This document shows, piece after piece, positions 1-64,000 of a stretch of 64,000 nucleotides of DNA; positions within the stretch are counted from its first letter, which is position 1, and each line of letters begins with the position of its first letter. Where the stretch lies: positions 558,001 to 622,000 of the forward strand of contig CANNGL010000001.1 in assembly GCA_947504205.1 (NCBI GenBank), written 5' to 3'. The translations under genes and the position numbers were made by a program. This stretch comes from an uncultured Litoreibacter sp. GTDB lineage: Bacteria > Pseudomonadota > Alphaproteobacteria > Rhodobacterales > Rhodobacteraceae. The notes under the pieces were generated by a model. It saw nothing but the letters and a program-made list of their open reading frames with translations. It made no database searches and was not told the origin of the DNA.

Positions 1-73
1 CGAAGGCGTAGCTCGCTATCAAACATCCAAGCAGGATGAGGTAGATCAGTTGTCCGGTATCATCGCCACTCAT
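1..73 (-). CDS. Partial CDS (N-terminus only), membrane-anchored protein; possibly a TIGR02281-type retropepsin-like aspartic protease
   Basis: Minus-strand ATG at 73 gives MSGDDTGQLIYLILLGCLIASYAF and runs off the left edge; resembles the N-terminus of Roseobacter TIGR02281 proteins, but only 24 residues are visible. Confidence 0.4.
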   Translation of the reverse strand, partial: MSGDDTGQLIYLILLGCLIASYAF

Positions 74-110
74 GTCAGGGCCTCCTGAATGTCATATAGG
101 GAGTGCCGCG

Positions 111-731
111 TCAGCTTGCCAGAAATCCAAAATCCGCCATGCCATCGAGGACGAACTGAACCGCCAGCGCGGCCAGCAACATACCAAGCAGGCGGGTGAC
201 GACCTTAATCCCTGTGGCGCCCAGTAGCCGCTCAAAAAGGCCTGCGGTCAAAGCCAGCAAAAACACCAGCAGCACGGTGGCCACCATGGCGCCGAAGACT
301 GTGATAGTGTTGGCCAAGCTGCCTTCGGCGGCATCCACCAGCAAAATCATCGATGTCATTGATCCGGCCCCTGCGATAAGCGGCATGGCCAGCGGGAACA
401 CTGATGGGTCTTCGCGCGCCTCGTCTGCCTGGTTTTCGCGTCGCTCGCTGCGGCGTTCAAAGAGCATGTCGAACGCTGTCACAAAAAGCAGGATACCGCC
501 CGAGATGCGAAACGCAGGCATCGAGATGCCGACAAAGGCCAAAACTTCCTCCCCAGCCAGCCCGAATACAGTCAATATGCCAATCGCAAACACACAAGCT
601 CGTGCCGCGATGCGCCGCCGCTCCTGCGCGGGCATCCCTTGGGTCAGGGCGACGAACATGGGTGTCAGACCGATTGGGTCGATGATGACAAACAGTGTCA
701 CGAAGGCAGTGATCGCAAAGGTGAAATCCAT
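111..731 (-). CDS. MarC family integral membrane protein
   Basis: 206 aa; 'FVIIDPIGLTPMFVALT' and 'RISGGILLF..AFDML' are MarC-like; multiple TM segments. Confidence 0.88.
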   Translation of the reverse strand: MDFTFAITAFVTLFVIIDPIGLTPMFVALTQGMPAQERRRIAARACVFAIGILTVFGLAGEEVLAFVGISMPAFRISGGILLFVTAFDMLFERRSERRENQADEAREDPSVFPLAMPLIAGAGSMTSMILLVDAAEGSLANTITVFGAMVATVLLVFLLALTAGLFERLLGATGIKVVTRLLGMLLAALAVQFVLDGMADFGFLAS

Positions 732-734
732 GCG

Positions 735-2579
735 CTAAGCCTCTGCCTTATCTAGCTTTTCTTGCGCCGATACCCAAATGGCTTCGGCCCGATCCAGTGC
801 TTCCATCACCTCTGAATACTTCTTCTGCCAGACCAGACGTTTGGCCTCCATGTGATCTTCATAGGCCTCTGGCTTTGCCAGTCGCGCGGCCAGTTCATCC
901 TGCATGTCGGTCAGTTTCTGGATACGGGCCTCAGCTTTGCGGACCTCGCTGCGCATTTCCAAAAGAGCGTCCCGGCTGGGTCGCTTCTTAACTGGGCGTG
1001 CCTGAGATTTCTTGCTTTCAGGCGTCTTGAGCAGCATCGCGCGATAGCTATCCAAATCCCCCTCATAGGGTGCCACATGGCCGTCCTTCACCAACCACAG
1101 ACGGTCTGCGACAAGACTGAGCAAATGCATGTCGTGGCTAACCAGAATGACAGCGCCAGAATAGGCGGTCAGGGCCTCTACAAGTGCTTCGCGGCTTTCC
1201 ATATCAAGGTGGTTTGTCGGCTCGTCCAGGATCAACATATGAGGCGCATCCAGCGTCGCCAGCAACAACGATAGCCGCGCCTTCTGGCCACCCGAAAGCC
1301 GGGACACGATGGTATCCGCCTGATCCGCCGTTAATCCGAAGCCTGCGAGACGAGCCCTGTGCCGGGCTGGTGTTTGGTCGGGCAGGGCGCGGCGCAAGTG
1401 ATCTATGGGCGTTTCGCCCGCTTCCAGCTCTTCCAGTTGATGCTGTGCGAAGTAACCCACGCGCAGCTTGGACGCCTTGATCATGCGGCCCGACATTTTC
1501 TCAAGTTTGCCAGACAACAGTTTGGAAAGGGTGGATTTTCCTTCGCCATTGCGCCCCAGAAGCGCGATGCGGTCGTCCTGATCGATGCGCAGAGAGAGGC
1601 GTGATAAGACGGTCGTATCTCCGTATCCCACCGACGCCCCTTCCAGAGAGATAATCGGTGGCGACAATTCCTCGGGCTCGGGAAAAGTGAAGGCGCGCAA
1701 GGCCGCTTCTTCCACACTTGCAATAGGTTGCATTTTGGCCAGCGCTTTCAAGCGCGACTGTGCCTGACGGGCCTTGTCTGCTTTGTAGCGAAACCGGTCG
1801 ACGTAGGATTGCAAATGGGCGCGGCGGGTTTCTTGCTTTCTGGCTTCGGCTTGGGCCACCGCCAGACGCTCTGCCTTTTGCCGGGCAAACTGGTCGTAAG
1901 GCCCCTGATAGAGCGTCAGTTTGCGCCCTTCGAGATGCAGGATCGCATTTACCGATCGGTTCAACAAGCCACGGTCGTGAGAGATGACGATCACTGTGTG
2001 CGGATAGCTCGTCAGATAGTTCTCAAGCCAAAGCGCCCCTTCCAAATCAAGGTAGTTGGTTGGTTCATCAAGCAGCAACAGATCCGGGGCGCTGAACAGG
2101 ACAGCGGCCAGCGCGACGCGCATCCGCCATCCCCCGGAAAACGCAGAGCAGGGCATTGCCTGTTCTTCTTGTGTGAAGCCCAAACCGGACAGAATGGTGG
2201 CAGCTCGGGCCTCGGCTGACCAGGCGTCGATATCGACCAACCTGGTTTGAATGTCTGCAATCCGTGCCGGGTCTTTCGCTTTTTCGGCTTCCTCAAGCAG
2301 GTCCGCGCGTTCGGTGTCAGCCTCAAGCACGGTATCGAGCAATGACACCTCGCTTCCCGGCACTTCTTGGGAGACGCCGCCGATCCGCGATTTTGCGGGC
2401 AGGGAGATCGTTCCGGCCTCCAGTGCCAATTCGCCCCGGATCAAGCGAAACAGCGTGGTTTTGCCAGTGCCGTTGCGCCCTACCAGCCCGACTTTGTGAC
2501 CGGTTGGAATGATCGCTGAGGCCTCCTCCATCAAAGGGCGGCCCTCCATAGCGAATGTGATGGCGTCGATCTTCAGCAT
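735..2579 (-). CDS. ABC-F family ATP-binding protein
   Basis: 614 aa; two Walker A ([18 protein letters not shown]), two signature motifs ([16 protein letters not shown]), two [16 protein letters not shown] motifs, no TM domain. Confidence 0.93.
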
Positions 2580-2696
2580 AGCGCCTCATGTGACGGAGCC
2601 GTGTGGGCGTGTCAACGCCTCAGCACAAATGCCGGGTTTTCAACGCGGATGCCTCATGTTAGTGGGGCGCGAAATTCATCGCAGGAGACCATAGAA

Positions 2697-3119
2697 ATGG
2701 CGCTGGAACGCACGTTTTCCATCATTAAACCCGACGCAACCAAACGTAACCTGACCGGTCAGATCGTGGCCAAGTTCGAAGAAGCAGGGCTGCGCGTTGT
2801 TGCATCCAAGCGCATCCAGCTTTCGCTGAAGCAGGCACAAACCTTTTACGGCGTTCACAAAGAGCGTCCGTTCTTCGACGAATTATGCGAGTTCATGATC
2901 TCCGAGCCAATTGTTGTTCAGGTCCTCGAAGGCGAAAATGCCATCGCGAAGAACCGCGAAGTGATGGGCGCGACCAACCCGGCAGAGGCCGATGCCGGCA
3001 CGATCCGCAAGGAATTTGCACTGTCGATTGGCGAAAATTCGGTCCATGGCTCCGATGCGCCTGAAACCGCAAAAGAAGAAATCGCATATTTCTTCTCCGG
3101 TCTGGAACTTGTTGGCTGA
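2697..3119 (+). CDS. ndk: Nucleoside diphosphate kinase
   Basis: [18 protein letters not shown]..., [16 protein letters not shown]; the annotated ORF start at 2601 is too far upstream. Confidence 0.96.
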
Positions 3120-3169
3120 TCAGGCGTTCAGATTTGAAGCTCGCGATGAGGCGAGCGTCTACCTCGTAA

Positions 3170-3205
3170 GATTGCCCGTACCTCTGGTGCGGGCAATTTT
3201 TGTTG
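3170..3205 (+). terminator. Intrinsic terminator after ndk
   Basis: attgcccg-tacctctggtg-cgggcaat followed by ttttgtt. Confidence 0.8.
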
Positions 3206-3583
3206 TCATGCGGGTATAGCGATAGGTGTGCCCATTTGACCGGATGTCTGAAGATAGTCGCGTAACAATTTGACATTGCGTGTATTTGCGTTCCATCCGA
3301 CATCGAAAATGTCTCCAAACAGCGGCACCATGCCGATGATTACGTCAATGGCAAGGTTAAGACCCATCCTGACCATCAGGCGTCTGGAAACACCGTACGC
3401 ATGAGCACGCTGCAAAATGACCGAGGCTGGGATCAACATGATCGTATCGCCCAGCACCGGTACAAAGCCCGCAACAGCGTCCAGACCGAAGCGGATATCG
3501 GTTCCGGGGATCGGCACAGCGTTTTCGAGGATGTATGCAAGTTGGTCCAGTTTGGCCAACTCAGTTTCAATGTCCCTGGTCAT
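3206..3583 (-). CDS. DUF4112 domain-containing protein
   Basis: 125 aa; IPGTDIRFGLDAVAGFVPVLGDTIML ... IGMVPLFGDIFDVGWNANTRN. Confidence 0.8.
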   Translation of the reverse strand: MTRDIETELAKLDQLAYILENAVPIPGTDIRFGLDAVAGFVPVLGDTIMLIPASVILQRAHAYGVSRRLMVRMGLNLAIDVIIGMVPLFGDIFDVGWNANTRNVKLLRDYLQTSGQMGTPIAIPA

Positions 3584-3622
3584 ATAATGTAAATAGTCGT
3601 TACATTGCGTGATTTCAAGATC

Positions 3623-3955
3623 TCAGCGCTTCTTTTCAACAACGCCTATCTCATCAAGGATGCGCTCAAAGCCATTGATATCTTTGTCGTAATGCTTGTT
3701 TTTCAGGTTGTCGAAACGTTCCCGTAGAGCGATCTTTTCCTTGCCCTTGCAGTCATTCCAAGGGCGGCCTTGCAGACCCATTACAAGAACATAGTAGCCG
3801 ATGAAATGCGGTCGCACCCCATTTTCAAGCAGTTTGGCATAGGCCGCATCTGCCCCGATTTCGCGTAAGGCTTCAGCGGATGTTATCCCAACAGCGGCCA
3901 ACGATTTTTCATACGCAGGGCCAAGGTTGCGAATTGTCGTGACGGACGTGGACAT
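3623..3955 (-). CDS. TfoX/Sxy C-terminal-domain-like protein
   Basis: 110 aa; 'IRNLGPAYEKSLAAVGITSAEALREIGADAAYAKLLENG' helix-hairpin-helix signature of the TfoX C-terminal domain. Confidence 0.75.
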   Translation of the reverse strand: MSTSVTTIRNLGPAYEKSLAAVGITSAEALREIGADAAYAKLLENGVRPHFIGYYVLVMGLQGRPWNDCKGKEKIALRERFDNLKNKHYDKDINGFERILDEIGVVEKKR

Positions 3956-3987
3956 TCCGTCAGCTTAAGTCAGTTTTATCCAGAGCT

Positions 3988-4080
3988 CTAGATGCTGGCC
4001 CAGTCGTCGAACTTGATGGGTTCCTGAACGGGTTCTGGATTAGGTTTGCGATCTTCTGGATCGGGAGTTGGATTAGCCAT
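3988..4080 (-). CDS. Putative 30-aa small protein MANPTPDPEDRKPNPEPVQEPIKFDDWASI
   Basis: Not in the supplied ORF track; ATG preceded by GAGGTCCGAA (good Shine-Dalgarno), clean stop, low-complexity Pro/Glu N-terminus. Confidence 0.45.
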   Translation of the reverse strand: MANPTPDPEDRKPNPEPVQEPIKFDDWASI

Positions 4081-4292
4081 TTCGGACCTCGATACTCATT
4101 TAAACACACACAGATCAGCAGGGAAAAAAGACGTATGGCTGAAGGATCTGTGCCATTAGTATGGCATTTTTTTCGAATTTTGCCAAATCGGGTCCGTTTC
4201 GGCCATAATTCGGACGGCGACAAAAGGCCGTTTTTTGTTCATTCAAAGCAACCAATCCAAGCGATTGGTTCGGGTTATGCTGTTTGGAAAAT

Positions 4293-4367
4293 TGGCTCCG
4301 GCGGTAGGGATCGAACCTACGACCAATTGATTAACAGTCAACTGCTCTACCGCTGAGCTACGCCGGA
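4293..4367 (-). tRNA. tRNA-Asn (GTT)
   Basis: Reverse complement TCCGGCGTAGCTCAGCGGTAGAGCAGTTGACTGTTAATCAATTGGTCGTAGGTTCGATCCCTACCGCCGGAGCCA folds as a cloverleaf; anticodon loop CTGTTAA; encoded CCA. Confidence 0.95.
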
Positions 4368-4428
4368 ACTGAGGCGCGATATAGCAAGGTGGATTCGTGG
4401 CGTAAAGGGTCTTTCGGTGTGAAGGTCA

Positions 4429-5355
4429 TCAGATTTTTGCAAACCGCGCCGTTGGGGAGATTTTGCCTGCCGAACTCACAAGGCCACGGGTGTGCAGATC
4501 AATCAGATGGGCCAGAACATTGCGCTCAGCCGCTGGCCAGAGCTTCGGATCGACGTCTGTGTAGATTTCAGCGGTCAGCGTGCCGGGCGTCATGGCGCCA
4601 CGGCCCAATTTATTCAGGATCTGGCGCTCCCGTATCTTTCGATGTGACAGAAGCTCCGACAGACGGGCCGGCGGGTCTTCGACGGGCCCGCCATGACCGG
4701 GATAATAAGTTTTCTCAGGGCGCGCCTGAAGCGTTTCCAGCGACGTCATGAAATCGGTCAGGTGCCCGTCGGGAGGCGAGACCATCGATGTGGCCCAGTC
4801 CATGACCATATCGCCCGATAGCAGGATGTTTTTCTTCTCCCAAGCGAAGCACAGGTGGTTGCCCATATGGCCGGGGGTGTGGATGGCGACCAGATCCCAG
4901 TTGGTGCCCGATATCACGTCGCCATCTTTGAGCGTGACATCGGGCAGAAACGTCTCATCCACGCCTTCGCCCCCATCAAGCGCGTCCAAGCCCTTCATCA
5001 CCGATGCGCGTCCGGCGTTGCTGGGGCCAAACCCGTGAACCCTCGCATCCGTGATCTGAGCGAGCGTCATCGCAAGTGGGGAATGGTCAACATGGCTATG
5101 GGTGACAAGAATATGCGAGATCCGCTGTTCCGCAGTCAAAGCCCCCAGAATGGCGTCGAGATGCGATTGCTCTGGGGGGCCGGGATCAATCACCGCAATG
5201 TCGCGTGTGCCAACGAGATAGGTATTTGTGCCGTGATAAGTCATCGGCGAGGGGTTGGGGGCCAGAATACGCCGGAACCCGTTGAAAATGCGTTCGGGCG
5301 CGCCGACACGGGGGCGTTGTGTGGATTGTCCTGCCATGCCCCTTTTCCTTTGCAC
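4429..5355 (-). CDS. MBL-fold metallo-hydrolase (beta-lactamase-like/LACTB2-like)
   Basis: 308 aa; ILVTHSHVDHSPLA, HTPGHMGNHLCF, LLSGDMVMDW, YYPGHGGPV. Confidence 0.9.
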   Translation of the reverse strand: MQRKRGMAGQSTQRPRVGAPERIFNGFRRILAPNPSPMTYHGTNTYLVGTRDIAVIDPGPPEQSHLDAILGALTAEQRISHILVTHSHVDHSPLAMTLAQITDARVHGFGPSNAGRASVMKGLDALDGGEGVDETFLPDVTLKDGDVISGTNWDLVAIHTPGHMGNHLCFAWEKKNILLSGDMVMDWATSMVSPPDGHLTDFMTSLETLQARPEKTYYPGHGGPVEDPPARLSELLSHRKIRERQILNKLGRGAMTPGTLTAEIYTDVDPKLWPAAERNVLAHLIDLHTRGLVSSAGKISPTARFAKI

Positions 5356-5380
5356 CGCCTACGCTTACGCTCTGGCCAGC

Positions 5381-6700
5381 ATGGCACAGTTCTCGATCAA
5401 ACGCTATCTTCCCCGCGGGCTCTACGGACGTGCAGCGCTCATCTTGCTGGTGCCGATTGTTACGATCCAGATCGTTGTGTCTCTTGCGTTTATCCAGCGT
5501 CTTTATGAGCGTGTGACGGAGCAGATGACCGAGAATATCGGGGTGGAGTTGCAACTGCTATATGATGAGGTTGCAGACGCTCCGGACCTTGCTGCGGCAC
5601 AGACTGACCTTGAAAAAGTCGCGCGTGCCTTGAGGCTTGATGCCGACCTGCCCGGTGAACCTTATGAGAATCGCAGACGATTCTACGATGTTTCCGGCAG
5701 GGTGATGGTGGAGATCTTGCGGAACAGGTTTCCGCAGCTGGTCGGGATAGATTTGATCGAGAACCGCAAGATCGTTTACATGACGGTTCCGACGGATAAG
5801 GGGTTGCTTTCTGTCCGTTTTCCGCGACGTCGGGTATCCGCGACGAACCCGCATCAACTTTTGGTCTGGATGGTTTTGACCAGTGCCTTGATGACGATCA
5901 TTGCGTATTTGTTTCTGAGAAATCAGCTGCGACCTATTCGAAGGCTATCGCGCGCAGCTGAAGCTTTCGGCAAGGGGAATGTCGTCAAATACAGCCCGGG
6001 CGGTGCCACGGAGGTGCGTGCGGCGGGCAACGCTTTTCTCAATATGCGTAACCGGATCGAGCGACAGATTGAGCAACGTACGATGATGTTGTCGGGGGTC
6101 AGCCATGATTTGCGCACGCCTCTGACACGCCTGAAATTGGGCCTGTCGATGCAGCCAGATACCAAGGATATCCAGAAGCTCTCGCGCGATGTGGATGAAA
6201 TGGAAAGCCTGATCGAGACATTTCTCGATTTCGCCCGGATGGATGCGATGGAAGATCGCGAGGAGACAAATCTGACCCAGCTGATTACTGACGCTGCCGA
6301 TAATGTCCGCCGGACCGGGGCGCAGGTTACGCTCAATCTGCCCGACGAGAACATACCGACGCTGAAATTGCGGCCGATCGCCTTGGCGCGGGCTTGTGAA
6401 AACCTGATCGCGAATGCGGTGCGATATGGCTCGTCTGCGCTGGTCACGGCCACTGTGCTCGAGACCGCCATTCGCATTCGAGTCGAGGATGATGGACCGG
6501 GCATCCCAAGTGAAAGCCGGGAAGAGGCACTGAAACCCTTTGCCCGGCTTGATACGGCGCGCAATCAGAACAAGGGCAGTGGTGTGGGCCTTGGGCTTGC
6601 TATCGTGTCTGATGTGGTGCGAAGCCACGGTGGAACGCTTCGACTTGGGGAGAGCGAAACCTTGGGAGGCTTATGTGCTGATATTATTCTGCCAAGATGA
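5381..6700 (+). CDS. EnvZ-like sensor histidine kinase (HAMP, HisKA, HATPase)
   Basis: MAQFSIKRYLPRGLYGRAALILLVPIVTIQ...; SGVSHDLRTPLTRLKL; DDGPGIP; GVGLGLAIV. Start trimmed from 5255. Confidence 0.9.
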   Translation: MAQFSIKRYLPRGLYGRAALILLVPIVTIQIVVSLAFIQRLYERVTEQMTENIGVELQLLYDEVADAPDLAAAQTDLEKVARALRLDADLPGEPYENRRRFYDVSGRVMVEILRNRFPQLVGIDLIENRKIVYMTVPTDKGLLSVRFPRRRVSATNPHQLLVWMVLTSALMTIIAYLFLRNQLRPIRRLSRAAEAFGKGNVVKYSPGGATEVRAAGNAFLNMRNRIERQIEQRTMMLSGVSHDLRTPLTRLKLGLSMQPDTKDIQKLSRDVDEMESLIETFLDFARMDAMEDREETNLTQLITDAADNVRRTGAQVTLNLPDENIPTLKLRPIALARACENLIANAVRYGSSALVTATVLETAIRIRVEDDGPGIPSESREEALKPFARLDTARNQNKGSGVGLGLAIVSDVVRSHGGTLRLGESETLGGLCADIILPR

Positions 6701-6705
6701 CGGTG

Positions 6706-6782
6706 TGGTAGGCCCGGCAGGACTTGAACCCGCAACCAAAGCGTTATGAGCGCTCTGCTCTAACCAATTGAGCTACAGGCCC
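6706..6782 (-). tRNA. tRNA with CAT anticodon (elongator Met; Ile2/lysidine type not excluded)
   Basis: Reverse complement GGGCCTGTAGCTCAATTGGTTAGAGCAGAGCGCTCATAACGCTTTGGTTGCGGGTTCAAGTCCTGCCGGGCCTACCA; anticodon loop CTCATAA. Confidence 0.92.
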
Positions 6783-6896
6783 GTCTGAAGGGATGGCTAC
6801 CAGAGTGGCGCCGCGCGTCAAGTCCCAAGCGTTGCTCTCGCATTGTGTTTGCGACCGAGGCGGGATTAGCTGGGTGAGAAAGAACGAAGGGGATGA

Positions 6897-7739
6897 TTGA
6901 TGAGCCGTGATCCGTACGATCCCGAGACGGACGGTGCCGAGACAGATTTTGCTGCGCGCATGTCCTATGGAGATTACTTATCCATTGATCGGATATTGTC
7001 GGCGCAACATCCGATTTCGGCGGCTCCTGACGAGCTGCTGTTCATTATCCAGCATCAGACGTCCGAGCTTTGGATGAAGCTTATGCTACATGAGTTACGT
7101 GCTGCGCGGCTGGCTATTTCTCAGGACCGCATTCCGGAGGCCATGAAATTGCTCGCCAGAGTCTCAAGGATCATGGAGCAGTTGAACAACGCTTGGGAGG
7201 TTCTGCGCACCATGACACCAAGCGATTACACGACCTTTCGCGAAAGTCTTGGGCAAAGCTCAGGCTTTCAATCGCTGCAGTATCGTTTGATCGAGTTCAT
7301 TTTGGGCAACCGCAATCAGTCGATGATGAAAGCTCATTCTCATGACGCAGCTGCTACAGAAGTGCTGAAGGCGGAATTGAAAGTACCGAGCCTTTATCAA
7401 GAGGTGCTGCGCTTTGCGGCGCGCAAGGGTCAGGTGATTCCAAACTCTGTGCTTGAGCAAGTTGAGACGGCGCCACATGCCACAGTGGATGAGGTCGTTG
7501 ATATGTGGGGGCGGGTTTATCGCGACACGGACGCGCATTGGACGCTTTACGAGTTGGCCGAAAAGCTTGTCGATCTGGAGGATTATTTCCGACGCTGGCG
7601 GTTTAACCATGTCACAACTGTTGAACGGGTGATCGGATTCAAGCGCGGCACAGGCGGAACTGGTGGTGTGAGCTACCTTAAGCGAATGCTTGAGGTGGAG
7701 CTTTTCCCAGAGCTGTGGCGTGTGAGAACCATGCTTTGA
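6897..7739 (+). CDS. kynA: Tryptophan 2,3-dioxygenase
   Basis: 280 aa; [74 protein letters not shown]. Confidence 0.95.
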
Positions 7740-7811
7740 CCCTTGGCCTGTTGTGCCGCGCGGGGGCTTGTTGTATCGGCTTTGCAAGCTGCGCGAGGGG
7801 GCACACCTATC

Positions 7812-8861
7812 ATGACTGAGAGCAAGAAAAATGGGCTGTCCTACGCGGATGCAGGTGTTGATATCGATGCAGGCAACGCGCTAGTTGATCGAATCAAGCC
7901 CGCCGCCAAACGCACAACACGCTCCGGTGTGATGTCGGGGTTAGGTGGGTTTGGTGCACTATTCGATCTCAAGGGGGCAGGGTATCAGGACCCGATCCTT
8001 GTAGGTGCTACGGATGGTGTAGGCACCAAGCTGCGGATCGCAATCGACACCGGAGAAGTGGATGGCGTGGGCATTGACCTGGTGGCGATGTGCGTCAACG
8101 ATCTTGTCTGTCAGGGCGCAGAGCCGCTATTTTTTCTGGATTATTTTGCAACCGGGAAGCTTGAGCTTGATCAGGCGGCACGGATCATCGAGGGCATTGC
8201 AGAGGGTTGCGTGCGCTCTGGCTGCGCCTTGATCGGCGGTGAGACTGCTGAGATGCCGGGGATGTATCCTGAGGGTGATTTTGATCTGGCAGGCTTCGCC
8301 GTGGGCGCGATGGAGCGGGGCACAGAATTGCCGAAGGATGTCCGAGAGGGCGATGTGTTGCTTGGTCTAGCGTCCGATGGGGTGCATTCGAACGGTTATT
8401 CGCTTGTACGTCGTGTGGTGGAAACCAGCGGCCTTGACTGGGAAGCGGATTGTCCGTGGGGTGAGGGAAGCCTTGGCGCGGCCCTTCTTGCGCCGACGCG
8501 GCTCTATGTGAAATCCTGCCTGTCGGTGCTAAAGGCGGGCCATCTGCGCGCCCTTGCACATATAACAGGTGGTGGGCTGACCGAGAATATCCCGCGCGTT
8601 CTGCCTGAGGGGCTTGGTGTCGAAATTAATCTCAACAGCTGGTCGTTGCCCGGCGTGTTCCAATGGCTGGCGTCGCAAGGCGGGATTGTCGAAAGAGAGC
8701 TGTTGAAGACCTTCAACTCCGGTATTGGCATGGTGCTGGTTGTGCCGCAGGACAAAGCTGACGCATCAGCTGCTTTGTTGAAAGAGCAGGGTGAGACGGT
8801 CTTTACCATCGGACGGGTGACCAAAACGCCCGGTGTCGCGTATTCCGGGTCTCTTCTTTGA
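7812..8861 (+). CDS. purM: Phosphoribosylformylglycinamidine cyclo-ligase
   Basis: [42 protein letters not shown]; start moved to ATG 7812. Confidence 0.96.
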
Positions 8862-9469
8862 GCAAACGGGTCGCAATCCTGATCTCTGGCGGCGGTTCCA
8901 ACATGGTGCGGCTTTGCGAAAGCATGACGGGTGATCATCCGGCGCGCGCTTGCCTTGTTCTCTCTAACCGGGAAGACGCTGGAGGTTTGCAAAAAGCCCG
9001 TGAGATGGGCGTTGCAACGGCGGTGGTTGATCACAAACCTTATGGCGAGGATCGCGCGCGGTTCGAAGATGCCCTGATTAATGTAATTGATTCCGCTCGT
9101 CCCGATATTGTTTGCCTTGCCGGCTTCATGCGTGTTCTGACGTCGCATTTTGTTGATCACTATCATGGGCGGATGCTGAACATTCACCCCTCGCTTCTAC
9201 CGAAGTATCGCGGGTTACATACCCATGCGCGTGCGCTGGATGCGGGCGAGACTATTGCCGGGTGCACGGTGCATGAGGTGACGCCTGTTCTGGATGACGG
9301 TCCTATTCTTGGGCAGGCGCAGGTGCCGGTGCTCCCCGATGACACGCCTGACAGTCTCGCTGCACGTGTGCTTGAGATGGAACATGTTTTGTACCCGGCC
9401 ACTTTGAGGGCGTTTGCCTCTGGTCAGCACGGTCGCGTTGAATTGAAACATCCAGCCCTTCCCATTTGA
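8858..9469 (+). CDS. purN: Phosphoribosylglycinamide formyltransferase
   Basis: 203 aa; [32 protein letters not shown] start overlaps the purM stop (TTGA). Confidence 0.95.
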
Positions 9470-9536
9470 GCCTGAACGGATTAGGAACGATCTACAGAGG
9501 GGCGAGAACAAGAAGTAATAAGACCCGACACACCAC

Positions 9537-10697
9537 ATGAAGACACTTACCACGACTGAAGAGCTGAAGGCTTATTGTGATCGCGCGAAGCGATTTTCAT
9601 ATGTAACGGTCGACACAGAATTCCTGCGTGAACGCACCTACTACGCCAAGCTGTGCCTTATCCAGCTCGCGATGCCATCGGATGAAGACGACGCCGCGGT
9701 TTTGGTGGACCCTATCATTGGCGACGAGATGTCGTTGGAACCGCTCTATGACCTGTTCCGCGATGAGGCGGTTGTGAAGGTTTTTCACGCAGCCCGGCAG
9801 GATCTTGAGATCTTCTTTGTCGAGGGGGGTGTCATTCCGGTGCCGCTATTCGACACGCAGGTTGCCGCGATGGTCTGCAATTTTGGTGAGCAGGTGGGGT
9901 ACGAGACGCTGGTGCGCAAGATTGCCAAGGCGTCCGTCGACAAGACCTCACGCTTTACCGATTGGTCCAGACGCCCGTTGACCGACGCCCAGAAGAACTA
10001 TGCGTTGGCCGATGTCACCCATTTGCGCGATATCTACGAGTATCTCTCCAAAAGGCTCGACCGTACCAAACGGAAGCCTTGGGTTGAGGAAGAGATGGCT
10101 ATTCTGCGCGATCCAGGCACCTACCGGGTGGAGCCGGCAGAGGCTTGGCGGCGTGTGCGTGTGCGTTCAAATGCACCGAAGTTTTTGGCGATTGTGCGCG
10201 AACTAGCAGAGTTTCGTGAGACCCACGCGCAAGAACGTAATATTCCGCGCAACCGTATTTTCAAGGATGACGCACTTCTGGAGATTGCCTCGACTAAGCC
10301 GAAATCGGTGAAGGATTTGAGTAAGTCGCGCTTGCTGTTACGCGAAGCGCGTAAGGGCGATATCGCCGATGGTATTGTTGCGGCGGTCGAGCGGGGCCTG
10401 AACTGCAAGCCGGACGACATGCCCAAAGTGCCGGCGGCGCGTGACAAGAGCTCTATCAACGCAGCTTTGGCCGATCTGTTGCGTGTGCTTTTGAAAGCGA
10501 AAGCAGAAGAACATGGTGTGGCGCAAAAGCTGATCGCCACCGCGGCTGATCTTGACGATATCGCTATGGGGGATCGTGGTCTTCTCGCGCTGACCGGATG
10601 GCGCGCGGAAGCGTTTGGCAAAGACGCACTACGACTCTGTGCTGGTGAGTTGGCTTTATCGGCAGATGGCGCTTCAGTTAAACTGATCGAGCTTTAG
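9537..10697 (+). CDS. rnd: Ribonuclease D
   Basis: 386 aa; VTVDTEFLRERTYY, KVFHAARQDLEIF, ALADVTHLRDIYEYL and HRDC-like C-terminus. Confidence 0.94.
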   Translation: MKTLTTTEELKAYCDRAKRFSYVTVDTEFLRERTYYAKLCLIQLAMPSDEDDAAVLVDPIIGDEMSLEPLYDLFRDEAVVKVFHAARQDLEIFFVEGGVIPVPLFDTQVAAMVCNFGEQVGYETLVRKIAKASVDKTSRFTDWSRRPLTDAQKNYALADVTHLRDIYEYLSKRLDRTKRKPWVEEEMAILRDPGTYRVEPAEAWRRVRVRSNAPKFLAIVRELAEFRETHAQERNIPRNRIFKDDALLEIASTKPKSVKDLSKSRLLLREARKGDIADGIVAAVERGLNCKPDDMPKVPAARDKSSINAALADLLRVLLKAKAEEHGVAQKLIATAADLDDIAMGDRGLLALTGWRAEAFGKDALRLCAGELALSADGASVKLIEL

Positions 10698-10699
10698 CC

Positions 10700-11170
10700 C
10701 TAGCGGCGCACGGTGCGCCGATTTGCGCGTCCAATCACAGTGATTGAGCGAACAGAGGACAGCTTGAAAGTCGAGACGTCTTCACCTGCGATAATTTCGC
10801 GTGATCTTTGTGTGCTCTGGCGACGTGGTTCCAAGGGGCGGGCCACCCGGAATTCATACACCAGTTGAGTGGGGTCATCGCGTTCAATCTCGACAAGCTC
10901 TGCGGCCCAGTATCCCTGGGTCGGCGGAAGTCCCACAGCCCGGATAATTGCGCCTTCCGGCGTGGGGTCCACGTTAAGCGACACGATTTGCTCGGCGAAG
11001 CGGCGACGATCTTGCTGAAATGCGCCTTCGTCCACCTCAACGGTGTCTTCCCGGTCGCGACCGAACCAGTTGAACGGATTCAAGCGTGAGTCTCTGACCC
11101 GGCCACAGGCCGATAGTCCAACCGTGGCTGCAGCCATCACTAGAAATGCGCGTCGCGATGTGCCTGCCAT
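10700..11170 (-). CDS. Putative Tat-dependent lipoprotein, unknown function
   Basis: From MAGTSRRAFLVMAAATVGLSACGRVRD: twin-arginine SRRAFL plus LSAC lipobox; remainder unrecognised. Confidence 0.65.
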   Translation of the reverse strand: MAGTSRRAFLVMAAATVGLSACGRVRDSRLNPFNWFGRDREDTVEVDEGAFQQDRRRFAEQIVSLNVDPTPEGAIIRAVGLPPTQGYWAAELVEIERDDPTQLVYEFRVARPLEPRRQSTQRSREIIAGEDVSTFKLSSVRSITVIGRANRRTVRR

Positions 11171-11306
11171 GGAATGCCCCTCGTGGTCTTGCCTGTGTTT
11201 CCGATGAATAGCCTGCGAAGGGGGGCTTGAAAAGCCCGCGCTGCGCTGGACGTCCAGTTTGTCACGCGCTAGGTCGGAGGAAATCACGCATCAAGGAGCC
11301 GATGCC

Positions 11307-11720
11307 ATGGCGCAGGACGCCTTTGAAGAGCTTGTAGAGACCTTTGAGTTTTTGGACGATTGGGAAGATCGCTACCGTCATGTCATTGATCTTGGCAAGG
11401 CGATGGACCCGCTTGATGAGGCCTTGAAGGTTCCTGCGACCAAGGTTGATGGATGTGCCAGCCAGGTCTGGCTGCACAGCAAGATCGAGGACGGGCAGTT
11501 TACCTTTGAAGGTGAAAGCGACGCGATGATCGTGCGCGGGCTGATTGCTGTTCTGAAAACACTGTATTCTGGACTGCCCGTGGCGTCTGTCGGGACGGTG
11601 GACGCGCCAGCCGAACTGGGGCGGCTTGGTTTGAATGACCATCTTTCAGCGCAACGCTCGAACGGGTTGCGCGCTATGGTTGAGCGTATTCGGGAAACAG
11701 CCGCCGCTGCAGCGAGCTAG
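11307..11720 (+). CDS. sufE: SufE family Fe-S/cysteine desulfuration protein
   Basis: EFLDDWEDRYRHVIDLGKAM...VDGCASQVWLHS...LNDHLSAQRSNGLRAMVERI. Confidence 0.92.
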   Translation: MAQDAFEELVETFEFLDDWEDRYRHVIDLGKAMDPLDEALKVPATKVDGCASQVWLHSKIEDGQFTFEGESDAMIVRGLIAVLKTLYSGLPVASVGTVDAPAELGRLGLNDHLSAQRSNGLRAMVERIRETAAAAAS

Positions 11721-12358
11721 TCGGTCGCGTTGGACAGGTTTGACAGCTCCGTCTGCAAGTCACCATAGCCAGTCAAGCGAAACTCATAGGGTAAGTTGAG
11801 CTTGGTGGCGCAAAGCTTTGCTTTTTCTTGTAAATCTCGGTTCTCGGTTTGTGCGAGATAGACCAGCTTTTCGTAGTGTTCGAAGTACATATCCCGAAGC
11901 TCGGGATGGCGGTCCAACCCCAGTGGTTTGGTGACAAAAGCATCGAACTGGCGGACCAGAAAATCAGTGAGATAGAAAGCGGTGAACTCGCCGCGAGCTT
12001 CGAAGGCTTCATTGCCCTCAAAGAAACTATAGCAATGCGGCCCTGCAACCATTTCAACACCAAGACGCGCACATGCGGCTTGTAGCAGGCCGCCAGTGCC
12101 GCAATCCGCGTACACCACGAAAATCTTGTCGTATTGATCTCGGTGTTCGGCGATCGCGGCCTCTACTGCCGGAGTGATTTTGTCCGGTGTATTGTGCAAG
12201 ATTGCGGGCAGGCATTGAAGATCCATATGCGACCAGCCATTCATGTCGATCAGTGCCAGAATTTCGCGTGCAAGTGCGCCGCAGGCCAGAAGTAGCACGC
12301 GTCCCTCGGATTGTGCGGTCAAGCCGTGTTCGGTCAGCAGGTGATCGTCCAGCTTCAT
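11717..12358 (-). CDS. DUF1638 domain-containing protein (corrinoid-pathway associated)
   Basis: LLACGALAREILALI ... LPAILHNTPDKITPAVEAAI ... VVYADCGTGGLLQAAC ... GPHCYSFFEG; start trimmed to 12358. Confidence 0.8.
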   Translation of the reverse strand: MKLDDHLLTEHGLTAQSEGRVLLLACGALAREILALIDMNGWSHMDLQCLPAILHNTPDKITPAVEAAIAEHRDQYDKIFVVYADCGTGGLLQAACARLGVEMVAGPHCYSFFEGNEAFEARGEFTAFYLTDFLVRQFDAFVTKPLGLDRHPELRDMYFEHYEKLVYLAQTENRDLQEKAKLCATKLNLPYEFRLTGYGDLQTELSNLSNATD

Positions 12359-12522
12359 TAGCTGCGCCTTCTCAGCCAAAATAGCAAAGCTGCCAATCCA
12401 GGCAGAACGATCACCGCATAGCCGGTAATTCCTAGCGGCGCCACTTGCGAGGCCACCAAAATTGTAAGAGCCGCGCCCGCGATTGCGAGGCAAACAAGGA
12501 AAATCGGATGGTTTATGTGCAT
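12358..12522 (-). CDS. Small (54 aa) membrane protein
   Basis: MHINHPIFLVCLAIAGAALTILVASQVAPLGITGYAVIVLPGLAALLFWLRRRS; two hydrophobic segments; abuts the DUF1638 start. Confidence 0.55.
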   Translation of the reverse strand: MHINHPIFLVCLAIAGAALTILVASQVAPLGITGYAVIVLPGLAALLFWLRRRS

Positions 12523-12544
12523 GTGTGAGGTCTCCTGTTCGACC

Positions 12545-13159
12545 TTATCTATGCATGGCTTCGACTCTTTGCACGGCAGGGCGTGCCGCCATGGCCTCAA
12601 AATGTGCGGCAAGACGCGGGGTCTGGTGTATATCGACACCGTCGCCTTCAAGCCAACGCGCAATTGCGTAAAGATAGATATCTGCCGTCGTGTATTGCGC
12701 GCCCAGCACCCATGGGCTGCCCAGATAGGTTGTTTCTATGATGCGGGCACTTTCGGCCATCGTCTCCGGCACCTTGGCTGTCATAGATTTTCGCGCGGCG
12801 TCATCGTCCGACCAGCGATGACCTCGCATTTTGTGGGCATGGTTCACGTGCATGGTTGAGGCGAGATACAGGTGGATCTCCTCCAGCTTGGCCTTTTGCC
12901 AAGGATCGGTGGGGGCCAAGCCAGCCTCGGGATGCGTCGTTGTGAGATAATTCAGGATGGCCGAGGTCTCGGTCAGAATCCCATGTTCAGTGATTAGCGC
13001 GGGCACCCGTCCTTTGGGATTGATACGATGATACAAAGCCTGGGTCTGTTCGCCTTTGGAGAAGTCGATCCACGTGAGATGATGCGCGATGCCGAGTTCT
13101 TCCAATGCGATATGGGCGGCGACTGATATGGTGCCCTTGGCAAGTGTCAGTTCAATCAT
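12545..13159 (-). CDS. Glutathione S-transferase family protein
   Basis: 204 aa; thioredoxin-fold N-terminus, NPKGRVPALI, ILTETSAILNYL. Confidence 0.85.
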   Translation of the reverse strand: MIELTLAKGTISVAAHIALEELGIAHHLTWIDFSKGEQTQALYHRINPKGRVPALITEHGILTETSAILNYLTTTHPEAGLAPTDPWQKAKLEEIHLYLASTMHVNHAHKMRGHRWSDDDAARKSMTAKVPETMAESARIIETTYLGSPWVLGAQYTTADIYLYAIARWLEGDGVDIHQTPRLAAHFEAMAARPAVQRVEAMHR

Positions 13160-13199
13160 CTTTGGTCACCCTCTTGTTTTGTCAGGGACACCTTATGCA

Positions 13200-13227
13200 A
13201 AGAAAAAGGCGGGGACAGCCCCGCCTG
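13200..13227 (-). terminator. Intrinsic terminator for the corrinoid-protein gene
   Basis: Minus strand GGCGGGG-CTGT-CCCCGCC-TTTTTCTTT. Confidence 0.85.
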
Positions 13228-13253
13228 ATCAATTCCTTCGTCGAAAGGGGCTT

Positions 13254-13985
13254 TTATCCGGCGGCGAGCTGGTTGTGCTTGCGCGCCATGAATTCCTTCG
13301 CCGTTTCCACCGCAACTGCGGCGTCCCGGCAATAAGCGTCAGCGCCTATGGCTTTGCCAAATTCTTCATTCAATGGAGCGCCACCGACCAGAACGGTGTA
13401 GTCGTCGCGGATGCCTTTTTCGACCAGCGTGTCGATCACAACCTTCATGTAAGGCATAGTAGTTGTCAGCAGAGCGGACATGCCCAAAATATCTGGCGCT
13501 TCGCTTTCGAGCGCTTCGAGATAGGCTTCGACCGCATTGTTGATCCCGAGATCGACAACTTCGAAACCAGCGCCTTCCATCATCATGGATACAAGGTTCT
13601 TGCCAATGTCGTGAATGTCACCCTTGACGGTGCCGATGACCATCTTGCCCACGCGCGGAGCGCCGGTTTCAGCGAGCAGTGGTTTCAGGATCGCCATGCC
13701 GCCCTTCATCGCGTTGGCCGCCAGCAAAACCTCAGGTACAAACAAAATCCCGTCACGGAAGTCATTTCCGACGATGGTCATACCACCGACCAAGGCTTTG
13801 GTCAGAACGTCGTAAGGTTCCCAGCCCCGTTCCAGAAGGATATTAACCCCTTCTTCGATCTCTTCCTTGAGACCGTCATAGAGGTCATCAAACATCTGTT
13901 GGACAAGCTCTTCGTCATCGAGCTCGGAAAGGATGATATCGTCTTCTTCGTCAGACATTCTTTTAACTCCGGTATGCGGTCGCAT
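13254..13985 (-). CDS. Cobalamin (corrinoid)-binding methyltransferase partner protein, MtaC/MetH B12-domain family
   Basis: MVIGTVKGDIHDIGKNLVSMMMEGAGFEVVDLGIN (DxHxxG) ... MSALLTTTMPYMKVVIDTL ... VGGAPLNEEFGKAIGADAYCRDA. Confidence 0.94.
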   Translation of the reverse strand: MRPHTGVKRMSDEEDDIILSELDDEELVQQMFDDLYDGLKEEIEEGVNILLERGWEPYDVLTKALVGGMTIVGNDFRDGILFVPEVLLAANAMKGGMAILKPLLAETGAPRVGKMVIGTVKGDIHDIGKNLVSMMMEGAGFEVVDLGINNAVEAYLEALESEAPDILGMSALLTTTMPYMKVVIDTLVEKGIRDDYTVLVGGAPLNEEFGKAIGADAYCRDAAVAVETAKEFMARKHNQLAAG

Positions 13986-14103
13986 GCGTGCCTGAGCTGA
14001 GCATTGCGATTTTCATCTGATTTCCACGCGACAAGTTGCGACAATTTGAAGGTCGCAACCGACCCCGCTTGTAAATGTTCTTGTTACGTTCTAATCTTTT
14101 TTC

Positions 14104-15186
14104 ATGGTGCAACTGCAGCATAATCACGGGCCCAGAGCAAAGGGCAGGGCGGCGGGGTCGAACCGAACCAACCGCTTTGAACGATTTGAAAAAATCGCTG
14201 AGGATGATGGCTGGGATGCACCGTGGGACCCTGGAATATTGCGCACCGAGACGCGTATCGAAGCGCCCCGAAAGATTATCACCAAGAACAGTTCGCCCGA
14301 TCTGAGTTTTGATCGCTCTATCAATCCCTATCGCGGCTGCGAACACGGGTGCATTTACTGCTTCGCGCGCCCGAGCCACGCTTATCTGGGGCTTTCGCCG
14401 GGTCTGGATTTCGAGACACAGCTTCTGGCACGTCCGACCGCGCCGCAGCTTTTGCGAAAGGAATTGTCTGCGCGCCGCTACACGCCACGAGTGATCGCGA
14501 TTGGCACGAATACGGATGCCTACCAGCCGATCGAGAGAGAGCATCGGATCATGCGCGGTATCCTGGAAGTGTTGCGGGAGTTTCGACATCCGGTGGGTAT
14601 TGCGACTAAGGGCGCCTTGGTGACGCGGGACGCAGATATTCTGGGTGAGATGGGACAGGCCGGTTTGGCGCGGGTGGGGATTACCATCACCACCCTTGAT
14701 CCTGAGGTGTCGCGCCGGATGGAGCCGCGTGTGCCGGGTCCTGCGCAGCGATTGCGCATGATCGAGGCGTTGAGCCAAGCCGGGTGTCCTGTACGGGTTA
14801 TGATCTCGCCGGTGATCCCCGGGCTGACCGATCACGAGATCGAAGCAATTATGGCGGCCGCAAAAGACGCCGGGGCCGTGGCTGTAAGCGCGATAACCTT
14901 GCGCTTGCCCAGAGAGGTTTCGGTGCTGTTTCAGGAGTGGCTGGCGGAACACTACCCCAACCGGGCCGAGGGCGTGATGCGTAAGGTGCGTGCGATGCAT
15001 GGCGGCAAGGACTACGATGCAACCTGGGGGCAGCGCTTGGTCGGGCAGGGCATCGAAGCAGCCTTGATCCAGAAGCGTGTCGCTGTTGCTCGCAAGAAGT
15101 TGGAACTGGCCGCGCGGCTGCCGGACTTGCGGTGCGACCTGTTCAAGGTTCCTCAGAGCGGGCCAGAGCAGCTCAGTCTGTTCTGA
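14104..15186 (+). CDS. PA0069 family radical SAM protein
   Basis: 360 aa; 'SINPYRGCEHGCIYCFARPSHAYLGLSPGLDFETQL' (CxxxCxxC) and 'RVIAIGTNTDAYQPIER'. Confidence 0.92.
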   Translation: MVQLQHNHGPRAKGRAAGSNRTNRFERFEKIAEDDGWDAPWDPGILRTETRIEAPRKIITKNSSPDLSFDRSINPYRGCEHGCIYCFARPSHAYLGLSPGLDFETQLLARPTAPQLLRKELSARRYTPRVIAIGTNTDAYQPIEREHRIMRGILEVLREFRHPVGIATKGALVTRDADILGEMGQAGLARVGITITTLDPEVSRRMEPRVPGPAQRLRMIEALSQAGCPVRVMISPVIPGLTDHEIEAIMAAAKDAGAVAVSAITLRLPREVSVLFQEWLAEHYPNRAEGVMRKVRAMHGGKDYDATWGQRLVGQGIEAALIQKRVAVARKKLELAARLPDLRCDLFKVPQSGPEQLSLF

Positions 15187-15203
15187 ACACTGCAACACGG
15201 CAC

Positions 15204-16226
15204 TTATGCAACGCTGTTGCGTCTGCGTCTTGTCGCCCGACGTGCAGGTGCCTGAGATTGGTCGCCAGTACCGTCATTGGCGGACGAAAATCCACCCAAC
15301 TGCTTTTCGATATGCTCGAGCGTTGGTTTTGGTCCTTTGGGGCGCGTTTCCAACGCCTCGCGCATCTGGCGCAGATGCTCGGGCGTTGTGCCACAGCAGC
15401 CGCCGATGATTTTGGCGCCGGAATCGCGTGCAAGCACTGCATAGTCCGCCATCAATTCGGGCGTTCCGTCATAGTGGATGTGCCCATCGTGATACTTCGG
15501 GATACCGGCGTTCCCCTTGGCTATGATGCTTTGCGAACTGTTCTCGAACCCAAGCACAGTACGCAGCAGATCAGAGGATCCCACGCCGCAATTTGCTCCG
15601 TATGCCAACGGCTTATGGGGCAATCTTCGTGCAAGTTCAGTTAGCTTTGGAGCGGTTAGTCCCATCATTGTGCGGCCTGCGGTGTCAAAGCTCATGGTGC
15701 CGCACCAGGACATGTCGGCCAACCGAGCCGCTTCCGCCGCGGCCTTATATTCTTCGGGCGCTGAAATTGTTTCAACCCAAAGTACGTCAGCACCACCGGC
15801 CTTCAGACCTTCGGCTTGCTCATGAAACATCTCCACAGCGGTTTCATGGGTCAGGCTGCCCATAGGTGCCATTATTTCGCCGGTTGGACCCATGGAGCCT
15901 GCCACGACGACGGGATGATCCGCATTATCTGCTACGTCCCGGCCGATCTCGGCAGCCAGTTTGGAGAGCTCAAACGCGCGTTTTTCTGCGCCATGTAGTT
16001 TAAGGCGAGATGCATTGGACCCGAATGAGTTGGTCAGAAACAGGTCACTGCCTGCGTTTACCGGCCCTTCATAGAGCGCTTTGATTCTGTCAGGATGTTC
16101 TTCATTCCAGAGTTCAGGCGCGTCGCCAGAGCTTAGGCCCATATTGAACAATTGTGTACCAGTCGCACCATCCGCCAAAATCCAGTCGCGATCTGCGAGA
16201 AGGGTTTGAAGGGAAGATCTCGTCAT
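15204..16226 (-). CDS. Betaine/homocysteine S-methyltransferase-domain protein
   Basis: DGATGTQLFNMGL, LTNSFGSNASRLKLHG, GGCCGTTPEHL zinc motif; start trimmed to ATG 16226. Confidence 0.92.
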   Translation of the reverse strand: MTRSSLQTLLADRDWILADGATGTQLFNMGLSSGDAPELWNEEHPDRIKALYEGPVNAGSDLFLTNSFGSNASRLKLHGAEKRAFELSKLAAEIGRDVADNADHPVVVAGSMGPTGEIMAPMGSLTHETAVEMFHEQAEGLKAGGADVLWVETISAPEEYKAAAEAARLADMSWCGTMSFDTAGRTMMGLTAPKLTELARRLPHKPLAYGANCGVGSSDLLRTVLGFENSSQSIIAKGNAGIPKYHDGHIHYDGTPELMADYAVLARDSGAKIIGGCCGTTPEHLRQMREALETRPKGPKPTLEHIEKQLGGFSSANDGTGDQSQAPARRATRRRRNSVA

Positions 16227-16366
16227 GGGTGTTTGTCCTGATATCAGTGCGGCGCTGTTTAGAAATGCGCGTGACATGATTGCCAGGATGAATCAAATTC
16301 ATAATCAGCATAATCATTATGAATTCGGTGGAGGTGGTCGCCCGGTGAGGCGACCATCCAGATATC

Positions 16367-16684
16367 TTAGTCCAGCTCTGCCATGATTTGAGCTTTGGCC
16401 TCAGCCATCAGCTCGGCCATCTTCGCGCGGATCGTATCATCGTCGGCTTTGCCGCCGAGATCGCCAGAAATCTTGCGAAACACGTCGTCATCGCCTGCTT
16501 CTTCGAAATCGGCTTTGACAACCTCCTTTGCATAAGCGCTGGCGTCATCTCCGGATTTTCCCATAAGATCAGCGGCCCAAAGTCCCAGAAGTTTGTTGCG
16601 GCGGGCCTCCGCTTTGAACTGCATCTCGGCGTCATGAGCGAATTTGTTTTCAAACGCATTTTCGCGATCGTCGAAAGTGGCCAT
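16367..16684 (-). CDS. DUF1476 / ATPase inhibitor zeta-subunit family protein
   Basis: MATFDDRENAFENKFAHDAEMQFKAEARRNKLLGLWAADLMG. Confidence 0.93.
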   Translation of the reverse strand: MATFDDRENAFENKFAHDAEMQFKAEARRNKLLGLWAADLMGKSGDDASAYAKEVVKADFEEAGDDDVFRKISGDLGGKADDDTIRAKMAELMAEAKAQIMAELD

Positions 16685-16743
16685 TGGGTCATATCCTGCA
16701 TCTAAGTTGGCGTTAATCCTGATATGCCCTTCGATGGGGGTGG

Positions 16744-16775
16744 ATACAAGAGGCGGGTGATCGCCTTGCTTGTAT
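16744..16775. promoter_or_regulatory. Interrupted 12-bp inverted repeat in the DUF1476/purC divergent intergenic region
   Basis: ATACAAG-AGGCG-ggtgat-CGCCT-tg-CTTGTAT. Confidence 0.45.
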
Positions 16776-16851
16776 GAGCGCTCTGTGTGGCCTATAGCGA
16801 CGCAAACCGAACTGAGCGGTTGAGTCCCCATAGGACAGGAAAGAGAAGCCC

Positions 16852-17613
16852 ATGGCGCGCCGGAAGAAGATTTACGAAGGCAAAGCGAAAACGCTCTATG
16901 AAGGCCCCGAGCCGGGAACGCTGGTCCAGTATTTCAAGGATGATGCGACGGCATTTAACGCGGAAAAGCGCGATGTAATTGAGGGCAAGGGCGTCCTGAA
17001 CAATCGTTTGAGCGAATATTTCATGACGGGTCTCGCGCAGATCGGAGTGCCGACGCATTTTTTGAAGCGGCTGAACATGCGTGAGCAGTTGATCCGCGCG
17101 GTGGAGATCATTCCGTTGGAAGTAATCGTGCGCAACTATGCTGCGGGCTCTATGGCCAAGCGCCTTGGATTGGATGAAGGTACGGTGCTGCCGCGTCCAA
17201 TTGTTGAGTTTTCTTACAAAAACGACGATTTGGGCGATCCGCTGGTGCCCGAGGAATATATCATCGCCTTTGGATGGGCGTCACAACAGGACCTGGATGA
17301 CATGGTGGCGCTCGCGCTGCGTGTAAATGATTTCATGTCAGGCGTTATGTATGGCGTTGGCATCAAGCTTATCGATTTCAAGATCGAGATTGGTCGCTTG
17401 TATGATGGCGACTTCCAGCGGCTTGTCGTGGCCGACGAAATTAGCCCGGACAGTTGCCGGCTTTGGGATATCGAAACGGGCGAGAAACTGGATAAAGATG
17501 TATTCCGCCGCGATCTTGGCAGCCTGACCGATGCTTATACAGAGGTAGCGACGCGTCTTGGGGTAATGCCGCAAAACGTAACGCCGGTGACGAAGCCTAC
17601 CTTGATCAACTAA
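16852..17613 (+). CDS. purC: Phosphoribosylaminoimidazole-succinocarboxamide synthase
   Basis: [36 protein letters not shown] ... [14 protein letters not shown]. Confidence 0.96.
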
Positions 17614-17987
17614 TGTTGCGCGGATGGCTTAGACGGGTTCTGGGGGGATCGAAGCGCCAGCTTATCCTCGGCAGCGCCGCTGCCAACGCCTTGGTCCGCG
17701 AAGAGATGGCCGCGCGCGGGGACGATGGTCTGACACCGCGCAGGGTGAAACATCAGGCAAAACCTGATCCAAGCCGGAATTTTGCGTCACAATACGAGGT
17801 TTTTGATTTTTTGGGCAGTTTCGATCTTGTCCTTTCGGAGACCGGGTTTCAAAACAGAATTGAGTTCGAGCACGAAACGGAGGTTGCGTCGGAGGCATTT
17901 GATACCTTCACCAGCACCATGTTCGATGAGCTTGAAGCGATGGGGTGGATTTATGAAGGTTGGGAAACGGCCTACATAAAAAGTTAG
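17613..17987 (+). CDS. Conserved-looking hypothetical protein between purC and purS
   Basis: 124 aa ORF, 1-nt overlap with the purC stop, same strand, RBS-like spacing to purS; no recognised motif. Confidence 0.7.
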   Translation: MLRGWLRRVLGGSKRQLILGSAAANALVREEMAARGDDGLTPRRVKHQAKPDPSRNFASQYEVFDFLGSFDLVLSETGFQNRIEFEHETEVASEAFDTFTSTMFDELEAMGWIYEGWETAYIKS

Positions 17988-18000
17988 GAGCAAGGCAGCT

Positions 18001-18234
18001 ATGAAAGCACGTGTGCATGTAATGCTGAAAAACGGGGTGCTTGACCCGCAGGGTGAGGCTGTTCGCCACGCCCTCGGATCATTGGGGTTTGATGGGGTGG
18101 AAGGTGTCCGACAAGGCAAGGTGATTGACCTTGATCTGGCGGAAGGCACTTCCGAGGACGCCGTCAAAGAGATGTGTGAGAAGCTGCTGGCCAACACAGT
18201 CATCGAATCCTACCAGATCGAGATGCAGGTCTGA
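18001..18234 (+). CDS. purS: Phosphoribosylformylglycinamidine synthase subunit PurS
   Basis: [40 protein letters not shown]. Confidence 0.96.
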
Positions 18235-18902
18235 TGCGCGCCGGTGTCATCGTCTTTCCCGGATCAAACTGTGATCGTGACCTCGCCGAAGGATTCAAAG
18301 CTGCGGGCGCTGATGTCACTATGGTTTGGCACAAGGATACCGCGCTGCCGAGTGGGCTCGATATCGTGGGTATTCCGGGAGGTTTTTCGTTCGGAGACTA
18401 TCTGCGTTGCGGTGCGATTGCCGCGCAATCACCGATTTCCAAGGCGGTTGTTGATTTTGCCGAAAAAGGCGGGCACGTGCTTGGAATCTGTAATGGATTT
18501 CAGGTGTTATGCGAGACCGGGCTGCTTCCGGGCGTCTTGATGCGCAACGCAGGTTTGCGATTTGTCTGCCGACAGGAACGCCTCGAGGTCGCGACCGAAA
18601 ACAGCGCGTTCACCGGCAGATATAAGCTGGATGAGGAAATCACGATCCCGATAGCGCATCACGATGGGAATTTTTCCGCCGATGCCGATTTGGTGGCTCA
18701 ATTGGAGGCCGAAGATCGGGTGGCGTTTCGGTATCTGGATAACCCAAATGGGTCTGCGGGCGACATTGCGGGGATTTTATCAGAAAACCGTAGGGTTTTG
18801 GGACTTATGCCGCATCCCGAGCGGGCTGTCAGCGATGCCCAAGGCAATAGCGACGGAATGCGGGTTTTCACCTCTCTGACGGAAGCGCTTGTTGCGGCAT
18901 AA
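18234..18902 (+). CDS. purQ: Phosphoribosylformylglycinamidine synthase subunit PurQ
   Basis: [37 protein letters not shown]. Confidence 0.96.
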
Positions 18903-18956
18903 TTCCGCTTAAGCCTGCGCTTGAGAGTGCGCGGGGTTAGGCCTAGAGTCGGCGAC

Positions 18957-20750
18957 ATGAAGCTCGGGGCTCCCTCAGAGGCGAAATCCGCCAGCCAACC
19001 TATGACGCTCAAGGCGTTGTGGACAGTTCGGATTGTTGTCATTTTGCTGATCGCCTTGGCCGTCGCGACGATCTGGGTGTCCAACCTGTGGCTGACGCAG
19101 AGCTTTACCGAAACAACGCGAAATCGCGCAGAGCTGCGCAGCGCCTTATATTCGAACGCGATTAACGGCGAGTTGAAACGCCATCAGATTGTGCCTCTGC
19201 TGCTGTCTCGTGACCCGTTTATGATCACCGCTTTGAATTCGCAGGATTTCACCTCGACCTCGCAACGGTTGATTTCTTTCGCTGAAGAGATCGGGACGTC
19301 AGGTCTGCGATTGTTGGACAGTGAAGGGCGGGTGGTTGCGTCTTCGGATCGAAACGAGCTTGGCCAAAACCTGCGTTCGGAGAGATACTTTGTCGACGCG
19401 CTGCGGGCCAGTGATACGATCTTTTCAGCGGAGCAGTTGGAAAGCGGTGGCTTCAGTTTTGTCTACGCCCGGCGGATCGAGTTTGAAAAAGAAGGCTTGG
19501 GCGTCATGGTCGTGGATGTCGATCTTCAATCGCTCGAAGGCCGCTGGCGGTCGCCAACCGAGGCGGTACTAGTGACCAATAGTGAAGGTGAGATCATCAT
19601 CGCGACGGACCCGCGATGGCGTGGTTTGACCATGGAAGAAGCTTTGGTACGCACGGCACCTGCCTCAGCTATTCGGCGCGCTTTTGAGGCCACGGGCGGT
19701 TATCTTGAGCTGTCAGGTCATGATACCTACTTCCGCGGCGAGGCGGTGATGCGCACGGATAGCCGTATCGGGTTTCGCGGCTGGCGGCTGACGACATTCT
19801 CCAGCTACGCATCTGTGCGAGAGCGGGTTAACGGCGTGCTCGCCATCGAGATCATGATTTTCGCTATTCTGCTGGCATTAGCGTTCTATATGCTCTCGCG
19901 TCGCGCCCAGTCTCAAGTGGGGATATTCCGTCGTGAATCCGAGCAACTCAGAGCGCTGAATGCGCGTCTCAGCAGCGAGATTGCTGAACGGAAGAAGGTT
20001 CAAAAAAACCTCGAAGTTGCCGAGCAGTCTTTGGCACAGAGCCAGAAATTGGCTGCTTTGGGTGAGATGTCTGCCGCGGTCAGTCACGAGCTAAACCAAC
20101 CACTGGCCGCTATGCGAACTTATCTGGCGGGGGCCAAACTGCTTCTGCAACGCAAGCGCGTGGACGAGGCCCAAAGCTCGTTCCAGCGTATCGACGATCT
20201 GATCAGCCGCATGGGCGCGATCACCAAACAGCTCAAATCCTATGCCCGCAAAGGCGGCGAGGATTTGGAGCCTGTTGATTTGCGAAATGCTGTCTCCGGG
20301 TCGTTGTCGATGATGGAGCCGCAGTTGAAGCAATCCCAGATTCAGGTCACCACGACGCTTCCCGATGAACCGGTTCTGGTATTGGCGGACCGCGTACGTC
20401 TGGAACAGGTGATCATCAACCTGTTTCGCAACGCGCTGGATGCAACGAAGGTCGTCGCCGCGCCGCAGATCGATATTCTGCTGACACAAGGTGAGACGGC
20501 TACCTTGACATTAAGAGACAACGGAAATGGCATCGAAAATCTCGATGATCTTTTTGAGCCTTTCTACACGACGAAATTGCCCGGAGAGGGGGTCGGTCTT
20601 GGATTGGCGATCAGCTCTGGGATTGTAACAGATTTGGGCGGCAATCTAACCGCCCGGAACGGACAAGCGGGTGGGGCGGTCTTCGAGATGCAGCTTCCGC
20701 TTTATTCACAAGATGAACAATCAGCGGCGTCGAGCGAGGCCGCAGAATAA
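18957..20750 (+). CDS. DctB-like sensor histidine kinase
   Basis: Two TM segments flanking a dCache-like periplasmic region; AAVSHELNQPLAAMRTYLAGAKLLL; GEGVGLGLAISSGIV. Confidence 0.88.
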   Translation: MKLGAPSEAKSASQPMTLKALWTVRIVVILLIALAVATIWVSNLWLTQSFTETTRNRAELRSALYSNAINGELKRHQIVPLLLSRDPFMITALNSQDFTSTSQRLISFAEEIGTSGLRLLDSEGRVVASSDRNELGQNLRSERYFVDALRASDTIFSAEQLESGGFSFVYARRIEFEKEGLGVMVVDVDLQSLEGRWRSPTEAVLVTNSEGEIIIATDPRWRGLTMEEALVRTAPASAIRRAFEATGGYLELSGHDTYFRGEAVMRTDSRIGFRGWRLTTFSSYASVRERVNGVLAIEIMIFAILLALAFYMLSRRAQSQVGIFRRESEQLRALNARLSSEIAERKKVQKNLEVAEQSLAQSQKLAALGEMSAAVSHELNQPLAAMRTYLAGAKLLLQRKRVDEAQSSFQRIDDLISRMGAITKQLKSYARKGGEDLEPVDLRNAVSGSLSMMEPQLKQSQIQVTTTLPDEPVLVLADRVRLEQVIINLFRNALDATKVVAAPQIDILLTQGETATLTLRDNGNGIENLDDLFEPFYTTKLPGEGVGLGLAISSGIVTDLGGNLTARNGQAGGAVFEMQLPLYSQDEQSAASSEAAE

Positions 20751-20770
20751 ATCGAGAAAGGGGTCGCACC

Positions 20771-22102
20771 ATGTCTAGTGCTCTCAAAATCGCTATCGTT
20801 GATGACGAACAGGATATGCGTCAATCCATAAGCCAGTGGCTGGCGTTGTCTGGCTATGACACCGAAACCTTTGGCAGCGCGGAAGACGCACTGAAAGGGA
20901 TCGGATCGAACTACCCCGGCATCGTTGTGTCGGACATTCGCATGCCTGGCATGGACGGGATGCAGTTTCTCAAGCGACTGATGAGCCAGGATTCGTCCCT
21001 GCCGGTGATCATGATCACGGGACATGGTGACGTGCCGATGGCGGTTGAAGCGATGCGGGTTGGTGCTTTTGACTTTTTGGAGAAGCCGTTCAACCCGGAC
21101 AGGATGACCGAGCTTGCGAAGAAAGCCACCTCAAGTCGCCGTTTGACGCTTGATAACCGGGCCTTGCGGCAGGAGTTGTCGGATGGCTCCGCGCTAATGA
21201 AGAAGCTGATCGGTTCAAGTCCGGCGATGGAACGGCTGCGCGAGGATATTTTGGATCTGGGTCAGGCCGATGGCCATGTTCTGATCGATGGCGAAACGGG
21301 TACAGGTAAAACGCTAACGGCTCATGCGCTGCATGCGGTGGGTCCCCGTGCGGGCAAGAAATTCGTTGTTCTGAGCTGCGCTGCCTTTGATGAGATGGCG
21401 CTGTCCAAGCGTCTCTTTGATCCGGTTGAGGAGGGCGAAGCGCTGCCTCTGGTTGAAGAAGCGCGCGGCGGCACGCTTGTGTTGGAGGACATCGAGGCGC
21501 TGCCGGGTACGCTTCAAGCGCGTCTATTGCAGTTTATTAATGATCAGGGCACGCCGGCCGAGACCCGTATCATTGCAATCTGCAACACGCAGGAGCAGGA
21601 CAAAACCTGTGAGGATATGATCCGTTCGGATCTGTATTACCGTTTGGCCGCCATGAAAATTACGCTGCCTCCGTTACGCCAGCGTGGAGAAGATATCCTG
21701 ACACTATTCAACCGTTTTGGTGAGCAATATGGCGAGGAATATGGCTCGGACGCGCCTGAGGTGTCCGCGCAGGAGGCCGCGCAATTGTTGCAGGCACCGT
21801 GGCCGGGCAATGTTCGTCAGTTGATCAACGTCGCTGAGCGTGCGGTGCTGCAAAATCGGCGCGGGTCGGGCTCCATCGCTTCGCTGTTGATGGCTGATAA
21901 CGCTGAAATGGGTCCGGTCATCACGACTGAGGGCAAACCATTGAAGGAATATGTGGAAGCGTTCGAGCGAATGCTGATCGACAACACCATGCGCCGCCAC
22001 AAGGGCTCGATAGCATCGGTCATGGAAGAGCTTTGCCTGCCGCGGCGAACTCTGAATGAAAAAATGGCCAAGTATGGTCTGCAGCGTTCTGACTATCTTT
22101 GA
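20771..22102 (+). CDS. DctD-like response regulator with AAA+ domain (GAFTGA loop apparently missing)
   Basis: Receiver domain (IVDDEQDMRQSI, VSDIRMPGMDG), Walker A GETGTGKT, 'RSDLYYRLA', 'WPGNVRQLINVAERAVL', C-terminal Fis-like HTH. Confidence 0.88.
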   Translation: MSSALKIAIVDDEQDMRQSISQWLALSGYDTETFGSAEDALKGIGSNYPGIVVSDIRMPGMDGMQFLKRLMSQDSSLPVIMITGHGDVPMAVEAMRVGAFDFLEKPFNPDRMTELAKKATSSRRLTLDNRALRQELSDGSALMKKLIGSSPAMERLREDILDLGQADGHVLIDGETGTGKTLTAHALHAVGPRAGKKFVVLSCAAFDEMALSKRLFDPVEEGEALPLVEEARGGTLVLEDIEALPGTLQARLLQFINDQGTPAETRIIAICNTQEQDKTCEDMIRSDLYYRLAAMKITLPPLRQRGEDILTLFNRFGEQYGEEYGSDAPEVSAQEAAQLLQAPWPGNVRQLINVAERAVLQNRRGSGSIASLLMADNAEMGPVITTEGKPLKEYVEAFERMLIDNTMRRHKGSIASVMEELCLPRRTLNEKMAKYGLQRSDYL

Positions 22103-22151
22103 CGGGTACGCTGGTGTCGATGCGGCACTGCCTGAACGCATATAAAATCAA

Positions 22152-22186
22152 GCACGGCGCAGGGTCTCTTGCGCCGTTTGCTTTCT
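22152..22186 (+). terminator. Probable intrinsic terminator after the DctD-like gene
   Basis: cGGCGCAgggtctctTGCGCCgtttgctttc. Confidence 0.65.
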
Positions 22187-22657
22187 CACTGAAGGGTAGG
22201 TCTGACGCATAAAATCGGCTCTCACGTGGTCTAAATTCATCGCTAAATCAACATATGCTGCGCTGCGGCGCGCTTTGCGGATTGTAATTGTAATGTAAAA
22301 CACCCTATTACGGAGGTACGGGCGGCGCGCCGACGCTGGCGCAGCAGTCCGGTTTTAGAGTTTCACTGCAGACTTTGTCTCGATTACCAAGACAGGCCTG
22401 ACAGGATTAAGGGTCAGATGACCCGCAGCTGACGCGGATCAAAAGCGCGCAGCGACCAGAGTTGGCACAAGGCCGAACGGCCGTGTCGGAGAAAACGCGA
22501 TGAGACGCGAGCAGGACAGTCGAGTGGAGTTGCAGGGGCTATTGGCCGCTGCCCACGGACATGATCCAAGCGTCCGGACAATCGCCCAAACAAGTCACCC
22601 CCTTCATCCCCGCGTGCCACGTTGGCCCCGCGGATCGAGCGGGTGCGAACGGATATC

Positions 22658-25330
22658 ATGGCAAAAAAGATGCTTATCGATGCCACCCACGCGGAGGAGA
22701 CCCGCGTTGTTGTGGCAGACGGAAACAAGGTCGAGGAGTTCGACTTTGAATCCGAAAACAAACGCCAGCTCGCTGGCAATATCTACCTCGCAAAAGTAAC
22801 ACGGGTTGAGCCGTCGCTTCAGGCGGCATTCGTTGACTATGGTGGAAACCGTCACGGGTTTCTTGCCTATTCCGAAATTCATCCGGACTACTACCAAATC
22901 CCGGTAGCCGATCGCGAAGCACTGATCGCTGAGGAACTGGCCTATGCCGAAGCAATGGCCGCCGAGGAAGAAGAACCTCCCAAGAGGACGCGTCGCTCGC
23001 GGTCCCGCTCGCGCGGCAAGGCTGCCAAGACCCATAGCGAAGATGCAACAACCTCTGCCGAGACCGAAGAAAGTGGTCTGGCTGTCATCGACCTTGATGA
23101 GGATGAGGTTGACGTATCCGATAAGGTAGCGGCGTCTCCAATGGAAACCGTGGCTGAAACCCCGGTTGAGACCCCGCTGGTCAGTGAAGATGACGAGGAT
23201 GCGTCGGACGACACCGAGACCGAGGGCGACGGTGCTGACGCAGATCAATCCAGTGACGATGATGGCGATGACGCGGATACCGATGACGACATCGAAAGCG
23301 TTGCGCAGGAAAACGTGGACGACGAAATTCGCCAGCCGCGCAAGCCACGTCCAAAGCGCTACAAAATCCAAGAAGTTATCAAGGTACGTCAGATCCTCTT
23401 GGTGCAGGTTGTCAAAGAGGAGCGTGGCAACAAGGGTGCAGCCCTGACGACCTATCTCTCATTGGCGGGTCGCTATTGTGTGCTTATGCCCAACACCGCG
23501 CGCGGTGGTGGCATCTCGCGCAAGATCACCAATGCAGCGGACCGCAAGAAGCTCAAGGAGATCGCGGCAGAGATTGATGTGCCGAAAGGTGCCGGTTTGA
23601 TCGTTCGCACGGCCGGTGCGCGTCGAACCAAGACAGAGATCAAGCGCGACTACGAATATCTCCAGCGCCAATGGGAGCAAATCCGGGCGCTGACGTTGAA
23701 GTCGATTGCGCCTGCACCGATCTATGAAGAGGGCGATTTGATCAAGCGATCGATCCGCGACCTGTATAATCGCGAGATTGACGAAGTGATGATCGAAGGC
23801 GAAGCGGGATACCGCGTGGCCAAGGACTTCATGAAAATGATCATGCCGTCCCATGCAAAGAACGTGAAGCATTACACCGACGCGATGCCCTTGTTTGCGC
23901 GCTATCAGGTCGAGAGCTACCTGTCAGGAATGTTCAATCCGACGGTTCAACTGCCATCAGGCGGCTATATCGTGATTGGCATCACTGAGGCGCTGGTTGC
24001 GGTGGACGTCAACTCTGGTCGGGCGACAAAAGAGGGTTCGATCGAGCAAACCGCCTTGAAGACCAATCTTGAGGCTGCCGATGAAGTCGCTCGCCAGATG
24101 CGCTTGCGCGACTTGGCGGGCCTGATCGTCATCGATTTCATCGATATGGAAGAGCGGCGCAACAACAACGCGGTTGAAAAGCGTCTGAAGGACAGACTGA
24201 AAACGGATCGCGCACGCATTCAGGTGGGTCGCATTTCTGGCTTTGGCTTGTTGGAGATGTCCCGTCAGCGTCTGCGGCCGGGTATGTTGGAAGCGACAAC
24301 TCAGCCATGCCCGTCATGCCATGGTACAGGCCTCATACGATCGGATGACAGCCTTGCCTTGACCATTCTGAGGCAACTCGAAGAAGAAGGCACGCGTCGC
24401 CGTTCGAAAGAGGTTCTTCTGAAAGCGCCGGTGAACGTGATCAATTATCTGGTCAATTCGAAGCGCGAACATATTGCGGGTATCGAAGCGCGGTATGGAT
24501 TGTCGATCCGCATGGAAGCTGATCCGCACAAGGTAAGCCCAGATTTCGAGATCGAGAAATTCAAGACGGCGACCCGCGCGATTCAGGCACCTTCTTCGGC
24601 GGTCGTGTCCATGGACTCGGTTGATCTGTCAGACATTGATGCGGAAGATGCAGATAATGTTGTGGCTGAGGTCGAAGAAGAGACCGAAGAGCAGCCAAAG
24701 AAAAAGCGCCGGCGTCGGCGCCGTGGTGGTCGGGGACGCTCTCGTGGCCGCAACGGTGACGAGGAAGCGCGCGAGAACAGCGAAGACGATGCTGAAGCGC
24801 AATCATCTAATGCGCAAGAAGCTGGTGCGGATGAGGCGGCCCCTGAACAGGAAGAGAAGCCGAAATCCCGGAGCAGATCGCGTCGGACAAAGAAGACTGA
24901 TGATGCGAAACCCGAGTCCGAGGCGGCAGAAGCGAAGGTGACGGATGCCGACCCCGTGGAGGCGAAAGAAGCTGACGCTCCTGACGAAAAGCCAAAACGA
25001 AAACGCAAGGCGCCGTCACGTAAGAAAGCGGCAGAGACAGCTCAGTCAGAGGCGGGCGACACCGAGGCCGCTGCTGATGCAAAACCTGCAGATGCCGAAG
25101 CTGCACCCGACGTCGCCGAGAAGCCAAAACGTACGCGCAAGCCGCGTAAGCCAAAGGCAGAAACCGCAGCTGAGACTGTCGATGCGAAACCTGAAACGGT
25201 CGTCGCCAAGAAGCCGGAAAAAGCACAAGAACCTGTGGCGGCCGAACCCGTTGCGGCAGAGGCAGCACCTGCCGAAGCGAAATCGGACAAGCCGAAACGT
25301 CGTGGCTGGTGGTCGCTGGGTGGTAAGTAA
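22658..25330 (+). CDS. rne: Ribonuclease E/G family endoribonuclease (RNase E)
   Basis: MAKKMLIDATHAEETRVVVADGNKVEEFDFE; S1-like region split by an acidic insert; TQPCPSCHGTGL Zn-link; Lys/Arg/Ala-rich C-terminal scaffold ending GWWSLGGK. Confidence 0.95.
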   Translation: MAKKMLIDATHAEETRVVVADGNKVEEFDFESENKRQLAGNIYLAKVTRVEPSLQAAFVDYGGNRHGFLAYSEIHPDYYQIPVADREALIAEELAYAEAMAAEEEEPPKRTRRSRSRSRGKAAKTHSEDATTSAETEESGLAVIDLDEDEVDVSDKVAASPMETVAETPVETPLVSEDDEDASDDTETEGDGADADQSSDDDGDDADTDDDIESVAQENVDDEIRQPRKPRPKRYKIQEVIKVRQILLVQVVKEERGNKGAALTTYLSLAGRYCVLMPNTARGGGISRKITNAADRKKLKEIAAEIDVPKGAGLIVRTAGARRTKTEIKRDYEYLQRQWEQIRALTLKSIAPAPIYEEGDLIKRSIRDLYNREIDEVMIEGEAGYRVAKDFMKMIMPSHAKNVKHYTDAMPLFARYQVESYLSGMFNPTVQLPSGGYIVIGITEALVAVDVNSGRATKEGSIEQTALKTNLEAADEVARQMRLRDLAGLIVIDFIDMEERRNNNAVEKRLKDRLKTDRARIQVGRISGFGLLEMSRQRLRPGMLEATTQPCPSCHGTGLIRSDDSLALTILRQLEEEGTRRRSKEVLLKAPVNVINYLVNSKREHIAGIEARYGLSIRMEADPHKVSPDFEIEKFKTATRAIQAPSSAVVSMDSVDLSDIDAEDADNVVAEVEEETEEQPKKKRRRRRRGGRGRSRGRNGDEEARENSEDDAEAQSSNAQEAGADEAAPEQEEKPKSRSRSRRTKKTDDAKPESEAAEAKVTDADPVEAKEADAPDEKPKRKRKAPSRKKAAETAQSEAGDTEAAADAKPADAEAAPDVAEKPKRTRKPRKPKAETAAETVDAKPETVVAKKPEKAQEPVAAEPVAAEAAPAEAKSDKPKRRGWWSLGGK

Positions 25331-25337
25331 ATTAATC

Positions 25338-25370
25338 AAGAAGCGGCGTTTTAGCGTCGCTTCTTTTGTT
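25338..25370. terminator. Bidirectional terminator between convergent rne and M48 protease genes
   Basis: GAAGCGGCG-tttta-gCGTCGCTTC-TTTTGTTT; overlaps the stop codon of the minus-strand gene. Confidence 0.7.
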
Positions 25371-26694
25371 TCGCACCCGTTTTTGCAAATCTCAGAACAT
25401 CTTGTGCGCGCAGCCACCCGGCGCTGCCTTGCGGCAATTGGCCCGAGGCACGCTTTCCATGTATCGCGGCGTCTTTGAAGCGGCCCAGAATGGCATAGCG
25501 TTCTGCTGTGGCAACTGAAGCCAATCCCGGCTGGCCATTTCTTGCATGCGCCAAAGCAAGATCGCGCAACAACGTTGGATCACCGGGGTCGCCTGAGCGG
25601 GCACGGATCAGGATGTTCATTGCCTCGCGATTGGACGCCTTGGTATTTTGAGCCAGAAGCGATCGCCCTAATCCCCCGAGGATGAGTGGCTCACCCTTCG
25701 CCAGCGAAACGGCGTTTTTGTAGGAGGCTGCGGCTGCACTGGCGTTCCCGCTCTCCAGCAGGATTTGCCCTTTTAATTCGTGGTAAAATGCATCTCTGGG
25801 GCGCAGGCGCAGCAAAGTGTTGACCTCTGCCAGTGCTTTCTTCGGGTTGGGCGTTTTGTGATGCGCGATGGCGCGGCGCAAGATTGCAGTCTCGCCTTTG
25901 CCCTTGGCTTCTTTGCTGCGCAAGACACGACGGGGATTGCCTAGAAACCCCTTGAGCTTGGCATCCATGCGCGCGAACCAATAGGCATTCGTTTTGGTGG
26001 TCTCGGATGGGTTGGTCGATAGTCCAGCGACATAACCTTTGACGGCGCGCAAACGGTCGCGGGTCAGAGGATGGGTGCGGGCATAAGGATCTTGTCTGCC
26101 CGGACGCAATGCCTCCTGACCGCGAAACAGGTTGAGAACCTCCAGCATTGCAGCGGGATCAATGCCTGCGCGAGCCATGTAGCGCAGGCCTGACTGGTCG
26201 GCCGAGGCTTCCTCGGCCCGGGTGTGGCCAAAAAATACGCGCCGTGCCGAACTCGCTGTTCCTGCCGCAAGCCCTACGGCCGCTTGCCCTTCTCCTTTCG
26301 CTGCACCGACGGCCGCCAAGGCAAAGCCGATGGCTGTGATCCGGCTGGCAACACGCGCATTGGTAGCGCGCCGGGTCAGATGACCGTTGGCGATATGCGC
26401 GACCTCATGGGCCAAGACGGCTTGTAATGCCTCGGGCGTGCGCAGGCGTTGAACAAGAGCTGACGTGATGAAGATATGCCGGCTGTCAGTCACAAATGCG
26501 TTGAGGGAGTTGTCCTTGACCACCAGGACACGCACCCGGTTGGCCCCAAGACCTGCGGCCTGTAAAATGGGTCGCGCCAACTGCCTGAGCGCCTGTTCCA
26601 GTTCGGCGTCGCGGATGACGGTAACAGCGTTGGCGGGCAGGGCGATGCTGAGCCAAAACACTCCGGCGATCAGGTATCTGAGCATTTGTCTCAT
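25351..26694 (-). CDS. M48 family metalloprotease with TPR repeats (BepA-like)
   Basis: Signal peptide; VLAHEVAHIANGHLTRR (HExxH); C-terminal TPR-like region. Confidence 0.92.
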   Translation of the reverse strand: MRQMLRYLIAGVFWLSIALPANAVTVIRDAELEQALRQLARPILQAAGLGANRVRVLVVKDNSLNAFVTDSRHIFITSALVQRLRTPEALQAVLAHEVAHIANGHLTRRATNARVASRITAIGFALAAVGAAKGEGQAAVGLAAGTASSARRVFFGHTRAEEASADQSGLRYMARAGIDPAAMLEVLNLFRGQEALRPGRQDPYARTHPLTRDRLRAVKGYVAGLSTNPSETTKTNAYWFARMDAKLKGFLGNPRRVLRSKEAKGKGETAILRRAIAHHKTPNPKKALAEVNTLLRLRPRDAFYHELKGQILLESGNASAAAASYKNAVSLAKGEPLILGGLGRSLLAQNTKASNREAMNILIRARSGDPGDPTLLRDLALAHARNGQPGLASVATAERYAILGRFKDAAIHGKRASGQLPQGSAGWLRAQDVLRFAKTGAKQKKRR

Positions 26695-26774
26695 TAAGCA
26701 CTTGCCTCCATGCGTTGACGCTGGGCGCTATCAGCGTAGAACGACGCATACTTGCGTGAGTTTGGGAGCAGGCG

Positions 26775-27911
26775 ATGCGGAATTCAAGCAGATCAGAGGT
26801 CGATGCCTTCATAGTGATGGATGTGATGGAGCGTGCCCGTCAGGCGGAGGCCGAGGGGCGCCACGTTATTCATATGGAGGTAGGCCAACCGGGCACTCCC
26901 GCGCCCGCAGGGGCACGCGCCAGGTTGGCTGCAGCGCTGGATGAGCAATCACTGGGGTATACGGTTTCGCTGGGCTTGCCGGAACTGCGCCAGGGAATCG
27001 CAGATCTGTACGATGATTGGTATGGCGTTGATCTCAACCCCGACCGTGTCGTGGTCACCGGCGGCTCGTCAGCCGGGTTCATTCTGGCCTTTACCGCGTT
27101 ATTCGATGCGGGTGCAAAGGTTGGCGTGACCGAGCCGGGATATCCGTCTTATCGGCAAATACTGAAAGCGCTTGATTTGCTGCCTGTTGGCATACCCACA
27201 CATGTCGCTGACCGTCATGTGCCGAAATTTCAAGGGCGCGAGTTGGATGGGTTGATCCTTGCCTCGCCAGCCAACCCAACCGGGACCATGTTACAGGCAT
27301 CCGACTTGAAGGCTGTGATCGAAACCTGCCAAGCGCGGGATATAAGCTTTATCTCCGATGAGATTTACCACGGCGTCCACTATGAGGAGCGCGCAGTTTC
27401 GGCCCTTGAGGTCAGCGATGATCTTTATGTCATCAATTCCTTCTCGAAATACTTTTCAATGACAGGTTGGCGTCTTGGCTGGATGGTCGTGCCGGAAGCT
27501 CATATTCGCCGGGTCGAGAGATTGGCGCAAAATATGTTTATCTGCGCGCCGCATGCTGCGCAGGTCGCGGCGCTTGGCGCATTGGAAGCGAGAGATGAGA
27601 CCGAAGCCATGCGTGAGACCTACGCGCAGAACAGGCGTCTGATGCTTGACGGCCTTCCCACGGCGGGATTCACAAAGATCGCGCCGCCGGATGGAGCTTT
27701 CTACATCTACGCTGATGTATCTGATATCACGGATGACAGTCTTGGATTTGCCCAAGAGATTTTGGATAGCGCGGGCGTTGCGGTGACACCGGGATTGGAT
27801 TTCGATCCAGTTCGAGGGCATAGAACCTTGCGGTTCTCCTATGCGGGGGCAACTGACGACATTGCCGAAGGCTTATCACGCCTCAAGCGTTTCATGGAAT
27901 CGCGAAGCTGA
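26775..27911 (+). CDS. Class I/II pyridoxal-phosphate aminotransferase
   Basis: HMEVGQPGTPAP, EPGYPSYRQIL, NSFSKYFSMTGWRLGWMV (PLP lysine motif). Confidence 0.92.
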   Translation: MRNSSRSEVDAFIVMDVMERARQAEAEGRHVIHMEVGQPGTPAPAGARARLAAALDEQSLGYTVSLGLPELRQGIADLYDDWYGVDLNPDRVVVTGGSSAGFILAFTALFDAGAKVGVTEPGYPSYRQILKALDLLPVGIPTHVADRHVPKFQGRELDGLILASPANPTGTMLQASDLKAVIETCQARDISFISDEIYHGVHYEERAVSALEVSDDLYVINSFSKYFSMTGWRLGWMVVPEAHIRRVERLAQNMFICAPHAAQVAALGALEARDETEAMRETYAQNRRLMLDGLPTAGFTKIAPPDGAFYIYADVSDITDDSLGFAQEILDSAGVAVTPGLDFDPVRGHRTLRFSYAGATDDIAEGLSRLKRFMESRS

Positions 27912-27997
27912 TCTGAAGATTGGCGTTTTGTCTGAGGGCAAATAGCGCTACAATGATGCTTGAAGAAGTCGGATCAACCGGCAGAACCTAGGCGGTC

Positions 27998-29212
27998 ATG
28001 AGCGGTATCAACTGGATTGCAAAGTTTTGCGCCATGATAGGCGTTTGCGTCACGTTTACGGCGCAAGCGCAGGATTTTCGCGCGCTCGCCCGATTGGTGG
28101 AGGCGGGGTCTTTCATAAAAGACGCAGGCGAAGGGATAGACGTTGAACTGGCGATAACTCAAGCGGTGCCATATCGGATCCAGACGTTTTCCTCACCGAC
28201 CCGCCTTGCAATCGATTTCCGTGAAGTTTCGTTCGGGCAAGGCCTTGCGGGGTTGGATCGGTCCGAGGTCGTGACCGAACTAAAGGCAGGCAAGATTGCC
28301 CAAGGCTGGTCGCGACTGGTGCTCTACCTGCAAGAACCGATGGCGGTAGAAACTGCGGGTATGAAAACTGATCCGGTTGACGGAAGTGCTGTCATCCGCT
28401 TGGGGCTGGTCCAAACTTCACCAGAGAACTTTGCCAAAACGGTCGAGACAACCGCGCGGCTAAGCGAACAACTGGCAAGAACAAATCCAGAGGTAACGCC
28501 ATCCGACAAGGAGCGCCCGATCATTGTTCTGGATCCGGGGCATGGCGGCGTTGATCCCGGGGCGCAGCGCGATGGTTATGACGAGGCTGATCTGATGTTG
28601 ATCTTCGCGCGGGAACTGCGTGAAGTGCTGATCCGATCTGGGCGTTATGATGTTGTTTTGACCCGCGAGAGTGATGACTTTGTATCCTTGCCAGCGCGCG
28701 TGTCTATCGCCCGGGCGGTGGAGGGTGACATGTTCCTGTCGCTTCATGCAGATGCTTTGGCAAAGGGTCGGGCGACCGGCACCACGATCTATACAATGTC
28801 AGAAGATGCAAGTGATGAAGTAAGCGCGCTTTTGGCTGAACGTCAGGATCGTCAGGACATCATCGCGGGCGTCGATCTGACCGCAAAGGATGACGAGATA
28901 GCGCGGATCCTGATCGATCTGGCGCGCCAGAGAACCACACCACGGACCGATCTGCTGGCGGATCTGTTGGTTGAGGAGCTTCGCAAGTCGCTGGGTGAAA
29001 TGCACAAACGCCCTCGGCTTGAAGCCAGTTTTTCAGTGCTCAAGGCGCCGGACATTCCATCCGTTTTGATTGAATTGGGGTTCATGTCGTCGGAGCGGGA
29101 TCTGCAAAACCTGACAAAACCCGAATGGCGTGCCGAAGCCGCCCGTGGCATTCTTGGAGCGATTGATCGTTGGATGATCGAAGACGCCGCGCGTCGGCAG
29201 GCACGCCAATGA
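27998..29212 (+). CDS. N-acetylmuramoyl-L-alanine amidase with AMIN-like N-terminal domain
   Basis: IIVLDPGHGGVDPGAQ, FLSLHADAL, PSVLIELGFMSSERD. Confidence 0.94.
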   Translation: MSGINWIAKFCAMIGVCVTFTAQAQDFRALARLVEAGSFIKDAGEGIDVELAITQAVPYRIQTFSSPTRLAIDFREVSFGQGLAGLDRSEVVTELKAGKIAQGWSRLVLYLQEPMAVETAGMKTDPVDGSAVIRLGLVQTSPENFAKTVETTARLSEQLARTNPEVTPSDKERPIIVLDPGHGGVDPGAQRDGYDEADLMLIFARELREVLIRSGRYDVVLTRESDDFVSLPARVSIARAVEGDMFLSLHADALAKGRATGTTIYTMSEDASDEVSALLAERQDRQDIIAGVDLTAKDDEIARILIDLARQRTTPRTDLLADLLVEELRKSLGEMHKRPRLEASFSVLKAPDIPSVLIELGFMSSERDLQNLTKPEWRAEAARGILGAIDRWMIEDAARRQARQ

Positions 29213-29333
29213 CCTTGTGCTCTCACGTCTTCGTCAGGTCGGGCGTCAAACCGCTGATTTTGCGCCTTCGGTTTTTGACCTTCCTGACCATCAAGCGTAT
29301 AAATAGAACTCAGTTTTCAGGGTATCTTGCGTA

Positions 29334-31850
29334 ATGCTTCGTGTAATTCTGTCCTTCTTCGGATCAATCTTCAGCCTGATCTGCATCGGGGCTGTTGGTG
29401 TGGCCATATTGATTGGCGCGATCTTTTACATGTATGGGCGCGATCTGCCCAATCATGAACAGCTCGCGCAATACACACCGCCAACGATCAGCCGCATCTA
29501 TTCGGGTCAGGGCGAACTGATTGACGAATTCGCACAGGAACGTCGATTGTTCGCTCCGGCTGGAACCATTCCCGACTTGGTCAAGAATGCTTTCATCTCG
29601 GCTGAGGACAAGAACTTCTATACACATAAGGGCTACGATCCGCTCGGGATGGCCAAAGCGGCGATAGATGCGGCCCAAGGCGGGCGCCTCAGAGGCGCGT
29701 CGACCATCACCCAACAGGTGATGAAGAACTTCCTTTTGGGCGGCGAAAGGTCGGCTGAGCGCAAGATCAAGGAACTTATTTTGGCGTCTCGTATCGAAGA
29801 GACGCTTGAAAAGGACAAGATCCTCGAGCTCTATCTCAACGAGATTTTCCTTGGCCAGAACAGCTTTGGTGTCGCAGCTGCGGCGCAAACCTACTTCAAT
29901 AAAACACTCTCGGAATTGACCGTTGAAGAGGCGGCATATCTAGCCGTTTTGCCAAAAGCGCCCTCTCGCTACCATCCGGTGCGTCAGGTTGAGCGTGCGG
30001 TTGAGCGTCGGAATTTCGTTCTGCGGGAAATGTACGAGAATGGATATATCGAGCTTGCTCAGTATGAGGAGGCGAAAGAGAAACCTCTGAAAACAGTACA
30101 AAGTGGTGATTACGAAGGGTTCAAAGGCCAATTGCCGGACCGCGACTACTTCACGGATGAAATTCGCCGCCAGTTGTCACGCGACTTCGGTGAAGAGGAA
30201 TTTTTCGGGGGCGGCTTGGCTATCCGGGCCACTGTTGACCGTGATCTGCAGGACGAGGCCGCCAAGACGTTGCGCCGCGCGTTGGAAGATTATGATCGCC
30301 GCCAAGGTGTCTTTCACAGGGTGACGGTCAAGCTGGAACCAGAACTTGCGACCGCCGAGGCATGGCGTGAAGCACTGAAAGGTACTGTGTTTCCCCGTGA
30401 TATTGTCGGTTGGAACGCTGCGGTGGTTCTGGGTTTCGAAGGCGATGACGCTGTGATCGGGGTGGAGGGGCAAGATGCCACCGGCACCCTGCAAGGGTCT
30501 GATGTCAAATGGGCGCGACCGCGCCTCGAAGATGGTAAACTGGGAAAACGGACGGCCAATGCCGACAACCTTTTGGATGTGGGTGATGTCATCCACGTCA
30601 GAGCCAAAGATGATGGTACTTGGTCCTTACGTCAGGTGCCGCAGGTGCAAGGCGGGTTCATGGCGATGGATGTCAACACCGGCCGTGTCCTGGCTATGCA
30701 GGGCGGATTTTCTTACCAGCATTCGGTTTTTAATCGCGCCACACAGGCGACGCGCCAACCTGGATCGAGTTTCAAGCCGTTCGTTTATGCTGCGGCTCTG
30801 GATTCCGGGTTTTCGGCAAATACGATCATCGTCGATGCGCCGATCGAGATTAATACGCCGCAAGGGTTGTGGCGCCCGAAAAACGCATCGAACCGGTTCT
30901 ATGGTCCGACGCCTGTCCGTACCGGGATCGAGCAATCCCGGAACCTAATGACGATCCGCCTTGCTGAGGAGATCGGCATGGAAACGGTTGCGGGCTATGC
31001 GGAACGGTTTGGCGTTTATGACAAGATGCAGCCGTTCTTGTCCAACGCACTCGGCTCGCAAGAGACGACACTTTACAAAATGGTTGCGGCCTACGCGATG
31101 TTTGCCAATGGCGGTGAGCGGGTGGAGCCCACCCTCGTTGACAGGGTGCAGGATCGTTGGGGGCGCACGATTTATCGGCACGACCAAAGGGTCTGCGAGG
31201 ATTGCCAGCTGGCATCGCTTGATCCGAACTTCGCCCCTGCCATCGTTTCCAACCGAAGTCGTGTGATGGATGCGATCACGGCTTACCAGCTAACGTCCAT
31301 GATGCAGGGTGTGGTCGAGCGTGGCACGGCTGCGAGAACGGTTAATCTCTCTGTGCCGACAGCAGGGAAAACCGGGACAACCAATGAAGAGAAGGATGCC
31401 TGGTTTGTAGGCTTTACCTCCAACATCGTGGCCGGCTGTTACATTGGCTATGACAGGCCTCGCCCAATGGGACGCGGCGCTGGTGGTGGCTCAATGTGTG
31501 GCCCGGTTTTCAACGCATTCATGAAACAAGCGACGGCAAAATTTGGCGGAGCGGAATTTGCAGTACCACCGGGCGGCTATTTCGTTCCGATTGATCGCTT
31601 CACGGGCGCTGTTTTGCCTGCGGGTTCCACTGGAGATTACGTCGTTTATGAATATTTCCGGGATGGCGAAGAACCGGCATACGGGTTGTTCCTTGATGGT
31701 GGCTTTGCAATGGGGTCGAACCTGAACCTCTTCTCGCGCGGCGAGTCTGATATCACAGCGACCCAGAATGTTACGACCTCGACCGGCAAAAAGGCCGTGA
31801 TCCCCAAACGGGCAAACTTTGGTACGCTTAGTGCGGGCGGGCTTTACTAG
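29334..31850 (+). CDS. Class A penicillin-binding protein 1A
   Basis: Glycosyltransferase motifs ISAEDKNFYTHKGYDPLGM, RGASTITQQVMKN; transpeptidase RQPGSSFKPFVY, GKTGTTNEEKDAWFVG. Confidence 0.96.
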   Translation: MLRVILSFFGSIFSLICIGAVGVAILIGAIFYMYGRDLPNHEQLAQYTPPTISRIYSGQGELIDEFAQERRLFAPAGTIPDLVKNAFISAEDKNFYTHKGYDPLGMAKAAIDAAQGGRLRGASTITQQVMKNFLLGGERSAERKIKELILASRIEETLEKDKILELYLNEIFLGQNSFGVAAAAQTYFNKTLSELTVEEAAYLAVLPKAPSRYHPVRQVERAVERRNFVLREMYENGYIELAQYEEAKEKPLKTVQSGDYEGFKGQLPDRDYFTDEIRRQLSRDFGEEEFFGGGLAIRATVDRDLQDEAAKTLRRALEDYDRRQGVFHRVTVKLEPELATAEAWREALKGTVFPRDIVGWNAAVVLGFEGDDAVIGVEGQDATGTLQGSDVKWARPRLEDGKLGKRTANADNLLDVGDVIHVRAKDDGTWSLRQVPQVQGGFMAMDVNTGRVLAMQGGFSYQHSVFNRATQATRQPGSSFKPFVYAAALDSGFSANTIIVDAPIEINTPQGLWRPKNASNRFYGPTPVRTGIEQSRNLMTIRLAEEIGMETVAGYAERFGVYDKMQPFLSNALGSQETTLYKMVAAYAMFANGGERVEPTLVDRVQDRWGRTIYRHDQRVCEDCQLASLDPNFAPAIVSNRSRVMDAITAYQLTSMMQGVVERGTAARTVNLSVPTAGKTGTTNEEKDAWFVGFTSNIVAGCYIGYDRPRPMGRGAGGGSMCGPVFNAFMKQATAKFGGAEFAVPPGGYFVPIDRFTGAVLPAGSTGDYVVYEYFRDGEEPAYGLFLDGGFAMGSNLNLFSRGESDITATQNVTTSTGKKAVIPKRANFGTLSAGGLY

Positions 31851-31916
31851 CGGCCTTGCTCCCCCTTTGCATCCCGCCTATCACTTCCTGACCAGTATTT
31901 CCGACCGAGAGTAGAC

Positions 31917-33044
31917 ATGCGCGCAGAGACGCAAAACGCCATTGAGGCCATCGAGAAATCCCTTGATCTGCTGCGCCAACGCATGGATTGGGAGACAGCC
32001 CCGCATAGGCTGGAAGAATTCAATGCGATGGTCGAGGACCCTAACCTTTGGGACGATCCGGAAAAGGCGCAAAAACTGATGCGTGACCGGCAGGGGTTGG
32101 TTGATCAAATAGAAGGATATGAACGCATCGCTTCAGAGCTGAAGGACAGCGTTGAGCTGATCGAACTGGGCGAGATGGAAGATGACGCCGAAGTGGTGGC
32201 GGAGGCCGAGCAAACTATCATAGCGCTGGTCGATGTCGCGGCCGCCAAGGAGCTCGAAGCGCTGCTGAATGGCGAGGCGGATAGCAACGACACCTTCCTT
32301 GAGATTAACTCAGGGGCAGGGGGTACGGAAAGCTGTGACTGGGCTTCGATGCTGGCGCGCATGTATGTCCGTTGGGCCGAAAAGCGTGGTTTCAAGGTTG
32401 AGCTTCAGTCGGAAAGCGCCGGTGAAGAGGCCGGGATCAAATCCGCTGCCTACAAGATCAGTGGAACGAATGCCTATGGCTGGTTGAAATCGGAGTCTGG
32501 CGTGCACCGCTTGGTACGGATTTCGCCCTTCGATTCCGCGGCAAAGCGACATACGTCATTTTGCTCCGTCTGGGTTTATCCGGTGGTAGACGACAATATT
32601 GAAATCGAAGTGAACCCCTCGGATATTCGTATCGATACCTATCGCTCCTCTGGGGCGGGCGGGCAGCACGTGAACACAACGGATTCTGCTGTCAGGATCA
32701 CTCATGCGCCTACTGGTATCGTTGTCACCAGCTCAGAGAAGTCGCAGCACCAGAACCGCGATATTGCAATGAAGGCTCTAAAGTCCCGGCTCTATCAGAT
32801 GGAGTTGGACAGACGGAATGCGGCGATCAATGAAGCACATGAGAACAAGGGTGACGCAGGTTGGGGCAACCAGATCCGGTCTTATGTTTTGCAGCCCTAT
32901 CAGATGGTGAAGGATCTGCGCACGAACTATGAGACCTCGGACACCAAGGGTGTATTGGATGGCGATCTGGATGGCTTTATGGCCGCAACGCTGGCCATGG
33001 ATGTTTCTGGCAAAAGCCGGGCTGAAGCACAGGGTGAAGACTAA
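31917..33044 (+). CDS. prfB: Peptide chain release factor 2
   Basis: [19 protein letters not shown] (GGQ) and '[15 protein letters not shown]'; single continuous frame. Confidence 0.96.
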
Positions 33045-33278
33045 GCGACGCTGAGCTCAAGTTGTCTTTGGGCATCTAGGCTACGCCGTGGCGGCAAAGC
33101 TATTGATTTTGCTAAAAGATCATTTAGAAAAAGTTGCGGGCAGGCGATGGCGTCGCCAGCACACCCTGTGCACCCCCGTAATCACCATCCTGAACGCCGG
33201 GACTTTCTTTGCCGCTTTGCGGTATGGGGGAGGTCCTCTCTCATGCACATCGCGGCTTCGGACCGAAGGAGCCATTCG

Positions 33279-34478
33279 ATGGATCGTCCAGAATTTTATC
33301 GCTTTCACCAAGGCCAAAAAACGCTGCCTTTCTCTGATGCAGAGTACGAGGCGCGCCTTGCGCGCTTGCGTCAAGAGATGCAGGCGCAAGATGTGGATTG
33401 CTGCGTTTTCACATCGATGCACTGCATCGCCTATTACAGCGGTTTCCTCTATTGTGCGTTTGGCAGGCCCTACGCGCTTGTTGTCACGAATGACACCAGC
33501 GTCACGATCAGTGCTGGCATTGATGCAGCCCAGCCATGGCGGCGATGCTATGGCGATAACATCACCTATACCGACTGGCAGCGGAACAACTACTGGCGTG
33601 CAATCAGGTCCGTTACCGGGGCGTCCAAGACGATCGGCTATGAAGCTGATCATCTGACTTTGGCACAAAGGGCGCTGCTGGACGAGTTTTTGGCCCCCAA
33701 GGCGACTGTCGATATGGCCGCAGCGTCGATGCGCCAGAGAATGCACAAGTCAGAAGCCGAGATCGCCTTGATCAAAGCGGGTGCAGAAGTCGCTGATGTC
33801 GGGGGCTACGCAGTCAAGGACGCCATCAAGGCGGGTGTGCGCGAAATTGACGTGGCCATGGCTGGTCGTGACGCGATGGAGCTGGAAATTGCCAAGCGCT
33901 TTCCCGATGCGGAATACCGCGATACATGGATTTGGTTTCAGTCGGGGATCAATACAGATGGCGCTCATAACCCAGTGACATCGCGCACGCTGGAGAGAGG
34001 TGATATCCTCAGCCTCAATACCTTTCCGATGATCAACGGGTACTACACCGCATTGGAACGCACGATGTTTGTCGAAACGGTTGATCCTGACAGCCTTGGG
34101 ATTTGGCAGGCCAATGTAGCGACCCATGAATATGGAATGAGTTTGCTTAAGCCAGGTGTGAGTTGTGCGCATGTGACCGAGCAGATCAATCTTTTCTTGG
34201 AAGAACGCGATTTGCTGAAATACCGCACCTTCGGCTACGGCCACTCCTTCGGCGTCCTGTCACATTATTACGGGCGTGAAGCAGGGCTGGAATTGCGCGA
34301 AGACATCGACACTGTTCTGGAGCCGGGCATGGTCCTTTCGATGGAGCCCATGCTGACAATCCCGGAGGGTAAGCCCGGTGCCGGTGGCTACCGCGAGCAT
34401 GATATTCTGGTGATCACAAGTGACGGTGCGGAGAACATTACCGGCTATCCCTACGGGCCAGAGTTCAACGTCGTTTAG
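33279..34478 (+). CDS. Creatinase (creatine amidinohydrolase), M24 fold
   Basis: FCSFGRPYALVV-like 'YCAFGRPYALVV', 'WFQSGINTDGAHNPVTSRTLERGDILSLNTFPMINGYYTALERT', 'YRTFGYGHSFGVLSHYYGREAGLELREDIDTVLEPGMVLSMEPM' closely match remembered Pseudomonas creatinase. Confidence 0.88.
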   Translation: MDRPEFYRFHQGQKTLPFSDAEYEARLARLRQEMQAQDVDCCVFTSMHCIAYYSGFLYCAFGRPYALVVTNDTSVTISAGIDAAQPWRRCYGDNITYTDWQRNNYWRAIRSVTGASKTIGYEADHLTLAQRALLDEFLAPKATVDMAAASMRQRMHKSEAEIALIKAGAEVADVGGYAVKDAIKAGVREIDVAMAGRDAMELEIAKRFPDAEYRDTWIWFQSGINTDGAHNPVTSRTLERGDILSLNTFPMINGYYTALERTMFVETVDPDSLGIWQANVATHEYGMSLLKPGVSCAHVTEQINLFLEERDLLKYRTFGYGHSFGVLSHYYGREAGLELREDIDTVLEPGMVLSMEPMLTIPEGKPGAGGYREHDILVITSDGAENITGYPYGPEFNVV

Positions 34479-34490
34479 GACGGTTGGTGT

Positions 34491-34516
34491 AGCAGTGTCC
34501 AAAGCCGGACACTGCT
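34491..34516. repeat. Perfect 10-bp inverted repeat downstream of creatinase
   Basis: AGCAGTGTCC-aaagcc-GGACACTGCT; no T-tract. Confidence 0.7.
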
Positions 34517-34723
34517 CGCCAATATGCTGTGGGGTTTTGTTGGTAAATATCCGATGGCGAGGCCGCCAACCGCACTGAAGAGGTGTCAGCTTTCATCGGG
34601 CGGATGCGTCGTCAATGTGGTTTGGGGCTGTCGTTCGTCATGCACTTCATTGCCAGATGGCAACGAAACCTGTTGTCAGCGTATCTGCGAGCAGCAAAGT
34701 AACAACCCCAGTTGCTCAACTGG

Positions 34724-36259
34724 CTAACTTTGGTTGCTGATGATTTTTGCCGCTTTGTGACCAATCATCATGCTTGGCGCATTGGTGTTGGCGGACGTGA
34801 TCTGCGGCATCACTGAGGCGTCAGCGACCCAAAGCCCCTCCACATGTTTCAGCTTCAGATCGGGGGCAACAGGATGCACATCACGGCCCATCGCCAGCGT
34901 TCCAACCGGATGATAGGCCGTGCCGCAATGAGATCGGATATAATCTTCAATCTCATCGTCCGTGACCACGGATTTGGCAGGGAACACCTCTGGGGCGGCA
35001 TGGGCACCGAATTGGGCGCGCGCCAGTATTTCGCGCAGCCTTTTAAACCCCGCAACAAGGATGGTCACATCCGCTACGTCGCTCAGTAGGCCAAGATCTA
35101 TATCTGGCGGATCATGTGGATTTTTTGATGACAGCGTCAAACTTCCGCGCGATGTAGGACGGCATACCCCCACATCGGCGAAAAAGCCTGAACCGGTGGT
35201 AATTTTCCTGCCATTGTAGCCCATCATATAAGGAATGAAGTGGGTTTGGACATCAGGGCGCGCGTCCCCGTCATCTCCGATGGGGGCCGCTCTGAAAAAT
35301 GCACCTGCTTCGACAAAATTGGATGTCAGCCGCCCTTTGCGACGTAGCAGCCAATGAAGAGGTGAGGCGGCCCAAGCGAGCGTTTGATCAAGCGTCAGCC
35401 CGTAGCCTGAGTTCGCTCCTTTGTGGTGAACACCAATGGTCGGGTGATCATGCAGATTGCCCCCAACACCGGGTGCATTCCGAAGCACTTGAATGCCTAT
35501 CTCCTGCAGATGATCCGCCGGACCGATTCCGGATCGCATTAGGATGGCGGGAGAGCCGATGCTGCCCGCGCTCAGAATGATGCCTCGCCGGGCCGTAATG
35601 ATCCGTCCGTCGACAAGCAATACACGTTTGGCCCGGTCGTTCTCGAACTCGATCCGGTTCACATTCGCTTGTGTCAAAACCTCACAGCGGCCTGAGTTTT
35701 GTGCCGGGCGCAGGAACGCATCTGCGGCCGACCAACGGCGCCCATTGCGCATATTGGTGTGGAATACGCCGGCACTTTCGCGTTCCGGTATTGGTGGAGC
35801 CAAGCCGTTGGACCCAAGGGACAACCCGAAGGCCTCGGAAATGTCATGGGGATCAGGAAGTCTGCGCGGGCTTATAACCGCTTCGACCTCTTCGAAATCA
35901 GCGACGACATTCGCCCAGCTCCATTCGGGCATATTCCAGTTGTCGAAATCATCGCGTCGGCCCCTGAACCAGACCATGGAGTTGATCGAGCTTGATCCAC
36001 CTAACATCTTGCCACGATTAACTGTGAGATTGCGGCTCGTGGCACTTTCTTGGGGGGCGGATTTATATCGCCAATCCCTGCGGCTTCCCATCGTGTAGAG
36101 AAGGCCGAAAGGTATTTTGACCTGTGGCACTGCATCGGACCGACCTGCCTCCAAAACGCAAACGGTGCCTTTTCCCGATGCGGCAAGGCCACTGGCTAAA
36201 GCACAACCGGCAGAGCCCGCGCCGAGGACGACAAAGTCAAATTCCATTGCTGTACTCAT
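34724..36259 (-). CDS. GMC family FAD-dependent oxidoreductase (choline dehydrogenase-like)
   Basis: FDFVVLGAGSAGCALASGLA, NRGKMLGGSSSINSMVWFRG, GTAYHPVGTLAMG, NTNAPSMMIGHKAA. Confidence 0.93.
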   Translation of the reverse strand: MSTAMEFDFVVLGAGSAGCALASGLAASGKGTVCVLEAGRSDAVPQVKIPFGLLYTMGSRRDWRYKSAPQESATSRNLTVNRGKMLGGSSSINSMVWFRGRRDDFDNWNMPEWSWANVVADFEEVEAVISPRRLPDPHDISEAFGLSLGSNGLAPPIPERESAGVFHTNMRNGRRWSAADAFLRPAQNSGRCEVLTQANVNRIEFENDRAKRVLLVDGRIITARRGIILSAGSIGSPAILMRSGIGPADHLQEIGIQVLRNAPGVGGNLHDHPTIGVHHKGANSGYGLTLDQTLAWAASPLHWLLRRKGRLTSNFVEAGAFFRAAPIGDDGDARPDVQTHFIPYMMGYNGRKITTGSGFFADVGVCRPTSRGSLTLSSKNPHDPPDIDLGLLSDVADVTILVAGFKRLREILARAQFGAHAAPEVFPAKSVVTDDEIEDYIRSHCGTAYHPVGTLAMGRDVHPVAPDLKLKHVEGLWVADASVMPQITSANTNAPSMMIGHKAAKIISNQS

Positions 36260-36498
36260 GAGACGAGCTGATAACTGACCACACGATATTCTAATCGTGC
36301 CCGCAGGCAAGCGCGTCGAACAACTTATTCACGGCTCGAATTGTTCGCGTGGTCGCAACTTTAGTCGCAAACATGCGGACCAGAAACGCAGTGTTGGCCA
36401 ACGCGGTTGGTGATGGAGTTATCCATCGAGGGTATGGAGATTTTGCCAAAACGCACGTTGTGCTAAAACATCGCCCAAGCACAAAGAAAGGGTGAGCG

Positions 36499-37269
36499 AT
36501 GAAACGCGATTACCTGTCAATCAATCGAGATACATGGGACGCCGATGCAGCCAACTGGGTTGGTTTCGCCGAAGCCCATTGGCGTCTCGACCCTCCGAAA
36601 TGGGGCACGTGGGGAAACCCGGAAGAGGGCCTGAACCTGTTGCCTGCAGACATGACCGATATGGACGCCATCGAACTGGGATGTGGGACGGGTTACGTTT
36701 CCTACTGGATGACACGCCGTGGTGCACGGGTCACCGGCATAGATATCTCGGCCGAACAACTGGCCACAGCGCGCAGGCTTGCCGCGGAGCACAGCGCAGA
36801 GATCAATTTTATCGAAGGCAATGCCGAGACAACAGGCTTGCAGGAGGCGTCCTTTGATTTCGCGATTTCGGAATATGGTGCGTCGATTTGGTGCGCTCCG
36901 GATAAGTGGTTGCGAGAAGCATGGCGATTGCTTCGTCCGGGGGGACGATTGGTGTTTCTTGGAAATCATCCACTATCGCTGCTTTGCTCGCCCCTTGATG
37001 GATCGCCCGCTGACTGGACGCTGCATCGTCCATACCGTGACATGTGGGGCGCGGATTGGACGGAAGTGGAGTTCGAGCCGACCGGTGTATGCTTCAATCT
37101 CACTATATCTGACTGGATGGCACTGTTTGCCGAGATCGGTTTTCAAATCACGAACTATCAAGAACTCTATGCACCTGAAGACGCCTTAGGAACACGCGCT
37201 GCAATCCCTGCCGATTGGGCAAAAAGCTACCCGGTTGAACAGGTTTGGCACTTGGTGAAACCTGATTGA
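36499..37269 (+). CDS. Class I SAM-dependent methyltransferase
   Basis: AIELGCGTGYVSYWMTRRGARVTGIDIS; EAWRLLRPGGRLVFLG. Confidence 0.88.
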   Translation: MKRDYLSINRDTWDADAANWVGFAEAHWRLDPPKWGTWGNPEEGLNLLPADMTDMDAIELGCGTGYVSYWMTRRGARVTGIDISAEQLATARRLAAEHSAEINFIEGNAETTGLQEASFDFAISEYGASIWCAPDKWLREAWRLLRPGGRLVFLGNHPLSLLCSPLDGSPADWTLHRPYRDMWGADWTEVEFEPTGVCFNLTISDWMALFAEIGFQITNYQELYAPEDALGTRAAIPADWAKSYPVEQVWHLVKPD

Positions 37270-37286
37270 TGGCATAGCTGATAAGC

Positions 37287-38042
37287 ATGAATGCTTTCAA
37301 GAGAACCGCAACGCCTTCCGAGGCCCTGCGTCGTGATTACCTGAAGTCGCTCTCCGAGCCGCAAGAATGGTTTCTTGAGGAACTCGTACAGTCAGGTGAA
37401 GTTTGGGAGATGCCGGGGACAGGGTATGGCGTTTTCCACGAAGGGACACTTGTTGAGTTCTTCATGGCAAACGCACGGGACGCTGTATCCGGCTTGACTG
37501 AGCTGAGAGACGTCAGGCCATTTGAAGTGGCGCTCTGTAAGTCCTTTGATCAGGCTTTGCTAGAGGCGGCCACGGCGCTCGGTGGTGCGGTGTCCGAAGT
37601 TGGATTTCTCTTTCGCAAACGTAATCGGGTCAATCTTACAAAGCCCGAAGGGTTTCGGATTGTGAGCGCGAACCCGCGCGACCTTGAAGAAGCCTGCAAG
37701 GTTGGAGGGGATTTCTTTTCTTCCCGAGAAGAAGTCGTAGAACTTCTGAATTCCGGCTGTCTTTGGATTGCCTGGTGCCAGAGCGAAATTGTCGGGTGCG
37801 GCGTCACTTCGGAGTTGGGCAAACCGTTCAACGCAGTCGATGTCGGGATGGTGGTCAGTAAACTTCGGCGCAATCAGGGCTTCGGTACAGCAATTGTGAT
37901 GGCGCTTTCCAACGCGCTTGAGGGGGAAGGTAAGATGCCAATTTGCGGATGTGCGAAACGCAACGTTGCATCCAAGAACACGTTGGAGCGGGCAGGCTTC
38001 GTTTCTGAGCACAGGCTATTGCGGATACAGTTTCCTGCCTAG
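37287..38042 (+). CDS. GNAT-family N-acetyltransferase-like protein
   Basis: 251 aa; 'VGMVVSKLRRNQGFGTAIVMAL ... CGCAKRNVASKNTLERAGFVSEHR'. Confidence 0.75.
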   Translation: MNAFKRTATPSEALRRDYLKSLSEPQEWFLEELVQSGEVWEMPGTGYGVFHEGTLVEFFMANARDAVSGLTELRDVRPFEVALCKSFDQALLEAATALGGAVSEVGFLFRKRNRVNLTKPEGFRIVSANPRDLEEACKVGGDFFSSREEVVELLNSGCLWIAWCQSEIVGCGVTSELGKPFNAVDVGMVVSKLRRNQGFGTAIVMALSNALEGEGKMPICGCAKRNVASKNTLERAGFVSEHRLLRIQFPA

Positions 38043-38165
38043 ATCGAGTCCACATTGACCACTGACCTAAATTGAGCAGCCACCGTTGTTTGTCAGCCGT
38101 CTTTAAGGCGTCAGATGAAAGTTTCGAGCCGGATTGCCTGGCGCTGCGCGGAGCAAGGATGTCAG

Positions 38166-39455
38166 CTATTCGGCTTCTACGGCCAGTTGTTTCACCAAAG
38201 CCAGAGTCAATATCACCGCGATGAAAAGAAACGCTGCACCGACAACCCATGCGATAGGTGTGGTGTAAATCTCGGCAACGGCTCCGGCGAGAACCAGACC
38301 CAATGCGGCCCCCAACTGTTGTATCAGCGATCTCAAAGATAGCATGGTCGATCGCTGACGGTCTTCGACGCAACGATGCAGAATGCTGCTGGCAGGTGTC
38401 TCGCTAACGCCAAGGCACACGGAATACAGTATGAAAACGCCCGCAAAGCCGAAGATGCTGCCTTGTAACGCCAATGCAATTTGAACGGCGGCAAGGCACG
38501 TAAACGTTGCCGCAAGCGTCATTGCGTGCTGTCGCTTGAAGATCCGGCTGACATACGGTGACAAAGATGCGCCGAAAGCGATGGAAAAGAAGTAGGTCGC
38601 GGTCAGCGCGCCGATGACAGTATTTGCGTAGCCCTCGTCCAGCATTGGTTTTGCGTGGGTTGGCCAGAGAACCTCGACCGGGTTGGTTGCCATCAGGAAA
38701 AATACCAGCGCTGCTAAGAGAAGTGAGAGCGCTGGATGTCTTACCGCAAGAAAACCCGCGTCTTTGATCACCAAGGGCACATTTGCGAACCCCTGTCTGA
38801 GTGCGCGGGGATCCATCGGACGTGGTTTTTCGACAATGACCAGCATCGTAAAGACAAACACGCCCAGCATCACACCGAAGCTCGCTGCATAGGACACGTC
38901 ATAGATGCTGAAACCGAGGCGCTCCGCGACCGGGCCGAAAATATCGGGCAGAAGGCCGCCCAAAACCGCGCCAATGGCCAAGCCTATGGCGTTGGCCGAC
39001 TGCGCTTTGGCCAGCGCGGGCTGGACATCCACATTAGGTGATGTGGCCTTGAACGTCTCCACAAACCACGCATCGAGCGTCCCTGACCGAAGCGCACGTC
39101 CAAAACCGATGAACGCAAAGGAAAGTGCGAGAACATAGAAATCGCTGGTTGAGAGAAAGAGCGCGAGCGAAATCAAACTGGCGACGACGGCTGTCAGAAA
39201 AACCGGCTTGCGTCCGATACTGTCCGCCAAGCCGCCGAAAGGCAGCTCCATCGCCATGGTCGTGAGCGAGTAAATCCCGAAGAGAAGCGATATCTGAAAG
39301 AGGTCCATGCCCCGGTCGGTTAATGCCAGAGCAACAACAGCAACGGTCAGGCCCATCGCAAACCGATCAAGAAACTGGTGTACCTGAAACACCCGGATAT
39401 GCCGTCGTGCCGAACCGGTGAGTGTTGCGAAGGAAAACTCTGTTTCTGTTGCCAT
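38166..39455 (-). CDS. MFS transporter
   Basis: About 12 hydrophobic segments; 'PFGGLADSIGRKPVFLTAV' MFS loop motif; start trimmed to 39455. Confidence 0.87.
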   Translation of the reverse strand: MATETEFSFATLTGSARRHIRVFQVHQFLDRFAMGLTVAVVALALTDRGMDLFQISLLFGIYSLTTMAMELPFGGLADSIGRKPVFLTAVVASLISLALFLSTSDFYVLALSFAFIGFGRALRSGTLDAWFVETFKATSPNVDVQPALAKAQSANAIGLAIGAVLGGLLPDIFGPVAERLGFSIYDVSYAASFGVMLGVFVFTMLVIVEKPRPMDPRALRQGFANVPLVIKDAGFLAVRHPALSLLLAALVFFLMATNPVEVLWPTHAKPMLDEGYANTVIGALTATYFFSIAFGASLSPYVSRIFKRQHAMTLAATFTCLAAVQIALALQGSIFGFAGVFILYSVCLGVSETPASSILHRCVEDRQRSTMLSLRSLIQQLGAALGLVLAGAVAEIYTTPIAWVVGAAFLFIAVILTLALVKQLAVEAE

Positions 39456-39667
39456 GTTCGCAACATCGACGTTGCTGCCGCCCTGCACAATACCTTTGCC
39501 GAGCGGGACGCTATCCCACCGGCATCAAAATGGTCGTTAGAACAATAGCAGCGAAAGCCCATTTGATCCCGCTGAGCTGTCCCAGGTATCGCATTTGGTC
39601 ATCCCGCAACTCAAAAGGTCTGTGAGGAGTACATAACTACCGAAAAGCTATCTGCTATGTTGTCGAA

Positions 39668-40156
39668 ATGAGAGCTGCCAGGAAATATGATTTCCGCAAA
39701 GTGACGATGGATGATTTGCCTCTGCTGATGAAGTGGCAAGTACAGCCGCATGTCAGCGACTGGTGCGGTTCTGATGAGGCCTATGATCAAGAGGATCTAA
39801 GCGATCCTCGGGTGTCGCGTTGGGTCGTCTCGATTGATGGACGCGCATTTGCGTTCATGCAGGACTACACCGTGCATGAGTGGGAAGATCATCACTTTGC
39901 CCAACTTCCGAAGGGCGCCCGCGGGATAGATCAATACATCGGTGATCCCAAAATGATTGCAATTGGTCATGGCACCGCGTTCATCAAAGCGAGAATGAAG
40001 TCTCTCTTTGCGAATGGAGCGCCCGTGATCGCAACCGATCCTCACCCAGACAACAAACGAGCGATTGCAGTCTACGAAAAGCTGGGCTTCAAACCGTCAG
40101 GTCGACCTCAAGAAACACCGTGGGGCCTGATATCTCCGATGATAGCTGAGCCTTAA
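39668..40156 (+). CDS. AAC(6')-like GNAT acetyltransferase
   Basis: 'GARGIDQYIGDPKMIAIGHGTAFIKA' and 'VIATDPHPDNKRAIAVYEKLGFKPSGR' match the AAC(6')-Ib/Acetyltransf_8 layout. Confidence 0.75.
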   Translation: MRAARKYDFRKVTMDDLPLLMKWQVQPHVSDWCGSDEAYDQEDLSDPRVSRWVVSIDGRAFAFMQDYTVHEWEDHHFAQLPKGARGIDQYIGDPKMIAIGHGTAFIKARMKSLFANGAPVIATDPHPDNKRAIAVYEKLGFKPSGRPQETPWGLISPMIAEP

Positions 40157-40205
40157 GCTCGACGCGGCAAAGTTCCGCAAACCATCCTTGTGTGTATGTT
40201 GGGGC

Positions 40206-40346
40206 CTAGCGCCAGAAGGCCAGGTACTCGATGAGGTCCATCAGCTTTCGGGCGAGGAAGATGTGGTGTTCCCATCCGAAATAGAAATTCAGCGCCAAGG
40301 CGAACAACACCACAGCGCCGAGAATGATTGCTAGCCTATTGGTCAC
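40206..40346 (-). CDS. 46-aa small membrane protein downstream of gap (GTG start)
   Basis: M(GTG)TNRLAIILGAVVLFALALNFYFGWEHHIFLARKLMDLIEYLAFWR; not in the supplied ORF track; same strand as gap, 19 nt downstream of the gap stop codon. Confidence 0.6.
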   Translation of the reverse strand: MTNRLAIILGAVVLFALALNFYFGWEHHIFLARKLMDLIEYLAFWR

Positions 40347-40365
40347 CTGCGCGACGGCCTCGAGT

Positions 40366-41367
40366 TTATTGGAGGCGTCCCATCATCGCAGCCACGTCGG
40401 CCATGCGGCAGGAGAAGCCCCATTCATTGTCATACCAGGCCAGCACCCGAACAGTGCGCCCGCCGACAACCTTAGTTTGGTCGGGAGCAAAAATCGAGGA
40501 ATGTGTGGTATGATTAAAGTCGATGGAGACCTTTGGTTCGGGGTCATAGGAAAGCACGGCACCCATATGCCCAGCGGCGGCTTCTTCGACGATTGCGTTC
40601 ACGCTTTCAACGGTCACGCCTTTCTTGGCTTCGAAAGTCAGATCCACTGCGGAAACGTTGGGGGTTGGTACGCGCATAGCGGTTCCGTCCAGCTTTCCTG
40701 CCAGTTCGGGTAGAACTTCACCGATGGCCTTGGCTGCACCGGTTGATGTCGGGATCATTGCCATTGCGGCGGCACGGGCGCGGTAGAGATCCTTGTGGCG
40801 GCGATCCAGCGTGGGCTGGTCGCCCGTGTAGGAATGGATCGTGGTCATGATGCCCCGTTCGATCCCGATGGTTTCGTGCAAAACCTTCGCCAGTGGTGCC
40901 AGACAGTTCGTGGTGCAAGACCCATTGGAGATAATCCGGTTGGCTGGCTCCATGTCACGATGGTTGACGCCGTATACGATGGTCTTGTCGACATTCTTGG
41001 CCGGGGCCGATATCAGAACGCGCTCTGCGCCGCGATCAAGGTGCACTTTGGAGGTATGCCCGTCATTGAACTTGCCGGTGCATTCCATCACCACATCAAC
41101 ACCCTGCCAGTCAAGCTCGGTCGGATCGTAGGTAGAAAAGACCTTCATCGGCCCGCGTCCGATATCCATAGTATCACCAGCCACCTTCACCTCGTTACCG
41201 AAGCGACCGTGGACGCTGTCATATTTCAGAAGGTGCGCATTTGTTTCGATTGGGCCGGTGGCATTGATGGCGACGACCTGAACGTCATTGCGCCCGCTTT
41301 CCGCAATATGTGCCAGTGTGGAACGTCCAATGCGGCCAAAACCGTTAATCGCTACTGTGGTGGTCAT
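40366..41367 (-). CDS. gap: Glyceraldehyde-3-phosphate dehydrogenase, type I
   Basis: VAINGFGRIGRSTLAHI; SNGSCTTNCLAPLAKVLH; WYDNEWGFSCRM. Confidence 0.96.
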   Translation of the reverse strand: MTTTVAINGFGRIGRSTLAHIAESGRNDVQVVAINATGPIETNAHLLKYDSVHGRFGNEVKVAGDTMDIGRGPMKVFSTYDPTELDWQGVDVVMECTGKFNDGHTSKVHLDRGAERVLISAPAKNVDKTIVYGVNHRDMEPANRIISNGSCTTNCLAPLAKVLHETIGIERGIMTTIHSYTGDQPTLDRRHKDLYRARAAAMAMIPTSTGAAKAIGEVLPELAGKLDGTAMRVPTPNVSAVDLTFEAKKGVTVESVNAIVEEAAAGHMGAVLSYDPEPKVSIDFNHTTHSSIFAPDQTKVVGGRTVRVLAWYDNEWGFSCRMADVAAMMGRLQ

Positions 41368-41444
41368 CTGCCTGTAACTCCCGATACCATGCCCTCGTGC
41401 ACTCTATAGGCGGCTCACGGCGGTCGGGAAAGCTTTGTGTCAGA

Positions 41445-41556
41445 AAAAGCCCCAGAATTTCAAACTGTTAGCGATAACAGCCGCGGATTGTCTCTGTGGT
41501 CGATACGGTCAAAGGTCACGTTAGCGCAAACGCTGCTCTCCATTTCGGGAATTTCG
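41445..41556 (-). ncRNA. Candidate 6S RNA (ssrS) region between zapA and gap
   Basis: Synteny downstream of zapA; minus-strand ...GCAGCGTTTGCGCTAACGTGACCTTTGACC...AATCCGCGGCTGTTATCGCTAACAG... has 6S-like segments; boundaries approximate, not folded computationally. Confidence 0.3.
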
Positions 41557-41570
41557 GATCGGACCGGGTA

Positions 41571-41954
41571 TCAGACGGCGTTGGTTTTAAGTGATTCTGC
41601 CAGTGACTCAGCACGAGCTGCGATTTCTGCAAAGCTGTCGGTGACCGAATTGGGGATGACGGCAACTTCCACGCGCTCCGCAGGAGCATCCTTGAGCGAC
41701 ATGTTATCACGCTGCAATGCGTGCAGCTTTTCCTCGGCAGAGCGCAGTTCCTCCTCCAGACCTGCGGTCTTATCGGCGAGCATCAGGCCCGCCATCAACA
41801 ACATCCTGGATTCGGGCATCCGGCCGATCTGGTCAGCCAGAACGCTGGCCTCGTTGTCGAGTAGCTTTGCGGCAGATTGCAGAAAGTGTTCCTCGCCAGT
41901 CTGGCAAGCTACCTGAAAAATCCGTCCGCCGATTTCAATATCTACTTCAGGCAT
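41571..41954 (-). CDS. zapA: Cell division protein ZapA
   Basis: MPEVDIEIGGRIFQVACQTGEEHFLQSAAKLLDNEASVLADQIGRMPESRMLLMAGLMLADK. Confidence 0.9.
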   Translation of the reverse strand: MPEVDIEIGGRIFQVACQTGEEHFLQSAAKLLDNEASVLADQIGRMPESRMLLMAGLMLADKTAGLEEELRSAEEKLHALQRDNMSLKDAPAERVEVAVIPNSVTDSFAEIAARAESLAESLKTNAV

Positions 41955-41955
41955 C

Positions 41956-42408
41956 TTAGGCCTCCTTCACGAGCGGTGCGAGTTCTGCCAGAATTTCATC
42001 AAGCTCGGCGCGTTGCGCCTGATTTGCGGCCTTGAGATGATCAAGCTCTGCAGCGAGCGCCATATTCACGGTGCCCGAGGCATCCTGATGCTCGACATTG
42101 GCGGCGCGCAGCTTGTCGTTGTTCTCGCGCAGGCTTTTAATGACATCGAGCAGGCGTTTGTTTTCGGTGCCGGCCTGACCCAGCCTGTCTGACAGTCGAA
42201 TAACGCGGGTTTCCAGTCGTTCGATACGGGCTACGTGCTTTTCACGACTGGCTACGAGCCGCGCGTTGGTAGCGCGCTCAACTTCCAGTTCTTCCTGAAG
42301 GTCAGGATCCGGTCCAGCGGCATCGGCTGATGGCCTGCTCGCAATCTCCTGTGCAATCTCGTCCAGCGCGGCTGTGATCCTGCGCTCCAGCTCAGCAATA
42401 TCCGCCAA
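41956..42408 (-). CDS. Coiled-coil protein encoded immediately upstream of zapA (ZauP-like candidate)
   Basis: 150 aa, heptad-rich (ARIERLETRVIRLSDRLGQAGTENKRLLDVIKSLRENNDKL); 1-nt gap to zapA. Confidence 0.65.
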   Translation of the reverse strand: MADIAELERRITAALDEIAQEIASRPSADAAGPDPDLQEELEVERATNARLVASREKHVARIERLETRVIRLSDRLGQAGTENKRLLDVIKSLRENNDKLRAANVEHQDASGTVNMALAAELDHLKAANQAQRAELDEILAELAPLVKEA

Positions 42409-42610
42409 TTTTGCCCCCTTACGACAATATTCTTCTCACTAAAACCAATGCGGTCGAATCGCTTGGTCCCTCTTGGTACTGAGTTTAGCCAAGCTGAAAG
42501 GGAATTTCGCCCCCCTTTGCGCGATCGCGACCGCATTTGGCCTGCATCCGCTTGAACTTCACGCATGGGCTGGTATCACGCTGCGAAGAACCAGCATTAG
42601 GGGATATTCC

Positions 42611-44626
42611 GTGGACATCAAAGCACTGCGCGACGCACATCCGGAGCATTGGAACAAAGCCTGCGCTATTCGCACGCTGACCTTGGACGCGGTCGCTGCC
42701 GCAAATTCCGGCCACTCCGGCATGCCAATGGGTATGGCTGATGTTGCGACAGTTCTTTATGAGAAGCATTTGAAGTTTGACGCGGCCAACCCTGACTGGC
42801 CGGATCGCGATCGCTTCATCCTGTCCGCAGGACATGGGTCAATGTTGCTCTACAGTCTGCTGCACCTGACAGGTTACGCGGATATGACGCTGGAGCAGGT
42901 CAAAAATTTCCGTCAGCTGGGTGCGATAACCGCAGGCCATCCCGAATATGGTCACGCCAAGGGCATCGAGACGACAACCGGGCCTTTAGGGCAGGGGATC
43001 GCCAACTCTGTTGGCTTTGCGCTGGCAGAAGAGGCCTTGCGTGCCCGGTTCGGCAAGAAGCTTGTCGATCACTACACCTATGTCATCGCAGGTGACGGCT
43101 GCCTGATGGAAGGTGTCAGTCAAGAGGCCATTGGCATCGCAGGCAAGCATGAGTTGGGCAAACTGATTGTCCTCTGGGACAATAACAACATCACGATCGA
43201 TGGAACTGTCGAACTTTCGGACAAGACCGACCAGGTTATGCGCTTTAAGGCCTCTGGCTGGCATGTGCAGGAGATCGACGGCCATGATCCGGACGCCATT
43301 GATGCAGCGATTGAGAAAGCCAAGAAAACCAAGAAACCGTCGATGATTGCCTGCAAGACCCATATCGCTCTGGGCTCTTCGGCGCAGGATACCTCGAAAG
43401 GGCATGGTGCATTGACAGACGATCAGTTGATCGCTGACACAAAGGCTGCCTATGGCTGGCCATATGGTCCGTTCGAGGTCCCTTCGGATGTAAAATCCGC
43501 GTGGGAAGCAATTGGGTCGCGTGGAGCAGACGCGCGTAAAGACTGGGAAGAGCGTCTCGCCTCGGTTTCCGAGGGCCGCCAGAAGGAGTTCGCCCGGATT
43601 TTTGCGGGGGAAGCTCCCAAGAAGCTGTCGGCGACCATCAAGGCGCTGAAAAAGCAAATCAGCGAAACAACACCCAAGGTGGCTACCCGCAAAGCGTCTG
43701 AAATGGCGTTGGAGGTCATCAATCCAATCATGCAAGAAACGTTTGGTGGCTCGGCTGATCTGACAGGCTCCAACAACACCAAGACTGGTGATCTGGGTGT
43801 GTTCAGCCCGGAGGATCGCAAGGGCCGCTATATGTATTACGGCGTGCGCGAACACGGCATGGCAGCCGCTATGAACGGAATGAACTTGCACGGTGGCATA
43901 AAGGCTTACGGCGGGACGTTCATGTGCTTTACCGATTACGCGCGCGGTGCAATGCGCTTGTCGGCGCTCATGGGGGTTCCGGTCACCTATGTGATGACCC
44001 ACGACTCCATCGGGTTGGGAGAAGACGGGCCAACCCACCAACCGGTTGAGCATCTCGCAATGCTACGCGCGACACCGAATATGAACGTCTTCCGTCCGGC
44101 CGACGCGGTGGAAACAGCAGAGGCATGGGAAGTGGCTATGTCGTCGACCTCAACGCCTTCAGTACTCGCGCTCTCGCGCCAGGGCTTGCCCACTGTACGT
44201 GTGAATCACACATTGAAAAACCAGAGCTCGATGGGGGCTTACGTTCTGGCTGAGGCCGAAAGCAAGCGTCAGGCGATCCTGATGGCAACTGGTTCGGAGG
44301 TGTCGATTGCGCTTGAAGCCAAGAAGTTGCTGGAGTCCGAAGGCATTGGAACACGCGTGGTGTCGATGCCTTGTCATGAACTGTTTGCGGCGCAAGACGA
44401 GAAGTATCGCCGCAAGGTGCTGCCCGGTGGCGCGGTGCGCGTTGCGATTGAGGCGGGTGTACGTCAGGGCTGGGATCAGTGGCTGATGGGCGAACGCGGC
44501 AAGGACCAGAAATCTGGATTTGTCGGCATGGACAGTTTTGGCGCTTCTGCACCTGCCAACGTGCTTTATGAGCATTTCGGTATCACGGCTCAAGCGGCCG
44601 CTGATAAGGTCAAAAGCCTGCTCTAA
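42611..44626 (+). CDS. tkt: Transketolase
   Basis: GTG start [70 protein letters not shown]. Confidence 0.95.
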
Positions 44627-44644
44627 GAAGCTGCAATTAAAACG

Positions 44645-44680
44645 TAAAACCCCGATCATAAGATCGGGGTTTTACGTTTT
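44645..44680. terminator. Bidirectional intrinsic terminator between convergent tkt and grxD
   Basis: aaaaCCCCGATC-ataa-GATCGGGGtttta. Confidence 0.88.
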
Positions 44681-44700
44681 CCAACGATTTGGCCTTCGCC

Positions 44701-45063
44701 TCAGGCGTTGGCTTCCCGGATTTTGTTGGCCGCATCCTTGTCATAAGTAATGCCTTCCTTGTCGAAGAGATCGTCGAGCTCTCCCGCAAGGGTCATCTCT
44801 GTGATGATATCGCATCCGCCGACAAACTCGCCTTTGACATAAAGCTGAGGGATGGTCGGCCAATCGGAATAGTCCTTGATCCCCTGACGTAGGCCATCAT
44901 CGGCCAGAACGTTCACGTCTTTGTATTCAATACCCATATAGTTCAGCACACCGGCTACCCGTGAGGAAAACCCGCATTGCGGCATTTCCTTTGTGCCTTT
45001 CATGAACAGCACGACATCGTTGGTGCCAACCGTTTCTTTGATCTGTGTATTTGCGTCGCTCAT
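44701..45063 (-). CDS. grxD: Monothiol glutaredoxin, Grx4 family
   Basis: [29 protein letters not shown] (CGFS); [19 protein letters not shown]. Confidence 0.95.
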
Positions 45064-45068
45064 TGAGG

Positions 45069-45299
45069 CTACTCCGGTGCTTTCGTTGTGAGGGCCAGGG
45101 CGTGCAGTTCGCCGCTGTCCACTTTTTCCTTTATGGCGGCCATCACCGCACGTTGTTGCTGGACGCGGTTTTTTCCGCGGAAACTTTCATCCGTAACGGT
45201 CGCCGCGAAATGCGCGCCGTCATTTCCTTCCACAGCGATCTGGGCATCCGGGAATGTTTCGCGGATCAGGCTTTCGATCTCATGGGCAGTGATGGGCAT
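45069..45299 (-). CDS. BolA family protein
   Basis: 76 aa; [51 protein letters not shown]. Confidence 0.93.
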
Positions 45300-45367
45300 G
45301 TTGCAGGCGTCCTTCTAGGGGTCTGGGATAGAATTTAGGGAGTGCTCAGCTTCGAGACAAGGTAATC

Positions 45368-47527
45368 TCAGCCAACGCTCTCTTCAAAGCTGGTTCGATA
45401 GAGGGCGGACAATTCATCCAGCGGTGCTGAGGAGCTTCCAAAACAGACCTGATCGCCACCAAATTTCCCCACGCTTTGCAGGCTGACACCAGCGCGTCCC
45501 GCGGCAATCATCAGAGCCTCGGCCTTGTCGAAAGAACAGGCGATCAGATAGCGCGCTTGATCTTCGCCAAAGAGCTGCTCGGTGCTGCCCTGATCCAGGC
45601 TGACACCAATTCCGGCGGCATCCGCCAACTCAAACGCCGCAAGTGCCAAACCACCATCGGACAGATCTGTGCAGACGTCGATCCAGTCGCGCTGATCGCG
45701 GATGAAGTCGCCATGAGACGTCTCGGCTTCCAGATCGACAGTAGGCGCGTCACCTTCTTCGCGGTTGAACACTTCGGACAGCAGGGCGGACTGACCCAGA
45801 TGGCCCTCGGTTTGGCCCAGAACAAGTGCCACGTGACCGTCGCGTACGGTCCCTGCAATGAGGTGATCAATGTCGTCGATCAGGCCGACAGCACCGATAG
45901 TGGGTGTGGGAAGGATCGGTTCGCCGTCGGTTTCGTTGTAAAGCGAGACATTGCCCGAGACGATGGGCATATCTAGCGCCTTCACCGCAGCCCCAATGCC
46001 TTTGATCGCGCCGACAAACTGGCCCATGATCTCGGGCTTTTCTGGGTTACCGAAATTCATGTTGTCGGTTGTGGCAAGTGGCTTTGCGCCAACGGCAGTC
46101 AGATTTCGATAGGCCTCGGCGACGGCCTGTTTCCCACCTTCCACAGGATTGGCGCGCACGTAGCGCGGGGTGACATCCGAGGTGAATGCCAGCGCTTTGT
46201 TCGTGCCATGAACCCGAATGACACCAGCGCCAAGGCCCGGTGCCTGAACCGTGTCGGCCATGACCTGACTGTCATACTGTTCCCAGACCCATTGCTTGCG
46301 CGCATAGTTGGGACTGGAGATGAGGGCTTTTAGCCCGTCAATGGGGTCAATCTGAGCAATCTCTGTGAGTGGCTCTGCCGTTGGCGTTTCCACCCAGGGT
46401 CGGTCATATTCAGGGGCTGTGCCGGAGAGTGCCTTAAGGGGCAGATCGGCTTTCACCTCATTGCCGTGCATAATCAGAAACCGGTCTTCGGCGATGGTCT
46501 CGCCCACGATGGCAAAGTCGAGATCCCATTTGTCGAACACGGCTTTCGCCTCGGCCTCCAGATCGGGGTTGAGGACCATCAACATGCGTTCCTGCGATTC
46601 CGATAGCATCATCTCGTAGGCGGTCATGTTCTCTTCGCGGACCGGAACCTGATCGAGGTTCAACTTGACGCCCAGATCTCCCTTGTCCCCCATCTCCACG
46701 GCGGAACAGGTCAAACCGGCCGCGCCCATGTCCTGAATGGAAATCACCGCTCCCGTGCGCATGAGTTCCTGACAGGCTTCCATCAGGCGCTTCTCAGTAA
46801 AGGGATCGCCAACCTGAACGGTTGGCCTCTTCTCTTCTATCGTATCATCGAATTCTGCGGAGGCCATGGTGGCACCACCGACGCCATCGCGCCCGGTTTT
46901 GGCGCCGAGATAGACCACTGGCATGCCAATGCCGGAGGCTGCGGAATAGAAAATCTTGTCGGTGTCGGCCAATCCGGCAGCGAAGGCATTGACCAGACAA
47001 TTGCCGTTATAGGCGGGGTGGAAGCGCACCTCACCCCCGACGGTCGGCACACCAAAACAGTTGCCATATCCACCAACGCCGGCAACGACACCGGCCACCA
47101 GGCTTTTGGTTTTTGGGTGAGACGGCTCACCGAAGCTCAGAGAGTTCATCGCCGCTATGGGACGGGCGCCCATGGTGAAGACATCGCGCAGAATGCCCCC
47201 AACCCCGGTCGCGGCCCCTTGATAGGGCTCGATATAAGAGGGGTGGTTGTGGCTTTCCATTTTGAACACCACCGCTTGCCCATCCCCGATATCGACGATG
47301 CCGGCATTCTCGCCCGGACCGCAAATGACCTGAGGGCCTTCGGTCGGCAAGGTACGTAACCATTTCTTGGAAGACTTGTATGAGCAATGCTCGTTCCACA
47401 TTGCAGAGAAGATGCCCAGCTCGGTGAAGGAGGGTTCCCGTCCGATGATCTCAAGAATGCGTTCATATTCATCCGGTTTCAGCCCATGGGCTGCGATCAG
47501 CTCGTCCGAGATAGCTGGTTCTTGCAT
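45368..47527 (-). CDS. purL: Phosphoribosylformylglycinamidine synthase subunit PurL
   Basis: 719 aa; [56 protein letters not shown]. Confidence 0.97.
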
Positions 47528-47610
47528 GTGTTTGTCCCCGAGGTGTCTTGCCGTGGGTGCTTCTTATGCCAGCGGAGCTTGGGGGAAAAGGGTGCAAAGT
47601 CTCTTCGGTC

Positions 47611-48879
47611 TCAGTCCTGTGACGACTGAGACAAAACGGCGGGGATCGACAGGCAGATTTTGGTTCCCCGATCCGGTGCGCTCCTTATGTCTACGGTTCC
47701 TCCCGATTGCTCGACGAAGCCTTTGACCATTGAAAGTCCCAGCCCTGAGCCCTTGCCAATATCCTTAGTCGTAAAGAATGGCTCGAACACCCGATCATGG
47801 ATGTCGCTGGCAATACCGTCACCCTCATCTGCCAGACACAGTTTCACATAGTCACTGTCTTTCGACGGGTCGACGTCACTGCCTTGGGGAATGTTGTGCG
47901 CGGTCAGTCGCATCGTGCCACCATTGGGCATTGCGTCCCGCGCATTGATCACAAGATTGAGGATCGCAATCCCGAGTTGCACACGATCAACCCACATGGG
48001 CCAGGTGTTATCGGGACAACTACATTCAAACTGAATATCAGCCGGGAGAATGCGTTCTGTCAGCGCGTGCATCTCCTCGAGGAACAGCTTGGTTGCAACC
48101 GCTTCTTCCTGAAGCGCCGTCTGCCGTGAAAATGCTAGTAGCTGCGAGGTGAGCACCGAGGCGCGCTCAGCTGCTTCGCGCGCCTTGTGCACCAGCTCAT
48201 CGCGTTCCAGCGGGTCATCGACTTCCCGATATAATTCCAGATTTCCCATCACGACTGTCAGGATATTGTTGAAGTCATGGGCTACACCGCCGGTGAGGTT
48301 ACCGACGGCCTCCATCTTTTGCGCTTGAACGCTGCGCTGCTGTATTTTCTCGTAGGCGGCCAAGCCAACATAGGCTTGTTGCAGCGTGACGAGATAGTAA
48401 ATCACAAAGCCTGCTGTAGAGAGCCCGCCGATCAGATTGGTCGGTGTGTCGGGCAGAATAAAAAGGAAGTGGATGGCGATGATAACCAGAACCGCTACGT
48501 CGCCTGCCGCCTGTATCAGAGAATAGGTTTTTATCCGGGTCTTTTGATTTATTGAGAACCGCACCGAGGCCAGAAGCAGACAAATAGCGGGCATCTGTAA
48601 TATCGCTTCAGGTTGAAACCAGAGGTAAAGCAGAAATATCCGGAGTAGAACTATTCGAAGCGCAAATACGGCGAGAACGCTCAGATATACTCGGAACCGT
48701 CGATCATTGATCATGCGTTCGAGCAAAAAATAGCTCAAAACGCTCGTACTCATATAGATCCCAAACCAGATCAGCGGGACCAGATAATCAAACCCAATAT
48801 AGCCGAGCAGAACCAGGCAAAACAGAATGCCGTGTCGCGATACGAATTCGATCCAAGTCTGGCGTTCGAGTGAGACCAT
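47611..48879 (-). CDS. Membrane sensor histidine kinase; start uncertain (ORF extends to 49119)
   Basis: Several TM segments, NLTGGVAHDFNNILTVVMGNLELYR, GSGLGLSMVKGFVEQSGG; start placed at an in-frame Met downstream of an intrinsic terminator-like hairpin. Confidence 0.75.
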   Translation of the reverse strand: MVSLERQTWIEFVSRHGILFCLVLLGYIGFDYLVPLIWFGIYMSTSVLSYFLLERMINDRRFRVYLSVLAVFALRIVLLRIFLLYLWFQPEAILQMPAICLLLASVRFSINQKTRIKTYSLIQAAGDVAVLVIIAIHFLFILPDTPTNLIGGLSTAGFVIYYLVTLQQAYVGLAAYEKIQQRSVQAQKMEAVGNLTGGVAHDFNNILTVVMGNLELYREVDDPLERDELVHKAREAAERASVLTSQLLAFSRQTALQEEAVATKLFLEEMHALTERILPADIQFECSCPDNTWPMWVDRVQLGIAILNLVINARDAMPNGGTMRLTAHNIPQGSDVDPSKDSDYVKLCLADEGDGIASDIHDRVFEPFFTTKDIGKGSGLGLSMVKGFVEQSGGTVDIRSAPDRGTKICLSIPAVLSQSSQD

Positions 48880-49035
48880 GAGGTCGGTCTCTTCAACCTG
48901 CCTACGGCGCAATTTGCTCAACACACAAAATGCCTTCAACAACGGAAGAAAAAGAATGAAAGGCAGCCTAGTTGGCTTCGCGAACCTAATCCAGCGGTAT
49001 TGGAAAACCGTCAGGAGTGCGGTGCAGCCTTGCGC

Positions 49036-49064
49036 AAAAAAAAGGCCGAGCACTAAGCTCGGCC
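49036..49064 (-). terminator. Intrinsic terminator-like hairpin overlapping the 5' end of the histidine kinase ORF
   Basis: Minus strand GGCCGAGC-ttagt-GCTCGGCC-TTTTTTTT: perfect 8-bp stem plus 8 T. Confidence 0.85.
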
Positions 49065-49209
49065 AAAGTCCAACAGGGAGGTGAACAACAGCTTGGCTGT
49101 CATTCATAAACAAGCACATATTGCTGCGGTGTTAATCGTTCAAGTGACCGCCGCCGGAATTTTGGTCATAGCCGATATGCATTGTTTGCATAGCGCCCGA
49201 AAAACAGGC

Positions 49210-50109
49210 CTAAGCGGTTGTCTGGGCCTTTTGTTTTTGCGCGTTTATTTCGCTCATCACAAAGTCCCTGAACGCTTCTATCCGTTTGGAGTGACGCAAT
49301 TCCTCGGGGTAGGCCAGAAACACGGGAACGATATTTGATTCGACCTCCGGAAGAACCCGAACAAGGTTTGGCTGGTCTATTGCGGTGTAGTCAGGCAGCA
49401 TGCCGATCCCCAGGCCAAAGTTGACGCCTTGCAGCACTCCGAAATAGTTGTTCACTGTCAAAAGCTTGGGCAGATCATAGCTCATCAACTCACGCACCAG
49501 CGTTGCCCCGGCACTGACTTGGGTCGAGCCGACATTCTGGCACAACAAGCGATGTTCACGCAGATCTTCGATGGTTTGTGGCGTGCCGTGGGCTGCGAGA
49601 TATGCTTGATTTGCATATAGCCGCATTCTGACACTCATCAGGCGGCGGCGCACAAGATCGGCTTGTGACGGCTCTTTCATCCGGATCGCAACATCAGCCT
49701 CTCGCATGGGTAGGTCGAGGACCCGTTCTTCCAGCATCAAATCGATATTCAGATCAGGGTAGTCTGCATAAAGCGTAGACAGGCGAGGGGCCAGCCAAAG
49801 CGAACCAAAGCCTATGGTTGTGGTCACTCGAAGTTGGCCGAACACTTCTTCTTCGCTGTCGCGAATGCGGGCAGAGGCCGCATCGAGGCGTTTTGACATT
49901 GCGCGGGTGGCATCAAATAGCAATTCGCCCTGTTCTGTGAGAATCAGGCCCCGGGCATGGCGGTGAAACAACGTGGTATTCAACGACTCTTCCAAGGCTC
50001 TGATTTGCCGAGACACAGCGGATTGCGACAAATGCAACGTATCGCCTGCATGGGTCAGACTGCCCGCATCGGCCACCGCGTGAAATATTCTGAGTTTGTC
50101 CCAATCCAT
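49210..50109 (-). CDS. LysR family transcriptional regulator
   Basis: MDWDKLRIFHAVADAGSLTHAGDTLHLSQSAVSRQIRALEESLNTTLFHRHARGLILTEQGELL. Confidence 0.95.
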   Translation of the reverse strand: MDWDKLRIFHAVADAGSLTHAGDTLHLSQSAVSRQIRALEESLNTTLFHRHARGLILTEQGELLFDATRAMSKRLDAASARIRDSEEEVFGQLRVTTTIGFGSLWLAPRLSTLYADYPDLNIDLMLEERVLDLPMREADVAIRMKEPSQADLVRRRLMSVRMRLYANQAYLAAHGTPQTIEDLREHRLLCQNVGSTQVSAGATLVRELMSYDLPKLLTVNNYFGVLQGVNFGLGIGMLPDYTAIDQPNLVRVLPEVESNIVPVFLAYPEELRHSKRIEAFRDFVMSEINAQKQKAQTTA

Positions 50110-50208
50110 TTTATATCTTCTTGTTCAAAATTTGTAGCCGGGGCGCATGACTCGTAACTGCCGCAATGCAGCACATAAAACAATGTTCGATCACGCTTTT
50201 ATTGTTGG

Positions 50209-50229
50209 TAGGTCAAGAAATATGACCTA
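50209..50229. promoter_or_regulatory. LysR-type operator candidate
   Basis: TAGGTCA-agaaata-TGACCTA perfect 7-bp arms, contains T-N11-A, between divergent LysR and IOR genes. Confidence 0.7.
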
Positions 50230-50265
50230 TTATCCGTGTTAAGCTACCGCGACGGGAGGTGCAGG

Positions 50266-53200
50266 ATGGCGCGACAGGAAATTACACTGGCAGATCGCTT
50301 CGATCTGGAGAAGTCTCCGGTCCTTTTGAATGGCACACAGGCGCTTGTTCGCCTGATGCTGATGCAAAAAGCGCGCGACCAGCTTGCTGGGCTGAATACG
50401 GCCGGGTTGGTGACAGGGTATCGCGGATCACCGCTTGGCGCGGTTGATATGCAAATGACGCGCGCCTCCAAGCATCTTGATGCAGCTGACATCACCTTTC
50501 AGGCCGGACTGAATGAGGATTTGGCAGCAACCGCACTTTGGGGCGCTCAACAGGCCGAACTACGCGGTGAAGGTCGCTTTGATGGCGTGTTTGGCCTGTG
50601 GTACGGCAAGGGGCCCGGCGTCGACCGGTCCGGCGATGTCATGAGGCATGCGAACATGGCCGGGTCGTCAGCCAATGGCGGCGTTCTGATGGCCATGGGG
50701 GATGATCACACGGGAGAGAGTTCGACGACCTTGCATCAGTCCGACTGGGCGATGGTTGATGCCTATATGCCCGTGTTGTCGCCCGCAGGTGTTCAGGAAA
50801 TTCTGGATTACGGGCTTTATGGCTGGGCTTTGTCCCGCTTTGCCGGGGTCTGGGTCGGCCTCAAACTGATGAAGGACACGGTTGAGGCGACATCTGTCGT
50901 GGACGGCCGGGCAGACCGGATGAGCTTCATGCTGCCGGAATTTGTCATGCCCGATGGCGGTTTGAATATCCGGTTGGCAGATACGCCGATCGCGCAAGAA
51001 GCGCGGATGATCGACTACAAGAGGTTCGCTGCCGAAGCCTTTGCGAAGGCAAACAAAATTGACAAACGTGTCCACGGCAAAGCTGGTGCTAAAATTGGGT
51101 TTGTGGCGGCTGGGAAGAACTGGCTTGATCTTGTCCACGCGCTTTCACTTCTGGGAATTGACGAAGAGACCGCCGAGCGTTTGGGCGTGACAACCTATAA
51201 AGTCGGCCAGGTATGGCCGCTTGATATGGATAGCTTTCATGAATGGGCCGAAGGACTGGATCTGATCATCGCCGTGGAAGAGAAGCGCAAGCTGATCGAA
51301 GTGCAAATCAAAGAGGCGCTTTTTGATGATCGACGCGGGCGTCGCGTTTACGGTTGGCACAAGGGCGACACATGGGAAAATGGCCGTAGGTTAGAGCTGT
51401 TTCCAACAAGGTTTGCGCTTGATCCAATTGATATTGCTGAGAAACTTGGGAATATCCTGATTGAAGAGGGTCGTGATAACGAGCGGATCAAAGCCGGACT
51501 TGCGCAACTGAAAGAGGCACGCCGCGCTGACAATGCGGAAGAGATCGCGGCGCGCTTGCCCTATTTCTGTTCCGGCTGTCCGCATAACAGCTCGACCAAG
51601 CTCCCAGATGGCTCACGTGCCTATGCAGGGATCGGATGTCATTACATGGTCCAGTGGATGGACCGGGAAACCGTAGGCTTCACTCATATGGGCGGCGAGG
51701 GTGCCAACTGGATTGGTGAGGCGCCATTTTCGACGCGAGAGCATGTTTTCCAGAATATAGGCGACGGCACCTATAACCACTCGGGCCTGCAAGCTATTCG
51801 AGCAGCGGTCGCAGCCGGTACAACGATGACCTACAAGGTTCTCTTCAATGATGCGGTGGCCATGACCGGCGGGCAAGGCAACGAAGGTGGGCTGGGCCCT
51901 GCGCGTATCGTGGCGGAGCTGCGCGCCATGGGCATTGAGGATCTGGCGGTCGTTTACGATGAAAAAGAAGACGTGGCCTTCAAGGAGTTCCCGTCGAATA
52001 CGGAATTTCATCCGCGCAAAGAACTTCTGAGCGTTCAGGAAAAGCTGAGTAAATCCAAGGGTGTGTCGGCTATTGTCTACATCCAAACCTGTGCTGCCGA
52101 AAAGCGGCGCAGACGCAAGCGCGGTTTGTTTCCAGATCCAGACAAGCGGGTGTTCATCAATCCGAATGTTTGTGAAGGCTGTGGCGATTGCGGTGTGCAA
52201 TCCAATTGCGTGTCCATTGTTCCAAAGGAGACGGAGTTGGGGCGCAAACGGCAGATTGATCAATCAAGCTGCAACAAGGACTTTTCCTGTGTGAACGGGT
52301 TCTGCCCCTCTTTCGTGACGATTGAAGGTGCTGAAATACGCAAGGAAGCGACAAGCAACGTCGAGATACCAGATTTACCCGATCCAGACCTGCCGCGTAT
52401 TGATGGCACGCACAATGTGATCATCACGGGTGTCGGAGGCACTGGCGTTGTCACGATCGGGGCTGTGATGGCGATGGCTGCGCATATCGATGGCAAAGGC
52501 GCAGGTATGATGGAGATGGCTGGGCTGGCCCAGAAGGGCGGCGCGGTGCACATCCACTGCCGCTTGGCGGAACGGCCCGACCACATCTCGGCAATCCGAG
52601 TGGCCACCGGAGAGGCGGATGCGCTGATTGGGGGCGATCTGGTTGTCTCAGCCGGGGCCAAGACACTTGGCTTGATGAAACCCGGCGCGTCAGGGGCGGT
52701 GGTCAACAGCCACGAAATCATCACAGGTGATTTCACCCGGGATACGGAATTCTCTTTGCCCAGCGATCGCCTGAGCCTCGCGTTGCAGTCGCGTCTGGGG
52801 GATCGGCTGCAAAGCTTCGACGCTTCGGCTTTGGCAAAATCGCTTCTGGGCGATTCCATTTTTTCCAATATGCTGATTTTTGGAGCTGCCTGGCAGCGAG
52901 GTCTCATCCCGCTTAGCCATGAAGCAATCACCAGAGCGATCGAGCTGAACGGCGCAGCCCCGGAACGAAACCTCAGAGCGTTTGAGCTGGGGCGTTGGAC
53001 CAGCCTGTTTCCACAAGATGCGGTCAAGCACGTGGGCGACAAAGTGGTTGAGTTGCCGAAAACTCTCGAAGCCAAAATTGACTTTCGAGCGGAGCAGTTG
53101 ACGCGATATCAATCAGGGCGTCTGGCGAAGAAGTATCGGAAATTTGTCGATCGTTTCGCTGATCCGCGCATGAAGGAGGCGGTGGCGAAAGGGTATCATA

Positions 53201-53676
53201 AGCTGCTGTCATATAAGGATGAATACGAAGTCGCTCGGCTACATCTGGAAACCGAAGAGCTAGCAAAACAGCAGTTTGCGGGTGACTTGAAGCTGACCTA
53301 TCATCTTGCGCCGCCGCTGCTTTCGAAGATGGGTGCCGATGGTCGACCGCAGAAGAAGGAATACAGAGCTGGCGTAGGGAAATTATTTCGGTTGTTGGCC
53401 CGGCTGAAAATGCTGCGCGGGACGCCCTTCGATCCATTTGGTTACAGTGTTGAGCGGCGGATGGAACGCCGCCTGATCAAAGAATATGAGCGTGATCTAA
53501 GGGCACTGACCTCGCCGCCGCAGGACGTGATGGATGCCGCAGTTGCGCTCGCTGAACTACCTTTGCAGATAAGGGGTTTTGGTCCCGTAAAAGAAGCCAA
53601 TGCCAAAACGGCGGAGAAGCGCAGGGCAGAACTGAAATCTGCGATTTCCGATCCGGTCAAGGCAGCAGCTGAATAG
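50266..53676 (+). CDS. Indolepyruvate:ferredoxin oxidoreductase family protein (fused alpha/beta)
   Basis: 1136 aa; LNGTQALVRLMLMQKARD; CSGCPHNSSTKLPDGSRAYAGIGCHYM; NPNVCEGCGDCGVQSNCVSI; GVGGTGVVTIGAVMAMAAHIDGKG. Confidence 0.94.
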   Translation: MARQEITLADRFDLEKSPVLLNGTQALVRLMLMQKARDQLAGLNTAGLVTGYRGSPLGAVDMQMTRASKHLDAADITFQAGLNEDLAATALWGAQQAELRGEGRFDGVFGLWYGKGPGVDRSGDVMRHANMAGSSANGGVLMAMGDDHTGESSTTLHQSDWAMVDAYMPVLSPAGVQEILDYGLYGWALSRFAGVWVGLKLMKDTVEATSVVDGRADRMSFMLPEFVMPDGGLNIRLADTPIAQEARMIDYKRFAAEAFAKANKIDKRVHGKAGAKIGFVAAGKNWLDLVHALSLLGIDEETAERLGVTTYKVGQVWPLDMDSFHEWAEGLDLIIAVEEKRKLIEVQIKEALFDDRRGRRVYGWHKGDTWENGRRLELFPTRFALDPIDIAEKLGNILIEEGRDNERIKAGLAQLKEARRADNAEEIAARLPYFCSGCPHNSSTKLPDGSRAYAGIGCHYMVQWMDRETVGFTHMGGEGANWIGEAPFSTREHVFQNIGDGTYNHSGLQAIRAAVAAGTTMTYKVLFNDAVAMTGGQGNEGGLGPARIVAELRAMGIEDLAVVYDEKEDVAFKEFPSNTEFHPRKELLSVQEKLSKSKGVSAIVYIQTCAAEKRRRRKRGLFPDPDKRVFINPNVCEGCGDCGVQSNCVSIVPKETELGRKRQIDQSSCNKDFSCVNGFCPSFVTIEGAEIRKEATSNVEIPDLPDPDLPRIDGTHNVIITGVGGTGVVTIGAVMAMAAHIDGKGAGMMEMAGLAQKGGAVHIHCRLAERPDHISAIRVATGEADALIGGDLVVSAGAKTLGLMKPGASGAVVNSHEIITGDFTRDTEFSLPSDRLSLALQSRLGDRLQSFDASALAKSLLGDSIFSNMLIFGAAWQRGLIPLSHEAITRAIELNGAAPERNLRAFELGRWTSLFPQDAVKHVGDKVVELPKTLEAKIDFRAEQLTRYQSGRLAKKYRKFVDRFADPRMKEAVAKGYHKLLSYKDEYEVARLHLETEELAKQQFAGDLKLTYHLAPPLLSKMGADGRPQKKEYRAGVGKLFRLLARLKMLRGTPFDPFGYSVERRMERRLIKEYERDLRALTSPPQDVMDAAVALAELPLQIRGFGPVKEANAKTAEKRRAELKSAISDPVKAAAE

Positions 53677-53678
53677 AT

Positions 53679-54194
53679 TTACGCAAGGGTTTGGTAGGCG
53701 CGGTTTCCATAAAGCAAAGGTGTTCCGTCTTTGCTCTTAATTGCCTGAACTGCGCCGATCATTACAAAATGTGTGCCGATCTGCTCATAACTTTGCAGCG
53801 AGCAATCAAAGGATGCCAAAGCGTCTTCCAGCGCGGGCGCGCCCGTTTCAAGTGTTGCGAAGCTGGCGCAGGTGAATTTGTCTCCACCGGGCGCAAGATC
53901 GCGAGATGCAAAGACATTCGCTATCTTTTCATGATCTTGCGATAGGATATTAATGCAAAAATTCCCGTTTTTCTGGATTGCCGGAGCTGCGGAGGTTTCA
54001 TGATGCAGGCAGACCAGCACTGTCGGTTTGTCGCCATCCGCTGACACGCTGGTCATCGCGGACACGGTCGCGCCGGCACGCCCCGAGACGCCATCCGTTG
54101 TTACGATGGTCACGGACGACACATGGCGGCTCATCGCTTCAAGGAAGGGCGCTTTTAACATTTTGGGCCTGCAGCTGCTGGTTTCAGTGGTCAT
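53679..54194 (-). CDS. Flavin reductase-like domain protein
   Basis: [57 protein letters not shown]. Confidence 0.88.
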
Positions 54195-54256
54195 GCCCTC
54201 TGCGTGCAGGCGACGCAAGTCTTGCATCTCACATCTGCGTGGATCAGGGTTGCGCC

Positions 54257-55615
54257 ATGAATGATCCTGTCGCTCTTGATCGCGCCCATGCGCTGCACCC
54301 TTGGACCCACTTCGATAGCTTTACGCGCGACGGTCCGCTAGTGATTGATCGTGGCGAAGGCTGCCTATTGTGGGACCGCGATGGGCGACAATATGTTGAT
54401 GCCGTCGGTGGGCTCTGGTGCACCAATATCGGGCTTGGTCGACAGGAAATGGCGGATACGATTTCTGAGCAAGCACGCAAACTCGCCTATGCCAGTGGGT
54501 TTGTTGATATGACCAATAATCCTGCCGCGATGCTTGTTGCCAAACTTGCAGAACTTGCGCCCTGTGATCTGAACAGGGTGCATCTGACGACCGGAGGATC
54601 GACAGCGCTGGATTCTGCCTATCGCATGGTGGCCTACTATCAAACATGCGCAGGCCGCCCGGACAAAACCCGTGTCATAGCGCGGAACAATTCGTACCAT
54701 GGTTCGACCTACGCAACCATCTCGGTCGGTAAAAGGGATGGCGATAAAGTTCCTGAATTCAGGTATTTGAGCGATGGCATTCATCACGTGTCATCACCGG
54801 ATCCATACAGATGGGATGGCGAGGGCGATTTTGTTTCGCATTTGGTCGCGGAGTTCGAGGACAAGATTGCCGAGATCGGAGCGGACAGGGTCGGCGCATT
54901 TTTTGCGGAACCGATACAAGCCTCTGGAGGAGTGATTGTGCCACCTGACGGATATCTTAAGGCGATGTGGGACGTCTGCCAGCGCCATGATATTTTGTTC
55001 ATTGCAGATGAGGTTGTCACGGCTTTTGGTCGCCTTGGACACTGGTTCGCCTCGGAAGATGAGTTCGGCGTCGTGCCGGATATGATTTGCTGCGCCAAAG
55101 GATTGAGCTCTGGTTACCAACCAATTGGGGCGCTTATCTTTTCCGAGAAAATCTGGAATGCGATGCAAGGCGACCGCTGGTATGCGTCAGGCTTCACATA
55201 TTCGGGGCATCCAGTGGCGTGTGCGGCGGCGCTGAAAAATATCGAGATCATCGAACGTGAGGGACTCTTGGAGCGGGCCGCCGATGTCGGTCAGTATTTT
55301 GAGGAACGTCTTTCTGGCTTGTCTGACTTGCCGACAGTAGGGGATGTGCGCGGTCGAAAATTGATGATGTGCGTGGAGAATGTCGGCAACAAGGAAACCA
55401 AGGAACTACTGCCCTATGAGGTCGATATCGGGAAACGAATTTCTGATGCGGCCGAGGCGCGTGGCCTAATGGTACGACCCATCGGGCATCTGAACGTTAT
55501 GTCTCCACCGCTTGTAATCACACGAGAGCAAGTCGACTTCGTTGCGGATACTCTGCATGCCGCCATAGTCGATGTGACGGACCAATTGATCCGCGATGGA
55601 ATAAAGGTGGCTTGA
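54257..55615 (+). CDS. Class III (omega) aminotransferase
   Basis: [79 protein letters not shown]. Confidence 0.93.
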
Positions 55616-55616
55616 A

Positions 55617-56585
55617 ATGGCTTTGAAGGACGCAGCGCATGACGTCGACAACGCTATTACGCGCGAGGGCTACCAAGGACAGTCATATGAGAATGCTTTC
55701 GGTGGGGCGCTGTCATTTATGCGGCGCACCTACAGCAAGGATCTCAAAGGTGTCGATCTGGCCGTAACAGGTGTGCCGTTTGATCAGGCGGTCACGAACA
55801 GGCCTGGAACACGGCTTGGTCCGCGCGCCATTCGCGAGGCGTCTACGCTGCAGCCTTGTGATCCTCCCTATGGATGGGATGTGAACCCGCTGACCGAATT
55901 CAACATTTCTGATTATGGAGATTTAGCGTTTGACTACGCGGACATACCCAGCTTTCCTAAAGCTCTGAAGGATCATGTATCCGGGATTTTGCAGTCGGGC
56001 GCAGGCGCGCTGACCTTGGGCGGTGATCACTACATTAGTTTCCCGATCCTGCGCGCCTATGCCGAGAAGTTCGGCCCTTTGAGTTTGATCCAGTTTGATG
56101 CCCATTCCGACACGTGGGTGGATGATGATTTGGACCGAGTGGATCACGGCACGATGTTCTACAAAGCGGTGAAGGAGGGTTTGATTGTACCGGAACGCTC
56201 CGTGCAGATCGGGATCAGAACCGCAAACCCCTATGATGCCGGGGTTCATGTGATTGATGCCCCTGAAGTGCATCGGGTGGGACCGGAAGCTGTGGCCGCA
56301 CGCGTGCATCAAATTGTCGGTAACGCTCAGACTTACATCACCTTTGACATCGACTGCCTTGATCCGGCCTTCGCGCCGGGGACGGGTACGCCGGTTTGGG
56401 GAGGCTTGTCGAGCGCGCAGGCCGCAGAAATCCTGCGGGGTTTGAAAGGTGTGAATATGGTTGGAGGCGATGTCGTCGAGGTTTCTCCGCCGTTCGACAC
56501 GACCGGGGCCACCGCTGTTGCGGGCGCCCACGCAGCCAACGAATTGATGTGCCTTTATTGTCATAATCTGAGGGAGCGACGCTAA
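55617..56585 (+). CDS. Agmatinase/ureohydrolase family protein (paralogue 1)
   Basis: TLGGDHYISFPILRAY, QFDAHSDTW, FDIDCLDPAFAPGTGTPVWGGL. Confidence 0.9.
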   Translation: MALKDAAHDVDNAITREGYQGQSYENAFGGALSFMRRTYSKDLKGVDLAVTGVPFDQAVTNRPGTRLGPRAIREASTLQPCDPPYGWDVNPLTEFNISDYGDLAFDYADIPSFPKALKDHVSGILQSGAGALTLGGDHYISFPILRAYAEKFGPLSLIQFDAHSDTWVDDDLDRVDHGTMFYKAVKEGLIVPERSVQIGIRTANPYDAGVHVIDAPEVHRVGPEAVAARVHQIVGNAQTYITFDIDCLDPAFAPGTGTPVWGGLSSAQAAEILRGLKGVNMVGGDVVEVSPPFDTTGATAVAGAHAANELMCLYCHNLRERR

Positions 56586-57526
56586 TGCCTAACCAACCCG
56601 TATCCGGCAACGATCTGGCGCGTTTCGCAGGTCAGGGAAATTTCATGCGATTGCCGTCTGCGGAGACGGCCGAAGGGCTTGATGTGGCCTTTGTCGGTAT
56701 TCCGATGGATCACGGGGCGTCGTGGCGCTCTGGCACACGGTTTGGGCCTGCGCAGGTGCGCCATGAAAGCGCAATGATCCGCCCTTATGGTTTGCAGACC
56801 GGTGCCGCGCCCTTTGATGCCTTGCAATGCGCCGATCTGGGCGATGTGCCAATCAACACATTCAACCTGCGCGACTCCATTCGCATAATTACAGAATATT
56901 ACGATGAGCTCTTAAAGCACGATGTCATACCGATGAGCATTGGTGGGGATCATACCATTACGCTGCCCATCCTGCGTGCCATTGCCAAGAAGCACGGGCC
57001 TGTTGGTCTTGTGCATATCGATGCCCATGCGGATGTGAACGATGAGATGTTTGGTGAGCGTGAGACCCATGGAACGGTTTTCAGACGCGCCTATGAAGAA
57101 GGGCTGCTGCGTGCCTCTGATGTCTGGCAGATTGGGCTGCGCGGGACGGGATACACCGCCGAAGATTTCGATGAGCCGCGGGAGTGGGGCTTCAACCTGA
57201 TCTTGGCGCAAGAGCTTTGGCACAAATCAACGAATGCGATCGCAGCCCAGATCATGGCCAAGATGGGGGCAGGGCCAGTCTATATCACATATGATATCGA
57301 CAGCCTTGATCCCTCTATCGCACCTGGCACTGGGACACCGGAGATTGGCGGGCTAACGACGCCGCAAGCCTTGGAGTTGATCCGAGGACTGCGCGGCTTG
57401 CCGATTGTGGGTGCTGATCTTGTCGAGGTTTCCCCGCCATATGACCAGTCTGGGAATACCGCACTGACGGGGGCCAATATCTTTTACGAGATCCTGTCGG
57501 TGTTGCCGGGGGTCACGTATCGCTGA
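56585..57526 (+). CDS. Ureohydrolase family protein (paralogue 2), guanidinobutyrase-like
   Basis: SIGGDHTITLPILRAI, HIDAHADVNDEMFGERETHGTVFRRAYEEGLL, IGLRGTGYTAEDF, ELWHKS, YDIDSLDPSIAPGTGTPEIGGLTTPQALEL. Confidence 0.9.
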   Translation: MPNQPVSGNDLARFAGQGNFMRLPSAETAEGLDVAFVGIPMDHGASWRSGTRFGPAQVRHESAMIRPYGLQTGAAPFDALQCADLGDVPINTFNLRDSIRIITEYYDELLKHDVIPMSIGGDHTITLPILRAIAKKHGPVGLVHIDAHADVNDEMFGERETHGTVFRRAYEEGLLRASDVWQIGLRGTGYTAEDFDEPREWGFNLILAQELWHKSTNAIAAQIMAKMGAGPVYITYDIDSLDPSIAPGTGTPEIGGLTTPQALELIRGLRGLPIVGADLVEVSPPYDQSGNTALTGANIFYEILSVLPGVTYR

Positions 57527-57612
57527 GAGAGCGTCACACAGCTTTCATGCGATCTGGCTAAGCTGACGTAAGGGCGGTATTACAGAGCGAGCCCAGCTAG
57601 AACGGACGCGTC

Positions 57613-58494
57613 ATGAGACAGGCCACCCGGGAAATCTCTTACGCACATTCGGCCAAAAGCCGATCAGGCCGGGCTCTGATCCGCGTGATGGAAAACGCGA
57701 CGGGTCGGATAAGGCTGATCCGGCGCGCGAAAGGGTATCAGCACGAAGTGGCGGCTGGCGCTGATTTCTGGGACGTGATGCGCGAACGCTATGGCCTCAG
57801 CCTGAATGTTGTTGGCGGGTCACTGGCAAACATCCCGAGCGAGGGTCCACTGATTGCTATCGCCAACCACCCCTATGGAATTCTCGATGGGCTAATGCTT
57901 GGCCATATCCTGAGCGAGACCCGTGGTGATTTCAGAATTCTGGCGCACAAGGTGTTCCGAAAAGCCGAAGAAATTGATCGGGTGATCCTGCCGGTATCCT
58001 TTGATGAAACCCGAGAGGCAGTCACGCAAAATATTGCAACCCGCCATGCGGCTTTGCGGTACATGGCCGATGGTGGTGCGATTGGCATATTTCCGGGCGG
58101 CACGGTCTCGACATCTGCCACGCCGTTTGCCGACCCCATGGATCCGGGATGGCGCACATTCACGTCCAAGTTGATAAGTAAATCAGAGGCATCCGTGGTG
58201 CCGATCTATTTCGACGGTGCAAATTCTCGACTATTTCAGATCGCAAGCCATGCACATTTCACCTTGCGGATGGGATTGCTGATCAATGAATTCAAACGCC
58301 GTGTCGACACACCCGTGCGCGTGGTGATTGGGGAACCGATCAAACGAGCCGCTTTAAACCAATTCTCGCGCGATCCTAAAGCCATGATGGATTTCCTGCG
58401 TCGCTCAACGTATGAGCTATCACCACGACCCGTTGGCAATTTCGACTACGGGTTTGAGTTTGAGGACAAACATAGGGCGCGTGCGCGAGACTAA
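57613..58494 (+). CDS. PlsC-like 1-acyl-glycerol-3-phosphate acyltransferase family protein
   Basis: [15 protein letters not shown] (NHPxxxxD) and [11 protein letters not shown] motifs. Confidence 0.88.
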
Positions 58495-59306
58495 TGGCAA
58501 TTGGCATTTTCGATTCTGGATTGGGCGGTCTGACCGTCTATGGCGCGGTAGCAGACTATCTGCCTGATCTCCCAGTGGTGTATTTCGCAGATTCGGCACA
58601 TACGCCCTATGGCGTGCGAGATGCAGATGACATCTACCGCCTGACCTGCGCCTCGGTCGAACGGATGTGGGAGGAGGGCGTCGATCTGGCCGTTCTGGCC
58701 TGCAATACAGCCTCAGCTGCGGCCTTGCGTCGTATGCAGGAAAACTGGGTGCCACGAGACAAACGTGTTCTGGGTGTTTTCGTGCCCCTGATCGAGGCGT
58801 TGACTGAACGGAATTGGGGTGACAACTCGCCACCGCGTGAAGTCACGGTCAAGCACGTGGCCCTGTTCGCGACCCCGGCAACCGTAGCCAGCCGGGCGTT
58901 TCAGCGCGAGCTCGCGTTCCGCGCAATTGGTGTGGATGTTGAGGCGCAACCATGCGGTGGTGTCGTGGATGCGATAGAAGACGGGGACGAAATGCTGGCC
59001 GAGGCGCTTGTTCGCTCTCATGTCGAGGCTTTGAAACGCCGCATGCCGCATCCGCAGGCGGCAATTCTGGGCTGTACACATTACCCTTTGATGCAAGATG
59101 TCTTTCAGGAGGCTCTTGGTGCGGATGTCGATGTTTATTCTCAAGCCTCTCTTGTGGCCGAAAGCCTTTCGGATTATCTGAAGCGACACCCCGACAAAGC
59201 CGGGGCTGGTACAGAAACAAAATTCCTGACGACCGGGGACCCAAGGACCGTGACGAACAAGGCCACCCAGTTTTTGCGACGAAAGATCGAATTCCAGGCT
59301 GCATGA
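58494..59306 (+). CDS. murI: Glutamate racemase
   Basis: [48 protein letters not shown]. Confidence 0.95.
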
Positions 59307-59363
59307 TTGCGGCCCCATTGATCTGTCTTTACCACTTTCGCAAAATCTGAAGGGCTTACCTCC

Positions 59364-60392
59364 ATGACTTACTCCATCGCTATTCTTGGTGCTTCGGGCT
59401 ATACGGGCGCAGAACTTGTCCGGCTGATTGCCACGCATCCCAACATGACAATCAAGGCTCTCAGTGCGGACCGGAAGGCCGGACAAACTATGGCTGCTGT
59501 GTTTCCGCACCTGCGCCATCTTGAACTACCGACGCTTGTTAAAATCTCAGAGATAGACTTTTCGCAGATTGACCTTTGTTTCTGCGCGCTGCCGCATAAA
59601 ACCAGTCAGGAGGTCATTTCGGCCTTGCCGGCGGACCTCAAGATTGTCGATCTAAGCGCTGATTTCCGGCTGCGAGATCCGGAAGCCTATGAAACTTGGT
59701 ATGGCAATCCGCATAGCGCAATCGAGATACAGCGCGAGGCAGTATATGGCCTGACCGAATTTTACCGGGATCAGATCAAGTCTGCGCGGCTTGTAGCGGG
59801 CACCGGCTGCAACGCGGCAACCGGGCAATATGCGCTGCGCCCAGTGATTGAGGCCGGGTTGATCGATCTCGACGATATCATTCTGGATTTGAAGGTTGGG
59901 GTTAGTGGTGCGGGGCGGTCCTTGAAGGAAAATCTGCTGCACGCAGAGTTGTCGGAAGGCACGAACCCTTATGCCGTTGGTGGGACACATCGACACCTGG
60001 GCGAGTTTGATCAGGAACTTTCGGCTATTGCCGGTCGCGAAGTGAAGGTTCAGTTCATCCCACATCTGGCGCCGTTCAATCGGGGAATTCTAGTTACGAC
60101 GTACGTAAAAGGCGATGCGCAAGCCATTCATAACGCGGTGGAAAATTCGTATGCGGATGAGCCCTTCATCGTTGTGCTGCCCTTTGGACAAGCGCCGTCG
60201 ACCCACGATGTTCGCACCTCGAATTTCTGCCATATCGGCGTAGCCGGGGATCGGACAGAAGGGCGCGCTGTGATCTTTTCAGTGCTCGACAACCTCACGA
60301 AAGGATCATCGGGTCAGGCGTTGCAAAATGCCAATCTGATGTTAGGTCTTGAGGAGACAGAGGGCCTGATGATGGCGCCCGTATTCCCGTGA
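59364..60392 (+). CDS. argC: N-acetyl-gamma-glutamyl-phosphate reductase
   Basis: [51 protein letters not shown]. Confidence 0.96.
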
Positions 60393-60402
60393 AGGACATC
60401 CT

Positions 60403-60849
60403 GTGAAGGGTCTCAAGAAGCAACGACGTATTCAGATCATCCTAGTCGCGGTTGTGGCGCTTGCCGCTTCAACCGCGCTGATCGGTTATGCGTTGCGCGA
60501 TGGGATCAATTTTTTTCGCTCTCCAACTCAGGTTGTTGAAACACCGCCGGCTGCTAACGAGACGTTCCGTATAGGCGGATTGGTCGAAGATGGGTCGTTA
60601 AAGGTAATCGAGGATGATCGCATTGCTTTCAATGTGACGGACGGCAATGCGGTGGTCGCTGTGACATATAAAGGTATCTTGCCAGATCTCTTTACCGAGG
60701 GTGAAGGGATGGTTGGTACTGGTCGCTACATCAATGGCGTCTTTGAAGCCTCTGAAATTCTTGCGAAACACGATGAGACCTACATGCCTGTAGAGGTGAT
60801 CGATGCGCTGAAAGAACAGGGCGTCTATAAGGCACCGAACGATACCTAA
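60403..60849 (+). CDS. ccmE: Cytochrome c maturation protein CcmE
   Basis: 148 aa; FRIGGLVEDGSLK, VTYKGILPDLFTEGEGMVGTG, ILAKHDETYMP (heme-binding His). Confidence 0.95.
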   Translation: MKGLKKQRRIQIILVAVVALAASTALIGYALRDGINFFRSPTQVVETPPAANETFRIGGLVEDGSLKVIEDDRIAFNVTDGNAVVAVTYKGILPDLFTEGEGMVGTGRYINGVFEASEILAKHDETYMPVEVIDALKEQGVYKAPNDT

Positions 60850-60866
60850 AGACTGAATTAACTAAA

Positions 60867-60895
60867 TTGACAGAGCTTGCTCCTCGCATTTTTGA
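60867..60895 (+). promoter_or_regulatory. Possible sigma70-type promoter upstream of the holin-like gene
   Basis: TTGACA - 17 nt - TTTTGA, 17 nt before ATG 60913; TTAAC half-site immediately upstream. Confidence 0.3.
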
Positions 60896-60912
60896 ATCGA
60901 GGGACGCGTCTC

Positions 60913-61416
60913 ATGGGGTTTTGGAAACGGGTATTTGGTGGCCAAAGCGTCACATCTGTCGGCGGAGCCATTCGCGATGTTGCGGAGGTTTTTGTGCCCA
61001 ACGCGAGCGAGAAATCCCGACAGGACCATGAGGCCTTCAAGACATCCGTGGATCAGTTTGGCGGCGAGTTTTCAACCCGCGGCCAGGGCTGGTTTCATGA
61101 ATTTGTGAACGGTATCAATCGGTTGCCGCGTCCTTTTCTGGCGCTTGGGACGCTGGGATTGTTTGTATACGCCATGGTAGACCCGATGGGTTTTTCTGAA
61201 CGCATGCGGGGCATTGGGCTGATCCCGAACCCGCTTTGGTGGCTGCTTGGCGCCATTGTCAGCTTTTACTTTGGGGCGCGTGAACTGCATTACGTTCGAC
61301 GTAAGGCACAGCCCAAGCGTAAGCCGGCCGCGACTTTCCAACGATCCATTTCCGGGTTTGCGCCCGAGTCCCGCCCGACGCCTGCTACAAGAGAGCAATG
61401 GTCAGAGGGCAAATAA
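60913..61416 (+). CDS. Holin family protein resembling the gene-transfer-agent release 3-TM holin (HTM/PF11351-type)
   Basis: MGFWKRVFGGQSVTSVGGAIRDVAEVFVPNASEKSRQDHEAF...GWFHEFVNGINRLPRPFLALGTLGLFVYAMVDPMGFSERM..PNPLWWLLGAIVSFYFGARELHYVRR. Confidence 0.78.
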   Translation: MGFWKRVFGGQSVTSVGGAIRDVAEVFVPNASEKSRQDHEAFKTSVDQFGGEFSTRGQGWFHEFVNGINRLPRPFLALGTLGLFVYAMVDPMGFSERMRGIGLIPNPLWWLLGAIVSFYFGARELHYVRRKAQPKRKPAATFQRSISGFAPESRPTPATREQWSEGK

Positions 61417-61489
61417 CGTCAGGTTCCGCTTTTCTAAACTGATCAGTTCGTTATCTTACGCGCAAGCTTGAGATATAAGGATCAGCCCT

Positions 61490-62266
61490 ATGGATTATGA
61501 AACACTGCGTCTGCGTCAGACCAACAATGTGGCTGTGATTGAGTTCTCGCGGCCCGACGTCATGAATGCGCTCAATACGCAGATGCGCGCGGAAATCCTG
61601 CATGCGGTGAAGGCAGCGGAAAAGGATGCGCGCGTTCTGGTTCTGACGGGCAAGGGCAGGGCGTTTTGCTCCGGGCAGGATTTAGGCGATCGCGCGACCG
61701 CCGCATCGACCGATCTGGAGCGCACCTTGCGTGACGAATACGTGCCGATGCTCATGGCAATTTATGAATGTGCGATCCCGACCATTTCGGCCGTCAATGG
61801 CGCTGCGGCTGGCGCCGGTGCCAACCTTGCCTTGGCCGCAGATGTCGTGATCGCGGCGGAATCGGCGGTCTTTTTGCAGGCCTTCACACGGATCGGTCTT
61901 ATTCCTGATGCGGGTGGCACCTACCTGTTGCCGCGTCAGGTTGGTCTTGCAAAAGCTATGGGCGCCGCGCTTTTTGCCGAACCGATCACCGCAAACGAAG
62001 CCAGCCGGATGGGAATGATCTGGGAAGCTGTTGCCGACAAAGAGTTTGAACAGCGCTGGAAAGACCGGGCGGCTTATCTGGCAAGCGGGCCGACGCAGGC
62101 CTATGCGCGGGTCAAAAAGGTGATGCGTGGCAGCTTTGAGAATAGTCTGGAGCGTCAATTGCTTATGGAAGCAAAGCTTCAGGGGGAATGCGGCAAGACC
62201 CATGATTTTCGTGAAGGTGTGTTGGCGTTTTTGGAGAAGCGCGCTGCGAATTACGAGGGGCGCTGA
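61490..62266 (+). CDS. Enoyl-CoA hydratase/isomerase family protein
   Basis: SRPDVMNALNTQMRAEI; GRAFCSGQDLGDR; AVNGAAAGAGANLALAADVVIAAE; PaaG-like C-terminus. Confidence 0.92.
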   Translation: MDYETLRLRQTNNVAVIEFSRPDVMNALNTQMRAEILHAVKAAEKDARVLVLTGKGRAFCSGQDLGDRATAASTDLERTLRDEYVPMLMAIYECAIPTISAVNGAAAGAGANLALAADVVIAAESAVFLQAFTRIGLIPDAGGTYLLPRQVGLAKAMGAALFAEPITANEASRMGMIWEAVADKEFEQRWKDRAAYLASGPTQAYARVKKVMRGSFENSLERQLLMEAKLQGECGKTHDFREGVLAFLEKRAANYEGR

Positions 62267-62742
62267 AGCGTGAAATAGACGCTGTCTGACCAGACATCGT
62301 TCACGCAGAACGTGTTTTTCTCGAAGCCTGTTTCCTTGAAGCCGAGTGACTTCAAGCATGCCACCGAGGCCGTATTGTTCGGGTCGGCGTCTGCCGTCAA
62401 TTGCGTGAACCCGCCATCGCTGAAAAGCCACGGTATGAGGGCACACATCGCCTCGGTCATGAAGCCTTGCCGCCAGTATCGCTTGTTCAGAATGAAGCCA
62501 ATTTCATCGCGCTCATGAACGCCGCCAGCACCTATTGCTGTTTTGTCGTGCTCTAGAACGAAATATGTTCGGGGCTCCGGCGCTATCGCCATTGCTGCCA
62601 GGCGCGAACGGGTTGTTTCCACATCCGGGTCAGGCACGCTCGACCAGTATTTCATGACATCGGCGTCGCCATACACCTCGAACAAGGCGTCGGCGTCGTT
62701 CTCTTGAGGCGCGCGCAGCAATAGGCGTTTGGTTCTCAGCAT
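62251..62742 (-). CDS. RimJ/RimL-type GNAT N-acetyltransferase
   Basis: MLRTKRLLLRAPQENDADALFEVYGD; GFILNKRYWRQGFMTEAMCALIPWLF; NTASVACLKSLGFKETG. Confidence 0.88.
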   Translation of the reverse strand: MLRTKRLLLRAPQENDADALFEVYGDADVMKYWSSVPDPDVETTRSRLAAMAIAPEPRTYFVLEHDKTAIGAGGVHERDEIGFILNKRYWRQGFMTEAMCALIPWLFSDGGFTQLTADADPNNTASVACLKSLGFKETGFEKNTFCVNDVWSDSVYFTLQRPS

Positions 62743-62744
62743 GA

Positions 62745-62778
62745 CAAAGAAAAAGGCCGCCCTTGCGAGCGGCCTGTT
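62745..62778 (-). terminator. Intrinsic terminator after gltA
   Basis: Minus strand AGGCCGCTCGCAAGGGCGGCCTTTTTCTTT. Confidence 0.85.
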
Positions 62779-62781
62779 CAA

Positions 62782-64000
62782 CTAGCGATTTTCGATATCG
62801 ATGTATTCGCGGGTGTTTTCGCCCATATAAAGCTGGCGTGGTCGACCGATCTTGAGCTTTGGATCGGAGATTTGCTCCTTCCATTGCGAAATCCAACCCA
62901 CCGTCCGGGCGAGGGCAAAAATTGGCGTGAACATGGAGGTCGGGAAGCCCATCGCCTCAAGAATGATGCCGGAATAGAAATCGACATTCGGGAACAGCTT
63001 TTTCTCGGCGAAATACGGATCTTCAAGCGCCTGTTTTTCCAGTTCCTTGGCAACCTGCAGTTTCGGATTGTCCTCGATCCCGAGCAAATCCAGCACTTCA
63101 TCGGCAGATTGTTTCATAACCTTCGCGCGTGGATCAAAGTTCTTGTAGACGCGGTGCCCGAAGCCCATCAGGCGGAACGGATCATTCTTGTCTTTGGCGC
63201 GCGCAATGAATTCAGGAATGCGATCTACAGTTCCAATCTCCTCCAGCATCTCAAGACACGCTTGGTTGGCACCACCATGTGCAGGTCCCCAAAGGCAGGC
63301 GATGCCAGCAGCGATGCAGGCAAAGGGGTTTGCGCCAGACGAAGACGCAAGTCGCACCGTTGAGGTCGAGGCGTTTTGCTCATGATCGGCGTGCAGCGTG
63401 AAGATGCGATCCATGGCGCGGCTCAGGATTGGGTTCACCTGATAGTCCTCCGCTGGCACACTGAAGCACATCCGCAGGAAGTTTGACGCATAGTCGAGAT
63501 CATTGCGTGGATAGATGAATGGCTGACCGATGGAATACTTGTACGCCCATGCCGCGATCGTTGGCATCTTGGCAATCAGACGATGAGACGCGATTTCGCG
63601 CTGCCGTTCGTCAGCAATATCGGTCGAGTCATGATAGAATGCTGACATAGCGCCGACCACACCAACCATGATGGCCATCGGGTGAGCGTCGCGACGGAAC
63701 CCACGGAAGAAGTTGACCATCTGCTCGTGCAGCATGGTGTGGCGGGTGATTGTGGCTTCAAATTCTTCCAGTTCCGACGCTGACGGCAATTCACCGTAAA
63801 GCAGCAAATAGCAAACCTCGAGGTAGTGCGACTTCTCGGCCAATTGGTCGATTGGATAGCCGCGATGCAACAGCTCACCTTTGCCGCCATCGATGAACGT
63901 TATGGTCGAGTCGCAGGCCGCCGTAGACGTGAAACCTGGATCATATGTGAAGACTTTTCCCTGAGCATAAAGCTTGGTGATGTCGATGACGTCAGGGCCG
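62782..64000 (-). CDS. gltA: Citrate synthase (5' end beyond window)
   Basis: Open to the right edge ([57 protein letters not shown]); [35 protein letters not shown]. Confidence 0.97.

Follow-up and report, generated by a model that had tools for sequence, protein, structure and literature searches.

A DctD-like regulator of Rhodobacteraceae without the GAFTGA loop is probably a sigma70-dependent response regulator

Results

A DctB/DctD-derived pair linked to purQ

The response regulator P0001 is most probably switched by phosphorylation, depends on sigma70, and hydrolyses ATP weakly or not at all; it belongs to a DctB/DctD-derived pair uncoupled from sigma54. We put the probability of this reading at about 0.72, a joint figure that also covers the loss of sigma54 contact before the sampled pair-carrying Rhodobacteraceae lineages diverged. 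P0001 is encoded in the analyzed stretch of 64,000 nucleotides (the window; C1:558001-622000 of the host genome), in which the following features were located.

18234..18902, + strand: purQ, the conserved upstream neighbor of the kinase-regulator pair
18920..18949, + strand: likely sigma70-type operon promoter, with -35 CTTGAG at 18920-18925, an 18-nt spacer, and -10 TAGAGT at 18944-18949
18957..20750, + strand: sensor histidine kinase, 597 aa, DctB-derived, with dCache sensor, HisKA, and HATPase_c domains (Pfam)
20771..22102, + strand: response regulator P0001, 443 aa, with receiver, AAA+ domain without GAFTGA, AAA lid, and Fis HTH
20783..21130, + strand: receiver domain, residues 5-120
21290..21313, + strand: Walker A GETGTGKT, residues 174-181
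21377..21466, + strand: L1 region CAAFDEMALSKRLFDPVEEGEALPLVEEAR, residues 203-232, six residues short, GAFTGA absent
21467..21490, + strand: altered Walker B GGTLVLED, residues 233-240, acids DE changed to ED
21623..21646, + strand: arginine-finger segment RSDLYYRL (R285, R291)
21953..22084, + strand: Fis-type HTH, residues 395-438, with PRRTLNEKM (424-432) invariant
22622..25330, + strand: ribonuclease E/G-type gene (rne), the usual downstream neighbor, start codon uncertain

P0001 joins a receiver, an AAA+ domain, and a Fis-type HTH in one chain, which is the architecture of the NtrC family (group I bacterial enhancer-binding proteins). Its Pfam domains, REC (7-115), Sigma54_activat (146-297), AAA lid (303-364), and Fis HTH (395-435), all exceeded the curated cut-offs (PF00072, PF00158 with 93 bits, PF25601, and PF02954). 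The first-pass annotation had given the reading frame, its coordinates, Walker A, and RSDLYYRL exactly, and its label "DctD-like" is right by sequence. The gap between the kinase and regulator genes is 20 bases. The gene order purC-purQ-kinase-regulator, mostly with rne downstream, was kept in 80 relatives at 80-93% identity, and purQ was found upstream of the pair in every sufficiently long locus among them. As that annotation had stated, no dctPQM genes flank the pair; none of the 13 DctP genes of the genome lies inside the window. Orthologues 83% identical to P0001 were also observed in two sequences titled Nocardioides marinus (L029, JAHVJD010000001.1) and Candidatus Poseidoniales archaeon (L072), the former with the complete purC-purQ-kinase-regulator-rne order. 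Both look like mislabelled or contaminated Rhodobacteraceae assemblies.

P0001 and its orthologues lack the GAFTGA loop

The stretch between LF and GGTL comprises 16 residues in P0001 versus 22 in canonical DctD, and thus the reported shortening of L1 by about six residues was confirmed. No GAFTGA-like string was found anywhere in the protein by regular expression or alignment, so that P0001 does not carry the GAFTGA in L1 that characterizes sigma54 activators. The loss is shared by the relatives, as the motif was absent from all 142 fetched orthologues (47-93% identical to P0001), which were drawn from two collections and may include some species twice. Orthologues from RpoN-positive genomes likewise had no GAFTGA loop. 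A shifted but intact GAFTGA is therefore ruled out, as is a frameshift or local deletion, since the six-residue-short loop is fixed in relatives. Chance or sequencing error is excluded because the motif is missing in 142 of 142 orthologues and selection on the gene is strongly purifying. In the AlphaFold model of P0001 (mean pLDDT 83; pTM 0.55, so that the domain arrangement is uncertain), a short coil at residues 216-226 replaces the L1 hairpin, preceded by a helix at 208-215 and followed by a short helix at 227-230. The host has four NtrC-family regulators (P0001, NtrX, NtrC, and the second DctD-type regulator, Dct2), none of which carries GAFTGA.

RpoN is absent from the host and from most genomes of the family

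The host genome spans 3.79 Mb in 10 contigs, is 99.96% complete, and has Litoreibacter as its nearest named relatives. It gave no match to either the DNA-binding (PF04552) or the core-binding (PF04963) domain of RpoN, while control genomes were positive. Thus, the partner sigma factor expected for a sigma54 activator is missing, so that sigma70-family holoenzymes are the only ones that this host can form. Because the host has no RpoN, we infer that the targets of P0001 would depend on sigma70. The earlier proposal that this protein may be unable to open sigma54 promoters gains strong support from the absence of RpoN under two domain models, together with the missing loop in every orthologue examined.

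Among 200 family genomes, an orthologue of P0001 (E below 1e-100) was found in 183 and RpoN in about 62 (63 exceeded the cut-off, one of them with a partial 23-bit match); therefore, about 130 genomes have the regulator without RpoN. Similarly, 38 of the 42 named genomes carrying the orthologue showed no convincing RpoN, with four clear hits and one partial match of about 22 bits in this set. No RpoN was detected in two type strains that have the pair, Litoreibacter arenae DSM 19593 and Sulfitobacter dubius DSM 16472.

The AAA+ motor is altered and the conservation pattern is inverted

The Walker-B-like strand noted in the first-pass annotation reads ED, not DE. Among 42 aligned orthologues of the purQ-linked clade, the first Walker B acid was E in 40 and the second was D or N in 40, as opposed to DE in all 22 canonical DctD and all six Dct2 proteins. 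By this alignment, the ED of P0001 is a clade-wide substitution. Accordingly, P0001 has the Walker A lysine expected of sigma54 activators but not their Walker B DE. This lysine (K180) was kept in 40 of the 42 orthologues and replaced by R in the other two; residue 181 was T or S in all 42 versus E in all 22 canonical proteins (GExGTGKE). R285 and R291 were each present in 40 of the 42 as well. To trap PspF and NtrC1 with ATP bound, the Walker B Glu is routinely mutated, and structures of these proteins (4qnr and 3m0e) were among the fold matches. Because such mutants trap the ATP-bound state, weak ATP hydrolysis by P0001 may fairly be inferred from the residue change. What counts against the weak-hydrolysis model is that 40 of 42 proteins retain the Walker A lysine and the arginine fingers, so that selection still maintains ATP binding, and possibly slow hydrolysis, in most lineages.

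In two deep members (G014 and G188), the Walker A lysine is changed to arginine, the Walker B acids are lost, and R291 is lost, and the key residues of the receiver and HTH persist. Successive decay of the AAA+ domain was observed among the deep orthologues (L147-L149; G144, G188, and G014). G144 keeps the Walker B DE and has a larger L1 deletion; in G188 and G014, Walker A reads GERGAGRS, the Walker B acids are not in canonical form, and the arginine finger is lost.

Mean pairwise identities in the purQ-linked clade were 64% for the receiver, 52% for the AAA+ core, 35% for L1, and 78% for the HTH, compared with 50, 55, 58, and 42%, respectively, in canonical DctD. The conservation order is therefore inverted: HTH, receiver, and AAA+ in the purQ-linked clade versus AAA+, receiver, and HTH in canonical proteins. 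D11, D12, D55, T83, K105, and PRRTLNEKM were invariant in all 42 orthologues. Compared with other Litoreibacter, dN was about 0.06-0.08 with dS near or at saturation, and dN/dS was 0.02-0.03 where computable; in whole-gene comparisons overall, dN/dS was 0.02-0.06. The gene of P0001 is under strong purifying selection.

GAFTGA was lost more than once among DctD-type proteins

A tree was computed with the L1 columns left out. The purQ-linked proteins grouped together with a local support of 0.93, or 0.998 when the deepest member was left out, and the Dct2 proteins formed a separate clade (0.997), the sister of which, L197, keeps GAFTGA (0.974). Since the Dct2 clade has a GAFTGA-bearing sister and stands apart from the purQ-linked clade, the tree indicates at least two losses of GAFTGA among DctD-type proteins, NtrC and NtrX not counted. 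No GAFTGA-bearing member was found among the sampled purQ-linked proteins, so that this tree does not fix whether the loop or RpoN went first. Some deep members of the clade occur in RpoN-positive genomes; therefore, the loop-less form does not require loss of RpoN.

The second pair is linked to a transporter and a palindrome

Dct2, the second GAFTGA-less DctBD pair of the host (C1:355.9-359.1 kb), lies in a kinase-regulator-dctP-dctQ-dctM cluster. Similar to P0001, it is of the DctB/DctD type, lacks GAFTGA, and has RRTLNEK in the recognition helix. In contrast to P0001, it belongs to a separate clade, keeps an intact Walker B, has a larger L1 deletion, and is linked to dctPQM and the palindrome TGCGGANNTCCGCA. 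The perfect palindrome TGCGGAAATCCGCA was located outside the window at C1:355905-355918 (L188 5906-5919), between the Dct2 regulator and dctP, and occurs exactly once in the 3.79 Mb host genome. We take TGCGGAAATCCGCA to resemble rhizobial DctD sites. Dct2 loci elsewhere carry it too, and it also lies next to L197, the sister that has GAFTGA; therefore, DNA recognition appears to have outlived sigma54 contact in the Dct2 clade.

An operator of P0001 was not found in palindrome searches of the genome and window. The Dct2 operator TGCGGANNTCCGCA is not supported as a P0001 site, as its only exact genome copy is at the dctP beside Dct2. Its 13 one-mismatch sites all lie inside open reading frames, and the count is close to that of the reversed-pattern control (14 versus 10). 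Within the window, sites with two mismatches occurred at the chance level. An imperfect DctD-like palindrome, TGTGTGGAAAGTCGCACA, was observed at C2:654 kb (C2:654409-655257, L158) between another dctP and a divergent upstream sensor kinase; it is not attributable to P0001.

The partner kinase has a changed sensor and a conserved promoter

The sensor region of the partner kinase matched only DctB-type sensors in the PDB (3by9, 2zbb, and 3e4o; E values 3.6e-11 to 2e-8), and thus the kinase has a DctB-type periplasmic sensor. By motif alignment, however, FRPYF is absent from this kinase, which reads SERYF. The arginine was not at this position in the 79 kinase orthologues (E, A, and S being the commonest residues), and in place of FRPYF the purQ-linked kinases have R-x-x-x-[YF]F, preceded by a gap of four residues. 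By comparison, the arginine is kept in L181-L185 and L188, and the whole FRPYF is kept in the dctPQM-linked L188 and in the canonical L182 and L185. The FRPYF arginine contacts the ligand in C4-dicarboxylate sensors. Judging from these residues, the ligand of the partner kinase is probably not bound as in DctB. The pair is also not linked to dctA or dctPQM, its neighbors being purQ and rne; hence, it lacks two (FRPYF and transporter linkage) of the three marks of a DctB/DctD transport system. Because the kinase has no FRPYF and the other DctBD pair sits with dctPQM, a C4-dicarboxylate transport role for P0001, as "DctD-like" might suggest, is not supported by the sequences.

The ATG of the kinase gene at 18957 begins 7 nt past the -10 TAGAGT of the likely promoter. 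The pattern CTTGN-N15-20-TAnnYY was present at 42 of 79 purQ-kinase junctions versus 1.0 expected in shuffles, and the ATG lay no more than 14 nt from the pattern in 41 of these 42. Since the pattern is kept at these junctions, the kinase-regulator operon is probably transcribed by the housekeeping polymerase as a leaderless mRNA. The promoter directly follows the purQ stop codon, which abuts the -35 element in many relatives (TGACTTGAG). No conserved palindrome was found at the purQ-kinase junction besides the promoter.

In five deep-branching genomes (L172, L173, L176, L180, and G144:C200:7065-7997), msrP, called by the NCBIfam MsrP equivalog above its cut-off, is divergent from the kinase gene. 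The kinase-linked MsrP proteins formed one clade (support 1.0), apart from the MsrP proteins encoded elsewhere in other genomes, including that of the host. This arrangement suggests an ancestral msrP-kinase-regulator module, and a role in periplasmic methionine-sulfoxide repair can be taken as a lead only. Between msrP and the kinase gene lies TCAA-N6-TTGA, an inverted repeat that two back-to-back -35 elements explain equally well; it was not retained as an operator candidate.

Discussion

NtrC-type regulators that use sigma70 have been described, namely Rhodobacter capsulatus NtrC and HupR, Caulobacter NtrC, and Vibrio cholerae VpsR (PMC10274813, PMC3162934). R. capsulatus NtrC, cited correctly in the first-pass annotation as a precedent without GAFTGA (PMC10274813), and HupR resemble P0001 in having receiver, AAA+, and HTH domains, in the loss of GAFTGA, in their occurrence in Rhodobacterales, and in sigma54-free regulation (PMC10274813, PMC3162934). 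P0001 shares with this kind of regulator the NtrC architecture and the loss of GAFTGA. However, they belong to other orthologous groups, and the deletion in R. capsulatus NtrC is larger. Likewise, L1 of the host's own NtrC (L005) is shortened by about 20 residues and its Walker B DE (FDEV) is intact, whereas P0001 has lost six residues and has swapped the acids. The closest precedent by fold is instead Brucella abortus NtrX (5m7n, 5m7o, and 5m7p), a full-length REC-AAA+-HTH protein without GAFTGA, which was the best full-protein match in both sequence and fold and was followed among the fold matches by NtrC1. Nevertheless, NtrX is a clade apart, represented in the host by an orthologue (L001), keeps DE intact, and is only 31-32% identical to P0001. 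VpsR (fold match 7v2b) also lacks GAFTGA and works at sigma70 promoters, reportedly without needing ATP (PMC10274813), but it binds c-di-GMP, has no DctB/DctD-type operon, and is only 25-27% identical.

In receiver, HTH, and sensor, the purQ-linked pair is closest in kind to rhizobial and alphaproteobacterial DctB/DctD; the top matches included the DctD receiver (1qkk, 1l5y) for P0001 and the DctB sensor (2zbb, 3e4o) for the kinase. Canonical DctD differs from P0001 in having GAFTGA (the exact motif string type in 20 of 22 sampled) and the Walker B DE, and canonical DctB has FRPYF. No experimental study of the P0001 orthologous group was found in the literature searched, which is weak evidence, as most subscription journals were outside reach.

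We propose that the kinase would sense a periplasmic ligand and phosphorylate D55 of P0001, and that this phosphorylation would alter the oligomeric state of the regulator. The Fis-type HTH, whose recognition helix is invariant, could then bind operators, and the bound P0001 would recruit, position, or block ordinary sigma70 RNA polymerase. The AAA+ domain would serve as a scaffold for oligomerization and nucleotide binding, with little or no hydrolysis-driven remodelling.

The main point of doubt is ATP hydrolysis. If ED supports hydrolysis, P0001 could be an ATP-hydrolysing sigma70 regulator whose AAA+ ring works at sigma70 promoters, as for Caulobacter NtrC, which also lacks GAFTGA and requires its conserved ATP-binding and hydrolysis residues (PMC10274813). 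The retention of the Walker A lysine, R285, and R291 in 40 of 42 orthologues would fit this, as would the purifying selection still acting on the AAA+ domain. We nevertheless consider it rather unlikely: 40 of 42 orthologues have D or N in place of the catalytic Walker B Glu, although the GAFTGA-less neighbor clade Dct2 keeps DE in six of six, domain conservation in the purQ-linked clade is lowest in the AAA+ core, and two lineages lost the remaining ATPase residues yet kept the protein. A comparably low likelihood attaches to P0001 being mainly a repressor, in which the phosphorylated protein on DNA would exclude RNA polymerase as a roadblock without activating contact. Strong conservation is restricted to the receiver and HTH, and Caulobacter NtrC represses some sigma70 promoters (PMC10274813); however, simple blocking needs neither AAA+ domain nor lid, and both are retained in full length.

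P0001 is probably not a C4-dicarboxylate transport regulator, and such a DctB/DctD function continued through sigma70 appears improbable, despite the DctB-like sensor and the DctD-like receiver and HTH. No TRAP genes lie nearby, the kinase lacks the FRPYF kept by L188, L182, and L185, and it is the other pair that is linked to dctPQM and to a single-copy DctD-type palindrome between regulator and dctP. Moreover, the neighbor in the five deep genomes is msrP, not a transporter gene. In Ruegeria pomeroyi fitness data, the dicarboxylate regulators SPO2630 and SPOA0237 had the same effect sign as the adjacent TRAP genes (PMC10041152). The losses in L1 and the Walker B acids, with the far-decayed AAA+ motifs of G014 and G188, might also be read as a pseudogene disappearing after RpoN loss. 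This is practically refuted by the selection and conservation data, as the gene is intact and syntenic in 183 of 200 family genomes, with dN/dS of 0.02-0.06 and an invariant phosphorylation site and recognition helix.

Compared with these alternatives, the phosphorylation-switched, sigma70-dependent regulator with weak or no hydrolysis is preferred. A more far-reaching version, which we offer only tentatively, is that a near-universal DctBD-derived lineage of Rhodobacteraceae has been rebuilt from an ATP-driven sigma54 activator into a non-hydrolysing, phosphorylation-gated DNA-binding switch of housekeeping promoters. It would answer to a new signal from the periplasm, which might be connected with methionine-sulfoxide repair there, and the steps by which the AAA+ motor decayed would be preserved in living lineages.

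By default, annotation treats NtrC-family proteins as sigma54 activators. Here, the name given to a conserved regulator present in about nine of ten sampled Rhodobacteraceae genomes refers to a transport system and to a sigma factor missing from the host. The family is a natural experiment in which an AAA+ transcription activator would have survived the loss of its sigma factor. The phospho-switch, DNA recognition, and, in most lineages, nucleotide binding would have been kept; sigma contact and the catalytic Walker B acids would have been lost, with the whole ATPase site gone in two lineages. As one genome holds two sister-type systems, one with an intact and the other with an altered Walker B, what ATP hydrolysis contributes at sigma70 promoters would be directly testable in culturable RpoN-less strains.
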